Source: Acidobacteriota bacterium (lineage in GTDB: Bacteria > Acidobacteriota > Blastocatellia > Pyrinomonadales > Pyrinomonadaceae). From it: a stretch of 64,000 bases of DNA. Numbering within the stretch: the first letter of the stretch is position 1; every line of letters begins with the position of its first letter. The translations under genes and the position numbers were made by a program. Shown piece after piece: positions 1 to 64,000 of the stretch. The stretch spans positions 1 through 64,000 of the forward strand of contig JAIVJI010000069.1 of assembly GCA_020200135.1 (NCBI GenBank). Direction: 5' to 3'. Under the pieces are notes generated by a model. It was not told the origin of the DNA, made no database searches, and saw nothing but the letters and a program-made list of their open reading frames with translations.

Positions 1-102
1 CGCAGGGAGCGCGCAGAAGACGCACGAGTCGCCGTGGCCGGTCTTCTCGCCGCTCGCCCCCTTTATGTAGTCGAAGCGCCAGGGCGTGTAGAGCCTGTCC
101 AA
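1..102 (-). CDS. HIT family protein, N-terminal part only (runs off window start)
   Basis: Minus-strand reading from TTG at 102: (M)DRLYTPWRFDYIKGASGEKTGHGDSCVFCALPA; the LYTPWR...CVFC pattern is typical of HIT hydrolase N-termini. Not in ORF track because truncated. Confidence 0.6.
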   Translation of the reverse strand, partial: MDRLYTPWRFDYIKGASGEKTGHGDSCVFCALPA

Positions 103-143
103 ACCGTCTCCCCCTTGTCGTCCGAGTCACCCGCGCGGGCGGC

Positions 144-533
144 TCACATCAGCGGAGGGTTCTGGCCGCCGCCGTCGGCCGAGCCGGGCTCGCCGCCCCC
201 GCCCGCGCCGGCCTCTGACGCCGGGAGGTCTGAAGGGGCGGAGGCCTCTGCGCCGTCATCCTCGTTGATCAGCTCCTTTAGCTCCTTGCCGGGCTTGAAG
301 TAGGGGACGCGCTTGGCCGGGATGTCCACGGGGTCGCCGGTCTTCGGGTTGCGGCCGCGGCGGGCGCCGCGCTCGCGCACGCGGAAGGAGCCGAAGCCGC
401 GCAGCTCGATCTTCTCGCCGTGATTGAGCGTTTCGATGATGCTCTCGAAGACGATCTCGACGAGGCGCTCGGCGTCCTTCTTGGTCAGCTCGGCCGCGCG
501 GGCCACGTCTTCAACCAGTTCTGCTTTCGTCAT
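144..533 (-). CDS. HU/IHF family DNA-binding protein with acidic/Gly-rich C-terminal tail
   Basis: MTKAELVEDVARAAELTKKDAERLVEIVFESIIETLNHGEKIELRGFGSFRVRERGARRGRNPKTG; start moved to internal Met at 533. Confidence 0.93.
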   Translation of the reverse strand: MTKAELVEDVARAAELTKKDAERLVEIVFESIIETLNHGEKIELRGFGSFRVRERGARRGRNPKTGDPVDIPAKRVPYFKPGKELKELINEDDGAEASAPSDLPASEAGAGGGGEPGSADGGGQNPPLM

Positions 534-698
534 GGTCTCCACCTCTCCGGCCTCTCGGTGAAAGCTTCCGCCGCAAAACACAGGCAGGTCAATGAGTAAG
601 GGGTACAAGAACCGGGCTGTAACTTAGCAGATACGGGGAACGCCTGACAAGGGTAAACGGTCGCGCGGCCAACAAGTTAGCGCCGCCCCGCAAAGAAG

Positions 699-736
699 GA
701 GCCCCGCGCGGAGTCGGCTGATTCCGCGCGGGGCTC
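699..736 (-). terminator. Hairpin terminator downstream of rpsA
   Basis: GAGCCCCGCGCGGA-gtcggctgat-TCCGCGCGGGGCTC perfect 14-bp stem. Confidence 0.7.
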
Positions 737-758
737 GTGTTCTTCGTACGGTCGGGGA

Positions 759-2696
759 CTAGCGGTTCTCTTCCTCGGGGCCGCTGCCGCGCTTGTTGAA
801 GAAGTCGGCCAGCTCGCCCAAAGAGGCCATGCCGCCGCCAGCGTCGGTCGTGTAGCTCTTCACGTCAACGACCGGCTCGTCGTGCTTGGCCGCGCGGTGC
901 GAGAGCCCTATCTTCTTCGACTCCGGCTCGATGCGCAGGATGCGGAAGTCGAGCTCCTGCCCGATCTGCGCCGCGTCCTCGGGGCGCTCGACCCGGTCGT
1001 CCGAAAGCTCCGAGACGTGGCAGAGACCTTCGAGCCCCTCGGCCAGCTCGACGAACGCGCCGAAGTTGGCGAAGCGCGTCACCTTGCCGTGGACGATGTC
1101 GCCGGGCTTGTGCTCGTTGATGAACTTCTCCCAGGCGCTCGGCTCGGTGTCCTTGATGGAGAGCGAGAGCCGGCGGTTGTCGATGTCGATGTTGGTGATG
1201 ACCGCCTCGATCTCCTGCCCCTTCTTGAGGACTTCGCCCGGGTGCTTGATGCGCTTGTTCCAGGAGATGTCCGAGACGTGGACGAGGCCGTCCACACCGT
1301 CCTCGACCTCGACGAAGGCGCCGAAGTCGGTCAGGTTGCGGACGCGGCCGCGGACGCGGTCGCCGATGTGGAAGCGCTCGGGCAGCGTCTCCCACGGGTT
1401 CGGCTGCGTCTGCTTCATGCCGAGGCTGATGCGGCGGTTCTTCGGGTCCACGCCGAGCACTTCGACGTCGACCGGGTCGCCGACGTTGACGAGCTTCGAC
1501 GGGTGCTTCATCCGCTTCGACCACGTCATCTCGGAGACGTGGACGAGCCCCTCGACGCCCGGCTCCAGCTCGATGAACGCGCCGTAGTCGGTCACGCTCG
1601 CGATCTTGCCGCTCATGCGCTGACCCGACGGGAAGCGCTCGGCGACCGACTCCCAGGGGTCGGGCAGGAGCTGCTTGTAGCCCAGGCTTACGCGCTCGCG
1701 CTCCTTGTCGAACTTCAGCACCTTGACCTGGACGCTCTCGCCGACGCGGAACATCTCGCCGGGGTTGAGCAACCGCCCCCAGGACATGTCGGTGACGTGG
1801 AGCAGTCCGTCGATGCCGCCGAGGTCGACGAAGGCGCCGTAGTCGGTCAGGTTCTTGATCTGCCCCTCGACGATGATGCCCTCTTCGAGCGCGTTCAAGG
1901 TCTCGCCCTTCTTGCCCTGGTTCTCCTCTTCGAGGATGGCCTTGCGCGAGAGTACGACGTTCGAGCGCTTGCGGTTGAGCTTGATGACCTTGGCCTCGAT
2001 CTCCTGGCCGCGGAGTGATTCGAGGTTGCGGATCGGGCGCACGTCAACCTGCGAGCCCGGCAGGAAGGCCGCCACGCCGTCAACGTCCACGCGCAGCCCG
2101 CCCTTGACGCGCTCGGCGATGCGACCCTTGACGGGGATGCCCTCGCGGTAGGCGCGCTCCAGCTCGTCCCAGGCGCGCATCCGCACGGCGTCGGCGCGCG
2201 ACAGGATGGGCACGCCCTCCTGGGACTCCATGCTCTTGATGAGCACTTCGACCTCGTCGCCGCGCTTGACCGTCAGCTCGCCCTCTTCCATGAACTCCTC
2301 GAGGGGCACGGCGCCTTCCGACTTGAAGCCGAAGTCGATGACGACCGAGCGCTCGGTGACGCCGACCACGGTGCCGCGCACGACGGAGCCTTCCTGGTAC
2401 TGGGCCTGCTCCTGCTCGTACTGGTCGAGCATCGCGCCGAAGTCGAAAGCCTCGCCGCCGCCGCGTGGCTCGTCGTCGTCGTCGGAGGCCGCCGAGGCGG
2501 ACGCCTCTGCGGGCACCTGCTCTGGGGCCGGGGCGTCGGCGGTCTCTTCCGCCGCGACGGCGGCTGACGCACTGGCCGCGGCCGCGCTCGCCGTCGCCGT
2601 TTCGCCGCGCTCGCCGGCCTCGCCTGAGGAAGCGTCGGTCGCGGGCTGTTCGCTGGTGTTGTCGCCGTTGGTAGGCTTTTCGTTTTCGGTTGACAT
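759..2696 (-). CDS. rpsA: 30S ribosomal protein S1 (multiple S1 repeats, Ala/acidic-rich N-terminal extension)
   Basis: Repeated S1 domain motifs (GxVxxxTDYGAFVxLxxGxxGLxHxSxxSW). Confidence 0.95.
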   Translation of the reverse strand: MSTENEKPTNGDNTSEQPATDASSGEAGERGETATASAAAASASAAVAAEETADAPAPEQVPAEASASAASDDDDEPRGGGEAFDFGAMLDQYEQEQAQYQEGSVVRGTVVGVTERSVVIDFGFKSEGAVPLEEFMEEGELTVKRGDEVEVLIKSMESQEGVPILSRADAVRMRAWDELERAYREGIPVKGRIAERVKGGLRVDVDGVAAFLPGSQVDVRPIRNLESLRGQEIEAKVIKLNRKRSNVVLSRKAILEEENQGKKGETLNALEEGIIVEGQIKNLTDYGAFVDLGGIDGLLHVTDMSWGRLLNPGEMFRVGESVQVKVLKFDKERERVSLGYKQLLPDPWESVAERFPSGQRMSGKIASVTDYGAFIELEPGVEGLVHVSEMTWSKRMKHPSKLVNVGDPVDVEVLGVDPKNRRISLGMKQTQPNPWETLPERFHIGDRVRGRVRNLTDFGAFVEVEDGVDGLVHVSDISWNKRIKHPGEVLKKGQEIEAVITNIDIDNRRLSLSIKDTEPSAWEKFINEHKPGDIVHGKVTRFANFGAFVELAEGLEGLCHVSELSDDRVERPEDAAQIGQELDFRILRIEPESKKIGLSHRAAKHDEPVVDVKSYTTDAGGGMASLGELADFFNKRGSGPEEENR

Positions 2697-3039
2697 GAAC
2701 TCCGTGGGACTCCTGCTGGATTAGTCTGGCGCGAGCGTCGGGCTACTCCCCGCGCCTACCCGGCGGCCGCAACGTCGGCGCCCGATTCGGCGGACGTTGC
2801 CGCGCGCGGGCGCCTTCAGTGATGCCGAGAGTAGCTTGGGGCGATTGACGGATTCCGGAGGATTGAGGCGGGAGATGCGAGCCGTTGAAAAAGAAAAGAA
2901 GTAAACCGAAGTTTCTGTTTTTCCACACGCCCGTGGACCACCCGCGTGATCCGCCAATCACCTCGCTATTCTGCCAGGTAAGGCAGCAATTTACACAGGC
3001 AGGCAAGGCCGTGTCAAGGCAGTAGAGGGGGTCGGCGGG

Positions 3040-3113
3040 AATGAGTCAGGGGTAAAGGTGGGGAGTCACGCTCTCCCCCGACCCTTTAACCCCCGACCCG
3101 CGACCCTCATTCT
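3040..3113. repeat. Heptad-type imperfect palindrome abutting the stop of the BNR gene
   Basis: AATGAGtcAGGGGTAAAGG... / ...CCCTTTAACCCCCGACCCGCGACCCTCATT; minus-strand units GGGTCGC GGGTCGG GGGTTAA AGGGTCG. Confidence 0.55.
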
Positions 3114-5269
3114 TTACTTGCTATTCGTGGCCGCCGCGTCCGCGCCGCGGCGCGCGACGTAGACGCCCGCCGAGTGCGTGCCGACGAAGATGCGGCCGTG
3201 GTCGCGCGGGTCGAAGGCGAGCGCCCAGACGCGACGGCTCGGGAGCGGCGGGTTGCCGACGTAGACCTCGTCCGGGTTCTCGGGGTTGACGAGCACGCTG
3301 GTGAAACTGCCGAGCGGGAGGTTGCCGCCGCGGCGCAGCCACCGCTGGCCGCCGTCGTGCGAGACGTAGAGCGTCTGCGTGGTGCCGACGTAAACGTTCT
3401 GGGCTCGCTTCGGGTCGCGCTCGATGACGTTGACGGGCGCCTCCGAGGGGATGCCCCTCACCTGCTCCCACGTCTTGCCGTTGTCGCGCGAGACGAGCAC
3501 GCCCGAGTTCGAGGTGCCGACGAAGATGGTCTCGGGCTCCAGCGGGCTCGTCGAGACGCAGAGCGTGCGCACGTCGAGCCGCGGCCCGTAGGGGATGATC
3601 TCCCAGCCCTTTTCGATGTCGTAGCTGCGGAAGAGGCCGGCGTTGGTCGCCGCGAGCATCCCGGGCATGCCGCCCCTCTCGTCGCCCGTGTAGGCGAGCG
3701 CGTTGATGGTGTCGGTCAGAAACACCGGCGCCATCTGCACCGCCACGGCCGCCGCGCCGGCCGACTGCATTCCGCCCCCGAGCCCGAGCGCGCCGAGCGT
3801 CGCGGCGTCGAACTGCCCCGTCACGGACAGCCCCTTGTCGGTCTGGAACTTCCTGAGCGCGGTGACCGTGCGCGTCCCGGCCACCCCGTCGGGCTTGCCC
3901 ACGCCGTAGCCCGCGAGGTTCAGTGCCTCCTGCGCGCGCTTCACGCCGTCGCTGGCGACCGGCCGCGGCGCCACGGTCGGGGCGGCGACCGCCGCGCCGT
4001 CGCGCGACGCCGCGCTCGAAGAGGCGCGCGCCGGGGCGGCCTTCCTCCCCTTCTTCGGCTTGGCCTTCGGCTTCGGCGCGCCCATCGGCGCCCAGGAGGC
4101 GCCCCGGTCGGCCGAGCGGTAGAGGCCGTAGTTCGTACCGAGGTAGATGACGTTGGCGTCGCGCGCGTCCTGCAGGATCGAGTAGGCGATCAGCCGCGGC
4201 GGCATGTTGCGCCCCGAAAGCTGCCAGGTCTCGCCCGCGTCGTTCGACACGTAGAAGTAGCCGCCGCCCGTGGCCGTGTTGATGGTCGTCGCGTAGACGC
4301 GGCCGGGCTTCTCGCGGTCGGGGACGATGGCGTAAGCGCGCCGCCCCGAGTAGCCGTCGTTCGACGGCACGAAGTTGCGCCCGCCGTCGCGCGAGACCAT
4401 CACGCCGTAGTTGTTCGTCCCGATGTAGACCACGTCAGGGTTCGACGGGTGGACGGCGATGGAGTTGACCTCGAAAATCTGACGGCTCGTCGTCACCTTC
4501 CAGTCGGTCCCGCCGTTGGTGCTCATCCAGAAGCCCTCGGTCGTGCCCGCGTAGATGGAGTCCGGGCGGGCGGGGTTCTGGAGGATGGCGCGCCGTCGGT
4601 CGACTTGTAGGGCAGGTACCAGGTGCCCGCGTAGACGACGTTCGTGTCGCGCGGGTCTACGGCCAGCGACTCGATGTTGATGAGGCCGGGCGCGGCCTTC
4701 GTGTCGAGCAGTTCCCAGCGGTCGCCCGCGTCGCGCGAGCGCCAGATGCCGCGGTTCGTGCCGGCCAGGAGCAGGTCGGGGTCCTTCGCCGCCTGTGTCA
4801 GCGAGTGGATGCCGTCGCCCCTGAGCTGCTCCGCCTCGCGCCAGGTGCGGCCGCCGTCGGTCGTCTTGAAGAAGCCGCCCGCCTCCTTGTGCCTGTGCGC
4901 GGCGGCGTAGAGGACATTGGAGTCGCGCGGGTCGACGATCAGGTTGTCGATGAGTAGCCCAGGCCGGTTGAAGCCGGCGACGCGCGACCAGGTCTCGCCC
5001 GCGTCTGCGGAGGTGTAAATCTGGCCGTCGATGGTGCCGAAGTAGAGCCGTTTCGGGTCCTGCGGGTCGATGACGAGCGAACGGACGTCCCCGCCCAGAG
5101 GCCCGGTCGCCTCCCAGTTCAGCAGCCTCTCGGCGACCGAGTCGGCGTCGTCCGCGGCGAGCGCGGGACTCCCCAGAGTCGCCCAGGAGGCGAGCAGGGT
5201 CAGGGTGACGAGAGCGGAGGATAACTTTCGGAGCAGGCGATTCTTCATTTTTAACACCACGGTTTTCAA
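3114..5269 (-). pseudogene. BNR/YCF48-like beta-propeller (sialidase-fold) with internal peptidoglycan-binding-like domain; frameshift near 4590
   Basis: ORFs 4523..5269 and 3114..4526 are two halves of one protein; after ...WYLPYKSTDG the other frame continues RAILQNPARPDSIYAGTTEGFWMSTNGGTDW. Signal peptide at N-terminus; PG-binding-like segment RAQEALNLAGYGVGKPDGVAGTRTVTALRKFQTDKGL. Confidence 0.8.
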
Positions 5270-5455
5270 ATTCTACGAGCTTCGCGGCGGGGGGTTAATG
5301 GAACCGCGCGGCTATTATCCTTATCGAAATGCGACTTTGCAAAGCCCGGCCCGCCGCGCGGGCTGGGGAATGTAGGATGCCGGCTTAATTTTGCCCGTTG
5401 TACGAAAGTCTCGGGGGCCGGGAGGAATCGAAAATCTCCGCGCCGCGCAAACGCG

Positions 5456-5494
5456 AAGCGGGCGGCGCTCCGATTTAAGAAGCGCCGCCCGCTT
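5456..5494 (-). terminator. Hairpin terminator downstream of OmpA-like gene
   Basis: AAGCGGGCGGCGCT ... AGCGCCGCCCGCTT followed by T-rich sequence. Confidence 0.65.
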
Positions 5495-5544
5495 TCGGTT
5501 TCGGCCGCGCCGCCGTTAAGGGCGGCGCGGGTCTAGTTTAACGA

Positions 5545-8034
5545 CTACTCCTCGTCGTCGTCGCGGCCGCGGCGGCGACGCGTCGGGGCGCGCGTGGGGC
5601 GCACCTCGGACGGGTCGACCGTCGGGCTGCTCGGCGGAGGCGTGGCGCCCGACGGGACGATCCAGAGCTCGACCGTCAGGTCTTCGCGGAAGCCGCCGTC
5701 CACGGTCACGATGCGCGAGGCATCGACGCCGCGGGTAGTCACGAGGTAGTCCTTCGCACGGTCACAACGACGCTGAGCCTCGCCCGTCCGGCCCCTGCGC
5801 CCGCCGTAGCAGACCAGGTAGCCCTGCGCCGTCGGGTCGTTCTGCAACTCGATGGCGTAGTTGTCAAGGCGAGCCTTCTCGTTGTTGAAGTTGATGTTCC
5901 CGTACTCATCGATCTTACGCGGGCCCGGCGCTTCGGTGATGCCGGTTGAGCAACTGTCGGAGGTCGGGCAGCTACGGTCGTAGCCGCCGACGTCGACGGT
6001 CGCCGTCACGTTCGAGTTGTTCGGCAACCCGGTCGTGTCAACCGTGATCGAGCTGGTGCCCTGGCCGCTGCTGATCGTGCCGGCCGAGACCGTCCAGTTG
6101 AAGGTCGGCGTCACGCTCGAGTCGCCGCCCGACACGCTCGCGGTGAACGTGATGGGCGTGCCCGGCTTGACAGGATCGGACGGGCAGCTGACGTCGACCG
6201 TCGGGCACGGCGGCCTCACATCCTCGATGATGCAGTCGCAGCGCTCGACCGTCACGGTCGTCGAGGTGAACGCGATACAGCCGCAGCCGTCGTCCACTTC
6301 GACCGTCACGGTGTAGGTGCCCGGCGCGACGCCCGTCAGGTCGAGCGTGGCGTTCGGGCCGTCGCCCGTCACGCGGCCGCCGGTCGTCGAGTAGGTGTAG
6401 AGCAGCGTGTCGCCGTCCGGGTCGGTCGCGGTCGCGGAGAGCTGGACCGTGTTGGCGGTCGGCGTGCAGTTCGGGTTCGGTCTCTGACCCGTCGGGCACT
6501 CGGCCGGCAGCACCACGCGGCTCGAAGAGGCCGAGAGGCTGACGGTCGGGGGCTGGTTCGGGAAGACGGTCGGCAGCCGCTCGTTGCGGCGGCCGGCGAA
6601 GAACTGGAAGATGAACCCGTGCGGGTCGTCCGAGGGGCGGAAGCCCGCGGGGAAGCCCTGGTTCGCCTCGTCGTCGCCGAAGCCGAGGAAGTCCGTGAAC
6701 GTCTTGCCCTGCTGGTTCAGGTGGCCGCGGTAGGCCGCCGAGAAGCCGAACCAGCGGCGCGGGAAGACGCGGACGCCGCCGAGGAAGTCGACGGGGTTGT
6801 TCTGGAACGCGTTGGGCGTGCGGCCGCCCGCGTAGTGGATGGACTTCAACTCCGTGATGATCTGGAAGTGCCGGTTGACCGCGAAGTCGAAGCCGACGCC
6901 CGCGACGATCTCGTCCGGGCGGTCGAGCAAGGAGACCTTGCCCGTGCCGAAGGCCTCGGACTGCGGGTTCGAGTTCAGGATGTAGCCGAAGTTGGCGGAC
7001 AGGCTGACCGAGCGCGAGAGCCGTCCCGAGACGAAGCCGACGAGACCGATGTCGCCGATGTCGCCGCCGGGGCTCGCGCCGCGCTGGAGCTGGTTAAAGC
7101 CCGAGAAGTCGTCGGCCTTGTCCGTGTAGAAGCGGTAGAAGGCGACGAGGCCGACGCCAAGCGGGTTGTTCGGGCCCGTGAAACGAATCTTCGCGCCCGC
7201 CTGCATCGTGCCGAAGGCCGACTCGCCGTAGAGCCTGTTGACGAAGGGCGCGTCGGCGATGTAGCTCGGGCAGATGGTGAACAGGTCCGGAACCGTCAGC
7301 GTGTTGAAGGTCAGGTTCGCGGGAATCGTGCGCGTCGTCAGCACGACGCCCGGCAGTATGGAGCCGCAGGGCGAGCCGACGCCGGGGAAGTTCGAGGCGC
7401 CGCTGAAGTTGCCCTGCTCCTGCCCCGTCGGCACGCCGAGGCGCGACGTGAACGGCGGCGCGATGGTGTTGCCCGTCAGCCCGAAGTTGGGGCCGGGGCC
7501 GCCGACGAACGGGAACTGGACGAACGGCTGGTTGAACGCCGGGCGGAAGATCGCCGAGTTGGCCGGGAAGGCGGTGGCGCCGCTCACCCTCTGCGGGGAG
7601 AGGATGATGGCGGGTCCGCTGCCGAGCGTGCCGAAGCCCGAGCCGAAGAAGAGCTGCGAGTTCGGCAGGTAGAAGCTCGACAGGTGCTTCGGGTTGTTGA
7701 CCTTGACCCCGCGGTAGCCCTCGGTGCTGAAGAACAGCTCAAGATGATCGTTGATGCCGATGTTGAAGCTGAGCGGGATAACGCTGATGTCAACGTTACC
7801 GGGGTCGCGGTCGTAGTTGCTGTAGGCAAGGCTGAAGGTGAACTCCCCTTTACGCAGCGTGTCGCCGTCGTAAATGGTGAAGAGTCCGGTCGGCCCTCCC
7901 GGAGGGCCACCCGTGCCGACAGTCGGAGCCTGGTTGCGCGGGTCGTTGCCCGGGCGCAGAGTCTGAGCCGTCACTGCCGACAACAGGATTAAAGTGGCGA
8001 GCGCGGCAAAGAGCGCTCTTCTCGCGAGTCTCAT
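5545..8034 (-). CDS. Outer-membrane protein with PKD-like repeats and C-terminal OmpA-like domain
   Basis: Signal peptide MRLARRALFAALATLILLSAVTAQ; PKD-type segments (TATDPDGDTLLYTYSTTGG); OmpA-like C-term (GYLVCYGGRRGRTGEAQRRCDRAKDYLVTTRGVDASRI). Confidence 0.8.
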   Translation of the reverse strand: MRLARRALFAALATLILLSAVTAQTLRPGNDPRNQAPTVGTGGPPGGPTGLFTIYDGDTLRKGEFTFSLAYSNYDRDPGNVDISVIPLSFNIGINDHLELFFSTEGYRGVKVNNPKHLSSFYLPNSQLFFGSGFGTLGSGPAIILSPQRVSGATAFPANSAIFRPAFNQPFVQFPFVGGPGPNFGLTGNTIAPPFTSRLGVPTGQEQGNFSGASNFPGVGSPCGSILPGVVLTTRTIPANLTFNTLTVPDLFTICPSYIADAPFVNRLYGESAFGTMQAGAKIRFTGPNNPLGVGLVAFYRFYTDKADDFSGFNQLQRGASPGGDIGDIGLVGFVSGRLSRSVSLSANFGYILNSNPQSEAFGTGKVSLLDRPDEIVAGVGFDFAVNRHFQIITELKSIHYAGGRTPNAFQNNPVDFLGGVRVFPRRWFGFSAAYRGHLNQQGKTFTDFLGFGDDEANQGFPAGFRPSDDPHGFIFQFFAGRRNERLPTVFPNQPPTVSLSASSSRVVLPAECPTGQRPNPNCTPTANTVQLSATATDPDGDTLLYTYSTTGGRVTGDGPNATLDLTGVAPGTYTVTVEVDDGCGCIAFTSTTVTVERCDCIIEDVRPPCPTVDVSCPSDPVKPGTPITFTASVSGGDSSVTPTFNWTVSAGTISSGQGTSSITVDTTGLPNNSNVTATVDVGGYDRSCPTSDSCSTGITEAPGPRKIDEYGNINFNNEKARLDNYAIELQNDPTAQGYLVCYGGRRGRTGEAQRRCDRAKDYLVTTRGVDASRIVTVDGGFREDLTVELWIVPSGATPPPSSPTVDPSEVRPTRAPTRRRRGRDDDEE

Positions 8035-8568
8035 CGCATTCCTCCTGCGAAATGAGTTTAAATTTTGCGGAAGGGGGCGACCGTGCTCCCCGAAGTCGCG
8101 GCGGCGGCAAGCTCGGCGCCGGGCGGCCTGCTCTAGTGTCAGGCCCACGGTGTCGCCGCTGGCCGCGACCGGGCGACCCTTAATCCTGGGGCGCGGGCGC
8201 TCCAACTACAAGCGTAAACCCTTTAAGTCAAAGAAACTGCTACCGCCCTCGAACTCGAACGTCTTGTAGATGGAGCGGAGCAGCGAGAGGAGCTTCGGAA
8301 TGCCTGGTCGGCATCCGTCGGGCGCTATTGCACTGCCTCTACAGCGCCTCTCAACTGAGTGAACTTTGTGCGTTGTTTAGCGCACCTGCTTATACAGAAC
8401 GGGTGCACCGCTGTCAACACTTTGGGAGGAACGCCTCCGACGCCGCCGAGAAAACCCTACACGGACAGATGCCGGGGGCGTACCAAGTTCCGCCAGACCA
8501 TACACCTCTTAGTCGCGGAAATCAAGAGTTTTTCGCAAGTTAGCTCGAAAAAACAGTTCACATTTTCG

Positions 8569-9849
8569 TCACGCGTAGATGCCGCGCATCCGCGTGTCGT
8601 AGGCCACGCGGTCGATGGCCAGCATGTAGGCGGCCGTGCGCGTGTCGACGTTGTGGTTCTCGGCGTACTTCACCACGTCGTTGAAGCTCGCCACCATCAC
8701 ATCGGAGAGTCGCTCGTTGACGACATCCTCTTTCCAGAAGTAGCCCATCCGGTTCTGCACCCACTCGAAGTAGCTGACGGTGACGCCGCCGGCGTTGGCG
8801 AGGATGTCGGGGATGACAAAAATCCCTTTATTGTGCAGGATTTTATCGGCGTTCGCGGTAGTCGGCCCGTTCGCCCCCTCGGCCAGAATGCGGCAATTGA
8901 TCCGACCCGCGTTCTCCGAACGAATCTGGTTCTCGGTCGCGCACGGGGCGAGCACGTCGCACTCGACTTCGAGCAACTCGGAGTTCGAGACGTGCTTGAC
9001 GCCGGGAAATTCCTGCAGCGAGCGGGTCTGCTGGAGGTGCTTGAGCGCGGCGGGGATGTCTATGCCGTCGGGGTTGTAGATGCCGCCGAAGATGTCCGAA
9101 AGTGCGACGACCTTGTAGCCGGCCTCGTGCAGGAGCCGCGCCCCGATGCCGCCCACGTTGCCGGAGCCCTGGACGGCGACCCTCGTCTGGGGCGGCGAGA
9201 GCTTGAACTTTTTGATGGCCTCGTTGATGACGAAGAGCAGGCCCCGCCCCGTCGCCTCGCGGCGGCCGCGCGAGCCGCCCAGCTCGACCGGCTTGCCCGT
9301 GACGACGGCGTTGACGGTGTGGCGCGCGTGCATGGAGTAGGTGTCCATGATCCAGGCCATCGTCTGCTCGTTGGTGTTCATGTCGGGCGCGGGCACGTCG
9401 CGCTCGGGCCCGATGAAATCTATCAGCTCGGCGGCGTAGCGGCGCGTCATGCGCTCCAGCTCGCCGAGCGACATCTGCGCGGGGTCGCAGACCACCCCGC
9501 CCTTGCCGCCGCCGAACGGGACGTTGACGACGGCGCACTTCCAGGTCATCCACGCCGCGAGCGCTCGCACCTCGTCGATGGTGACGTCGGGCGCGTAGCG
9601 GATGCCGCCCTTGGCCGGCCCGCGCGCGAAGTTGTGCTGGACACGGTAGCCCTCGAAGACCTCGATGCGTCCGGAGTCCATGCGGACGGGGATGTAGACC
9701 TTCAGCTCGCGGTTCGGGACGCGCATCACGGCGTAGAGGTCGGGGTTGAGGTTCAGGAGCTGTGCGGCCCGGTCGAAGCGCTCCATCATCGACTCGAAGG
9801 GGTTCTCCTCCCTGATGCGCCGCGGGTCGTCCATCATTGCCTTTGTCAT
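8569..9849 (-). CDS. Glu/Leu/Phe/Val dehydrogenase
   Basis: [45 protein letters not shown] and Rossmann [13 protein letters not shown]. Confidence 0.95.
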
Positions 9850-9860
9850 TATTCTTCTCC

Positions 9861-9960
9861 GGGAAGACGGGGGCCGGAATCGAGGCGAGAAAAAAAGCAG
9901 AGGCGCTTCGGCGGCCTCCGCTCATTCCGGCTTCCGACTCCCTACCCCTGACTCCCTGTT
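9861..9960. repeat. Heptad-type imperfect palindrome overlapping the 3' end and stop codon of larE
   Basis: Minus strand of right arm: GGGAGTC AGGGGTA GGGAGTC GGAAGCC GGAAT; left arm GGAAGAC GGGGGCC GGAATCG; GCCGGAAT/ATTCCGGC pairing. Confidence 0.5.
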
Positions 9961-10833
9961 TTTCAAAATCTCGTTCATCGCGCCCGTGCGGTAGCCGTGC
10001 AGGTCGAGCGTGACGTAGCGGAAGCCGAGCGCGCGGAAGCGCCGCGCCAGCTCGTCGGCGACCTCGCGCCTGAGCGCCTTGTCCAGCTCGGCGGGCGCGA
10101 CTTCGAGCCTGACCAGCTCGTCATGGTGGCGCACGCGGAACTCTCGGAAGCCGAGCTCGCGCATGACCTGTTCGCCTGTGTCCACGGTTCTCAGACGCTC
10201 GATGGTGACGGGCGTGCCGTAGGCGAGGCGCGAGGAGAGGCACGGGCTCGCGGGCTTGTCCCAGGTCGGGAGCCCCGCGCGCCGGCTCAAGGTTCGCACG
10301 TCCGCTTTGCTCATGCCGGCCTCGACGAGCGGGCTGCGCACGCCGCGCTCGCCGGCGGCCGCGCGACCCGGGCGGTAGTCGCCCAGGTCGTCCGTCGTCG
10401 AGCCGTCGAGGACGAAGGAGTACCCGCGCTCGGCGGCCAGCGGCGCGAGCTTCGAGTAGAGTTCTGACTTGCAGAAATAACACCGGTCGGACTCGTTGCG
10501 CAGGTAGCGCGGGTCGTCCATCTCACCGGTCTCGGTGTACTCGTGGTGAAGTCCCAGACGGGAGACGAGCGCGGCGACCTCTTCGCGCTGGTTCGACGCG
10601 AGGCTCGGCGAGACGCCCGTGACGCAGAGAGCGCGCCGGCCGAGCACCCGGTTGGCGAAGTGCGCGAGGTAGGTGCTGTCGACGCCGCCCGAGAAGGCGA
10701 TCAGCGCCGAGCCCATCCCGTCGAGAAGCGCGCGCAGAGCCTCCTCTTTGGCGAGCGCCGCACGCTCCTCTTCGGCGAGAGCTTCGGCGACTTCCACGCC
10801 CGGGGACTCTTCTTCGGCTGTCAGACTGTTCAC
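9922..10833 (-). CDS. larE: ATP-dependent sacrificial sulfur transferase LarE
   Basis: PP-loop ALIAFSGGVDSTYLAHFA plus NESDRCYFCKSELYSKL. Confidence 0.9.
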   Translation of the reverse strand: MNSLTAEEESPGVEVAEALAEEERAALAKEEALRALLDGMGSALIAFSGGVDSTYLAHFANRVLGRRALCVTGVSPSLASNQREEVAALVSRLGLHHEYTETGEMDDPRYLRNESDRCYFCKSELYSKLAPLAAERGYSFVLDGSTTDDLGDYRPGRAAAGERGVRSPLVEAGMSKADVRTLSRRAGLPTWDKPASPCLSSRLAYGTPVTIERLRTVDTGEQVMRELGFREFRVRHHDELVRLEVAPAELDKALRREVADELARRFRALGFRYVTLDLHGYRTGAMNEILKNRESGVGSRKPE

Positions 10834-11101
10834 GCTTCCCTTTTGGCCTCTCGCCGTAGACGAGCGGCGGCGCTACGAACGTGCGCGCTGTCTCAAGTTG
10901 TTTTGATGTAGGAGTCTTGCAAGCTCGGATGTTATCGCAGGCGCGCGGGGCACGCAACCCGGACGCCCGCGGCGCGCTCGCGGTCGCGGAGTCGGTGATT
11001 CGATAGACGGCCCCGCGCGCGCGTGCTATATTCGGCGCGAAACTCACGCGCGCGTCTCCCAACGTGGGCAGTTTCGGCTCCCCCGCCACACAACGCTTCA
11101 G

Positions 11102-12538
11102 ATGACTTCAGTCTCTCGCCAACTGCGGCTCGCCTTCGCGCTCGTCTTGTTGTGCGCGCCGGCGACGCGGGCGCAGGAGACCGACGAGTTCGGCGACACG
11201 GCGGCCGACCCCGTCAAGCTCTTCAACCGCGCACAGGAGGCGCACGCGAAGAAGGACTACGCGCGCGCGCTCGAACTCTACGAAGAGGCTTTGCAGCTCC
11301 GGCCCGAGTTCCCCGAGGCCGAGTTTCAGAAGGCCGGCGCGCTCGTCGCGCTCAAGCGTCTGCCCGAGGCCGAGAAGTCTTACCGGCGCGCGATTGAGCT
11401 GCGCCGGACATGGTCGCTCCCGCACGCCGCGCTCGGCCTGTTGCTCGTGCGCATCGAGGGGCGCGAGCGCGAGGCCGAGCCTCTGTTCCGACGCGCGCTC
11501 GAGCTCGACGCGAAGAATCTGACGGCGGCCGTCGGGCTGGCCGAGATGCGCACGCGCGCGGGCGACGCCGCCGAGGCCGTCAAGTTCTCGCGCCTCGCGG
11601 CCGAGCTAAAGCCGGGCGACGCCTCGCTCTGGACCTCGCTCGGGGTAGTCGAAGCCTGGGCGAAGGAGTCGGCCGCCGCGCTCAGGAGTTTCGAGCGCGC
11701 CCTCGCCCTCGACCCGTCACAGGTCGAGGCGCATGTCGGGCGCGCCGACCTGCTTTTTGTCATGGGCGAGCGCGAGCGCGCCCTCGAAGACCTGCGCGCG
11801 GCCGAGGCGAAAGCGAAGTCTGACTGGCGGCTCGCCATCAGGGTCGCTGACCGCTACGGGCTGTTCGGGCAAAAGGGGGAGGCGCGGCGCGTCTACGAGT
11901 CTCTCCCCGGAGAGGCCAAACAGTCTGAGGCCGGCAGGAAGCTCTTCGCCGCACTCGCCGCCGCGCCGTGCGAAGACACGCCCCATGCCCGCTCCCTGCT
12001 GGCACTGCTCGTCGCAGACGACCCGCGGAACGCGGCCGCGCTCGCCTGCCTCGGGCTGCTCACGCGCACGTCAGACCCCGCCGCTTCGGCCGACTTCTAC
12101 AGGCGCGCGTTCGAGGCCGAGCCGCGCAACGTCGACCACGCGGTCGGCTACGCGGCGGCGCTCGTCCAACAGCGACGGTTCGCCGAGGCGGCCTCCATCC
12201 TGCGGCGCGTCCTCCAGGCCGCACCCGACAAGTACGAGGCGCACGCGAACCTCGCCGCCGCCCTCTACGAAATGAAGCTTTACAACGAGGCCGTTGTGGA
12301 ATACAAATGGCTCAGCCGGGCGCGGCCCGAGCTGTCTGTCGTCCATTTTTTCATCGCCACCGCGCACGACCGCCTCGGCGAGTACGAGGCGGCGCTCGGA
12401 GCGTACGAGACTTTCCTCGCGCGCGCCGACGCGCGGCTCAACCAGCTCGAAATCGAGAAGGTCAACCTGCGGCTCCCCTCGCTGCGCAACCAGGTCAAGC
12501 GCGGCGAGGGGGTCAAGAAGGACAAGAGGGCGCAGTGA
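11102..12538 (+). CDS. Secreted tetratricopeptide-repeat protein
   Basis: Signal peptide and repeated TPR motifs (ALELYEEALQLRPEFPEAEFQKAGAL). Confidence 0.88.
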   Translation: MTSVSRQLRLAFALVLLCAPATRAQETDEFGDTAADPVKLFNRAQEAHAKKDYARALELYEEALQLRPEFPEAEFQKAGALVALKRLPEAEKSYRRAIELRRTWSLPHAALGLLLVRIEGREREAEPLFRRALELDAKNLTAAVGLAEMRTRAGDAAEAVKFSRLAAELKPGDASLWTSLGVVEAWAKESAAALRSFERALALDPSQVEAHVGRADLLFVMGERERALEDLRAAEAKAKSDWRLAIRVADRYGLFGQKGEARRVYESLPGEAKQSEAGRKLFAALAAAPCEDTPHARSLLALLVADDPRNAAALACLGLLTRTSDPAASADFYRRAFEAEPRNVDHAVGYAAALVQQRRFAEAASILRRVLQAAPDKYEAHANLAAALYEMKLYNEAVVEYKWLSRARPELSVVHFFIATAHDRLGEYEAALGAYETFLARADARLNQLEIEKVNLRLPSLRNQVKRGEGVKKDKRAQ

Positions 12539-13215
12539 TGAACACGAATCGCAGCGCGATGCTAACGCCCGAGCCGCCCGCGGCCGCGAGGCGGCGGGCG
12601 CCCCGACTGATTCTCCTTTTGGCTCTCGTCGCTCTCGCGTACGCCGAGGCCGGCGCGCAGGAAGCGCCCGCGCCACAGCCGACGCCGCAAGAGGAGGGCG
12701 GGCCGCCGCCCATGCGCTACCTGCCGACGGAGGTGCGCGGCCGCCTCGACGCCGAGCGCGACCCGAAGGCGCGCGCGCGCCTCGGGATGCTCATCGCCGA
12801 GGAGTGCCTCGAGCGCGCGGCGCGGCTCGCCGAGCAGGACCAGTTCATCGCGGCCACGGGTCAGGTCGGCGTCTACCAGGCCGTCGTCGAGGACACGCTC
12901 GGCTTCCTGCACAAGCCGGGGCGGCCCGGCAACAAGCTGCGCGACATCTTCAAGCGCGTCGAGATCACGCTCCGCACGCACGTCACGCGGCTCGAGACCA
13001 TCCGGCGGGGTCTGCCGTCGCAGCACGCCGTCTACTTGAAGGACGCCATCGACTTCGTCCGCGACAGCCGCGACCAGGCGCTCGGCGCCTTCTACGACGA
13101 CTCCGTCTTACGCGAGCCGCGCCGGCCCGCGGTGACGAACGCCACCGGCGAGCGCGCGACGAGCAACACCGGGGCGCGACCCGAGGACGAGAAGAAGCCC
13201 GACCCGCGCCGCTAG
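12538..13215 (+). CDS. Secreted hypothetical protein
   Basis: TGATG overlap with TPR gene; MNTNRSAML... hydrophobic leader; coding-like GC3. Confidence 0.75.
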   Translation: MNTNRSAMLTPEPPAAARRRAPRLILLLALVALAYAEAGAQEAPAPQPTPQEEGGPPPMRYLPTEVRGRLDAERDPKARARLGMLIAEECLERAARLAEQDQFIAATGQVGVYQAVVEDTLGFLHKPGRPGNKLRDIFKRVEITLRTHVTRLETIRRGLPSQHAVYLKDAIDFVRDSRDQALGAFYDDSVLREPRRPAVTNATGERATSNTGARPEDEKKPDPRR

Positions 13216-13234
13216 CCGCGACGCCAAAGCAGTC

Positions 13235-13837
13235 ATGAACAGCCCGCACACTCCGACGCGCGCACGCCTCTGCCGACTGCGCGCCGCCGCACCCCTGCTC
13301 TTCGCGCTCTGCCTCTGCCTGGCCTTCACGTCGGTCGCCACGGCGCAGCGGCGGCGCGAGCACCTGACGCCCGAGGAGATAGAACTCGTGCGCGACAACC
13401 AGGTGCTCGACGCGCGCACCGGCGTCTTCATCAAGGCCGCCGAGCGCCGCCTGCTCGCCGTCACCAAACCGGCCGAGGCCGCGCAGAACGCGGCGAAGGA
13501 GAAGGAGAAGTGGGGCGAGGTCAAGGGCACGCGCGCGCAGCTCTTCTACGACATCTCGAAGATTCTCGACGAGGCGGTCGTCAACGTCGACGACGTCGCC
13601 GTCCACGACCCCGCCAGCCCGCTGCTGCGCAAGTCGCTCTTCATGCTCGCGCAGGCGGCCGGGCGCATCCTGCCCGAGTTGTCGAGGCTGCGCGCGGGCG
13701 TGACGGAGGAGGCCGAGGCCGACCAGCTCGACCGCGCGCTCGAGACGGCGCAGGAGATAGCCGAGGCCGCCAGGGAGCGCGGCGTCAACGCCGAAGACCT
13801 GAAGGCCAAGGCGAAGGCCGTGAAGAAGGACAACTGA
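13235..13837 (+). CDS. Secreted hypothetical protein
   Basis: Signal peptide LCRLRAAAPLLFALCLCLAFTSVATAQ; follows previous gene closely. Confidence 0.75.
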   Translation: MNSPHTPTRARLCRLRAAAPLLFALCLCLAFTSVATAQRRREHLTPEEIELVRDNQVLDARTGVFIKAAERRLLAVTKPAEAAQNAAKEKEKWGEVKGTRAQLFYDISKILDEAVVNVDDVAVHDPASPLLRKSLFMLAQAAGRILPELSRLRAGVTEEAEADQLDRALETAQEIAEAARERGVNAEDLKAKAKAVKKDN

Positions 13838-13868
13838 GTCGGGGTCTGGAGCTTGACCGGGGCGACCG

Positions 13869-13905
13869 GGCGGCGCGCGTGCTTCTACAAGAAAGCCGCG
13901 CCGCC
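13869..13905 (+). terminator. Rho-independent terminator of TPR operon
   Basis: GGCGGCGCG ... CGCGCCGCC followed by TTTTTTATTT. Confidence 0.75.
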
Positions 13906-13994
13906 TTTTTTATTTCGACTAATTTCGCCGGTCCCGAACCGCCCGGCCGTTTGTGTCGTAGAATAGGGCGCGAAAGGAAACGCGGAAAAAGTTT

Positions 13995-14567
13995 ATGGAG
14001 AGCAGATTCTACCCCGGCGTCCAGGCCGACGCGGCGCCGCTCCAGAGAGAGCTGCGCGCACTCTTCGACGCCGACCCGGCTTACGAAATCCAGACGATGC
14101 AGGTCTCTGCGACCGCCGTCCTTCAGGCGCGAAAGACCGGGACGCTGCGCGACCTGACGGGGCTCTCGGCGGCGCTGACCATCAAGGTCACGCCCGAGCA
14201 CGGCGGCACGCGCGTCGAGATGGGGATGCAGAAGTGGTTCGACAAGGCGGCGGTCGCCGCGGTCGCCTTCGTCGTCTTCCCGCCGCTGCTGGCGCTGCCC
14301 GCGCTCGGCGCCTACTGGCAGCACAAGGTGACCGAGGACGCGTGGAGGATCGTCGAGGCGCACGTCGCGCGCAAGGCCGGCGGCTACGTGCCGCCGATGC
14401 CCGGCCGCTGCGGCACGTGCGGCACGACGGTCAGCTCGGGCTCGGCCTTCTGCTCGGGCTGCGGCGCGAGCGTCAAGGCCGCGCCCACCTGCGCCTCCTG
14501 CGGCGCGCAGCAGAAGGACCCCGCCGCGCGCTTCTGCAACCGCTGCGGGAAACCTTTGACGAGTTGA
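13995..14567 (+). CDS. Zinc-ribbon domain protein
   Basis: Two CxxC...CxxC ribbons: CGTCGTTVSSGSAFCSGCG and CASCGAQQKDPAARFCNRCGKPL. Confidence 0.8.
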   Translation: MESRFYPGVQADAAPLQRELRALFDADPAYEIQTMQVSATAVLQARKTGTLRDLTGLSAALTIKVTPEHGGTRVEMGMQKWFDKAAVAAVAFVVFPPLLALPALGAYWQHKVTEDAWRIVEAHVARKAGGYVPPMPGRCGTCGTTVSSGSAFCSGCGASVKAAPTCASCGAQQKDPAARFCNRCGKPLTS

Positions 14568-14928
14568 GTCGGGACGCCGGGCGGTGGCGGGCGGGTCGGT
14601 CTTACGCGGCGGCGCGGACGGCCGCCGCGGACGGCAGGCGCTGGAGGTGTTTGACGTACGTGCCGCCGTGGTAGAAACCGCCCGGCGCGCCGCTCGCGCG
14701 GTGGACGCACTCGCGCAGACGGTAATCCTGCTCGCTCTTCAAGTCGGGTTGACCTCGCTATTTCCTCTTTAAATGTATTGCAAAGCTGGGAGGGCACGGC
14801 GCTCGCCTCGAAGCGCGGGTGAATGTTTACCACGCGCGCCCTCACGCGGAAGTTGCATTGTCGTTGCGGAACTATTATTTTGCCGCCCCCCGGTTGAAAA
14901 GAATCATCGTTTAGGGAATCATCCACGA

Positions 14929-15312
14929 ATGGCCGGGAGGCAGCCCGAAGATTTGACCATCCTCGTCGTCGAGGACTACGAGGACACGAGCCTCGCCATG
15001 CGCCTCGCGCTCGAACAGAAGGGCTACCACATCCTGGAGGCTTCGGACGGGGCGCGCGCCGTCGAGGTCGCCGCCGTCATGCGCCCCGACGTGGTGCTGA
15101 TGGACTTGAACCTGCCCGTGCTCGACGGCTTCGGCGCGGCCGAGCGCATCCGCGCCAACCCCGAGCTGAAAGAGAAGGTCATCATCGCCGTCACCGCCCA
15201 CCACGACCCGGACCTGCGTGCCCGCGCGCTCGCCTCGGGCTGCGACGCCTTCGTCACCAAGCCCGTCGACTTCGAGTGGCTCGGCGACCTCATCTCGAAT
15301 CTCCTCCCCTGA
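14929..15312 (+). CDS. Single-domain response regulator (receiver)
   Basis: MAGRQPEDLTILVVEDYEDTSLAMRLALEQKGY...DVVLMDLNLPVLDG...FVTKPVD. Confidence 0.92.
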   Translation: MAGRQPEDLTILVVEDYEDTSLAMRLALEQKGYHILEASDGARAVEVAAVMRPDVVLMDLNLPVLDGFGAAERIRANPELKEKVIIAVTAHHDPDLRARALASGCDAFVTKPVDFEWLGDLISNLLP

Positions 15313-15681
15313 GCTATGCTGAGCTGAGTTGGGCTGAGCCGGCGCCGCGCCGCGTCAAGCGTTTTCGGATTTTCCTCCCGAAGCGCGGACGCACGCGTGC
15401 AAACTTCTGGACGCGCCGCGCCCGCCGAATTTTTGAAGCGGGCGCGGCGTTATCCATTTTCGGCAATGGCCGCGCGCGGATTCTTTGAATGTCCGTTCGA
15501 CGCTCACCCATCTTTGCGCGCGTCACGAGAAACACACCCGTCGGGCACGCTTCTTGTCTTAAACCTTCACAACGGAGCGGGCACCCACCCCGAACCAAAG
15601 CCGACTCCCCGGCGTGTTTCAAATAATTGGACGAGCCCGGCGGGATGACCGGGGCTCGGAGGGAAACAAGGAGTAAGAGTT

Positions 15682-18600
15682 ATGAGAAGGGCAAAATTGC
15701 TCAGGGTGACGTGTGCCTTGTTGAGCGTCGTCGCGCTCATCACAGGCCTGGCGGCGACGGCCGCCGCACAACAGACGACAGGCAACGTGCGCGGCGTCGT
15801 CGCCGACCCGAACGGGGCCGCCGTGACCGGCGCGCGCGTGACCATCACCAGCAAGCAGACCAACCAGTCGCAGAGCGCGCAGACCAACGACAGCGGCGAG
15901 TACCAGTTCAACAACCTGCTCGCCGGCGACTACACCGTCGAGGTCTCGGCCGCCAACTTCAAGACGACCACGCTCAGCGAAGTGCGCGTCCAGCTCAACC
16001 AGACGACCGACCTCCCGGTGCAGCTCCAGCTCGGGCTCCAGGGCGAGACCGTCGAGGTCTCGGCCGCCGGGGCCGAGCTGGTCAACACGACCGACAACAC
16101 GCTCGCCAAGTCGTTCGGCGAGCGGCAGGTCGTCGAGCTCGGCATCACCAACGTCGGCGGCGCGTTCGGCGGCGGCGTCAACAACCTCGCGCTGCTCGCG
16201 CCCAACGTCACCTCGTCGGGCGGCGTCGGCGTCGGCACCGGCGGGTCGGTCGGCGGCCAGCGCCCGCGGAACAACAACTTCATGCTCGACGGCGTGGACA
16301 ACAACCGCAAGGACGTGACCGGGCCCACCGTCTACGTCTCGCCGGAGAACGTCGCCGAGTTCTCGCTCCTCCAGAACCAGTTCTCCGCCGAGTTCGGCCG
16401 CTCGAACGGCGGGCAGTTCATCACCGTCACCAAGTCCGGGGCCAACGACCTGCACGGCTCGGCCTTCGGCTTCATCCGCAACCGCTACCTGAACGCGCTC
16501 GACACGCTCCAGAAGGCCGCCGGCATCACGCGCAACCGCGCCGACGGCGACCTCTTCATGCCGCGCTCGGACTTCTTCCGCGGCGGCTTCAACCTCGGCG
16601 GGCCGGTCTACCTCCCGCGCTTCGGCGAGGGCGGCCCGCGCTACTGGAGCGGGCGCGACAAGGCGTTCTTCTTCTTCGGCTACGAGCGCTTGCAGCTCGG
16701 CTCGGCGGCGGGCGTCGGCGGCCTGACGACCCCGACGGCCGCGGGCTTCGCCACGCTGCGGTCGCTCCCCGGACTGTCGCCGACGAACCTCGCCGTCTTC
16801 AACACCTACGTCCCCGTCGCGCCCACGCAGACCGGCACCGTGCCCTTCTGCCTCGTCCCGCGCGCGGGCGGCGAGTGTCCCTCGGGCCAGTCCATCAACA
16901 TCCCCGTGGGCGACGTGGCCGTGCCCTCGCCGAACTTCACCAAGCAGAACCACGTCGTGGCGAACCTCGACTTCAACCAGTCGGCCACGACGCAGCACCG
17001 CTTCCGCTTCACGATGACCAACACGGCCGACATCGACACGACGGCCAACCTGCCGGCCTTCTTCGTCGCCCTGCCGATACCGGGGCGGCTCTTCTCCTAC
17101 ACGCTGCTGCACAACTTCACGCCGAGCCTGATCAACGAGACGCGGCTCGCCTACCGGCGCTTCGCGCAGCCCATCACGGTGCCGTCGGGGCTCTCGTTCC
17201 CGGGGCTCGACCAGTTCCCGAACATCGGGCTGCGCGACCTCGGGCTCGACATCGGCCCGAACCCGAACGCGCCGCAGACCTACGTCGAGAACAACTACCA
17301 GGTCGTCAACAACATGACTTACCTGCGCGGCAACCACTCGTTCAAGTTCGGCGGCGACTTCCGCCGCGTCATCTCGCCGCAGTCGTTCGTCCAGCGCCAG
17401 CGCGGCGACTACCAGTACAACACCTTCGACCTCTTCCTGCAGGACATCAGCCCCGACTTCCTCGCGGAGCGGACGGTGGGCGCGTCGCCCTACTACGGCG
17501 ACCAGCACCTGCTCTACGCCTTCGCGCAGGACGACTGGCGCGTGCGCCCGAACCTGACGCTCAACCTCGGGGTCAACTACGCCTACCAGGAGGTGCCGAA
17601 GGGCGCGAACCTCCAGACCCTGAACGCCATCGCCAGCGTCCCCGGACTCATCGAGTTCCGCGAGCCGAAGGAGCAGCTCTACAACTTCGCCCCGAAGGCC
17701 GGCATCGTCTGGTCGCCGAACTTCGGCGAAGGTGTGCTCGGCCGCGTCTTCGGCTCGCAGGGCAAGAGCTCTATCCGCGCCGGCTTCTCGATGGCGTACG
17801 ACTACGTCTTCGACAACCTCTACATCCTCGCGCTGCCACCGCAGAGCAACCAGACCGTCGCCGTCGAGCCGGACGCGGCGCTCCCCGGCTTCATCGCCGG
17901 CGGCGCCATCCCGCCGACGCCGGTCGACGTCGGGGGCGACGCGGCCGCCGCGCGCGCCAACACCGCCTCCTTCATCCCAGACCAGGAGGTGCCCTACTCG
18001 CTGACGTGGTCGCTCAGCTACCAGCGCCAGTTCCTTAACGACTGGTCGTTCGAGGCGCGCTATTTGGGCACGCGCGGCGTCCACCTGCTCACGCAGAACC
18101 GTCTGAACAGCCAGCCGAAGGCGTCGCCCTCGCTCGGCGGGTTGCCGACGTTCCTTCAAAGGCCGTCGCAGGCGCAGCTCGACGCTCTGCCCTTAACGCT
18201 CGACGCCATCAACGCGCGCTCGAACTACGAGCCGCGCTACGAGGCCGCCGGGTTCAACGGCGCGCGCGTCGTCGGCTTCCTGTCGAACGGCAACTCGACC
18301 TACCACGGCGCGTCGGCCTCGCTCTCGCGCCGCTTCGCGCGGGGGTTCCAGATGACGGCCGCCTACACCTGGAGCCACCTGATTGACGACACCACCGCCG
18401 AGGTCTTCTCGACCGTCCTGAGCCCGCGCCGCGTCGAGGACTTCCAGGACCTCAGGCGCGAGCGCGCCGACTCGGCGCTCGACCGCCGGCACCGCTTTAC
18501 GGTCGGCGCCATCTACGAGCTGCCCTTCTTCCGCAACCACTCGAGCCGCTTCGTCCGCACGGCGCTCGGCGGCTTCCAGCTCGCCGGCACCTACATGGCC

Positions 18601-19110
18601 GAATCGGGTCAGAGGGCGACGGTGCTCTCGGGCATCGACTCGAACCTGAACGGCGACGCGGCGGCCGACCGCACCATCCGCAACCCGGCCGGGCTGCGCA
18701 ACACGGCGAGCACCGTGACGGCGCTGACCAACAGCGGCGGGCGGGTCGTCGGCTACCTGGCCGACGACCCGAACGCCGAGTACATCCAGGCCGGCCTGGG
18801 CGCGCTCTCGAACTCGGCGCGCAACACGCTCCAGCTGCCCGGCATCAACAACATCGACCTGTCGCTCTTCAAGAACTTCCACTTCGGGGGCGACACGCGC
18901 CGGCGCATACAGGTGCGCGCCGACTTCTTCAACGCCTTCAACCACCCGCAGTACATCCCGGGTCTGCCGAACGACGTGTCGCCGCTCCCGACCACGGGCG
19001 TCGGTCAGGTCAACACGATCTTCGCCGGGAACACTGACTTCAACCGCCCCGGCCGCGTCTTCAGCAGCAACCCGCGCGTCATCCAGATGGCGCTCCGGTT
19101 CGACTTCTAA
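15682..19110 (+). CDS. TonB-dependent receptor with carboxypeptidase-regulatory-like N-terminal domain (Oar-like)
   Basis: Signal peptide; GNVRGVVADPNGAAVTGARVTITSKQTNQSQSAQTNDSGEYQFNNLLAGDYTVEVSA; plug and barrel; C-terminal aromatic Phe. Confidence 0.92.
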   Translation: MRRAKLLRVTCALLSVVALITGLAATAAAQQTTGNVRGVVADPNGAAVTGARVTITSKQTNQSQSAQTNDSGEYQFNNLLAGDYTVEVSAANFKTTTLSEVRVQLNQTTDLPVQLQLGLQGETVEVSAAGAELVNTTDNTLAKSFGERQVVELGITNVGGAFGGGVNNLALLAPNVTSSGGVGVGTGGSVGGQRPRNNNFMLDGVDNNRKDVTGPTVYVSPENVAEFSLLQNQFSAEFGRSNGGQFITVTKSGANDLHGSAFGFIRNRYLNALDTLQKAAGITRNRADGDLFMPRSDFFRGGFNLGGPVYLPRFGEGGPRYWSGRDKAFFFFGYERLQLGSAAGVGGLTTPTAAGFATLRSLPGLSPTNLAVFNTYVPVAPTQTGTVPFCLVPRAGGECPSGQSINIPVGDVAVPSPNFTKQNHVVANLDFNQSATTQHRFRFTMTNTADIDTTANLPAFFVALPIPGRLFSYTLLHNFTPSLINETRLAYRRFAQPITVPSGLSFPGLDQFPNIGLRDLGLDIGPNPNAPQTYVENNYQVVNNMTYLRGNHSFKFGGDFRRVISPQSFVQRQRGDYQYNTFDLFLQDISPDFLAERTVGASPYYGDQHLLYAFAQDDWRVRPNLTLNLGVNYAYQEVPKGANLQTLNAIASVPGLIEFREPKEQLYNFAPKAGIVWSPNFGEGVLGRVFGSQGKSSIRAGFSMAYDYVFDNLYILALPPQSNQTVAVEPDAALPGFIAGGAIPPTPVDVGGDAAAARANTASFIPDQEVPYSLTWSLSYQRQFLNDWSFEARYLGTRGVHLLTQNRLNSQPKASPSLGGLPTFLQRPSQAQLDALPLTLDAINARSNYEPRYEAAGFNGARVVGFLSNGNSTYHGASASLSRRFARGFQMTAAYTWSHLIDDTTAEVFSTVLSPRRVEDFQDLRRERADSALDRRHRFTVGAIYELPFFRNHSSRFVRTALGGFQLAGTYMAESGQRATVLSGIDSNLNGDAAADRTIRNPAGLRNTASTVTALTNSGGRVVGYLADDPNAEYIQAGLGALSNSARNTLQLPGINNIDLSLFKNFHFGGDTRRRIQVRADFFNAFNHPQYIPGLPNDVSPLPTTGVGQVNTIFAGNTDFNRPGRVFSSNPRVIQMALRFDF

Positions 19111-19149
19111 AGACCGGCGCGGGACTTCCCCGTTAACCTTTCACCCTGC

Positions 19150-19179
19150 GAGGGGCGGCCGCACAAACGGCCGCCCCTC
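19150..19179 (+). terminator. Rho-independent terminator of TonB receptor gene
   Basis: GAGGGGCGGCCG cacaaa CGGCCGCCCCTC then TTTTCTT. Confidence 0.8.
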
Positions 19180-19212
19180 TTTTCTTCCCGGAAAAAAATC
19201 TCCCCCCCGGCC

Positions 19213-19260
19213 GTTTCATGTGTGAAAAAGCGTTGCGCCGCTGTTTCACCTGTGATACAG
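19213..19260. promoter_or_regulatory. Two operator-like dyads upstream of AAA ATPase gene
   Basis: TTTCATGTGTGAAA and CTGTTTCACCTGTGATACAG, ~29 nt apart. Confidence 0.4.
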
Positions 19261-19383
19261 TGCCCGAGAATCGCGGAGCGACTCCCGAAGTTCCGGGAAG
19301 AGTTCTCCGCCGGTCAGGCGCAGCAAGAGAGGCCCCCCTCCAGCATTTTCAGGCCGCAACCGGCTTTTGAGGAGAATTGAGTG

Positions 19384-20448
19384 ATGAGCAATACGACGAA
19401 ACCGAGAATTAACCCTTTGAGCCGGCGGCCGCGCCAGCAGCGTCTGGTGATGGCGGTGCGCGGCGGCGCCGGGACGGGCAAGAGCTGGTTCCTGCGCTCG
19501 CTCGCGGAGGCCGGCCTCGGCCGCCTCTGCATCTTCGACGTGGAGCGCAAGACGCGCCTCCTCGCGGGCGTCGGCAACCACTTCGACGGTCTTGAGATCG
19601 AGCACCCGGACGAGCTGCCCGAGTTCATCGACTGGGCCCTGTCGGGCGAGGGCAAGGAGCAGAACTACGGCTGCTTCGGGCTCGACTCGTGGGCGGCCTA
19701 CTTCAGCGCCAAGCACGCCGAGACCATCAAGGCCGTCCGCGACCGCACGGGCGACACCCTCTCACAACCCACGGCCGAGGAGCTTGCGGCCGACCAGATG
19801 GTCTTGCAGGGCGTGCTCCGGCGGCTCTGCATGGAGTCGGGCAAGTCCGTCGTCATCGTCGACCAGATTCCGGCGAAGGGCAAAGAGCAGAAGGAGGACA
19901 ACGAGATCGGGCGCGTGCTGCCGATGACGGCCTCGGGCCTCGAGTATTTCGTTGACGTGATGGTGGAGGTCTCTTTGCAGGAGCGCGACGGCGAGATCGT
20001 CCGCGTCTTCCAGGTCGTGAAGTCGAACAGCCCGGCCTTCGAGGTCGGCTTCGAGCTGACAGGCAGCGTCACCTTCAAGGACTTCCTCGACCACATGAAG
20101 CGCGAGCACGGCGGCGACCTGCCGATGGAAGCGCCGAAGCCGGCTTCGGTGCCCGAGACCATCGAGGAGAAGCAGCCGCTCACGCTCGTCCAGCCGACGA
20201 TGACCGTGCAGGAGCTGGTCGAGAAGGCCGAGCGCCTGGGCTTCAAGCAGGCCGACGTGGTGACGGGCGCGCGCGTCTACCACAACCAGCCGAACATCTA
20301 CCGCCTGACACCTGAGCAGGTCGCGGACCTCGACCGCCGCATGACCGCACGCGCCGAGCGCGTCAAGATGGCCCAGACCACGGAAGAAGTCGAAGACGAG
20401 AAGCCCGCCGCACGCGCGCAGGCCGCACGCAACCTCAAGCGCGCCTGA
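19384..20448 (+). CDS. Phage-type P-loop ATPase (AAA_24 / RecA-like core)
   Basis: RLVMAVRGGAGTGKSWFLRSLAEAGLGRLCIFDVERKTRLL Walker A; VVIVDQIPAKG; organisation as in phage nucleotide-binding proteins. Confidence 0.7.
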   Translation: MSNTTKPRINPLSRRPRQQRLVMAVRGGAGTGKSWFLRSLAEAGLGRLCIFDVERKTRLLAGVGNHFDGLEIEHPDELPEFIDWALSGEGKEQNYGCFGLDSWAAYFSAKHAETIKAVRDRTGDTLSQPTAEELAADQMVLQGVLRRLCMESGKSVVIVDQIPAKGKEQKEDNEIGRVLPMTASGLEYFVDVMVEVSLQERDGEIVRVFQVVKSNSPAFEVGFELTGSVTFKDFLDHMKREHGGDLPMEAPKPASVPETIEEKQPLTLVQPTMTVQELVEKAERLGFKQADVVTGARVYHNQPNIYRLTPEQVADLDRRMTARAERVKMAQTTEEVEDEKPAARAQAARNLKRA

Positions 20449-20460
20449 GGCCCGGCCGCA

Positions 20461-20513
20461 AAGGCGAAAGGGAGGGTGAGAAGCACGCTGCTTCTCACCC
20501 TCCCTTTCGCCTT
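20461..20513. terminator. Perfect 25-bp stem, 3-nt loop hairpin downstream of ATPase gene
   Basis: AAGGCGAAAGGGAGGGTGAGAAGCA cgc TGCTTCTCACCCTCCCTTTCGCCTT. Confidence 0.75.
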
Positions 20514-20676
20514 CAGGACAGAAACTTGATAGTTCGACTAGAAATCCGTGCTCCCGCCTGCCTATAATCCCGCCGTACCAAATCCCCTTGAACCGAACTC
20601 CCCCGCTAAAACTTTCGGGCCTACGTCCGCGCGAGGACGCGCCCGCCGGCGGCAATCTCATGCAACGGGAGAACTG

Positions 20677-21702
20677 ATGGCGACAAAGTCGAACAAGCAG
20701 GGTGCGAAGAAGGGCGCGGCGAAGTCGGGCGGGAAGGGCGGCGCGGCGAAGAAGGCGGCCAAGTCCCCCCCAGAGTCGGCGGCGAAGTCCGCGGCGGAGA
20801 AGTTGGCCGCGTTGCGCAGGGGGTCCCCGCCGCGCGTGCTTGAGGAGCCGGAGTCGCCGATGCCGGCGCAGCACCTCAAGAAGCCGGGGCTGGAGGCCGA
20901 GCTTAAGCTCAAGCCGCGTTACGAGGCGCCGCATTACCGCGGGTCGAGCAAGCTCAACAACCGCGCGGCGCTCATCACCGGCGGCGACAGCGGCATCGGT
21001 CGCGCGGTGGCCGTGCTGTTCGCGCGCGAGGGCGCGGACGTGGGGCTGGTCTACCTGCCCGTGGAGCAGGTGGACGCCGAGGAGACGCGCGCGGCGGTCG
21101 AGCGCGAGGGGCGGCGCGCGCTGCTCATCCCGGGCGACGTGCGCGACGCGGGGTTCTGCCGCGAGGCCGTCGAGCGCACGGTCGGGGAGTTCGGCAAGCT
21201 CGACATCCTCGTCAACAACGCCGCCTTCCAGCAGCACCAGAAGACGATAGAGGAAGTGTCGGACGAGCAGTTCCACCGGACTTTCAAGACGAACATCTAC
21301 GGCTACTTCTACATGGCGAAGGCCGCGCTCGCGCACATGACCGAGGGCGCGGTTATCATCAACACCGGCTCCATCACGGGGCTCGAGGGGAGCAAGGAGC
21401 TGCTCGACTACTCGGCGACGAAGGGGGCGATTCACGCCTTCACCAAGTCGCTCGCGCAGAACCTCGTCGAGCGGCGCATCCGCGTCAACTGCGTCGCGCC
21501 GGGGCCGGTCTGGACGCCGCTCAACCCGGCGGACAAGGCGGCCAGGGACGTGGCCGAGTTCGGCGCCGACACGCCCTTCAAGCGCCCCGCGCAGCCCGAG
21601 GAGATGGCGCCCGCGTACGTCTTCTTCGCCTCCGAGGCGGATTCGAGCTACATCACGGGCGAGGTACTCACGCTGCTCGGCGGCGACACGACCGCCGGCT
21701 AA
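20677..21702 (+). CDS. SDR family oxidoreductase (general-stress type), Lys/Ala-rich N-terminal tail
   Basis: NNRAALITGGDSGIGRAVAVLFAREGADV...NNAAFQ...YSATKGAIHAFTKSLAQNL; N-term MATKSNKQGAKKGAAKSGGKGGAAKKAAK. Confidence 0.92.
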   Translation: MATKSNKQGAKKGAAKSGGKGGAAKKAAKSPPESAAKSAAEKLAALRRGSPPRVLEEPESPMPAQHLKKPGLEAELKLKPRYEAPHYRGSSKLNNRAALITGGDSGIGRAVAVLFAREGADVGLVYLPVEQVDAEETRAAVEREGRRALLIPGDVRDAGFCREAVERTVGEFGKLDILVNNAAFQQHQKTIEEVSDEQFHRTFKTNIYGYFYMAKAALAHMTEGAVIINTGSITGLEGSKELLDYSATKGAIHAFTKSLAQNLVERRIRVNCVAPGPVWTPLNPADKAARDVAEFGADTPFKRPAQPEEMAPAYVFFASEADSSYITGEVLTLLGGDTTAG

Positions 21703-21734
21703 AAGTTTTCATCCAACACCGAACGGAGGGACAG

Positions 21735-21923
21735 ATGTCAGACAAGGACAGGCAGAAGAAGGACGGCGGGCGCAAGGACAAGAAGAACCAGGCGATGCAC
21801 GAGCGCGAGAACGAGGTCGTGCAGGAGGCGAGCGCGCCGCAGCAGGTGCGCGACGCCTCGAACCTGACCGACACGCAGCCCGGCCCGGCCGACACGCGCG
21901 AGGGCGGCAACGGGGGGCGCTAA
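21735..21923 (+). CDS. Small very hydrophilic protein (hydrophilin-like)
   Basis: 62 aa MSDKDRQKKDGGRKDKKNQAMHERENEVVQEA..., preceded by GGAGGG ribosome-binding-like sequence. Confidence 0.6.
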   Translation: MSDKDRQKKDGGRKDKKNQAMHERENEVVQEASAPQQVRDASNLTDTQPGPADTREGGNGGR

Positions 21924-21948
21924 AACTTCAACAGGGAGGTGAGCGGAG

Positions 21949-22116
21949 ATGCCAGACCCAGTCAGGACGGACGAGAAGAAGTGCGCGCACCAGACCTGCA
22001 CCTGCATGGTCGGGGGCGAGCGCAGGTTTTGCAGCGACTACTGCGAGGACGCGAACGACTCAGACCCCACCTCGGTCTGCACCTGCGACCACCCGGGCTG
22101 CAAGTCGAACCGTTGA
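21949..22116 (+). CDS. Metallothionein-like protein (55 aa)
   Basis: MPDPVRTDEKKCAHQTCTCMVGGERRFCSDYCEDANDSDPTSVCTCDHPGCKSNR; 8 Cys/2 His in SmtA/BmtA-like spacing; GGGAGGTGAG upstream. Below the ORF-track length cutoff. Confidence 0.82.
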   Translation: MPDPVRTDEKKCAHQTCTCMVGGERRFCSDYCEDANDSDPTSVCTCDHPGCKSNR

Positions 22117-22131
22117 CCCGCTGAGACGATA

Positions 22132-22227
22132 AATTAACATGGATGGACAGGATGAACAGGATTAAGAGATTTGAGATTTGAAATCTTTAATTTCTTATCC
22201 CCTTCATCCTGTCCATCCATGTTAATT
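22132..22227. repeat. Family A dispersed palindrome, copy 1
   Basis: AATTAACATGGATGGACAGGATGAACAGGAT ... ATCCTGTCCATCCATGTTAATT. Confidence 0.85.
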
Positions 22228-22330
22228 CATTTCCCCGCCAATCCGGCTCGTCCGTTTGACACGGGCGCGTTGCGTCGTAAAATCACACTTCGCCGGAACG
22301 CCCATCTCAGCCGAAGGAAACTATCGAGCG

Positions 22331-22567
22331 ATGACTTACGTGGTGACAGAGGACTGCGTCGATTGCAAGTACACGGACTGCGCGGCGGTCTGCCCCGTCG
22401 AGGCTTTTCACGAGGAATGCCCCGTCGAGGCCATCTACGCAGACGTGTCGCTCCCCGAGCAGTATGCCGACTGGCTCCCGCTCAACGCCACGGCGCAGGA
22501 CTACCCCATCCTGAGCGGCAAGATACCCGCCCTCTTCGGCCCCACCTGCAAGGGTAAGCCTGAATGA
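22331..22567 (+). CDS. FdxA-type ferredoxin, apparently with an internal deletion
   Basis: [52 protein letters not shown]; the usual DECIDCxxCxP segment is absent. Confidence 0.75.
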
Positions 22568-22657
22568 AAGAGTCTGGAGTCTGAAGTCAAGACAGCACGC
22601 CACTCAGACTTGGTTCATCTCCTGCCCAAGACTCCGGACTTCAGACTCCAGACTCTT
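22568..22657. repeat. Heptad palindrome between convergent genes
   Basis: AAGAGTCTGGAGTCTGAAGTC / GACTTCAGACTCCAGACTCTT perfect 21 bp; units AGTCTGG AGTCTGA. Confidence 0.85.
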
Positions 22658-23507
22658 AATTCAACATCGCCTGCTTCACACGCATTCTGGTCAGTTGCTC
22701 GCTGACGGAGTCTGCGTCCGGGGCTTCGGGGGCGAGGTTGAGGTAGAGCTGTGTCTCGACGACGGCTTCGGGCAGGCGACCGAGCTGGGCGAGGAGCATT
22801 CCGCGGTCGCGCCGCTCTTCGAGATCCTGGGGCGTGAGCAGGAGTATGCGTTCGACGGCGGCGAGCGCGCGCCGGTAGAGCCGCGCACGCGCGTAGACGG
22901 CCTTCAGGTTGCCGAGCATCCGCACGAGGATGGCGCGCGCCCCGACCGGCCGCAGGTGCGCGTCCTCAAGCGCGATCTTCCCCTCGTAGATGAGGTCGAG
23001 CCGCGCCTGACACTCCTCCTGGTCGGTCTGCCGCCCGTTGAAAGGGTCAACCAGAACCCACTCGCCCCCGCCCTCGCGCGCGCGGACGATGAAGTGGCCG
23101 GGGAGCCCGAGTCCCTCGACGCGGAGGCCGGCGCGGCGGCCGACCTCCGCGTAGACGACCGAGAGCGTGATGGGAATCCCCTTGCGGCGGCCGAGCACCT
23201 GGTGGAGCATGCTGTTGCGCGGGTCGTAGTAGTCGGCCTCGTTGCCGGCGAACCCGAGCTCGTCGAAGAGGTAGCGGTTGAGCGCCCCGACGCGCGACCC
23301 GCCCCAACCGTCCGCGCGCGAGCGCGCCTCCTCGCCCATTTCGTCCAGGCGCGCGAGACAGCGCCCGACGTCGGCTCGGCGCGGCTCCTCCTCGGCGCCT
23401 ATCAGCAGAGCCGCCAGCCCGAGGTCGATCGCGCCCTCCGGCCGCGACGCCTCCGACGCGAACCGCCGCCGCACCTCCGCCGCCGCCAGCTTGTCAGCAG
23501 GAGTCAT
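22656..23507 (-). CDS. SirB1-family transglutaminase-like/TPR protein
   Basis: ALNRYLFDELGFAGNEADYYDPRNSMLHQVLGRRKGIPITLSVVYAEVGRRAGLRVEGLGLPGHFIVR. Confidence 0.88.
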   Translation of the reverse strand: MTPADKLAAAEVRRRFASEASRPEGAIDLGLAALLIGAEEEPRRADVGRCLARLDEMGEEARSRADGWGGSRVGALNRYLFDELGFAGNEADYYDPRNSMLHQVLGRRKGIPITLSVVYAEVGRRAGLRVEGLGLPGHFIVRAREGGGEWVLVDPFNGRQTDQEECQARLDLIYEGKIALEDAHLRPVGARAILVRMLGNLKAVYARARLYRRALAAVERILLLTPQDLEERRDRGMLLAQLGRLPEAVVETQLYLNLAPEAPDADSVSEQLTRMRVKQAMLN

Positions 23508-23516
23508 ATGTAAGAG

Positions 23517-23591
23517 CGTGAACCGTGAACCGTAAACCGTGACAAGAAGAACCCGTTTTTTCTTGTCACGGTTTACGGTTCACGGTTCACG
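23517..23591. repeat. Heptad palindrome, GTGAACC family, copy 1
   Basis: CGTGAACCGTGAACCGTAAACCGTGACAAGAA ... TTCTTGTCACGGTTTACGGTTCACGGTTCACG, perfect 32-bp stem, 11-nt loop. Confidence 0.9.
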
Positions 23592-23598
23592 GCTTTTC

Positions 23599-24309
23599 TT
23601 ATCGCTTTCCCCATTCGGTGTCGAAGACGTGGTGGACGGCGTCGGTCGTCCAGTCGGCGAGGCTGCGCGTGACCGAGTCGGCGCCGGCTTCCCGCAGCGC
23701 CGCTTCGGGGACGGTGTTGGTGACGCCGAGCGCGCGCATCCCGGCGGCGCGCGCCGAACGGACGCCGGGCGGCGAGTCCTCGACGACGAGACACTCGTCC
23801 GCGCGCAGGGGGATGATGTGCGCCTCGCCGCGCTTGCGGTTGAGCAGTTCGAGCCCGCTGTTGTAGCAGGACGGGTCGGGCTTGCAGGCGGTGGCGTCCC
23901 CCGCGCTGACGACGACCTCGAAGTAAGACGCGAGCGCGGCGCGTTCGAGCACGTGGTCGATCTCGGTGCGGCGCGCCATGCTGACGAGCCCGACGGCGTA
24001 GCGGCGTGAGCAGGCCTTGATGAAGGTGACGACGCCGTGGAAGAGCGGCAGCTCGCCCTCCAGCAGCTTGCGGTGCGCGGCCGTCTTGGCTTCCAAGAGG
24101 CGGCCGAGCTGTTCGTCGTCCAGTTCCCTCTCGGCGCGCCCGTAGGCCGCGCGCAGGAACGTCACGTCGTCCATCCCGAGCGACCCGTAATAGTCGGCCT
24201 CGGTCAGCGTCATCCCCTCGCGCCCCAGCACCTCCTGGTAGGCTTTCATCTGCAACGGCTCGTCGTCGACGATGACGCCGTTGAAGTCAAAAAAGACGGC
24301 CTGAATCAT
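23599..24309 (-). CDS. HAD family hydrolase (beta-phosphoglucomutase-like)
   Basis: MIQAVFFDFNGVIVDDEPLQMKAYQEVLGREG...VVEDSPPGVRSARAAGM. Confidence 0.9.
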   Translation of the reverse strand: MIQAVFFDFNGVIVDDEPLQMKAYQEVLGREGMTLTEADYYGSLGMDDVTFLRAAYGRAERELDDEQLGRLLEAKTAAHRKLLEGELPLFHGVVTFIKACSRRYAVGLVSMARRTEIDHVLERAALASYFEVVVSAGDATACKPDPSCYNSGLELLNRKRGEAHIIPLRADECLVVEDSPPGVRSARAAGMRALGVTNTVPEAALREAGADSVTRSLADWTTDAVHHVFDTEWGKR

Positions 24310-24368
24310 TAGACCTCAAGCGAAAACGTTTGTCCGGAGTTGAGTAGAACGCGCTTATTGTATCAGGG

Positions 24369-24448
24369 AGTAGACAGTAGACAGTAGTCAGTAGCCAGTA
24401 GAAGCTAGCTGAGTTCTACTGGCTACTGACTGCTGTCTACTGTCTACT
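24369..24448. repeat. Heptad palindrome, AGTAGAC family, copy 1; supplies stop codon of DUF1003 gene
   Basis: AGTAGACAGTAGACAGTAGTCAGTAGCCAGTAGAA / TTCTACTGGCTACTGACTGCTGTCTACTGTCTACT: 35-bp stem, 1 mismatch, 10-nt loop. Confidence 0.9.
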
Positions 24449-25303
24449 TTTTAGTTCTTCACGCAGCTCGGAGAAGAGGTGCGGCAGGCGGTCGGATTCG
24501 AGGAGGTCGAGGCGGCGCATGACTTCGTTGAGCGCCAGCTCGTTCTTGAGGTTGACCTGGAAGTCGAGGTCGGCGCGGAGGCGGTCTTTGTCGCTCTGCC
24601 GGTTCTGCGAGATGAGGATGATGGGCGCCAGCAGCGCGGCGACGATGCCGTTCAACACGTCGAGGAACGAGTAGGGGAAGGGGTCGAGCCCCTGGTCTTG
24701 CCGCCAGGCCGTGTTGTAGACGACCCAGAAGATGATGAAGGCGGCGGTGGCGGCGATGAACTTCCAGCTCCCGCCGAACTCCGAGAGGGCGTGCGCCATG
24801 CGGTCGGAGAAGGTCTGGCGCTCCTCGTCCACCTCGTTGAGGTTGCGCGTGACGCGCTGGCGCAGCATGTCGTCGGTCGCGCGCAGCCGCTCGGTGATGG
24901 CGGCGAGCATCGAGAGCGCGACCTGCGGCGTGCGGCCGACGAAGGCGTGAAAGCCCTCGCGCGAGAGCACCGCGAGCCGCGCGTCCTCCGAGACGGTGGC
25001 GGTCGCCGAGCGCGGCTTGCCGTCGAGGATGGACATCTCGCCGAAGAAGTCGCCGGCCGCCAGCTCGGCGAGCGTCACCTCGTCGCCGTCGTCGTCGCGG
25101 ATGTGGATGCGGACGCGCCCGCCCTCGATGAGGTACATCGCGCCGCCGGGCTCGCCCTTGCGGAAGAGGACGCTGCCGGCGGGCCTCAGCTCCAGCCTGA
25201 GCAGCTCGCGCAGGCCCGACGCCGCCTCGTCGTCGAGCGTGGCGAAGAGCGGGACCGAGCGCAGCGATTCGAGCGTCATCACGGGGCGGACGTTCTCTGA
25301 CAT
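24437..25303 (-). CDS. Cyclic-nucleotide-binding domain plus DUF1003 membrane protein
   Basis: cNMP fold (GGAMYLIEGGRVRIHIRDDDGDEVTLAELAAGDFFGEMSILDGKPRSATA) then DUF1003-like FGGSWKFIAATAAFIIFWVVYN...DPFPYSFLDVLNGIVAALLAPIILISQNRQ. Confidence 0.9.
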   Translation of the reverse strand: MSENVRPVMTLESLRSVPLFATLDDEAASGLRELLRLELRPAGSVLFRKGEPGGAMYLIEGGRVRIHIRDDDGDEVTLAELAAGDFFGEMSILDGKPRSATATVSEDARLAVLSREGFHAFVGRTPQVALSMLAAITERLRATDDMLRQRVTRNLNEVDEERQTFSDRMAHALSEFGGSWKFIAATAAFIIFWVVYNTAWRQDQGLDPFPYSFLDVLNGIVAALLAPIILISQNRQSDKDRLRADLDFQVNLKNELALNEVMRRLDLLESDRLPHLFSELREELKSRQ

Positions 25304-25403
25304 CAGGACTCACCTCACTTGCAGGGGTTGAGGGTTGAAGGACTCAAAAGCAGCGCGGAGATTATCACGAAACGGCGCGGGGCGAGGACAGAGGATTTAA
25401 CCG

Positions 25404-25466
25404 CGCGGACGCCAAAGACACGGCCGAAGGCACTTCATGCCTTCGGCCGTGTCTTTGGCGTCCGCG
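25404..25466. terminator. Perfect 29-bp hairpin downstream of trxA
   Basis: CGCGGACGCCAAAGACACGGCCGAAGGCA cttca TGCCTTCGGCCGTGTCTTTGGCGTCCGCG. Confidence 0.75.
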
Positions 25467-25492
25467 TTGGCGAGCTTACTTTTCGCGGGCGC

Positions 25493-25831
25493 TCAGGCGG
25501 CGACCTTCGCGTACTTGTCGACGATGCGCGCGAGCGTCTCGCGGCTGGCGCCGCCGACGACGCGCTCGACCTCTCGGCCGCCGTCGAAGAAGACGAGCGT
25601 CGGGATGCCCTTGATGCCGAAGCGCTGCGGCACCTGCTGGTTCTCGTCCACGTTGAGCTTGAGGAAGCGCACGCGCCCCGCGTACTGCTTCGCCAGCTCC
25701 TCGAAGGTCGGCGCGAGCGCGCGGCACGGCGGGCACCACTCCGCCCAGAAGTCCAACACCATCGGCACGTCCGACCCCGCCACCTCGCGCTCGAAGCCCG
25801 CGTCGTCCACCGCCGAAACATACTGGCTCAT
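25493..25831 (-). CDS. trxA: Thioredoxin (WCPPC active site)
   Basis: MVLDFWAEWCPPCRALAPTFEELAKQYAGRVRFLKLNVDENQQVPQRFGIKGIPTLVFFDGG. Confidence 0.92.
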   Translation of the reverse strand: MSQYVSAVDDAGFEREVAGSDVPMVLDFWAEWCPPCRALAPTFEELAKQYAGRVRFLKLNVDENQQVPQRFGIKGIPTLVFFDGGREVERVVGGASRETLARIVDKYAKVAA

Positions 25832-26031
25832 CTCTTTAAACTCCTGTCGCTGACTCGTTCTCGAAAAGCGCGTGGCGCTTCCCACCCACGCGCGGAGGCC
25901 AGTATGCGCCGCCCCGGCGTGCGGCTTCAGTAATCGGGATTACACGGCCGGCTCGCGGCGCGGCCCCCCGCGTCGTACACTGGAACGCCGCGAGCCCGGC
26001 GCGCATCAGATGACTTTCAGGCGGGTTTGAT

Positions 26032-26691
26032 ATGAGCACGAGACCCAACGAAGACTACGGCCCCGACCTCTTCCAGGGGATGACGCCCGAGGAGCTGCGC
26101 GAGGTCGAGCGCGTGACGACGACGCGCACCTTCCGGCGCGGCGCCGTCATCTACACGCCGGGCGAGACGGGCGAGGCGCTCTTCCTCTTGCGCGAGGGCG
26201 CGGTGCAGATTTACCGCATGTCGCCCGAGGGGCGGAAGCTCGTCATCGCGCACCTCCTCCCGCACAGCTTCTTCGGCGAGATGACCTGCATCGGACAGGG
26301 CATGTACGACACCTTCGCCGAGGTGACCGAGGACTCAGTCATCGTCACGATGAACTGCTCGGTCCTGAACCGCCTGCTCGCGTCGAAGCCCGAGATCGCG
26401 CGCCGCATCCTCGAAGCTTTCGGCCGCCGCGTGCTCGAAGCCGAGCGCCAGCTCGAAGACACGGTCTTCAAAGGCCTCCCCGCGCGCGTCGCCGCGCTGC
26501 TGCTGCGCGAGTCGGACGGCGACGCGGTGGACGGCCTCACGCACCAGGACATCGCCGAGCGCCTCGGCGTCTACCGCGAGACCGCCACCAACGCTTTGAA
26601 CGAGCTGAAGGCCGCGCAGGTCATCTCCATCGGCCGCAAACACATCACCATCCTCGACCGCGAGCGCCTCGCGCGCCTCGCCGGGGAGTAA
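26032..26691 (+). CDS. Crp/Fnr family transcriptional regulator
   Basis: cNMP fold plus C-terminal HTH LTHQDIAERLGVYRETATNALNELKAAQVISI. Confidence 0.92.
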   Translation: MSTRPNEDYGPDLFQGMTPEELREVERVTTTRTFRRGAVIYTPGETGEALFLLREGAVQIYRMSPEGRKLVIAHLLPHSFFGEMTCIGQGMYDTFAEVTEDSVIVTMNCSVLNRLLASKPEIARRILEAFGRRVLEAERQLEDTVFKGLPARVAALLLRESDGDAVDGLTHQDIAERLGVYRETATNALNELKAAQVISIGRKHITILDRERLARLAGE

Positions 26692-26692
26692 A

Positions 26693-26794
26693 AATTAACA
26701 GGGGCGGACAGGACAGGCGGGATATGGGGTTTAAGATTTCTGGTCTGAAATCTCAACCCTCAAATCCCGCCCATCCTGTCCGCCCCTGTTAATT
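26693..26794. repeat. Family A dispersed palindrome, copy 2
   Basis: AATTAACAGGGGCGGACAGGACAGGCGGGAT ... ATCCCGCCCATCCTGTCCGCCCCTGTTAATT. Confidence 0.85.
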
Positions 26795-26804
26795 ATTTTC
26801 CGGG

Positions 26805-27326
26805 CTAGACGACTTTGTACTCGGAGTCTATCTCCTCGTCGGCGAAGGCGACGCGGTAGTTGGGCGACTGCTTCTGCTTGGTGATGAGGAGGTCGTCCTT
26901 GGTCTTGAGCAGGTCGGCGCGCGAGTAGACCGAGAGCTCGAAGTTGAAGCCGTGCGTGATGGCGTCCTTGGGGCAGGCTTCGACGCAGAAGCCGCAGAAG
27001 ATGCAGCGGCCGTAGTCGATGTTGTAGACCTCAGCGTACCGCTCGTCCACGCCCGTGCGCTCCTTGGGCGGGCGCGGGTCGTCGGCGGCGACGATGTAGA
27101 TGCAGTCCGAGGGGCACGCGGCCGCGCAGAGGTAACAGGCGACGCACTTCTCGCGCCCCAGCTCGTCCACGTGGAGGAGGTGCTGGCCCCGGAAGCGCGG
27201 CTGGAGCGTGACCGGCTCGTCCGGGTACTGCACCGTCCACTTCTCGCGCGGGATGTACGAGGCGGTCGTCATCATCCCCTTGATGATGGCCCGCGTGTTC
27301 TCTATCACGTCGCCGATGATGCCCAT
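26805..27326 (-). CDS. nuoI: NADH-quinone oxidoreductase subunit I
   Basis: CVACYLCAAACPSDCIYI and CIFCGFCVEACPKDAI; start at internal MGIIGDV (27326). Confidence 0.93.
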   Translation of the reverse strand: MGIIGDVIENTRAIIKGMMTTASYIPREKWTVQYPDEPVTLQPRFRGQHLLHVDELGREKCVACYLCAAACPSDCIYIVAADDPRPPKERTGVDERYAEVYNIDYGRCIFCGFCVEACPKDAITHGFNFELSVYSRADLLKTKDDLLITKQKQSPNYRVAFADEEIDSEYKVV

Positions 27327-27349
27327 GTCAACCTCGAAGCCCTCAGCTC

Positions 27350-27781
27350 TTAGACGAACTCCAGCCGGCTGAAGAAGTAGGCCAGCTCGATCTGCGCGTT
27401 CTCCTCGGAGTCCGAGCCGTGGACGGCGTTCTCGCCGATGGAGCTGGCGAACTCCTTGCGCAGCGTCCCCTCGTCGGCCTTCGCCGGGTCGGTCGCGCCC
27501 ATCAGGTCGCGCCAGGCCCTGACCGCGCCCTCCTTCTCCAAGGCCAGCACGACGCACGGCCCCGAAGACATGAACGCCGTCAGCTCGCCGAAGAACGGGC
27601 GCTCGCGGTGTACCTCGTAGAAGCCCTCGGCCTCGCGCCGCGTCAGGTGGATGAGCTTCATCGCGCGTAGGCGGAAGCCCGCGTCGAGGACGCGCTGTAA
27701 GACCGCGCCCGTCCGCCCCGCCCGCACCGCGTCGGGCTTGATGATTCCGAAAGTGAGATTGCCTGCCTGCTCTGCCATCAA
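27350..27781 (-). CDS. ndk: Nucleoside-diphosphate kinase
   Basis: [27 protein letters not shown]...[20 protein letters not shown]. Confidence 0.96.
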
Positions 27782-27814
27782 TTTCCTCTTGGATGAGTTG
27801 GGTTGGAAAAACTT

Positions 27815-28714
27815 TTAAGCCGTCGCGCCCGAGCCGAGCGAGTCCTTGACGGCCTGGCCGATGTCCGCGGGCGAACGCACCACGCGGATGCCGGCCTCCT
27901 CCAAAGCCTTCATCTTCTCGGCGGCGGTGCCCTTGCCGCCGGCGATGATGGCGCCGGCGTGCCCCATGCGTCTTCCGGGCGGCGCGGTCTGCCCGGCGAT
28001 GAAGGCGATGATGGGCTTGGTCACGTTGTCTCTGGCGAACGCGGCGGCCTCCTCCTCGGCGGTGCCGCCTATCTCGCCGATCATGACGATGGCCTCGGTC
28101 TCGGGGTCGTCCTGGAAGAGCGCGAGCGCGTTGAGGTGCGTGGTGCCGACGATGGGGTCGCCGCCGATGCCGATGGCGGTGGACTGACCCAAACCGAGTT
28201 TGGTCAACTGCCCGACGGCCTCGTAGGTGAGAGTGCCCGAGCGCGAGACGACGCCGACGCGCCCCTCCTTGTGGATGTGGCCGGGCATGATGCCGATCTT
28301 GCACTTGCCGGGCGAGATGACGCCGGGGCAGTTCGGGCCGACGAGACGGGTCGGCTTGTCGGCGAGGTACTCCTTGACCTTCACCATGTCGAGCGCGGGG
28401 ATGCCCTCGGTGATGCAGACGACGAGCGGGACGCCGGCGTCGGCCGCCTCCATGATGGCGTCGGCGGCGAACGGCGGCGGCACGTAGATGACCGAGGCGT
28501 TGGCGCCGGCCTCGCTGACGGCGTCCGCGACGGTGTTGAAGACGGGGATGCCCTCGTGCGTCGTCCCGCCCTTACCCGGCGTGACGCCGCCGACGACCTG
28601 CGTCCCGTACTCGACCATCTGCCTCGTGTGGAACGTGCCCTCTTTGCCCGTGATGCCCTGCACGACGAGCCGCGTATTTTTGTCTACAAGTACGCTCAAC
28701 GTCTCGCTCCTCAA
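27815..28714 (-). CDS. sucD: Succinate-CoA ligase subunit alpha
   Basis: [44 protein letters not shown]...NCPGVISPG...[10 protein letters not shown]. Confidence 0.96.
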
Positions 28715-28800
28715 GACCGAATTTTATTTCTTTGTTTGAACGCGGAGTATACCACGCGGCCGCGCCCCGCGAAAAAGCCGCCCTGCGCCCGCGAGCCCGT

Positions 28801-30207
28801 TCACTCCAGCTCGACGCCCTGGCCGTACTCGGGCGCTTCCACGCGCCAGCCGAAGTGTTCGCGGATGTGTCCGGCCATGGCGGCGGCGGCCTCGGGCTCG
28901 CCGTGCGTGGTGAAGGAGCGGCGCGGCGGCGTCTCCCTCAAGGGCTCGAGCCAGCGCAGGACCTCCTTCCAGTCTGCGTGAGCCGAGAGCCCGCCGATGC
29001 GCTCGACGTGACAGCGGACGGGCACGTCCCCCTTCATGATGCGTACGAACTTCGAGCCGTCGACAATCTTCCGCCCCGTCGTGCCCGCCGCCTGGAAGCC
29101 GACGAAGAGGACGGTCGCGCGCTCGTCCGGCAGGATGCGCCGCGCGTGATGCAGCACGCGCCCGCCCGTCATCATCCCCGACGCCGAGATGAGGACGCGC
29201 GTCCCCTGCTCGTCGTTCAGGCGCTTCGACTCCTCGCGCGTCGAGGCCGTCACCATCGAGCGCGTGCGCAGAGGGTGCCGGTTCTCCTCGACGACGCTCG
29301 CGTACTCCTCGTCGTGCTCGTCGCGGTGGCGCGAGTAGATTTGCGTCGCGGCCGCCGCCATCGGCGAGTCCACGCGCACGGGCAGGACGGGAATGCGCCC
29401 CTCGTCTTCCAGCTCGCGCAGGTGGTAGAGCAGCTCCTGCGTGCGCCCGACGGCGAAGGCCGGGATGAGCAGCGGGCCGCCGCGCGCGACCGCCTCGTTG
29501 ACGACGCGCGCGAGCGCGACCTTCGGGTCTTCGGGGTCGTGCAGGCGGTCGCCGTAAGTCGACTCGACGAGCATGTAGTCGCACGCGGGCGGCGCGACGG
29601 GGTCGGGTATGATGGGCTGGTCGTAGTGGCCGAGGTCGCCCGAGAAGAGCACGCGCCGCCCCGCGCCGTCCGAACCCGCGCCGTCCACTTCGAGCAGCAC
29701 GAGGCTCGACCCCAAAATGTGCCCCGCGATGTGGAACGAGGCGCTTACCCCCCCGGCAACTTCGGTCGGCTCGCCGGTGTTGGGGCAGGTGCGAATCAGC
29801 TTGATGGCCGCGCGCGCGTCCTCCTCGGTGTAGAGCGGCAGCGCCGGCTGGTGCCGCGTCAGACCTTTGCGGTTCCTGTACTCCGCCTCCTCCTCCTGCA
29901 AACGCGCCGAGTCGGGCAGCAGCAGCTTCAACAGGTCGGCCGTCCCCTTCGAGCAGAAGACCGGCCCGCCGAACCCCAGTCTGACGAGACGCGGCAGGTA
30001 CGCCGTGTGGTCGACGTGCGCGTGCGTGATGACGACCGCGTCCAGACTCTTCGGGTCGAACGGCGGGTCCTCCCAGTTCCGCTCACGCAACTCCCTCAAC
30101 CCCTGAAACAGCCCGCAGTCGACCAGCACCCGGCTCCCGCCACCCTCGACCAGGTACTTCGACCCCGTCACCGTCCCCACCCCACCCCAGAAACTCAGAG
30201 TAGCCAT
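28801..30207 (-). CDS. MBL-fold metallo-hydrolase, beta-CASP type
   Basis: VVITHAHVDHTAYLPRLVRLGF, SGDLGHYDQP, beta-CASP VLISASGMMTGGRVLHHARRILPDERATVLFVGFQAAGTTGRKI. Confidence 0.92.
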   Translation of the reverse strand: MATLSFWGGVGTVTGSKYLVEGGGSRVLVDCGLFQGLRELRERNWEDPPFDPKSLDAVVITHAHVDHTAYLPRLVRLGFGGPVFCSKGTADLLKLLLPDSARLQEEEAEYRNRKGLTRHQPALPLYTEEDARAAIKLIRTCPNTGEPTEVAGGVSASFHIAGHILGSSLVLLEVDGAGSDGAGRRVLFSGDLGHYDQPIIPDPVAPPACDYMLVESTYGDRLHDPEDPKVALARVVNEAVARGGPLLIPAFAVGRTQELLYHLRELEDEGRIPVLPVRVDSPMAAAATQIYSRHRDEHDEEYASVVEENRHPLRTRSMVTASTREESKRLNDEQGTRVLISASGMMTGGRVLHHARRILPDERATVLFVGFQAAGTTGRKIVDGSKFVRIMKGDVPVRCHVERIGGLSAHADWKEVLRWLEPLRETPPRRSFTTHGEPEAAAAMAGHIREHFGWRVEAPEYGQGVELE

Positions 30208-30257
30208 CCCGCCTCCGTTTGAAATTCGTTTGAAGGGTTAATTAACGCGCGGCGATT

Positions 30258-30707
30258 CTACACTTCGACCCTCCGCTCCGCACGCAGGCGCGGGAGGCCG
30301 AAGAGGACGAGGGCGCAGGGGAGGAGGAGGGCGAGGTTGCGCAGCGCCGTGGAGACGCCGAGCTGGCTGGCGATGAGGCGGCCGAAGCAGCCGCATTCGA
30401 GCGGCTCGCCGCGGAGGACGTAGACGTAGTAGAGCGCGTAGGCGGCGAAGCCGACGAGCAGCGCCGCCGAGACGAGCGCCCCGAGGCGCGCGGTGCGCGG
30501 CAGGAGGAGAAGCGCGGCTACGAGGAGTTCGGAGGCGATGACGGCGAAGGCCGCGGGCCAGACCCAGCGCGCCTCGACGAGGTTGGAGAGGTTGGCGGCG
30601 AAGTCCGAGAGCGTGAGGAGCTTCGCGCCGGCCGCGAAGAGGAAGAGCGCCGCGAGCCCGAAGCGGCTGACGTGCGCGAGCACCTTGAGGAGTTTGCGAC
30701 CTCTCAT
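30258..30707 (-). CDS. MauE/DoxX-like redox-associated membrane protein
   Basis: Four TM segments and GEPLECGCFGRLI cysteine motif. Confidence 0.8.
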   Translation of the reverse strand: MRGRKLLKVLAHVSRFGLAALFLFAAGAKLLTLSDFAANLSNLVEARWVWPAAFAVIASELLVAALLLLPRTARLGALVSAALLVGFAAYALYYVYVLRGEPLECGCFGRLIASQLGVSTALRNLALLLPCALVLFGLPRLRAERRVEV

Positions 30708-30741
30708 CTGAAGTTTAAGCGGGCGGCGTCGCGGGAGTGGG

Positions 30742-30842
30742 AATTAACATGGATGGACAGGACAGGCAGGATAAGAGGTTTGAAATTTGAGATTTGAAAT
30801 CTTAAGTCCCCATCCTGTTCATCCTGTCCATCCGTGTTAATT
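30742..30842. repeat. Family A dispersed palindrome, copy 3
   Basis: AATTAACATGGATGGACAGGACAGGCAGGAT ... CATCCTGTTCATCCTGTCCATCCGTGTTAATT. Confidence 0.85.
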
Positions 30843-30865
30843 CTTCCGACCGTGATAAGCGCCGT

Positions 30866-32038
<1,173 letters not shown>

Positions 32039-32422
32039 CCTCGGCCCCTTCGGCGGCGAGACGGGAGGCCCGCCGCGCGCAAATGTTTTTGGTTGTATCG
32101 GAACGCCGACGAGTGTACCGGCACGCCCCTCGCTATCGCAAGTGAGGCCGTCAGCGGTTGGCCTTTGCTTTCGGCATTCCCGCCCGCGGGACAGTCAAGT
32201 TGATTTGAAACCGTGCAAGGACTCTCAGGCTCAACGCTGCAAGCTGACCGCTCAGCTTTTTGGAATCCGGTCGTGATTAAGCGTCTTTTTCAGACATCAA
32301 GACGGGCGAGGTGAAGCGATGACGTTGGCTCTAACGGTGCTCTTTGCGGTCAGCCTCTACACCAGAACCGGCCGGTCTCGATAAGCGTTTTAGAAGACGG
32401 TTGCATCCTTTTGAGTGAAGAG

Positions 32423-32458
32423 GTTCCGCGGGACGGACACGCGTTCGTCCCGCGGAAC
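32423..32458 (+). terminator. Rho-independent terminator not preceded by a recognised CDS
   Basis: GTTCCGCGGGACG gacacgcgtt CGTCCCGCGGAAC then TTTTTTTT; ~95 nt upstream of OsmC start. Confidence 0.8.
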
Positions 32459-32554
32459 TTTTTTTGTGCGCCGCGGCGTTGCCGCCCGCGCCCCGACGCG
32501 TTAACCTTCCTGCCGTGCGCTCCCGACCTTGACCAACCAACCCGGAGAAGAATC

Positions 32555-32977
32555 ATGAGCGAAGTGGTCGTGACTTCCCTTTCAAACCTGCGCAACGAGG
32601 TCAGCTACGGCGAAGGGCAGACGCTGGTGACCGACGAGCCGGCGGCGCTCGGCGGCGAGGGCGCGGGGCCCGACCCTTACACGCTGCTCCTGGCCGCGCT
32701 CGGCAGCTGCGTCTCGATGACGCTCATGCTGTACGCGCGCCGCAAGGGCTGGCCGCTCGAACGCGTGCGCGTGCGCCTGCGCCAGCGCCGCGTCCACTCG
32801 AAGGACTGCGCCGAGTGCGGGAGCGACGTCGGGGGCTTCATCCACCAGATGGAGCGCGCCGTCGAGCTGGAGGGCGACCTCGACGAGGAGCAGCGCGCGC
32901 GCCTGCTGGAGATCGCGCACCGCTGCCCCGTCCACCGCACGCTCACCAGCGAGATCGCGGTCACCGAGCTGAGGTGA
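32555..32977 (+). CDS. OsmC family protein
   Basis: PDPYTLLLAALGSCVSMTLMLYARRKGWPLE...AHRCPVHRTLTSEI. Confidence 0.93.
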   Translation: MSEVVVTSLSNLRNEVSYGEGQTLVTDEPAALGGEGAGPDPYTLLLAALGSCVSMTLMLYARRKGWPLERVRVRLRQRRVHSKDCAECGSDVGGFIHQMERAVELEGDLDEEQRARLLEIAHRCPVHRTLTSEIAVTELR

Positions 32978-33070
32978 GCGAAGCCCCCGGCGTTCTTGCC
33001 TGACCGGCTGATGACTGTTTAAATGTTCGGCGTCGATTCTTTCGTACACGCGCCCTTCGAGATGAACCAG

Positions 33071-34132
33071 ATGAAACGTCCGGCCCTGCTCCTGATACTC
33101 TCCGCACTCATCCTGTCCGCCGCCAACTGCAAGTCCGAGAGCAAGCCCGACGCGACGGCCGCGACGGGCGCGAGCCCCGAAGCTGCCGGCGGGACGGCCG
33201 GCGCCGCGAACGCCGAAGCGACCCCGCCGCCCGGCGCCGTCGAGGTCTCCGAGGCAACCTTCCGGAAAGACCTGGAGCAGAACCCCGGCGACCCCGTCGC
33301 GCACTACAACCTCGGCACCGTCTACCTCGCGAGCGGCAAGTTCGCCGAAGCCGCCGAGCAGTTCAAGGCGGTCGCCGCGAAGGAGCCGCGAAATCTCGAC
33401 GCCTTCGCCAGGATGGGCATCGCCTACGCGTCCGCGAATAGGCACACGGAAGCGGCCGACGCCTTCAAGTCCGCGCTCAAGCTCCAGCCGAACAACGCCG
33501 AGCTGCATCGCCGACTGGCCGAGGTCTACGAGAAGACGGGCCGCGCGGCCGAGGCGGCGGCACTGCGCGCCAGGTTGCAGCGGCTTGAGCCGAACGCCGC
33601 CGCGAAGGAGCTTTACCAGGGCGGCAAGTTCGCGGAGGCTATTGGCGAGCTTCGGAAGAGTTCGCCGCGAAACGCCGAGAGCTTCTACCTCGAAGGTCTC
33701 GCGCTCCTCAAGCTCAAGCAGACGGCCGAGGCCGTGTCCGCCTTCAAGCAGGCCGCGAGGCTCGACCCGAAGCACGCCGACGCCTTCTTCCAGCTCGGCA
33801 ACGCGCACGACGAGTTGAAACAGCAGGAGGAGGCCGCCGCCGCGTTCAAAGAGGCCGCGCGCCTCAACCCGCGGGACGCCGACGCGCTCTACAACCTCGG
33901 CAACACCTATGACAAGCTGAACCGCCCGCAGGACGCCGCGTCGGCCTTCGCGGCCGCCATACGCGTCCGCCCCGCCGACGCCGACGCGCGCTTCATGCTC
34001 GCCTCCGTCCAGCTCAAACAGGGCAACCTCGCCGCCGCCAACGAACAGCACGAGGCGCTCAAGAAGCTCCACCCCGAGACGGCCGAGAAACTCCAAAGGC
34101 TCATCACCCTCTCGTCCCCCGCGCGGAAATAG
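33071..34132 (+). CDS. TPR-repeat protein, probable lipoprotein
   Basis: MKRPALLLILSALILSAANC lipobox-like leader; repeated TPRs. Confidence 0.85.
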   Translation: MKRPALLLILSALILSAANCKSESKPDATAATGASPEAAGGTAGAANAEATPPPGAVEVSEATFRKDLEQNPGDPVAHYNLGTVYLASGKFAEAAEQFKAVAAKEPRNLDAFARMGIAYASANRHTEAADAFKSALKLQPNNAELHRRLAEVYEKTGRAAEAAALRARLQRLEPNAAAKELYQGGKFAEAIGELRKSSPRNAESFYLEGLALLKLKQTAEAVSAFKQAARLDPKHADAFFQLGNAHDELKQQEEAAAAFKEAARLNPRDADALYNLGNTYDKLNRPQDAASAFAAAIRVRPADADARFMLASVQLKQGNLAAANEQHEALKKLHPETAEKLQRLITLSSPARK

Positions 34133-34160
34133 TCTCCCCGTCTGAGTGATTGCCGCAAAG

Positions 34161-34197
34161 CAAAAGCCTCCAACCCGCCGCCGGCTGAAGGCTTTTG
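34161..34197 (-). terminator. Terminator downstream of tRNA-Pro
   Basis: CAAAAGCCTc ... gAAGGCTTTTG. Confidence 0.6.
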
Positions 34198-34201
34198 TGT
34201 A

Positions 34202-34275
34202 TCGGGATGACTGGATTCGAACCAGCGACCTCTCGCACCCCAAGCGAGCGCGCTACCAGGCTGCGCCACATCCCG
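34202..34275 (-). tRNA. tRNA-Pro (anticodon GGG)
   Basis: CGGGATGTGGCGCAGCCTGGTAGCGCGCTCGCTTGGGGTGCGAGAGGTCGCTGGTTCGAATCCAGTCATCCCGA; full cloverleaf, loop TTGGGGT. Confidence 0.96.
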
Positions 34276-34340
34276 TGACGGCGTTTAGTATCACCGGAAA
34301 ATATTATTTGGTCAAACGAGGCGGGCGCGGGGCCAGGCGC

Positions 34341-34898
34341 TCAGCGGCGCTGTGAGCCGGAGCGCGGCTCTTCGGTTTCGAGGAGGAGCATGATGGCGCG
34401 CAACTGCTCGCGCAGGCGGCGGAGCGCGGCGCGGCTCTCGTTCGAGACGGGAGCCTTCGGCTCGGCGGCGTAGGCGCGCCCGCCGGGTTCGGCAGGCGCG
34501 GCGTCGGGGCGCGTCTCCGCGAAGGGGCGCGGAGACTCTTCCATCTCGGGCGGCGGCGCGGGGACGAGTTGCGGCGCCGGCGCGGCGGCTGAGACCTGCG
34601 CGCCCATCTCGGGGGTGACGACCTTGAGCTTGCTCGCGCCGCGCAGCTCGTTCGTCAGACGCTTCTTCGCGCCGGCGATGGTGTACTGGTCTTCGTAGAG
34701 CAGTTCCTTGATGCGCAGGACCATCTCGACGTCGCGCTTGCGGTAGGTGCGCTGCCCCGCGCGGTTCTTCTGCGGCGCGAGCATCGGAAACTCCGACTCC
34801 CAGTAGCGGAGCACATGCGCCTGAATCCCCGTGATGTCGCACACCTCTCCGATCTTGAAGAAGAGCTTTTCGGGAATGGAGACGGCTGCTCTGTTCAT
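34341..34898 (-). CDS. MerR family transcriptional regulator
   Basis: [59 protein letters not shown]. Confidence 0.92.
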
Positions 34899-35069
34899 AA
34901 CTGAAAGGAGTCCCGCACCGGGCGCTTCGCCCGCGCCACGCTTCACACTCGTCTGAACTTTGGACGTTGGCGGCTCGCCGACGCTCGGAGGCGGCCGTGG
35001 GGGAAATACGGGACAATGTTACTAGTGGCTCAAACCCTTGTCAACGTTATTGTTAGCGTACGGGGCGGG

Positions 35070-36044
35070 TCAGTCCTCGGCGGGGTCGAGCATGACGAGG
35101 CGGTTGACGGGGTCGAAGGTGAGTCGGAAGGGGCGGAGCGCGTCGCGCCCGAGGATGACGGGCGCGCCCTTCTCGGCACGCAGGAGCACGTCCGTCGGGA
35201 CGTCGCGCAGCACGAGCGGGCCGATGCTCACGGTCGCCGCGCGCACGCGCCGCGCGGACACTTCCCCGCCCGCGAGGTCGCGCGTGCCGCGACGTTCGCG
35301 CCCCTGAGTCATCAAAATACCCAGGGCGCGGGCGGCCGGCTCGTTGACCGCGAGGCCGAAGCCGGAACCGGTGTCAAGCAGAGCGCGCCTGCCTTCGGCG
35401 AGCATGACGAAGGGGCGCCGCGCGCCGCCTTCGGTCAGCCAGGGCACGACGGCGCCGCCCGGCGGCGTCGCGGCTGCGCGCAGCGGCTGTGTGCGCGGGT
35501 CGAAGAAGCTGAGCCGGCCGGCCGGCATGTCGATGACGAAGCCGAGTGTGCCGAAAATTTCCGAGGGGTCGAGGATGCCGTCCACGTCAGAGGGGAGCCC
35601 GGGCGCGACGACGAAGAGGCCGCGCGCCGGGAATGTGTTCTCGCGCGTGCCGAGGGCGACGTTGCGGACGAAGGCTTTCTGCGCGCCGCCGGAGCGTGCG
35701 CCGCTCAGACCGCCGATCTCGATGCCGTGCCCGCCGGCCTCGACCTGGACACGCGCCTCAGAGGCCGCGCGCCGTGAGAGGATGGACGCGCCCGCGCCCG
35801 TGTCGAGGGCGAAGGTGTAGGGGCCGGCGCCGTTGACCCAGGTCTTGACGAGCAGCCCGCGCCCGCCCGACTCGTGGAAGCCGACGGGTTCGGGCAGCGC
35901 GCCCCTCCGCCCCGCCTCCCCCTGCCACAGACGGGAAAGGGCGGCCCCCGCGTTCACGGGGGCCGCCCGCCCGATGAGTAGCAGCGCCAGGAGGAGCAGA
36001 GCCGAAGTCACGCCCGCGAGGGCTGTCTTCAGACTTCTACGCAT
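35070..36044 (-). CDS. Retropepsin-like aspartic protease, exported
   Basis: YTFALDTGAGASILSRRAA and RRALLDTGSGFGLAVNE DTG motifs; N-terminal hydrophobic leader. Confidence 0.85.
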   Translation of the reverse strand: MRRSLKTALAGVTSALLLLALLLIGRAAPVNAGAALSRLWQGEAGRRGALPEPVGFHESGGRGLLVKTWVNGAGPYTFALDTGAGASILSRRAASEARVQVEAGGHGIEIGGLSGARSGGAQKAFVRNVALGTRENTFPARGLFVVAPGLPSDVDGILDPSEIFGTLGFVIDMPAGRLSFFDPRTQPLRAAATPPGGAVVPWLTEGGARRPFVMLAEGRRALLDTGSGFGLAVNEPAARALGILMTQGRERRGTRDLAGGEVSARRVRAATVSIGPLVLRDVPTDVLLRAEKGAPVILGRDALRPFRLTFDPVNRLVMLDPAED

Positions 36045-36056
36045 CGGCGTCGCCCT

Positions 36057-36650
36057 TTAGTAGTTGCGGTTGCGCTTGCGCAGCTTGTAGGTGTAGAGCG
36101 CCGAGCCGCCGCCGCCCGCGAGCGCGCCGATGGCCGCGCCCTTCTTGCCGCCGACGAGCCCGCCGACGACGGCGCCGCCGCCCGCGCCCATCGCGACCGT
36201 CAGCTTGTCACGGTGCTTCTGCCAGAAGGAGCGACCCTTGGTCTGGCCATAATCGTAGTAGACGCGGCGCGGGGCGCTGTTGCGGCTGACCGTGCGGCGT
36301 GCCGAGCTGCGCTGGACGACGCGGGTCGCGGCCGGCGCGGTAGTAGCGGCGGCGGCGGTCGTCAGGTTCGACTCGCGGGCCGCCTCGACGCCCTCCATGA
36401 AGCCGTCGCGGAACGCGGCGCGTTCCTCCTCGGTCATGTTCTTGGTCTCGTCCGCCAGCTCATTTTCGAGCGTATTCTTCTGCTCGTCGGCCGGGTTGAC
36501 GGCCGTCTCGCCCGCCACCAGAGGCTTCTGGACTTCGGCCTTTGCGACCTCCGGGGTGTTGTTGCTCGGGCGCATCACGAACGCGCCGACGGTGCCGCCG
36601 AGCAGTGCCGCCACGAGCGCCACGGGTAGAACCTTGTTTGAAGTCGTCAT
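36057..36650 (-). CDS. Exported protein with glycine-zipper-like C-terminus
   Basis: MGAGGGAVVGGLVGGKKGAAIGALAGGGGSALYTY. Confidence 0.7.
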   Translation of the reverse strand: MTTSNKVLPVALVAALLGGTVGAFVMRPSNNTPEVAKAEVQKPLVAGETAVNPADEQKNTLENELADETKNMTEEERAAFRDGFMEGVEAARESNLTTAAAATTAPAATRVVQRSSARRTVSRNSAPRRVYYDYGQTKGRSFWQKHRDKLTVAMGAGGGAVVGGLVGGKKGAAIGALAGGGGSALYTYKLRKRNRNY

Positions 36651-37049
36651 TGGTCAGTGTCTCCTCGATTGTCGAATGAACTTTTAGGACGCACGTGAAT
36701 GAGCGTACACACCGGGGAGAGTGGCAACTGCCGTTCCTCTGACCTGCCCGCCGACAGCCGCACGGACAATCTAGCAAACCTGGGCTGACTTGGGGCGGTT
36801 TCGGCCGAGCCGCAATCGTTTTGTCTCCAAAATGTAAGAAGACGCTTCACCATCCCCGCCGGACGACCCGGCGGGCGTACACGATATGGGGCCGCGCGTT
36901 GACGATATCCTCACCCGGCGGGAGTTTATGTTTGAGTGTTGGCCCGGCGGTGCGGAGCCTGAGCTTTGGCGTACGGTTGGACGCCCCATCGGCTGTGGGG
37001 CTATAATCCGCGCTTGCCCAAGAACGCAAATGGAGGTCCCCCCCGCGCC

Positions 37050-38219
37050 GTGTCAACGTCCGCTTCCGTCTTCCGCCTGTCGAGGCGACTTGAGAATGTC
37101 GGGTTCTCCGACATCGTCAAAATCCGCAATAAGGTGATGGGGCTGCGCGCGCAGGGGGCGGCCGTCTACCAGTTCGAGGGCGGCGAGCCCTTCCTCAACA
37201 CGCCCGAGCCCATCAAGGAAGCGATGACGCGCGCGCTGGCCGAGAACCGGACGCGCTACGCCCCTTCGTCGGGCATCCCGGAGCTGCGCGCGGCCGTCGC
37301 CGCCAAGCTCCGCGAGCGCAACCGCATCCCGGCGCGCGAGGAGGACGTCATCGTCCTCAACGGCGGGATGCAGGGTCTGTTCGCGGCCTTCCAGTCGGTC
37401 GTTGACCCGGGCGAAGAGGTGCTCGTCTTCTCGCCCTTCTGGACGCCCATCCGCGACCTCATCGCGCACTGCGAGGGCAAGACCGTCCTCGTCCCGAGCG
37501 CCGAGGCGCGGCGCGGCGGGTTCCGCGAGACGCTCGCGCGCTACGCCGGCGAGAGGACGCGCGCCGTCTACTTCAACACGCCGCAGAACCCGACGGGGCT
37601 CGTCTTCACGCGCGAGGAGGCCGAAGCGGTCGCGAGCTTCGCGCGCGACCGCGACCTGGTCGTCCTCGCCGACGAGGCCTACGAAGACCTCGTCTACGAG
37701 GGCGAGCACTGCTCCATCGCCTCGCTCGAAGGGATGTTCGAGCGCACCATCACCTGCTACACGCTCTCGAAGTCCTACGCGATGACGGGCTGGCGCGTCG
37801 GCTACGCCGCGGCGGCCGAGCCGTGGTTGACGGGTCTCAAGAAGTGCCTGCTCTACACGACCAACGGCGTCTCGACGCCTTCGCAGTACGCCGCGCTCGC
37901 GGCCTTCGGCCTGCCGACAGAGTTCTACGAAGGCATCCGCCGCGCGTACCGCACGCGCCGCGACCTGCTCGTCAACGGTTTGAATGAACTCGGACTCGCC
38001 TGCGACCCGCCGGCCGGCGCGTTCTACGCCTTCCCGGACGCCTCGCGCGTCCACGGCGACAGCCGCGCCGCCGCCGACCTCCTGCTCGAACGCGCGCAGG
38101 TCGCGACCGTCCCCGGCGTCGTCTTCGGCGAGCACGGCGAAGGCCACCTCCGCTTCTCCTTCTCGACCTCGCCCGAGACGATTCAGGCCGGGCTCGACTC
38201 ACTCCGGCGAAACCTCTAA
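37050..38219 (+). CDS. Pyridoxal-phosphate-dependent aminotransferase, class I/II
   Basis: FNTPQNPTGLVFTREE, YTLSKSYAMTGWRVGY; GTG start proposed at 37050. Confidence 0.92.
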   Translation: MSTSASVFRLSRRLENVGFSDIVKIRNKVMGLRAQGAAVYQFEGGEPFLNTPEPIKEAMTRALAENRTRYAPSSGIPELRAAVAAKLRERNRIPAREEDVIVLNGGMQGLFAAFQSVVDPGEEVLVFSPFWTPIRDLIAHCEGKTVLVPSAEARRGGFRETLARYAGERTRAVYFNTPQNPTGLVFTREEAEAVASFARDRDLVVLADEAYEDLVYEGEHCSIASLEGMFERTITCYTLSKSYAMTGWRVGYAAAAEPWLTGLKKCLLYTTNGVSTPSQYAALAAFGLPTEFYEGIRRAYRTRRDLLVNGLNELGLACDPPAGAFYAFPDASRVHGDSRAAADLLLERAQVATVPGVVFGEHGEGHLRFSFSTSPETIQAGLDSLRRNL

Positions 38220-38221
38220 GA

Positions 38222-38356
38222 GAGTGATGTGTGATGTGTGATGAGTTGACCGGCGGGGGCGAGTTCGACTTCATCGAGCGCCTCCGCCGCCGGGAACTCG
38301 CGCGCGTCACTAAAGCCAAACACTCATCGCTCACCACTCATCACTCATCACTCATT
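38222..38356. repeat. Heptad palindrome (GTGATGA family) straddling the 5' end of thiL
   Basis: GAGTGATGTGTGATGTGTGATGAG ... CACTCATCGCTCACCACTCATCACTCATCACTCATT; right arm is translated as KHSSLTTHHSSLI. Confidence 0.75.
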
Positions 38357-39337
38357 CGGGGCATCGGCGACGACGCGGCGGTCTTCCGACAGCGCGCGGG
38401 CTTCGACACGGTCATCACGGCGGACATGCTCGTCGAGGGCGTTGACTTCCGCCTCGAAGCGGGCTGGAGTTCGCCGCGCGACCTCGGGCACAAGGCGCTC
38501 GCGGTCTCGCTGTCGGACGTGGCGGCGATGGGGGCGCGGGCGCGCTTCTGCCTGATGTCGGTCGGGGTGCCGCGCGCGCTCTGGCGTGGCGGCTTCGCCG
38601 ATGAGTTCTACCGGGGCGTGCGCGCGCTGGCGGCGCGACACGACGTGCGCGTCATCGGCGGCGACACTTCGCGGACGCCTGACGCGGTCGTCGTAGACTC
38701 GATCGTGCTGGGCGAGGTGCGGCGCGGGCGCGCCCTGACGCGCGGGGGCGCGAGGCCGGGCGACCAGATTTTCGTCACCGGCGCGTTGGGCGGGGCCGCC
38801 GCCGGGCTGAAGGTTCTTGAGAGGGCTGGTGTCGGAAATCGCCGTCCGGGCTCGCGTCGGGGCGTTTCCGCTTCGGCTCCGACTGTCTCTTTGACGCGCG
38901 CGGAGCGCGGACTCGTCCGGCGGCAGACGCGCCCCCTGCCGCGCGTCGAGTGGGGCGCGCTCTTGTGCGAGCGCGGGCTGGCGTCGGCGCTTATCGATTT
39001 GAGCGACGGGCTCTCGTCCGACCTCGCGCACGTCTGCCGCGAGAGCGGCGTCGGCGCGCGCGTCGAAGCCTCGCTGCTTCCACTCGACCCGCTGCTTGCT
39101 GCTTCGGGTGTTAACGCCGAAGAAGCTCTCAAGCTCGCGCTCGACGGCGGCGAAGACTTTGAGCTGCTCTTCACCGCCGGCCCACGGAAGGCGTCGCGGC
39201 TCCCGCGCGAGGTCGAGGGCGTGCCGGTCACGCGCGTCGGCGAGGTCACGGGCGAGCGCGGGAAGGTCAGACTCGTCGGCGGAGGCCGCGCGCGGCTGCT
39301 CCGCCCCGGCGGCTTCGAGCACTTCGGGCGCGCGTGA
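38231..39337 (+). CDS. thiL: Thiamine-phosphate kinase
   Basis: RGIGDDAAVFRQRAGFDTVITADMLVEGVDF...LSDVAAMGARA...GGEDFELLFTAG; exact start uncertain. Confidence 0.9.
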   Translation: MMCDELTGGGEFDFIERLRRRELARVTKAKHSSLTTHHSSLIRGIGDDAAVFRQRAGFDTVITADMLVEGVDFRLEAGWSSPRDLGHKALAVSLSDVAAMGARARFCLMSVGVPRALWRGGFADEFYRGVRALAARHDVRVIGGDTSRTPDAVVVDSIVLGEVRRGRALTRGGARPGDQIFVTGALGGAAAGLKVLERAGVGNRRPGSRRGVSASAPTVSLTRAERGLVRRQTRPLPRVEWGALLCERGLASALIDLSDGLSSDLAHVCRESGVGARVEASLLPLDPLLAASGVNAEEALKLALDGGEDFELLFTAGPRKASRLPREVEGVPVTRVGEVTGERGKVRLVGGGRARLLRPGGFEHFGRA

Positions 39338-39441
39338 GGGTCGGCGCGTTTCGAGAAAGGTTTGACTCGCCGTCCCTCCTTGCCTAGACTGAGTCCACGA
39401 AGCGCTCCCCGTTCACGTGTCGTTCAGCAAGGAGGAACTAA

Positions 39442-39951
39442 ATGCTCGTCTACGGCCTTCGTCTTCTCGTCGCACTCATCACCTTCGCGGTCGGCGCCAC
39501 CGCCAGCTGGCTCCTCGGCTCGGGGAAACCCGCGTGCCGCCAATTCCGCACCGAGACGAACCAGCAACTGTTCGTCGTCAAGCTGCAAAAGGAGCTTCCG
39601 CACCCGCCGCCCGCCATGTACGGCCCGACCCACTGCGACTCGCGGGCCAAGTGGGAGGGCGACGAGGCCGCCGTGGTTGAGGGCGGCATCCTGAACGGTA
39701 AGGCGCACAGCCTGCCCGCCCCGGTCTACCCGACCGAGGCGAGGGCCGCGCGCGTGCGCGGGTCGGTGCCCGTGCGCGTCGTCGTTGACGTAAGCGGGCG
39801 AGTGACCTCGGCCGAGGCTTACGGCGGGCCGAAGCTTCTGCACGAGGCGGCGGAGGACGCCGCGCTTGAGGCGCTCTTCGCCCCGACGCGGCTCTCGGGC
39901 CGCCCCGTCAAGGTCAGCGGCACCATCAACTACCACTTCTCGCTCCAATAG
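39442..39951 (+). CDS. TonB-like C-terminal domain protein
   Basis: PAPVYPTEARAARVRGSVPVRVVVDVSGRVTSAEAYGGPKLLHEAAEDAALEALFAPTRLSGRPVKVSGTINYHF. Confidence 0.85.
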   Translation: MLVYGLRLLVALITFAVGATASWLLGSGKPACRQFRTETNQQLFVVKLQKELPHPPPAMYGPTHCDSRAKWEGDEAAVVEGGILNGKAHSLPAPVYPTEARAARVRGSVPVRVVVDVSGRVTSAEAYGGPKLLHEAAEDAALEALFAPTRLSGRPVKVSGTINYHFSLQ

Positions 39952-40034
39952 CTCGGACGCGAGGGCGCGCCGCCCGTCCTCCACCGGGGCTTCAGCCGGC
40001 GCGCGCTCTCGCATCTGCCTCAAACGAATCTGAG

Positions 40035-41438
<1,404 letters not shown>

Positions 41439-41469
41439 CACCGAAGTTTTTTACACGGACTCTTTCATC

Positions 41470-42546
41470 ATGTTAGTGCTCGGCATCGAAAGCTCGTGCG
41501 ACGAGACGGCGGCGGCGCTGGTGCGCGACGGCCGCGAGATGGTCTCGTCGGTCATCTCCTCGCAGGTCGAGATTCACAGGCGCTTCGGCGGCGTCGTGCC
41601 GGAGCTCGCCTCGCGCGAGCACCTCGAAAAGATAGTCCCCGTCGTCGAGGAGGCTTTCGCGCGCGCCGGCGTGGCGAAGGAGGAGATCGACGGCGTCGCC
41701 GTCACGCGCGGGCCCGGCCTCGTCGGCTCGCTCCTCGTCGGGCTCTCGTTCGCGAAGGCGATGGCCTACGCGCTCGAAAAACCCTTCGTCGGCGTCAACC
41801 ACATCGAGGGGCACATCTACTCGGTCGTCTTCGACAACCCGCCCATCGAGTACCCGGCCTTCGCGCTCGTCGTCTCGGGCGGACACACCAACCTCTTCCT
41901 CGTGCCCGAGCCGGGCCGCTACCGCGTGCTGGCGCGCACGCGCGACGACGCGGCGGGCGAGGCTTACGACAAGGTCGCGAAGATGCTGGGCCTGGGCTAC
42001 CCCGGCGGCCCCGTCATCGAACGCCTCGCGCGCGACGGCGACCCGCGCGCCGTGCGCTTCGCGGTGCCGCGCATGGGCGACGGACTGCCCGACTTCAGCT
42101 TCAGCGGGTTGAAGACCGCCGTCTCGAAGCACGTCCGCGAGACCGGGCTGAAGCCCGTGGCCGAGGGCGAGGAGCCTTCGCGGGCGGTCAAGGATTTGGC
42201 GGCGAGCTTTCAAAGCGTGGTCATCCGCTCGCTGGTCGGCACGACCGAGCGGCTCGCGGCCGAGCACAGGCCCCGGACGCTCATCGTCGCGGGCGGCGTC
42301 GCCTGCAACGAGGCTCTCAGGCAGGCGTCGCGCGAGGCGGGCGTGCGTCTGGGCGTCCCCGTCTACTTCCCCTCGCGCCACCTCTCGACCGACAACGCCG
42401 CGATGATCGCCGCCGCCGGCACCGTCAAACTCCTCGCCGGACTGAGAGACGGTTTGGACCTCGACGCGGACGTCTCGCTCCGCCTCCAGAACGTCGGCCT
42501 CGAAGAGGACGCGCGCGCGCGCGGCCACATCCACTACAGGCTGTGA
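41470..42546 (+). CDS. tsaD: tRNA threonylcarbamoyladenosine biosynthesis protein TsaD
   Basis: VLGIESSCDETAAALV...GVNHIEGHIYS...VVSGGHTNL. Confidence 0.97.
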   Translation: MLVLGIESSCDETAAALVRDGREMVSSVISSQVEIHRRFGGVVPELASREHLEKIVPVVEEAFARAGVAKEEIDGVAVTRGPGLVGSLLVGLSFAKAMAYALEKPFVGVNHIEGHIYSVVFDNPPIEYPAFALVVSGGHTNLFLVPEPGRYRVLARTRDDAAGEAYDKVAKMLGLGYPGGPVIERLARDGDPRAVRFAVPRMGDGLPDFSFSGLKTAVSKHVRETGLKPVAEGEEPSRAVKDLAASFQSVVIRSLVGTTERLAAEHRPRTLIVAGGVACNEALRQASREAGVRLGVPVYFPSRHLSTDNAAMIAAAGTVKLLAGLRDGLDLDADVSLRLQNVGLEEDARARGHIHYRL

Positions 42547-42551
42547 CCGGG

Positions 42552-42573
42552 GTGATAAGTGATGAGTGATAAG
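42552..42573. repeat. Single heptad arm (GTGATAA family) containing a start codon
   Basis: GTGATAA GTGATGA GTGATAAG; ATG at 42562 opens the next ORF. Confidence 0.6.
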
Positions 42574-42783
42574 AAAAGCGGCTGGCGGGGGTCTTTGCAG
42601 TTGCTCGGCTCGGCGCTCGTGCTGCTCGCGCCCGTGCTGATGCTCGCCGCGTTCTTCTCGGAGCCTGCCGAGCCGGGGCTCAAGCGACACTTCACGCCGC
42701 CGGGGGTCGTCATCCTTGCGGCGGGGACTCTGCTTCACACGCTGAGCGGGCTGAGGTCGGCCGCGGGCGTGCGGACAGACTGA
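42562..42783 (+). CDS. Small membrane protein, hypothetical
   Basis: 73 aa with two hydrophobic segments; downstream of tsaD. Confidence 0.6.
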   Translation: MSDKKSGWRGSLQLLGSALVLLAPVLMLAAFFSEPAEPGLKRHFTPPGVVILAAGTLLHTLSGLRSAAGVRTD

Positions 42784-42827
42784 AGGCCGCCCGGCTTCAC
42801 AAAGAGCGAGGGAGCCGGGCGGCCTTC
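42782..42827. terminator. Bidirectional-type hairpin
   Basis: GAAGGCCGCCCGGCT ... AGCCGGGCGGCCTTC, 15-bp stem. Confidence 0.65.
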
Positions 42828-42918
42828 GTCATGCCGCGCGTCAGCGGATTCTCCCGAGGGAGGTCAACGGCGACGGGCGACAATCCTGATGCGGCGCGCG
42901 TGCGCCGGAAAATCTTCT

Positions 42919-43284
42919 TCAGTTCCGAGCGGCGGTCAGCACCTCGCCGGACTGCGCGCCGATGATGATGCGGCGCGCGAACTTCTGCGGGTTCTCCACG
43001 TCGAGGTCGACGGTGACCATGTCGCCGACGCGCAGCTTCTTCAGGTCGATGCGCTTGCCCTTGAGCGTGACGTGCGTGTCGGCCGCGTCGGTCGCGATGA
43101 CGTGCTCGACGCCGCTGCGCGCGATGATGGAGATGTGCCGCCGGCTGACCTCGACGACCTTGGCGTCCACCATCCGCACGTCCGTGTCCTTCTGCTGTTC
43201 GCCGTCGGAGGCCGCCAGAGCCGGCGCGTACGCCGCGAGCACCAACAGAACCGCGAACAGACTTGCAAGGCTTCTTCTTCTCAT
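42919..43284 (-). CDS. Exported hypothetical protein
   Basis: MRRRSLASLFAVLLVLAAYAPALAASDGEQQ leader; coherent C-terminal domain. Confidence 0.7.
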   Translation of the reverse strand: MRRRSLASLFAVLLVLAAYAPALAASDGEQQKDTDVRMVDAKVVEVSRRHISIIARSGVEHVIATDAADTHVTLKGKRIDLKKLRVGDMVTVDLDVENPQKFARRIIIGAQSGEVLTAARN

Positions 43285-43598
43285 CTCAAGGCTCCTGAGT
43301 CGAACGGAAAAGCTTTCGTGGTATTTCGCATGGCAACCGATATGCCGCGACATCCTCTACGGCTAATCGCGTAAAAATTCCGGCGAAAATATCAAACCAT
43401 CTTTGAGAAACGCGCGCGGAAACGTCCGCTTGTACGGCGTGAGGACGTTTCGTAACGGTACGCGCCGCGACGACTGGCGGGCCGTTTGCCGTCCCCGAGC
43501 GGGAGCGGTTACTATGACGACCTCGTAAACCGACGCCCGCGCGGGCGCGTCCCCGGACGCCGGCGTCGGCCGACTCACGAGAGAAAGTTCCCACTTTA

Positions 43599-45407
43599 AT
43601 GTCCCTGACTCAAGGCAAGGCGTCGAAGCTCCTGCGCTGTCTCATCCTGTCCGCGCTGGCGCCCCTCTGCGCGCAGGCGCGCCCGTCCCCCGCGCCGCGG
43701 CAGACGCCGACCCCGCAGCAGCAGACGCCCGCGCCCCGGACGGGTCGCTCCTACGAGAGCGCGCCGCCGCCCGCGCGCAAGGCGGCGACGCCCGCGCCGC
43801 AATCGCCCTCGCCCGTCACCTTCGAGGACGCGGCCGCACGGCTCGGCGTGAACTTCCGCCACGCGGCCTCGCCGACCTCGCAGAAGTACCTGCCCGAAAC
43901 GATGGGCGCGGGCGTCGCGCTCTTCGACTTCGACGCGGACGGCCGCCTCGACCTCTTCTTCACCAACGGCGCCGCGTTGGCCGACCCGATGCCCGAGGCG
44001 GGCGCGCCCGACAAGCGCGACCCGCGCTTCTGGAACCGGCTCTACCGGCAGAAGCCGGACGGCACCTTCGAGGACGTGACCGAGCGCGCGGGGCTTCGCG
44101 GCGAGGGCTACTCGATGGGCGCGGCCGCCGGCGACTTCGACGGCGACGGACGGACAGACCTCTACGTCGCCGCGCTCGGCGGCGCGGGCCGCCTCTACCG
44201 CAACCGCGGCGACGGCACGTTCGAGGACGTGACGCGGAAGTTGAACGCAGGGGTGGCGGGCTGGGGGACGAGCGCCGGCTGGTTCGACTACGACGCCGAC
44301 GGCCGACTCGACCTCTTCGTCGCGCGCTACATGGAGTGGGACTTCCGCGCGGGCTCGCTCCACTGCGGCTCGGACGCGGCGCGCGCCTACTGCCACCCGG
44401 ACAACTTCCGCGGCGCCGCGCCCGTCCTCCTCCATCAGAAACCCGACGGAACTTTTGAAGACGTGAGCGCGCGCGCCGGGATAGCCGACCCCGAGGGCAA
44501 GGGGCTCGGCGTCGTCTTCGCAGACTTCGACGGCGACGGACGGACGGACGTGTTCCAGGCCAACGACAACGCGCGGCAGTTCCTCTTCCGCAACAGGGGC
44601 GACGGCACGTTCGAGGAAGTGGCGCTCCCCGCCGGCGTCGGCTATGACGAGAACGGGAAGTCTTTCGCCGGGATGGGCGTGGACGCCGGCGACTTCGACG
44701 GAGACGGCCGCGTGGACATCTTCGTCACCGCGCTCACGAACGAGACCTACCCGCTCTTCCGCAACAACGGCGACGGGAGCTTTAACTACGCGACGGGGAC
44801 GACGGGACTGTCGGCCATCACAGTCCCCTACTCCGGCTGGGGCGCGCGCCTCGCCGACTTCGACGCCGACGGCCTGCGCGACATCTTCGTCGCGCAGGGG
44901 CACGTCCTCGACACCATCGAGAAGACGACCGGCTTCGTCGCCTACAGACAGCCGGCGCTGCTGCTCAGAAACACCGGCCGTGCGTTCGTCAACGTCTCGG
45001 CCTCGGCGGGGCTCGCGCGCCCGCTCGCCGCGCGCGGCGCCGCCTTCGGCGACATCGACAACGACGGCGACACCGACGCGGTCGTCGCGCAGACCGACGG
45101 CGCGGCGCTCGTCCTGCGCAACTCGGGCGCGAAGAACCGCTGGCTCGGGCTCTCGCTCGCGGGCGCGCGCGGCAACCGGCAGGGCCTCGGCGCGCGCGTG
45201 ACCGTGACCGACTCGGGCGGCGCGCGGCAGGTCTTTGACGTGACGGCCTCGGGCAGTTATCTTTCTTCAAACGACACGCGCCTGCTCGTCGGCCTCGGAA
45301 GCAAGACCGGCGTCCGCACGGTCGAGGTTCGCTGGCCGGGCGGCAAGGCGCAGACGCTCAACTCCCCCGCGTTGGACACATACCACACCGTCCGCGAGCA
45401 GCCCTGA
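43599..45407 (+). CDS. CRTAC1 family protein (FG-GAP/VCBS repeats plus ASPIC/UnbV domain)
   Basis: Repeated DFDGDGRTD/DYDADGRLD motifs; C-terminal RLLVGLGSKTGVRTVEVRWPGGKAQTL. Confidence 0.93.
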   Translation: MSLTQGKASKLLRCLILSALAPLCAQARPSPAPRQTPTPQQQTPAPRTGRSYESAPPPARKAATPAPQSPSPVTFEDAAARLGVNFRHAASPTSQKYLPETMGAGVALFDFDADGRLDLFFTNGAALADPMPEAGAPDKRDPRFWNRLYRQKPDGTFEDVTERAGLRGEGYSMGAAAGDFDGDGRTDLYVAALGGAGRLYRNRGDGTFEDVTRKLNAGVAGWGTSAGWFDYDADGRLDLFVARYMEWDFRAGSLHCGSDAARAYCHPDNFRGAAPVLLHQKPDGTFEDVSARAGIADPEGKGLGVVFADFDGDGRTDVFQANDNARQFLFRNRGDGTFEEVALPAGVGYDENGKSFAGMGVDAGDFDGDGRVDIFVTALTNETYPLFRNNGDGSFNYATGTTGLSAITVPYSGWGARLADFDADGLRDIFVAQGHVLDTIEKTTGFVAYRQPALLLRNTGRAFVNVSASAGLARPLAARGAAFGDIDNDGDTDAVVAQTDGAALVLRNSGAKNRWLGLSLAGARGNRQGLGARVTVTDSGGARQVFDVTASGSYLSSNDTRLLVGLGSKTGVRTVEVRWPGGKAQTLNSPALDTYHTVREQP

Positions 45408-45465
45408 GCGGCGGACGCCTTTTGATTTGAATTCCCCTTTTGATTTGAACTCCGAAGTAACGCAG

Positions 45466-47340
45466 ATGAAAAGTCCGTCCCCTTCCGCCCGCGGCGCGCG
45501 CGCTCTCGCCCTCTCGGCCCTCGCCTCGCTCCTTCTCTTCCCGGCGCGACTCCCGGCGCAGACCGCCCAGCCCGCGCAGACGGGCGGCGTCTCGACCGGC
45601 ACCGGGCTCGTCTCCGCGACGCGGCGCACCGCCGGCATCACCGACGCGAAGGCGCCCGTCGTCTTCGAGGACGTGACGGCGCGCACCGCGCTCGCGCAGT
45701 TCCGCCACGCGGCGGGCGGGCCTAAGAAGGACTACATCGTCGAGACGACCTCGGGCGGCGTCGCCGTCTTCGACTACGACAACGACGGGCTGCCCGACGT
45801 CTACCTCCTCAACGGCTCGACGATGGCGGCCGAGCGCGGGCGTGAGAAGCCGGCGCGCGCCGCGCTCTACCGCAACCTCGGCGGCTGGAAGTTCGAGGAC
45901 GTGACCGAGCGCGCCGGCGTCGCCAACGGGCGCTGGGGCATGGGCGTCGCCGTGGGCGACTACGACAACGACGGCTTCGCGGACATGTTCGTCGGCAACT
46001 TCGGCACGTCGCGCCTCTACCGCAACAACGGCAACGGCACCTTCACCGACGTCGCGCCCAAATTAGGCGTCGCGCGCAAAGGCTGGTCTACGGGCGCGAG
46101 CTTCGGCGACTACGACGCGGACGGCCGCCTCGACCTCTTCGTCCCCGGCTACGTCGCGCTCGACATGGAGAACCTCCCGCCGTCGCCTTCGGACGCGCCC
46201 CGGCCCGGGCAGGTCACGCAGAACTTCTGCCAGTTCCGCGGCGTCCCCGTCATGTGCGGCCCGCGCGGGCTGAAGGGCGACACCGACTCGCTCTACCGCC
46301 AGAAGGCCGACGGGACGTTCGAGGACGTTTCCGACAAGTCGGGCGTGAACGACGCCTCACGCTATTACGGCTTCTCGTCGGCGTGGGTGCGCGTCGACGA
46401 GGACGACCGGCTCGACCTCGTCGTCATCAACGACTCGACGCCCAACCAGCTCTACATCAACAACGGCGACGGGACGTTCGAGGAGACGGGCTACCCTTCG
46501 GGCGTGGCGCTGAACGAGAACGGGCGCGAGCAGGCGGGGATGGGGCTCGGCGTCGGCGACTACGACAACGACGGGCGCGTGGACTTCTTCGTCACGAACT
46601 TCTCGGACGACTCGAACACGCTCTACCACAACGACGGCGAGGGCAACTTCACCGACGTGACCTTTCAGACGGGGATGGGCGAGCCGTCCATCCCGTTCCT
46701 CGGCTGGGGCGCGGCCTTCCTCGACTACGACGCCGACGGCTGGAAGGACGTCTTCGTCGCCAACGGCCACGTCTACCCCGACGTCGACGGGCAGCAGTGG
46801 GGCACGTCCTACGCGCAGCAGCCTTTGCTCTTCCGCAACAACGCGCACCCGGACGCGCAGCAGGCCGCGCGCGGCGCGCGCAAGTTCGAGCGCGTCGGCG
46901 TCGCCCCCGGCTCGGCTCTCGCGGAGGCGTGGCCGAGCCGCGGCCTCGCCGTCGCCGACCTCGACCAGGACGGCCGGCTCGACCTCGTCCTCAACAACAC
47001 GGACGCGCCGCCCGCCCTGCTCCGCAACGTCACGAGCGGCACGGGGGCGAAGAACCACTGGCTGCGTCTGCGCCTCGTCGGCGACCCCGCGCGCAAGAGC
47101 CCGCGCGACGCGACCGGCGCGACCGTCTACGTCACGACGGGCAAACTCCGCCAGCGCGCGGACGTGACGAGCGGCGGCAGCTACTCCTCGCAGAACGACC
47201 CCTGCCTCTACTTCGGCCTCGGCGCCGCGACCAGAGTGGACAGGCTCGAAGTCAAATGGCCCGACGGCTCCGCCGAGACCTTCGCCGCGCCCGCCGTGGA
47301 CAAGACGCTCACGCTCACGCAGGGCAAAGGCACGAAGTAA
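45466..47340 (+). CDS. CRTAC1 family protein, tandem paralog
   Basis: FDYDNDGLPDVYLLNG, VGDYDNDGF repeats; C-terminal YFGLGAATRVDRLEVKWPDGSAETF. Confidence 0.93.
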   Translation: MKSPSPSARGARALALSALASLLLFPARLPAQTAQPAQTGGVSTGTGLVSATRRTAGITDAKAPVVFEDVTARTALAQFRHAAGGPKKDYIVETTSGGVAVFDYDNDGLPDVYLLNGSTMAAERGREKPARAALYRNLGGWKFEDVTERAGVANGRWGMGVAVGDYDNDGFADMFVGNFGTSRLYRNNGNGTFTDVAPKLGVARKGWSTGASFGDYDADGRLDLFVPGYVALDMENLPPSPSDAPRPGQVTQNFCQFRGVPVMCGPRGLKGDTDSLYRQKADGTFEDVSDKSGVNDASRYYGFSSAWVRVDEDDRLDLVVINDSTPNQLYINNGDGTFEETGYPSGVALNENGREQAGMGLGVGDYDNDGRVDFFVTNFSDDSNTLYHNDGEGNFTDVTFQTGMGEPSIPFLGWGAAFLDYDADGWKDVFVANGHVYPDVDGQQWGTSYAQQPLLFRNNAHPDAQQAARGARKFERVGVAPGSALAEAWPSRGLAVADLDQDGRLDLVLNNTDAPPALLRNVTSGTGAKNHWLRLRLVGDPARKSPRDATGATVYVTTGKLRQRADVTSGGSYSSQNDPCLYFGLGAATRVDRLEVKWPDGSAETFAAPAVDKTLTLTQGKGTK

Positions 47341-47367
47341 GACCGCGGCTGAGTCACTGATGCGCCG

Positions 47368-48534
47368 CTAAAGCAAAGCCGCGCCGGTGTTGGCCCGGCC
47401 TTCGGCGAAGCGCGTGGGGCGGAGGGCGTGAACGTCTAAGGTGTGTGCGTCGCCGTCGAGGATGTGTTCGGCGAGCAGTTGACCGAGCGCGGGCGAGTGC
47501 ATGACCCCGTGGCCGGAGGAGCCGTTGGCGAGATAAAAGTTCTCAAGGCCGGGCGCCGGGCCGAGGAGCGCGTGCCTGTCGGGCGACATCTCGTAGACCC
47601 CGGCACGGCACGCCGCGCGGTCTATCACCGCCGCGCCCAGACACGGCACGCGCGCACGCGCCTTCGACACGACGGCCGCCAGCCACTCCTCGTCCACGTC
47701 CGTCTCGAACGGGTCGGCGCCGTGCGGCGGCTCATCCGGCCAGAGCAGCAGCACCCGCCCGTCGCGCACGCGCAGGTGAAAGCCGTCACCGGCGTAGATG
47801 GTCATCGGCATCTCTTCGGGCAGCAGTTCCGTGGGGCGCGTGACGGCGATCTGCCGCCGGAGCGGCGTCACCGGAATCTCGACGCCGGCCAAACGCCCGA
47901 CCTCAGCCGCCCACGCGCCCGCCGCGTTGACGACGACGCCCGCCGAGACCTCGCCGCCGCTCGTCCGAAGCGTGCGGACTCTCCCATTCGCGTCCACTTC
48001 AACGCCTTCGAGCGACACGCCGTACTCGAACCTTGCGCCGAGCCGCGCGGCGGCCTCCGCGTAGCCGCGCATGATTTCGAGCGGGCGGACGAAGCCGTCG
48101 GTCGGGCAGTAGACGCCGCCCGCCACGCCCTCCGTGTTCAAAGCCGGGTTGAGCCGCGCGACCTCTTCGGCCGTCAGGGCGCGCGCTTCGAGGAGCCCGC
48201 ACTCGTGCTGCACGGACTGCGCCGCGACGAGCGCGTCCAACTCGGCTTCGCCCGTGGCGACGAAGAGGTAGCCGCGTTGAAGAAAGCCCGGGTCAACACC
48301 CGTCTCCTCCTCGAAGCGCAGCAGCTTCTCGCGCGAAAGCATGGAGAGGCGGACGTTGACCTCGGTGCCGAACTGCGCGCGGAAGCCGCCGGTCGCTCGC
48401 CCCGTGCTCCCCGCGCCCGGCCGCGCGCCGCGCTCCAGCACCAGCACGTCGCGCGCGCCGCGCGCCGCGAGGTGGTACGCCGCGCTCGCGCCGACGACGC
48501 CCCCACCGACGATGACGACTTCGGCTGTCCGCAT
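47368..48534 (-). CDS. FAD-dependent oxidoreductase (DAO family)
   Basis: VVIVGGGVVGASAAYHLAARGARDVLVLERG...YLANGSSGHGVMHSPALGQLLAE. Confidence 0.92.
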   Translation of the reverse strand: MRTAEVVIVGGGVVGASAAYHLAARGARDVLVLERGARPGAGSTGRATGGFRAQFGTEVNVRLSMLSREKLLRFEEETGVDPGFLQRGYLFVATGEAELDALVAAQSVQHECGLLEARALTAEEVARLNPALNTEGVAGGVYCPTDGFVRPLEIMRGYAEAAARLGARFEYGVSLEGVEVDANGRVRTLRTSGGEVSAGVVVNAAGAWAAEVGRLAGVEIPVTPLRRQIAVTRPTELLPEEMPMTIYAGDGFHLRVRDGRVLLLWPDEPPHGADPFETDVDEEWLAAVVSKARARVPCLGAAVIDRAACRAGVYEMSPDRHALLGPAPGLENFYLANGSSGHGVMHSPALGQLLAEHILDGDAHTLDVHALRPTRFAEGRANTGAALL

Positions 48535-48540
48535 TGTCTT

Positions 48541-49529
48541 AAGTCTCGGCGAGGCCGAACTTGCTGGCGAGGACGAGGCTGATGGCGCCCATCATCGTCG
48601 GCTCCGACAGAGTAGAGGCGACGATGCGCGCCGAGGGCAGGCCGCGCCGGATGCTGCGCTGGATGGTCTCTTCGAGCGAGGGCGCGATGATGGGCCACGC
48701 GCGCGTGATCTGGCCGCCGACGACCACCGCCTCGGGCGAGAGCCCGACGATGAGGTTCGAGATGCCGATGCCGAGGTAGTGCGCCGTCTCGGAACTCGCC
48801 CGCCGCCCCGCGCTCGCCGCGGTAAATCTGCCCGTCGAAGACTATCCCGGTGCCGAGGCCCTCGGCGACGAGCGCGATGATGAAGTCGCGCGCCTCAGAC
48901 ACCTCGGGCCGCCCGAACCACAGCTCGGCGAGCGCGGCGGCGTTGGCGTCGTTGTCGACGCGCGCCTTCAGACCCGTCGCGCGCTCGATCTCCTCGGCGA
49001 TGGGCCAGTCGCGCCAGCGGAAGTACGGGATGTAGATGGCGCGGCCGTTGCCGGTGTCCACGAGTCCGGGCAGGCTGACCCCGACGCCGGCGATGGTGCC
49101 CTGATGTTCGCGCGCGGCTATCTCGCGCAGCCGCTCGATGACCTGCGCGGCCAGCTCTTCGGGGCGCGGGCTGTTCTCGAAGCTCTCGCGCGAGAGCACG
49201 CGCCCGACGAGGTCGCTGGTGGCGATGGTGGTGTGCGAGGGCGTGACGTCGATGCCGATGGCGGTGGCGCCCGCGGCGCGCAGGCGGAGCAGCGTCGGGC
49301 GGCGCCCGCCGGTCGAGGCGCCCGCGCCTATCTCCTCGATGAGCCCCTCGTCCTTCAGCTCCTCGACGATGGTCGAGACGGTCGAGCGCTGCAACTCGGT
49401 CGAGCGCGCGATCTCGGCGCGCGAGATGGGCTCGCGGTCGCGTATGTAGTTGAGGACGAACTGCCGGTTGATGTCCCGGATCGTCGAAGACCGCGCCGCC
49501 TGCGCCTTCGTGAGATCGATGCGTCGCAT
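48541..49529 (-). pseudogene. ROK family transcriptional regulator with internal deletion plus frameshift near 48790
   Basis: HTH plus ROK N-half through GTGIVFDGQIYRGERGAAGEF; the other frame then continues ETAHYLGIGISNLIVGLSPEAVVVGGQITRAWPIIAPSLEETIQRS. The HxxxxxxxxxCxCGxxGCLE segment is absent. Confidence 0.82.
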
Positions 49530-49537
49530 GTTGAATC

Positions 49538-49654
49538 AGTAGACAGGAGTCAGTAGTCAATAGGCTCCGCTTGATGTGCGTTGACGATGACAAGCCGGCC
49601 GCCCGGCTCTTAAAGATTCTTCTACTGTCTACTGACTAATGACTCCTGTCTACT
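49538..49654. repeat. Heptad palindrome, AGTAGAC family, copy 2
   Basis: AGTAGACAGGAGTCAGTAGTCAATAG vs CTACTGACTAATGACTCCTGTCTACT, 26-bp stem with two mismatches. Confidence 0.8.
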
Positions 49655-49657
49655 CTC

Positions 49658-50848
49658 TTACGGCTTCGGCGCGGGCTGCGCCGGCATGTTGAAGAGAGTG
49701 TCTTCGACGGAGACACCGGCCCTGACCTCCGTGAGCTTGCGCGTGAAGCTGTTATAGGTGTCAATGGCCGACGTGCGCATCGTGAACGGCAGCTTGATCC
49801 CTTCGACCTCACGATAGTCCTCGAAGTCTATCTGCTCGGGGAGCTGATTGAGGATGGCGTCGGTGAGCGTCAAGATGCGCAGGAGCAGCCCCGTCTGCGC
49901 GTCGAAGAAGTATCGGCGCTGGACGCCTTCCGACGGGCGGTCTACGACGACGACGGCGTCGCGGTCGCCGACCCTGCGTCGTCCGGCCACGCGCATCGTC
50001 TGCGCCGGCGTGAACTTGACGGCGCGGAACATATCGGCCACGCCCTTAATGTCGCCCAACTCCTTCGGCGTCACCGCGCGATGCGAGCGCGGGTTGACGA
50101 CCCAGCCGGCCGCGCCGTTGACCGCCTGCGAGAACCTCCCCTGTTGCGGGATTTCGACGACCATCAGGAACTTGTCCGACCCCTTGACGGTGGCCTCGAA
50201 CGGCCACACGCGTCCCTGCGAAGCCTCGCGCGTGCCCTTGAACGTCAGCGTCTCGGTCTTCGCCAGAGCGTCCTGGCCGCCGACGGCCGCGACGTACTTG
50301 TCGAAGACCTGTTGGACGGTCGGCTGCGCCGGGCGCGGCGCGTTCGCCCCGGGCGCGGCGCCGGCCGGTGGCGTGGGGCGCGCGGCTGGCGCGGGCTCGT
50401 GCCCCGAGACGGCGAGCGGGAGCGTCGGCAGGCTCGGCGGGTGCTCCTGCCCGCGGTGGCAGGTGTAGCAGGTCACCTGGCCGCGGCTCAGCCCGAACTG
50501 GCCGCCGTTGACCGTGAGCACCATCCTCATCATCTCGCGCGCTATCTTCTTGTGCTCGTTCTCGTCGCTCTCCCAGACCCAGTTGGTCTGACCCGTCTGC
50601 GGGTCGCGCCCCTTGTTGACGTGGCAGAAGCCACACTGGACGCCGAGCGAGGCCGCGATGAAGTTCATCTCGGGGAGGAGCTGCGACTCGGGGAGCCCCT
50701 TCAAGACCTGTATGTTCTTGCGCGTCTGCTCGACGGGTCTGTCGGCGACCTGCGGCCCCTGCGCGGAGCCGCGCCCCCACAGCGCGAACGAGGCGGCGAG
50801 TGTCAGCGCCGCGCACACGACTCCGCGCATTAAACGCTCTTTCGACAT
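49658..50848 (-). CDS. Diheme c-type cytochrome (PRC cytochrome-like) fused to an outer-membrane lipoprotein-like domain
   Basis: CGFCH and CYTCH motifs in an N-terminal region resembling the photosynthetic reaction-centre cytochrome c family; C-terminal beta-rich region. Confidence 0.85.
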   Translation of the reverse strand: MSKERLMRGVVCAALTLAASFALWGRGSAQGPQVADRPVEQTRKNIQVLKGLPESQLLPEMNFIAASLGVQCGFCHVNKGRDPQTGQTNWVWESDENEHKKIAREMMRMVLTVNGGQFGLSRGQVTCYTCHRGQEHPPSLPTLPLAVSGHEPAPAARPTPPAGAAPGANAPRPAQPTVQQVFDKYVAAVGGQDALAKTETLTFKGTREASQGRVWPFEATVKGSDKFLMVVEIPQQGRFSQAVNGAAGWVVNPRSHRAVTPKELGDIKGVADMFRAVKFTPAQTMRVAGRRRVGDRDAVVVVDRPSEGVQRRYFFDAQTGLLLRILTLTDAILNQLPEQIDFEDYREVEGIKLPFTMRTSAIDTYNSFTRKLTEVRAGVSVEDTLFNMPAQPAPKP

Positions 50849-51074
50849 GAAGGCTCAAAAGTCCTTTCCTGGCTGGCTGGAGAAACGGCTCCCGGACGCC
50901 CGTGCCGGGGAGGCACTCGGCGCGCGGCCGGAAGCGCCGGCGCGGGCATTGTACGTGCGGCCCCGCGCCGCGTCCACCACTTTTGATGAATTCATTGCAA
51001 CCTTTCGTAAGGGCGCGCGTGAAAGGTTGGCGAGCGTCGGTCGGCAGACCAACACCCCGGAAGAAGGAGAGAAC

Positions 51075-51881
51075 ATGTACTCAGCCAGACCCAGAATTTT
51101 TCTCGCGCTCGCACTCGCGCTGTGCGCGGCCGGCGCCGCACGGGCGCAGACGCAGCAGCCGAAGCAGGAGGACAACTTCGTCACCCAGAAGATGTTCCAG
51201 AACCGCGTCTTCGACATCAAGAACCGCGACCCGCAGAGCCTCGCGCGCGTGCTCGCGCCGCTGACCAGCGGCTTCCGCGGCGCGCTCGTCTCGCCCAACC
51301 CGGAGTTCCGCACCATCTCGGTGCGCGACTTCCCCGAGAACATCGCCGTCATCGAGGAGGCCATCCGCCGCCTCGACACGCCCGAGGTCGCGCGCCCGGC
51401 CATCGAGTTCCACGTCCACATGCTCGTCGCCTCGAACGACGAGGCGACCCCGAGCCGCTACCCGGCCGAGCTGGCCGAGGTCGTCAAACAGCTCCAGACG
51501 TCGCTCGGCTACAAGAACTTCAGCCTCATCGGCGCGCAGATCGTGCGCGGCAAGGAGGGGCGGAGCGAGAACACGAACAAGGGCGTCGCCGACCTGCGGA
51601 TGGCCAACGACACGCCGGCCAACAAGAACCCGATCTACTACAGCTACAAGCTCAGCTCGGTCTCGGTAGACCGCGCGGGCGGCCAGCCGCGCGTACAGAT
51701 CGAGGAGTTCCACATGGACCTGAAGGTCCCGCTCTGGCTCGGCGGCGACAAGATGGTCTACGAGAACGTCGGCTTCCGCAATCCGGTCTCGATGCGCGAG
51801 GGCGAGCGCGTCGTCGCCGGCACCACCAGCATCGCCGACAAGAGCGTCGTCGTCATCGTCTCGGCCGGGACGAGCAAGTAG
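51075..51881 (+). CDS. Exported protein with secretin-N-like domain
   Basis: Signal peptide; FDIKNRDPQSLARVLAPLTSG...NPEFRTISVRDFPENIAVIEEAIRRLDTPEV. Confidence 0.75.
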   Translation: MYSARPRIFLALALALCAAGAARAQTQQPKQEDNFVTQKMFQNRVFDIKNRDPQSLARVLAPLTSGFRGALVSPNPEFRTISVRDFPENIAVIEEAIRRLDTPEVARPAIEFHVHMLVASNDEATPSRYPAELAEVVKQLQTSLGYKNFSLIGAQIVRGKEGRSENTNKGVADLRMANDTPANKNPIYYSYKLSSVSVDRAGGQPRVQIEEFHMDLKVPLWLGGDKMVYENVGFRNPVSMREGERVVAGTTSIADKSVVVIVSAGTSK

Positions 51882-51992
51882 GCGGTAGGCAACAGTCAGT
51901 AGGGAAAACAACTTCGGCGGGCGTTGAGGGTTAAAACCCGACGCCCGCCGAAGTCTTTCTACTGACTACTGACTACTGTCTACTGCCTACTG
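51879..51992. repeat. Heptad palindrome, AGTAGAC family, copy 3; gives stop codons to both convergent neighbours
   Basis: TAGGCGGTAGGCAACAGTCAGTAG ... CTACTGACTACTGACTACTGTCTACTGCCTACTG; nested ACTTCGGCGGGCGT/ACGCCCGCCGAAGT hairpin in the loop. Confidence 0.8.
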
Positions 51993-52649
51993 AATTATCG
52001 GGTGGCTGCCGCCGCGGCTGTGGTCGTAGGTCTGCTGGTAGAGCCGCCGGTCGTTGTGGTAGAGGACGATGTGCTCGCCCTCGTAGCGCGCGACGTTGGC
52101 GACGCGGCCGAAGTCGCGCTCGTGCTCGGCGATGAGGAACGCGCCCGGCTCCATCGAGAGCACCATCCCGGCGGCGAAGACGTAGCCGCCCTTGTCGTAG
52201 ACGCTCCCCCTGTACTGCGCCGCGCCCACCGCGATGTCGGGCGAGTACGCGCCCGAAGAGTCGCGCTGGCGGTCGGGGCGGCCGATGAAGACCGTGTAGT
52301 CAGAGTAGTTCAGGCGCTGCCTGTACCCGCGCCTTTGCGCGACCGCGAAAAGCTCCGCGAGCCCGCCGTCGATGGCGCGCAGCGTCGCCGGGATCGGCCG
52401 GCCCACCGAGTAGACGCGCACGCCGCGCTGCGAAAGCGTCTCGAACTGGAAGCGGTCGCCCGCGACGCGCTCGGCCTGCGCGATGAGCCGCGGGTCGGCG
52501 CCACGCGTCCGCGCGGTCGGCTGGACGACGGGGGCGCGCCGCCGCCACTGCGCCCGCGCCTCGCCCGCGAGCGGCGAGAGCGGCGACATGAGCGCGCCGC
52601 CAAGCACGAGCGTATAAATACCTGCCCTCAGAATTCTTCCCTTCACCAC
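51987..52649 (-). CDS. Exported hypothetical protein
   Basis: MVKGRILRAGIYTLVLGGALMSPLSPLAGEARA leader; coherent composition. Confidence 0.7.
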   Translation of the reverse strand: MVKGRILRAGIYTLVLGGALMSPLSPLAGEARAQWRRRAPVVQPTARTRGADPRLIAQAERVAGDRFQFETLSQRGVRVYSVGRPIPATLRAIDGGLAELFAVAQRRGYRQRLNYSDYTVFIGRPDRQRDSSGAYSPDIAVGAAQYRGSVYDKGGYVFAAGMVLSMEPGAFLIAEHERDFGRVANVARYEGEHIVLYHNDRRLYQQTYDHSRGGSHPIIQ

Positions 52650-52831
52650 TTTGTCCCCCTCGCGAAAAAGTTCAGGCGCGTCGGTCGGGGGGTTTCTTCA
52701 ACGCCTCCGACGGCGCGCCTGCTGTCTCTGACCCTTCCGCCTCGCGTAGCCGGGCCGCCTTCCGTCGCCCGCGTTGCGCCCCGCTCCGTTCGCCCCTCCG
52801 GGCGCCGTCGCGAAGCTCAACACGGGGAGCC

Positions 52832-53050
52832 TCAGGGCTTTCCCCCCTTTTTGTCGCCCCCGCCCTTGTTGCCGTTGTCGTTGCCGCCGCGCGGAGGGGG
52901 AGGGGTCTCCTTCGGGGGCCTGGGAACGTCCTGCTTCTCCTTCGGCGGCGGGGGCGGCTTCTGCTCCTTCTGCGGCTCGCCCGCCATCGCGCCGACGGCG
53001 AGCACGCAGGAAGCTAAGACCGTGATGATGAACTGCTTGAAAAACTTCAT
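52832..53050 (-). CDS. Small exported Pro/Lys/Gly-rich protein
   Basis: MKFFKQFIITVLASCVLAVGAMAGEPQKEQKPPPPPKEKQDVPRPPKETPPPPRGGNDNGNKGGGDKKGGKP. Confidence 0.6.
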   Translation of the reverse strand: MKFFKQFIITVLASCVLAVGAMAGEPQKEQKPPPPPKEKQDVPRPPKETPPPPRGGNDNGNKGGGDKKGGKP

Positions 53051-53201
53051 GGTTCTAACCTTTGCCTCCTCATGTACGTCCGTTCGCGCACGGGAGGGAG
53101 GAGGAGAGACGCGCGAGTCTCGCCCGCTCAAGTTTGCAAGGCCAGTGCCACGCCCTGCCGCGCCGTTCTTTCAAGCCTTTGGGTGGCTGAATTTAGGCCC
53201 C

Positions 53202-53253
53202 TCGCACCGTATCGTCGGGGGTCGCACCGTATCGTGTACGGTATGGGTGCGCC
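53202..53253. repeat. Direct plus inverted repeat in upstream region of 53050 gene
   Basis: TCGCACCGTATCGT at 53202 and 53222 (20-nt spacing), second copy followed by inverted ACGGTATGGGTGCG. Confidence 0.55.
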
Positions 53254-53283
53254 GCCCGCCATTCAATGTCTTCCGACGACTTT

Positions 53284-55527
53284 CTAACGCCTTACGACGA
53301 TTCTGGCGCTGCTCACGTTGCCGCTGCCGTCAATCGCGCGCAGGGAGATAGTGTGCTCGCCCGCGCCCGAGAGCGGCACGTCGAGCGCGTAGGACTCGCG
53401 CGGGCCGTCGGCGATGCCGTCCTCGGGGAAGACCGCGCGCCACTCGCCGCTGTCCACCGAGACGTCTGCGCGGCGGAGCCGTCCGCTCGCGTCCTCGACG
53501 GTGAAGCGGACTCGCGCGCGTCCGTCCGCCCCGGCCTGCGGCTCGCCCGCCGCGCGCACGACGGGCGGCGTGCTGTCCACCTCGACGGGTTCGCTCACGC
53601 GCTCGCCCACGAGCGCCTGCCCCAGAGAGTTCTCGGGCGCGTCCGATGCGACGACCTTGAAGACGTAGCGCCCGTCGCCGAGCGTCGCGCCGTCGATGGA
53701 GAAGAAGTTGTCGCGCAGGTTCTCCCTGAGCAGGCGGAAGGTGCCCTCGCCCACGGGGCGGTAGAAGACCGAGTAGAGCAACTGGTCGCCGTTGCGGTCT
53801 TCGGCCTGCCACTGCAGCGAGACGGCGCCGCGCTGGAACAGGCGGCGGGGCGGTATCTGCGGCTGCGGCCCGATGAGCGCCGGGTCGATGCCCGAAGCCT
53901 CGATGTTCGGGTCCACCGGCACCTGCATCGCCGGCTGGAGCGCGATGCCGACGGGCAGCGGTTGAATCTGCAAGACCTCGGGCGCGACGTTGCGCGGCAG
54001 GTACGAGACGCTGACGCCCTCGACGCGCGCGTCCGCCCCCCCGGCCGCGCGCAGCACCGCGCGCCACTGTATGAAGCGCGCGCGCGGGCTCGCGACGCCC
54101 GCGCCGGCCGGGTCGCGGTAGGGCGCGCTCCAGTCGCTCCAGGTCATGTCGGGGCGCTCGGTGTTGCCGGTGCGCGTCTGCAACTCGACCTGCCCGCGCC
54201 CGCGCCACCAGACGCGCCCCCACGAGGCGACGAACTTCGCGTCGCGCACGGGCGACTCGTAAGTCCCCTCGGCCTGCGCCTCGCCGCCGAGCCGGAAGAG
54301 CTTGCCCTGATTCGACGAGGCCGCGAACACGTCCGAGCCGCGGACGACGAACGAGGAGATTTGGTCCTCGCTCGACTGCAGGAGCAGCGTGTCGCGCCCG
54401 TCGTCCGTGACCGAGTAGATGCGCCCCTTGTCGCTCGTGCCGACGAGCACGCCGGCGCGCCCCGGCGCGGCGGCGACCGAGAAGGCCGTCACCGTCTGCG
54501 AACTCCACAGAACGTCCGAGCCGCCGTCGGGCATGATGCGGAAGACGGCGCTGCGCGCGCCGTTCAACTCGTTGCGGCTGCGCGCGGGCGTCTGCGGCTG
54601 AGCGCCGAAGGCGACGGCCTGGGCGCCGCTCCCGTCGTCGGTCGTCACCGTGCCCGTCACCGTCCCGCCGGAGGTCGAGGCGCTCACGCTCTGCGTCGTG
54701 ACGCTGGCCGTGGACGCGGACGGCCGCGTCCCCGTCGCCGCGTCGCCGAGCGCGAGCGCGTAGATCGAGCCGTCGGCCGCCAGCGAGAGCGCGTGTATCT
54801 CGCGCAGCGGCGAGTCGAAGAGCGCGAACGCCTTGCCCTCGGGCGAGACGCGCAGGACGATCCCGCCCGGGTCGGTGCCCGCGATGAGGTTCCCCGCGCG
54901 GTCGGCCGCGAGCGAGATGACGTGCGTCTCGTTCGTGTCGATGAGGAGCGAGGTCTCCGGCTTAGAGGCGGCCGCGCGCACGCGGTAGAGGCGGCCCGTG
55001 TCGCCCGTGCCGACGGCGAGCGAGCCGTCGCCCATCAGCGCCAGCGACCAGATGTACTTGTCCGGCGGGTCGAAGTAGACCTCGGCACGCCCGTCCGAGG
55101 TCACGCGGTAGACCTTGCCCTCGGGCGACGTGCCGGCGTAGAGCGCGCCGTCGCGGCCCACGACGAGCGCCGTCACGTCCAGCTCGGCCGCGTCGTAGAG
55201 CAGCGCCCCGCGCCCGTCGGGGGCCACGCGGAAGATGCGCCCGTCGTGCCCCGTGCCGAGGTAGACGTTCCCCGCTGAGTCGGCCGCGCTCGACCAGACG
55301 AAAGCCTGCTCGGTGTCGAAGACCTGCGTGAAGCGCGGCGCGAGCATGAGCGCGCCCGTGTCCGTGACCGAGACGCCGCGCGACTCGCCGTTGAGCATCT
55401 CGGCGCGCGTGTCGGTCTCCCACAGGACGGGGCCGCCGGCGCGCGCGCCGAGGGCGAAGAGAAGGACTGCCGCTGTCGAGAGGATGAAGGGTCGAAGGGT
55501 ACGAAGGGGCATACGTCTGTTATTCAT
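53284..55527 (-). CDS. Exported beta-propeller protein
   Basis: Repeated short WD-like blades (GRIFRVAPDGRGALLYDAAELDVTALVVGRDGALYAGTSPEGKVYRV). Confidence 0.82.
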   Translation of the reverse strand: MNNRRMPLRTLRPFILSTAAVLLFALGARAGGPVLWETDTRAEMLNGESRGVSVTDTGALMLAPRFTQVFDTEQAFVWSSAADSAGNVYLGTGHDGRIFRVAPDGRGALLYDAAELDVTALVVGRDGALYAGTSPEGKVYRVTSDGRAEVYFDPPDKYIWSLALMGDGSLAVGTGDTGRLYRVRAAASKPETSLLIDTNETHVISLAADRAGNLIAGTDPGGIVLRVSPEGKAFALFDSPLREIHALSLAADGSIYALALGDAATGTRPSASTASVTTQSVSASTSGGTVTGTVTTDDGSGAQAVAFGAQPQTPARSRNELNGARSAVFRIMPDGGSDVLWSSQTVTAFSVAAAPGRAGVLVGTSDKGRIYSVTDDGRDTLLLQSSEDQISSFVVRGSDVFAASSNQGKLFRLGGEAQAEGTYESPVRDAKFVASWGRVWWRGRGQVELQTRTGNTERPDMTWSDWSAPYRDPAGAGVASPRARFIQWRAVLRAAGGADARVEGVSVSYLPRNVAPEVLQIQPLPVGIALQPAMQVPVDPNIEASGIDPALIGPQPQIPPRRLFQRGAVSLQWQAEDRNGDQLLYSVFYRPVGEGTFRLLRENLRDNFFSIDGATLGDGRYVFKVVASDAPENSLGQALVGERVSEPVEVDSTPPVVRAAGEPQAGADGRARVRFTVEDASGRLRRADVSVDSGEWRAVFPEDGIADGPRESYALDVPLSGAGEHTISLRAIDGSGNVSSARIVVRR

Positions 55528-55636
55528 GAAGTGCAGAGATTCGTTTTCAATGTGGCGACGGGGCGGCGCTCGTTCGCATCCGCCCCCATGAATCATAACC
55601 CGAAAGCCCCGCCCGCGAAACCAGGAAGCAAGCCGG

Positions 55637-56653
55637 CTAGGTGCCCACGTAACGCGCGTAGACCGAGCGCGCCGTCGCCGGGTCGTCCGTCCCGCGCACG
55701 ATGGCGCGCGCGTCGCGGAAGACCGTCAGCTCGTAGCCGCCCGCGCGCAGCCGCACCAGGTACTCGTTCGACTTGACCTCGCCGGCCGCGCGCAGACGCG
55801 CCGCCAGAGCTTTGAGGTCGAGCGACACGGCCCCGCGCGGCGAGACCTGCACCGCGTCGCGACCGCACAGCACGGTCGCCACGTCGCCCGCCTCCGCCTC
55901 CAGACTCTCGTAACGTCCGAGCGCGCACGCGGGGCAGTCCGCCGCGCGCGCGCCCGCGGAGATGCGCCGCCACTCGTTGCGCCACACGTCGAACTGCATC
56001 AGCCCGCCGTGCAGACTCTCCGTCCGCCCGGTCAGAAGCTTCAGGGCCTCGGCGACCTGCACCGCCGCGACGATTGAGATGATGGGCATGATGACGCCCG
56101 CCGTGTCGCACGTCGGGGCGGAGCCCGCGGCCGGAATTTCGGGGAAGACGCAGCGCAGGCACGGCGTGACGCGCGGCCTGACGGTCAGGGTCACGCCGTA
56201 GCCCCCGACCGCCGCGCCGTAGACCCACGCGACGCCCCGCTTGACGCACGCGTCGTTGACGAGGAAGCGCGTGGCGAAGTTGTCGGTGCCGTCGAGCACC
56301 ACGTCGCAGCCCTCGACCAGCCGCTCGACGTTCGACTGGTTGACGTCGGCGACCTCGGCCTCGCACTCGACCTCGGAATTGATCTCCGCGACCCGGCGCG
56401 CGGCCGCGACCGCCTTGGGCGTGCGCTCGCGCGCGTCGCGCTCGGTGAACATCGTCTGCCTTTGCAGGTTCGACTCCTCGACGAAATCGCGGTCGACGAC
56501 CCGCAGCCTCCCCACGCCGGCGCGCGCCAGCATCTCGACGTGCGCCGACCCGAGCGCGCCGCACCCGACGACCAGCGCGCGCGACGCGCGGAGGCGCCGC
56601 TGCCCCTCCTCGCCGATGCCCTCGAACAGAATCTGCCTGCTGTAACGTTCCAT
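55637..56653 (-). CDS. ThiF/MoeB/HesA family adenylyltransferase
   Basis: RYSRQILFEGIGEEGQRRLRASRALVVGCGALGSAHVEMLARAGVGRLRVVDRDFVEESNLQRQ. Confidence 0.93.
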   Translation of the reverse strand: MERYSRQILFEGIGEEGQRRLRASRALVVGCGALGSAHVEMLARAGVGRLRVVDRDFVEESNLQRQTMFTERDARERTPKAVAAARRVAEINSEVECEAEVADVNQSNVERLVEGCDVVLDGTDNFATRFLVNDACVKRGVAWVYGAAVGGYGVTLTVRPRVTPCLRCVFPEIPAAGSAPTCDTAGVIMPIISIVAAVQVAEALKLLTGRTESLHGGLMQFDVWRNEWRRISAGARAADCPACALGRYESLEAEAGDVATVLCGRDAVQVSPRGAVSLDLKALAARLRAAGEVKSNEYLVRLRAGGYELTVFRDARAIVRGTDDPATARSVYARYVGT

Positions 56654-58219
56654 TCACTGACCCGACAACTTCTTCTCAGCCGCCGCGAGCATCACGCCGG
56701 GCGGCGGCTCGCGCCCCGTCCAGAGGCGGGACTGCTCTTCGGCCTGCGCGACGAGCATCCCCAATCCGCCGACCGTGCGGCAGCCGGCCGCGCGCGCCTC
56801 GCGCAGAAAGCGCGTCTCGGCGGGGTTGTAGACGAGGTCGTAGGCGACGCGCACGCCGCGCAGTTGTTCGGTGAGCGCGGGCGTCTCCGCTTCCCGCGAG
56901 CCGCGCGTCCCGAGCGGCGTGGCGTTGACGATGACCTCGAAGCGGCCGAAGCGCGCGCCTTCGAGCGTGCCCCACTCGACCCCGAACGCCTCCGCGACTT
57001 CGCGCGCCCGCGCGGGGTCACGCGCAAAGACCGTCGCCGACGCGCCGCCCTCGCCGAGCGCACACAGCAGCGCGCGAGCCGCGCCGCCCGCGCCGATGAC
57101 CGCCACGCTCGCGCCGCGCAACTCGACCAGCCCCTCCAGCGGGAAGACCGACGCGGCGGCGTCCGTGTTGAAGCCTTCCAGCCCGCGCCCCTCAGTGACG
57201 ACCACGGTGTTGACCGCGCCGACGCGCGAGGCGTTCTCCGCCACGCGGTCGAGGTGCGGGATGACGGCCTGCTTGTGCGGCGCGGTGACGCTGAAGCCGC
57301 GCAGGTTCCAGCCCAGCTCGCGTGTGCGCGGATCGGCCATGCGCCGCATGAACCCCGGCAGGTCTGTGACCTCGAAGGGCAAGTAGACGGCGTCGAGACC
57401 CGTGGCCGCGAACGCCGCGTTGTGCATGTGCGGCGAGAGCGAGTGGCCGACGGGCGAGCCGACGAGCCCCGTGACGAGCGTGCGCGGGTTGATTTCGCCT
57501 ACGCGGTATACTTCACGCAGCTCGCGCGCCGTAATCTGACCGGGCGCGGTCGCCTGCGAAGCGTCGAGCGACGCGTAGGTGAGGAACGCGCCGAAGGCCG
57601 GCGCCAGCACGCGCGTCATGAACCCCGCCTCGCCCATCGAGACCGCGATGCATTCGCGCCCCTCGCGCCGACCGCGCTCGCACAGACGCAGGACCTCGAC
57701 GCAGTCCGTCACGGAGTTTGCCTTCGTCGCGACCTTCAGGATTTCGGCGGGCGTGCGCGCCATCCGGCCGAACAGTTCTTCGAGCCCGGCGGGCGTCCCC
57801 CGGAAGTCGTGGTGTGAGCAGATGACGCGGAACCTCTCGAAGAGTTCGCCGAGCGATGCGGCGTGCGGCGACTCAAGCAGGTCGAGTTCGAGGTCAACGA
57901 AGTCGCGCTCACGCCCGCCGACGTCGCGCAGCGCTTCGGGCAGTTCGCGCCAGAAGTCCGCGCGCTCCCCGAGGCTCACGTCGCGGCCGCCGCCCTGCTC
58001 GCGCGGGCGGTAGGTGATGATGAAGGGCGGCCGCGTCTCGCCGAGCAGAGCGCCCAGCAGACCGCGCGCGGGGGCGAGCTGGTCCGCGTCCAGACAGTCG
58101 AGCCGCAGCTCGACCACGTCCGCCAGCTCGGCGGCGCGTGTGACCGACGCGCGCAGCTCGTCCGCGCGCCGCACGCAGACGGGGACGCAGACGCGTGCCT
58201 GGTTCGTCTCTCTCATCAC
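56654..58219 (-). CDS. Bifunctional type I 3-dehydroquinate dehydratase / shikimate dehydrogenase
   Basis: N-half DHQase I (VVELRLDCLDADQL...FIITYRPREQGG...KVATKANSVTDC); C-half SDH (GLVGSPVGHSLSPHMHNAAFAATGLDAVYLPF...VIGAGGAARAL). Confidence 0.93.
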   Translation of the reverse strand: MMRETNQARVCVPVCVRRADELRASVTRAAELADVVELRLDCLDADQLAPARGLLGALLGETRPPFIITYRPREQGGGRDVSLGERADFWRELPEALRDVGGRERDFVDLELDLLESPHAASLGELFERFRVICSHHDFRGTPAGLEELFGRMARTPAEILKVATKANSVTDCVEVLRLCERGRREGRECIAVSMGEAGFMTRVLAPAFGAFLTYASLDASQATAPGQITARELREVYRVGEINPRTLVTGLVGSPVGHSLSPHMHNAAFAATGLDAVYLPFEVTDLPGFMRRMADPRTRELGWNLRGFSVTAPHKQAVIPHLDRVAENASRVGAVNTVVVTEGRGLEGFNTDAAASVFPLEGLVELRGASVAVIGAGGAARALLCALGEGGASATVFARDPARAREVAEAFGVEWGTLEGARFGRFEVIVNATPLGTRGSREAETPALTEQLRGVRVAYDLVYNPAETRFLREARAAGCRTVGGLGMLVAQAEEQSRLWTGREPPPGVMLAAAEKKLSGQ

Positions 58220-58286
58220 GAGAACACCTTTTGGAGACTATACACCGCGCGGGTCGCGCGGGGCATGGGCGCCTCTGACGGCGGCT

Positions 58287-58823
58287 TCAGACGTCGCGGC
58301 GTTCGCGTTCAACGGGGACGGCGAGGTGGCGCGTGGTGGCTTCGGTGACGCTCGGGGGCGGAATCATCTCGCCCGTGTCGGCCGGCGAGAGCGAGCCGAC
58401 CGTGCGCGGCGGCGCGACCGAAGTTTGCGGCGGCGCGTACGCGAGCGGGGCCGTCGGCTGAGACCGGTTCTTCGCTTCCATGCCGAGACGCAGGTAGGTG
58501 GAGACGCCGTCGCCGAGCAGCCCGGCCGCCGGCAGGAACATCCAGAACCACCAGATGTGGCCGGCCGGCGCCCACGTCTTGACCGCGAAGGCGATGAAGA
58601 AGAAGGCCACGCCCATGAAGAGGTGTCTGACCGCGCGCTCGATGCTCACCTCGTCGCGGCGCTCGCGCCGCCCCGGCCGCCCCGTCCGCGTGTCGTCCGC
58701 GGCCGACAGGCGCGAGGCGAGCTGACCCGTCATGACTTGCGGCAAGAGGCTGATGTCGGTGCCGCACGAACGGCAGAACTTCGCGTCCTCAAGATTTTGC
58801 GTCGCGCACTTCGGGCAGAACAT
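58287..58823 (-). CDS. Zinc-ribbon membrane protein
   Basis: MFCPKCATQNLEDAKFCRSCGTDISLLPQVM; hydrophobic segments. Confidence 0.8.
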   Translation of the reverse strand: MFCPKCATQNLEDAKFCRSCGTDISLLPQVMTGQLASRLSAADDTRTGRPGRRERRDEVSIERAVRHLFMGVAFFFIAFAVKTWAPAGHIWWFWMFLPAAGLLGDGVSTYLRLGMEAKNRSQPTAPLAYAPPQTSVAPPRTVGSLSPADTGEMIPPPSVTEATTRHLAVPVERERRDV

Positions 58824-58844
58824 CCGTGAACCTCCTCAGAGAGT

Positions 58845-58938
58845 GTGAACCGTAAACCGTAAACCGTGACAAGAGCGTGAACCGTGACAAGATGAAGAAC
58901 GGTTTTTTCCTCGTCACGGTTTACGGTTTACGGTTCAC
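58845..58938. repeat. Heptad palindrome, GTGAACC family, copy 2; supplies stop codon of rlmB
   Basis: GTGAACCGTAAACCGTAAACCGTGAC / GTCACGGTTTACGGTTTACGGTTCAC perfect 26-bp stem; loop contains an extra CGTGAACCGTGACAAGA unit. Confidence 0.9.
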
Positions 58939-60220
58939 GGCGTTTCGCGGTTCGCTGGCGGACTGCTTCGTAGAGCACGATGCCGGCGGCGACCGAGACG
59001 TTGAGCGATTCGATCTGCCCGCGCAGGGGGATGCTCACCAGCACGTCGCAGCGCTCGCGCACGAGGCGGCGCAACCCCTCGCCCTCGCCGCCCAGCAGCA
59101 GCGCGCACGGCTGCGCCCAGTCCCAGTCGGCGTATGAAGTCTCGGCCCCGGCCGCGGTGCCGACCGTCCAGATGCCGCGCCCCTTCAGCTCCTCGATGAG
59201 CCGGACGACGTTGGCCGCGCGCGCCACCGGCACGTATTCGAGCGCTCCCGCCGCCGCCTTCGCCACCGTCTCCGTCAGTCCCGACGCACGGCGCTCGGGG
59301 ACGAAGACGCCGTGCGCGCCCGCGCACTCGACGGTGCGGATGACCGCGCCGAGGTTGCGCGGGTCTTCGACGCCGTCGAGGACGACCGCGAGCGGCGGCT
59401 CATTGGTGCCGACGCGCGCCGCGAGCGCGTCGAGCAGGTCGTCCGTGTGCGTGTAGTGCGCGGCGGCGATGGTGGCGACAACGCCCTGATGGTTCGCGCC
59501 CGCCGCGAGGCGTTGCAGCTCCGCGCGCGGCACGCGCCGCACGGGGATGTCGGCGTAGCGCGCTATCTCAAGTATCTCGCGCAGGCGCGTCTCGTGCGCG
59601 CCCTCGGCGACGGTCAGACGCTCGACGGGCCGCGCCCCCGCACGCAGGGCTTCGAGCACGGGCTGCACGCCGAAGATGTGGGCGCCGTCGTCTTCCGACG
59701 GCGGCCGCCGCGCCGGTTCTACCGGCGGACGCCGTGCCGGCTCGCGCGATTCTCCTTCCAGGAACCGCCCCACGGGGGCGCGCTCGTCCCTCACGCCGAA
59801 AGCGCGCGCCACACGCTCGCCGGGCGATTCGACACCGCGCCGGTGCTCACCCTCACGACCCCTTTGCTCGTTCGCACGGCCCTGGTGCTCACCCGCACGG
59901 CTCCGGTGCGCGTTTTTCTCTTGCCGGTGCGCACTTTTATCCTGTTGGCGCGCGTCAACATGACGCCGTTGCGCATCCGCATCGACTCGGCGGGCTCCGA
60001 CATCGCGCCGGTTCGCGTCATTATCAAGCCGGTGCGCGTTTTTCTCGTCCCGGTGCGCGCCGATATTCTTATTGTCGTCGTCAATCCCGCGCCGGTGTGC
60101 GTCGGCCTGGCCCCGGCGCGCATGCGCGTCCTGTGTGCGCGGCGCGCGGCCGCGCGCGTGCTCGCCGCCGCCGCCCTCGCGCCGCCCCGGGCCGCGCCTG
60201 TTCCCGCCGTGGTGCTTCAT
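58928..60220 (-). CDS. rlmB: 23S rRNA 2'-O-methyltransferase RlmB (SpoU family) with long repetitive N-terminal extension
   Basis: IFGVQPVLEALRAGARPVERL...LDGVEDPRNLGAVIRTVECAGAHGVFVPERRASGLTETVAKAAAGALEYVPVARAANV...SIPLRGQIESLNVSVAAGIVLYE; ATGA overlap with upstream gene. Confidence 0.93.
   Translation of the reverse strand: MKHHGGNRRGPGRREGGGGEHARGRAPRTQDAHARRGQADAHRRGIDDDNKNIGAHRDEKNAHRLDNDANRRDVGARRVDADAQRRHVDARQQDKSAHRQEKNAHRSRAGEHQGRANEQRGREGEHRRGVESPGERVARAFGVRDERAPVGRFLEGESREPARRPPVEPARRPPSEDDGAHIFGVQPVLEALRAGARPVERLTVAEGAHETRLREILEIARYADIPVRRVPRAELQRLAAGANHQGVVATIAAAHYTHTDDLLDALAARVGTNEPPLAVVLDGVEDPRNLGAVIRTVECAGAHGVFVPERRASGLTETVAKAAAGALEYVPVARAANVVRLIEELKGRGIWTVGTAAGAETSYADWDWAQPCALLLGGEGEGLRRLVRERCDVLVSIPLRGQIESLNVSVAAGIVLYEAVRQRTAKRREP
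59840..60133 (-). repeat. 21-bp tandem repeat, 14 units, in frame in rlmB
   Basis: Consensus (+) CCGGTGCGCGTTTTTCTCTTG; encodes heptapeptides QEKNAHR, QDKSAHR, DEKNAHR, KNIGAHR, GREGEHR etc. Confidence 0.9.
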
Positions 60221-61197
60221 AAACTCTCCGCACGCGCGCGGAGCACCAGCATCTGGCGCAGCCGCGCGTAGCGCGTGAACTGTCCCCCGTTGCTGACCGT
60301 CGTCACGGCCTCCGTGTTGTAGCGCCCCGCGCGCTCGCGCCTTAAGCCCAGCGACTCGGTGCGCTCGGCCGAAGGCCACACCTCCGCGAGCAGCGGGCGC
60401 AGCCGCGCGTACTCTTCGTCGCAGACCGCCGACGGCGCGCGCGCGCGCAGCGCCGCGAACAGCGTGTCGAAGTTCTCGGCGGCGAGCAGCCGCTTGTCAC
60501 CGCCGAGGCACGTGTAGTCGAAACCGCCCGCCATGACGCGGAAGCCGGCGGCCGCGCCGACCGACGTGGGATGCTCCTCGCCGACGGCGGTGTAAATGTC
60601 GAGCACCGCCTCGTCCGACGCAAGCTCGCGCGTCTCGACCGTCTCGCTCCGGCCCGAGAAGCCGCGCCTTCGCTCGGCGACCTCGACGCGCCTCGACACG
60701 ACGCGACCCTTCACAAACAGCACGACCTCACACCACGGCACACGCGACAACTCAGCTTCCGGCCCGGGGCGACAGACGAGGGCGTCCTCTTCAAACTCCA
60801 ACGCGCGAACCCGCAGCGGCCCGCGCGCCAGCACCTCGTCCGGGAAGACCTCTGTGTTGAGTCCGAGCGCGCGGAGCCGCTCGACGATGAGCCAGGCCTC
60901 GTCCGCCGACGCCGCGCGCGCGACCGGCATGGCACGCCCCGAGAGGACGATTTCTTTGAGCCCGCCCGTGTCGAGACGCAGCAGCGACGCCGCCTCTTCC
61001 GCCGCCTCCGACGTGAGCGCCCCGGCCGCGCGTGCGAGCGTGACGACGTTGAAGCCGTGCTCCCACTCTTCGAGCTTCTTCAGGACGGGACGGCGGAGCG
61101 CCGCGGCGTCCGGCGTCGAGGGGAGCGTCGCGCCGCAGTAGAGACAGCTCGGGCGCGTCGGCGGGTTGGCGCGCAGGCACTCCTCGCAGGCGACCAT
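60217..61197 (-). CDS. Hypothetical protein with N-terminal zinc ribbon
   Basis: VACEECLRANPPTRPSCLYCGATL plus conserved-looking body to RLRQMLVLRARAESL; true start may be further upstream. Confidence 0.75.
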   Translation of the reverse strand: MVACEECLRANPPTRPSCLYCGATLPSTPDAAALRRPVLKKLEEWEHGFNVVTLARAAGALTSEAAEEAASLLRLDTGGLKEIVLSGRAMPVARAASADEAWLIVERLRALGLNTEVFPDEVLARGPLRVRALEFEEDALVCRPGPEAELSRVPWCEVVLFVKGRVVSRRVEVAERRRGFSGRSETVETRELASDEAVLDIYTAVGEEHPTSVGAAAGFRVMAGGFDYTCLGGDKRLLAAENFDTLFAALRARAPSAVCDEEYARLRPLLAEVWPSAERTESLGLRRERAGRYNTEAVTTVSNGGQFTRYARLRQMLVLRARAESL

Positions 61198-61413
61198 CTG
61201 CTCGGGCGCGAAGGGGCGCGCCGCTTCCGGCTCGCGCGCGTCAAGCCGCCCCGGCCCGTCCGTCCCCGCCCACTCGTCCTCCTCGCGCGCCAAGCTCCCC
61301 TCCCCGACCCTTTCGGATTCCAGACGACACGGATTGCCCCACGAAGGTTCTTGAGTATAATCCCTCTCGTCCGTTTCCCCTTCAACATTATAGCCGACAC
61401 CACGGTCAGCCTT

Positions 61414-62304
61414 ATGAACTTCGCCCGACCAATCGCGTGCGCGTGCCTGCTCGCCGCCTCGACGCTCCTGTCCGGCGCGTGCGCCTCCGCTTCGCGGACG
61501 GCGAGCCCCGAGAGGCCGCGCGCCGACGCGCCGCCGCCCTTCGCCGTGCTCGCCGCGAGCGAGGAGCGTCGCGCGGCCGCGCTCGCCAACTGGAAGACAG
61601 TGGTCGGCGAGCAGTCCGCCGCCGCCGCGCCCGAGTTGCGCCCCGTGACCGCGACGCTCGCCGGGCTTCCTTCGGGGCTGAGCGACTACCCGCGCCTGCC
61701 GCTCGTCGTCATCGAAGACGAGAAGAGCCAGTCGGAGGAGGAGACGCGCGAGGCACTGCGCCGCTTCCTCGCGACGGCCGCGCCGCTGCTCGGCTTCGAC
61801 CTCAAGCACCTTTCGCTCGTCGGGGTGTCGGACGCGCCTGGCGCGGGCACGGCCGCGCGCCGCGCGACCTACCGGCAGACGCCTTTCGCCTACCCGCTGC
61901 GCAACGGCTACGGCGTGGTCGAGGTGACTTTCACGCCCGACCTGCGCGTCGTGGGGCTTTCGAGCACGGCCATCCCCGGCGCCGCCGCGCTCGGCCGCAC
62001 GCTCGCGGCGGTGCCGAAGACGCTGACGGCCGAACAGGCCGTCGCCGCGCTCGCGAACCGCCCCGTCACCTTCACCGACCGCGCCGGCGCGCAACAGACG
62101 CGCACCCTCGCGCAGCCCGACGCGGCGGCCGCGCGGCAGCTCGTCGTCTTCCCCGTTAGGCGCGACACGAACCCCGCCGCGCTCGAACTCCACGTCGCCT
62201 GGGAGGTCTCGGCCGGCGCGCCCGACACGCCCCTGCTCGTCTACGTGGACGCGGCCACCGGCGACGTGCTCGGCGCGAGCGCGGGGGTCGTCGAGGAAGG
62301 TTGA
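61414..62304 (+). CDS. Lipoprotein with PepSY/FTP-like region
   Basis: MNFARPIACACLLAASTLLSGACAS lipobox; ELHVAWEVSAGAPDTPLLVYVDAATGDVL. Confidence 0.72.
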   Translation: MNFARPIACACLLAASTLLSGACASASRTASPERPRADAPPPFAVLAASEERRAAALANWKTVVGEQSAAAAPELRPVTATLAGLPSGLSDYPRLPLVVIEDEKSQSEEETREALRRFLATAAPLLGFDLKHLSLVGVSDAPGAGTAARRATYRQTPFAYPLRNGYGVVEVTFTPDLRVVGLSSTAIPGAAALGRTLAAVPKTLTAEQAVAALANRPVTFTDRAGAQQTRTLAQPDAAAARQLVVFPVRRDTNPAALELHVAWEVSAGAPDTPLLVYVDAATGDVLGASAGVVEEG

Positions 62305-62313
62305 AAGCTCCTG

Positions 62314-62381
62314 GGGGAAAGGCGAAGGCGGAAAGGCAAAGGGTCGAAGAGACTTTACGCTTTCCGCCTTCGCCTTTCCCC
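62314..62381. repeat. Heptad palindrome (GAAAGGC family) / terminator
   Basis: GGGGAAAGGCGAAGGCGGAAAG / CTTTCCGCCTTCGCCTTTCCCC perfect 22-bp stem. Confidence 0.8.
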
Positions 62382-62548
62382 TTTCATTCCCCCTCCTGTT
62401 GTCGGGCCGCCAAAATTCGTGGTTAAATAACTTGCCGCCGCGCAGTCGGATGTTTTTGGCGGGAGTTCAGAAATCAGGGCGCGGCTTCTCAAGCGAAGCG
62501 GTTGTTTGAAATCTCGTAAGTTTAAAACTCGAATGGGGTGTCTTTCGC

Positions 62549-63358
62549 ATGCATTATGATCCCACTAACAACATCTCCTGGCAGTTAGGTTACAGAGGCA
62601 GGGTGGCGGTTTTCATCGACGGCAACAACCTTTTTCACGCGGCTCGGTTCCACAACATCGACATCGACTACAACAAGCTCCTGCGCGTCCTCCTGGGCGA
62701 CGGGAGGCTTTTGCGCGCCTTCTTCTACACGGGCGTCGATGTCGGCGCCGAGCGCCAGCAGGGCTTTCTGCTCTGGATGCGCCGCAACGGCTTCCGCGTC
62801 ATCCACAAGGAGCTGAAGACCTTCTACGACGGGACGCGCAAGGCGAACCTCGACGTCGAGATCGCCGTCGACATGCTCTCTCTCGCGGGGCGCTACGACA
62901 CGGCCGTGCTGGTCTCGGGCGACGAGGACTTCGTCTACGCGGTCAACGCCGTGGCCTACAAGGGCTGCCGGGTGGAGGTCGCGGGCTTCCGCTCGAACAC
63001 CGCGCCGAAGCTCATCGACGTGGCCGACTACTTCATCGACCTCGGCGACATCGCCGACAAGGTGCGCAAGGAGCCCACGCACTCGCACCGCTACTACGAC
63101 AACAGCCACGCGCACGAGCCGCAGCACCACGCCCCCGGCCCCTACGCCAATCACGCGCAGCCCGCGCAGCCCAACTCGGACGAGATGATGTCGCACGCAC
63201 GCGACCTGCTGAACGGCGCCGAGCAGGAGGCCGGCGACTCGCGGCGCACCGAAGAGTTCGACGAGGCCGTCCCGCAGCTCGTCGCCGACCCCGGCGGCCC
63301 CGACCGCGAGCTGCTCGCGCACAACCCCGACTTCATCCGCGTCACGGATGACCAGTGA
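62549..63358 (+). CDS. NYN domain (LabA/DUF88-type) putative ribonuclease
   Basis: GRVAVFIDGNNLFHAARFHNIDIDYNKLLRVLL...KANLDVEIAVDMLSLAGRYDTAVLVSGDEDFVYAVNAVAYKGCRVEVAGF. Confidence 0.92.
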   Translation: MHYDPTNNISWQLGYRGRVAVFIDGNNLFHAARFHNIDIDYNKLLRVLLGDGRLLRAFFYTGVDVGAERQQGFLLWMRRNGFRVIHKELKTFYDGTRKANLDVEIAVDMLSLAGRYDTAVLVSGDEDFVYAVNAVAYKGCRVEVAGFRSNTAPKLIDVADYFIDLGDIADKVRKEPTHSHRYYDNSHAHEPQHHAPGPYANHAQPAQPNSDEMMSHARDLLNGAEQEAGDSRRTEEFDEAVPQLVADPGGPDRELLAHNPDFIRVTDDQ

Positions 63359-63363
63359 CAGGT

Positions 63364-63741
63364 ATGAAGCTTTTCACCGTCGAAGACGCCAACGCGCTGC
63401 TGCCGACCGTGCGGGGCATCGTCCGCCGGGTGCAGCGCACGTACGCGCGCGTCGCGGCGGCGCAGGCGCAGGCGCGGCTCGCCGCCGAGGGCGCGGCGCG
63501 CGGCGGCGGCGGGATGGAGGGCGGCACGGCTTACGTGCTGGCGCTGACCGAGCTGGCCGAGGCCTCGGGCGAGCTGGAGGCGCTCGGCGTGCAGATTAAG
63601 GACTACGAGCGCGGGCTCATCGACTTCCCGACGCTGCGCGACGGGCGCGTCGTTCTGCTCTGCTGGCAGATGGGCGAGGGCGACGAACTCGAGTGGTGGC
63701 ACGACCTGGAGGCCGGCTTCGGGGGCCGGCAGCCGCTCTAG
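63364..63741 (+). CDS. DUF2203 domain protein
   Basis: MKLFTVEDANALLPTVRGIVRRV...LGVQIKDYERGLIDFPTLRDGRVVLLCWQMGEGDELEWWHDLEAGFGGRQPL. Confidence 0.9.
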   Translation: MKLFTVEDANALLPTVRGIVRRVQRTYARVAAAQAQARLAAEGAARGGGGMEGGTAYVLALTELAEASGELEALGVQIKDYERGLIDFPTLRDGRVVLLCWQMGEGDELEWWHDLEAGFGGRQPL

Positions 63742-63774
63742 CGCGTCCGGCATTTTTCGAGAGACGAATCCGAA

Positions 63775-64000
63775 TTGGCGACGAAGGTGGAAGAGGATGG
63801 CGGGGGGACGCGCGAGCGCGGCGTAGACGCGCCGCCGGAAGCCTCGGGGCCGCCGCGCGGACTCCTGCGCGAGTACTTCGAGTCGGGCGCGGTCGTGCTC
63901 GTCATGGCCGTCTTCTTCATGACCTTCGTCGCGCAGGCGGCCGAAGTCCCCTCGGCCTCGATGGAGAACACCGTCTACGTCGGCGACCGCTTCCTCATCA
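63775..64000 (+). CDS. lepB: Signal peptidase I, N-terminal part (runs off window end)
   Basis: From TTG 63775: ...YFESGAVVLVMAVFFMTFVAQAAEVPSASMENTVYVGDRFLI. Confidence 0.85.
   Translation, partial: MATKVEEDGGGTRERGVDAPPEASGPPRGLLREYFESGAVVLVMAVFFMTFVAQAAEVPSASMENTVYVGDRFLI

Follow-up and report, generated by a model that had tools for sequence, protein, structure and literature searches.

A divergent metallothionein-like protein family with a rearranged ligand set in Acidobacteriota

A short open reading frame at positions 21,949 to 22,116 on the forward strand of a 64,000-nucleotide stretch of DNA from an Acidobacteriota bacterium (the window) encodes a 55-residue protein that, judged by its anatomy, appears to be a genuine though divergent metallothionein, even though it fails the formal threshold of the Pfam profile PF02069 (Metallothio_Pro). 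It belongs to an acidobacterial family that is very likely homologous to the SmtA-type metallothioneins, and this subfamily is mostly missed by standard profiles. The alignments indicate that its ligand set has been rearranged rather than eroded: a histidine is swapped in for the second cysteine, the final C-x-C is lost, and an extra cysteine lies two residues before the last C-x-H-x-x-C.

The frame, starting with ATG, translates as MPDPVRTDEKKCAHQTCTCMVGGERRFCSDYCEDANDSDPTSVCTCDHPGCKSNR followed by a stop codon. The protein has eight cysteines (residues 12, 17, 19, 28, 32, 44, 46 and 51) and two histidines (14 and 48), arranged as C[AG]HxxCxC-x8-[YF]CSxxC-x11-CxCxHxxC, and its assignment as metallothionein-like draws on translation, profiles, conservation and dN/dS. 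The coordinates, length and ligand count given in the original prediction are exactly those found by translation, and the layout that it described, including the CAHQTC segment and the ending C-K-S, is correct as well; a detail absent from it is that, with a C-terminal block of C-x-C-x-H-x-x-C, C44 is gained two residues upstream and the cysteine of the terminal C-x-C is lost. A Shine-Dalgarno-like sequence, AGGGAGGTGAG, is found 5′ of the frame, where the Shine-Dalgarno-like stretch AGGGAGGTGAGCGGAG (21,933 to 21,948, forward strand) abuts the ATG, and comparable purine-rich stretches precede the genes of most relatives. GC3 is 0.89, against 0.91 in the adjoining gene for an SDR family oxidoreductase. 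A relative with 91% identity is known from the same genus. Purifying selection acts on the frame in comparison with two genus-mates, with dN/dS of about 0.16 for one (G131; dN 0.047, dS 0.296) and about 0.17 for the other (G130; dN 0.170, dS 0.996). The metallothionein motif occurs once in the window, and a looser version of it is absent from 6.4 Mb of simulated order-1 Markov DNA matched in composition; together with the purifying selection, this means that the frame is not a product of chance.

How secure is the relationship to metallothioneins? Taken singly, the window protein scores weakly on PF02069 (12.8 bits, E = 0.14; cut-off 33 bits), with an alignment spanning positions 3 to 50 of the 51 in the profile, and evidence from the family is therefore needed. 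PF02069 matches at E ≤ 1 were obtained for 11 of 30 relatives, the best at 2.7e-4. When family profiles were aligned by hhalign with an SmtA-type set comprising SmtA (in a sequence identical to that of PDB 1jjd), PflQ2 MT and four plasmid-borne metallothioneins, the phylum profile gave a colinear match with a probability of 95.8, E = 8e-9 and a score of 41.6, and the class profile gave E = 4e-7. The controls scored at most 17.8 with shuffled columns and 12.0 with reversed profiles; with the C and H columns fixed and the rest shuffled the maximum was 23.4, and thus the match is not due to cysteine spacing alone. A bridge is provided by a protein of another genome of the phylum (L086 in G249), which reaches 35.8 bits on PF02069 and is the sole protein above the cut-off among the sampled Acidobacteriota (1 of 396 genomes). 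It has the layout of the window protein (CAHQGCRC...YCSEYC...CTCGHRDC) and is identical to SmtA at 46% and to the window protein at 38% of positions, each over 50 residues; it differs from the latter in having a long loop of the SmtA type and in passing the cut-off. With this bridge, the family is very likely homologous to metallothioneins. The metallothionein-like reading therefore survives, as the family profile scores far above its shuffled controls and the bridge protein passes the cut-off; the profile check proposed with that reading came out weak for the single protein.

The two top-ranking matches of a profile search against the whole PDB were metallothioneins, 1jjd and 6gv7, both weak (E = 0.07 and 0.14, respectively). 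Searching PDB sequences with the window protein as the sole query returned nothing relevant, and a PDB search with the class profile alone returned no metallothionein. The AlphaFold model of the window protein is of moderate quality (pLDDT 69, pTM 0.46); Foldseek found no PDB match for it, a result that is uninformative for a metal-dependent fold of 55 residues but lends the reading no support.

With the window protein alone as the query, homologues were found in 79 of the 162 genomes of the class, and a 30-sequence profile detected them in 63 of the 396 sampled Acidobacteriota genomes. Nearly all are acidic, free-standing and about 50 residues long, and the proteins share the order C[AG]HxxCxC, loop, [YF]CSxxC, spacer and C-x-C-x-H-x-x-C. 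Conservation of the ligands was counted in two alignments, of 30 class sequences and 25 phylum-wide sequences. All eight cysteines are invariant in the phylum-wide alignment (25/25) and seven of them in the class alignment, where C12 is absent from one sequence; C17, C19, C28, C32, C44, C46 and C51 thus vary in neither. H48 is present in 25 of 25 phylum-wide and 29 of 30 class sequences, the one exception having cysteine, and H14 in all 30 class sequences and 22 of the 25 phylum-wide ones, the other three having Met or Asn. The histidine in place of the second cysteine and the missing final C-x-C had been taken as changes in this gene, but both alignments mark them as fixed traits of the family across the phylum; since the histidine at position 14 is fixed in the phylum-wide subfamily, it is not an oddity of one genome. 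Recent degeneration as the source of either feature is ruled out by the same fixation.

The same genome carries a second, more distant copy (L046; G000:C76:21111-21239), with CKNSPC instead of CAHxxC and hence Asn at the position of H14. Two unrelated membrane-anchored proteins (L033 and L034), with a C-terminal CxxCGMFI...YCSxxCA and weak PF02069 matches, apparently represent a separate family of short zinc-binding proteins. NCBIfam holds no model that matches the metallothionein-like protein or its family, and no member of the acidobacterial subfamily was found in plasmid and phage collections. No paper dealing with acidobacterial metallothioneins turned up in a literature search, which covered few subscription papers.

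The likeness to SmtA, a zinc-buffering protein of the cyanobacterium Synechococcus elongatus (PDB 1jjd), extends colinearly over KCA-x-x-x-C-x-C ... YCSxxC ... C-x-H-x-x-C. C9, C14, C16, C32, C36, C47, H49 and C52 of SmtA correspond to C12, C17, C19, C28, C32, C46, H48 and C51 of the window protein, and C11 to H14; H40 and the final C54 of SmtA have no partner, C44 is extra in the window protein, and its CxC-to-CSxxC loop is 7-8 residues shorter. The nine cysteines with a second, C-terminal CxC that are typical of the SmtA type contrast with eight cysteines and no final C-x-C. The zinc-finger site of SmtA (site A) is presumably made up of C9, C14, C32 and C36, and the counterparts of this Cys4 set (C12, C17, C28 and C32) are conserved in the family apart from the one loss of C12. 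SmtA forms Zn4Cys9His2 (PMC10119931), and its zinc-finger fold forms once site A is filled (PMC10612145). The metallothioneins of Pseudomonas (PflQ2 MT, PDB 6grv/6gv6, and PmtA) share the same cysteine frame and likewise have no metal-responsive regulator adjoining, although PflQ2 MT has a cysteine at the position of H14, a final CxC and a disordered tail, all three of which are absent from the acidobacterial family. PflQ2 MT binds three zinc ions and aids long-term survival of starvation; the Pseudomonas protein has no metal regulator, is induced in stationary phase only and is dispensable for metal resistance (PMC7387436). PmtA has been linked to oxidative stress (PMC11237414).

In the genus, the order of genes is SDR (PRK06701 subfamily), a 62-residue charged protein, the metallothionein-like gene and then an FdxA-type ferredoxin, the first three standing close together, 32 and 25 nt apart. 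The SDR family oxidoreductase of the window (20,548 to 21,702, forward strand) matches the NCBIfam PRK06701 subfamily at 477.7 bits (cut-off 413); its true start probably lies 3′ of the listed GTG, and the transcription unit probably begins with this gene. A sigma-70-like promoter candidate, TAGAAA-18-TATAAT, lies before it (20,539 to 20,568, forward strand) as a match to the consensus only, and from this site to the metallothionein-like gene no terminator-like site was found. The 62-residue Lys/Asp-rich hydrophilic frame (21,735 to 21,923, forward strand), probably co-transcribed with the metallothionein-like gene, has no Pfam or NCBIfam match and is conserved, in the same order, in genus-mates only. 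After the stop codon of the metallothionein-like gene comes an inverted repeat (22,129 to 22,230) with 34-nt arms of 91% complementarity, possibly a transcript end or a REP-like element. It and a second intergenic inverted repeat, REP-like with 21-nt arms of 100% complementarity (22,568 to 22,657), flank the ferredoxin gene (22,334 to 22,567, forward strand). The ferredoxin itself is without about 21-27 internal residues that are kept in G130 and G131, including cluster-ligand Cys; a 14-nt direct repeat, TGCCCCGTCGAGGC, stands at the gap site (22,391 and 22,418), and the gap may reflect a true deletion or stem from misassembly. Rfam detected no element 5′ or 3′ of the metallothionein-like gene.

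In other genera the neighbours differ from this order. A convergent Transgly_assoc (PF04226) gene lies directly 3′ in 8 of 30 loci, which belong to only two genera and whose genomes carry just 1-3 Transgly_assoc copies each; other loci have YggT-like (named by eye), Dps-like ferritin and hemerythrin-domain genes as neighbours, and a co-directional HD-domain-like gene occurs in five loci of one genus. Such stress-type neighbours hint at, rather than prove, a role in stress or slow growth.

On balance, we are inclined to regard the window protein as a small protein of the SmtA kind that binds zinc in the cytosol and would act as a stress-phase or constitutive buffer holding about three zinc ions, as the Pseudomonas metallothioneins do. 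C12, C17, C28 and C32 would hold one structural zinc within a fold resembling a treble clef; a further one or two would be held by C19, C44, C46, H48 and C51, joined in most members by H14. The set of eight cysteines and two histidines suggests a capacity of about Zn3, as in PflQ2 MT, or perhaps Cd3, per molecule, compared with Zn4 in SmtA, and the metal preference may be altered. The protein would be made within a general-stress or slow-growth programme rather than switched on by metal, and may buffer zinc and perhaps also thiol-reactive stress. Homology to SmtA, near-complete conservation of the ligands, purifying selection and the lack of an ArsR/SmtB neighbour argue for a zinc buffer. The stress part draws on the PRK06701-subfamily SDR gene in the genus, the Transgly_assoc loci and the Pseudomonas precedent; against it, the Transgly_assoc genes are convergent rather than in an operon with the family gene, and amount to eight cases in two genera.

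Could the protein instead be a structural "SmtA-like zinc finger" with two zinc ions and a partner protein or a nucleic acid as its target, rather than a metal-cluster buffer? Site 1 would then be C12/C17/C28/C32 and site 2 the knuckle C44-x-C46-x-H48-x-x-C51, and indeed the C-terminal CxCxHxxC has four ligands of its own at nearly invariant spacing. The notion of SmtA-like zinc fingers is established (Blindauer 2002, as cited in PMC10612145), and some members graze treble-clef profiles, namely DUF2116 (three members, best E = 8e-4) and zf-CGNR (E = 0.007). However, separate Cys4 and Cys3His sites leave the invariant C19 without a role, and the mostly free-standing, acidic members have no conserved basic surface and no fused domain, so that we consider this a minority reading with roughly a quarter of the weight. 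A metallothionein for metal detoxification, induced by Zn, Cd or Cu like SmtA, is rather improbable. Homology to SmtA is in its favor, as are a CDF-type efflux candidate and an arsenic gene set, each at a distance of about 3 kb in a different genome (both named by eye, not by profile), but the presence of CDF and ArsR genes near the family gene is not conserved. SmtA has the SmtB gene nearby and two of the SmtA-type plasmid genes compared have an annotated ArsR/SmtB regulator adjoining, whereas no such gene stands alongside the window gene: among the matches listed, ArsR/SmtB (PF01022) has none on the window contig and, across 30 genomes, none within 3 kb of a family gene; the closest listed match (G074) stands about 3.2 kb from it. 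That the frame is no gene, or a decaying one, as its shortness and weak Pfam score might suggest, is ruled out by conservation, with the family present in dozens of genomes, a low dN/dS, a ribosome-binding site and all ligands intact.

Acidobacteriota may, as we tentatively propose, possess a metallothionein class of their own, with ligands re-wired by the histidine for the second cysteine and by a C-terminal CxCxHxxC replacing CxHxxCxC; it would be a regulator-free zinc buffer linked to growth phase or stress, would comprise almost every metallothionein of the phylum, and would be invisible to the standard profile. PF02069 exceeds its cut-off in 1 of the 396 sampled genomes as against 63 of 396 with the new family profile, and annotation thus undercounts metallothioneins in this abundant soil phylum. 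The fixed exchange of cysteine for histidine, together with the moved cysteine, provides a natural test of how ligands affect the capacity for Zn and Cd, a question already studied in the metallothioneins of Pseudomonas.
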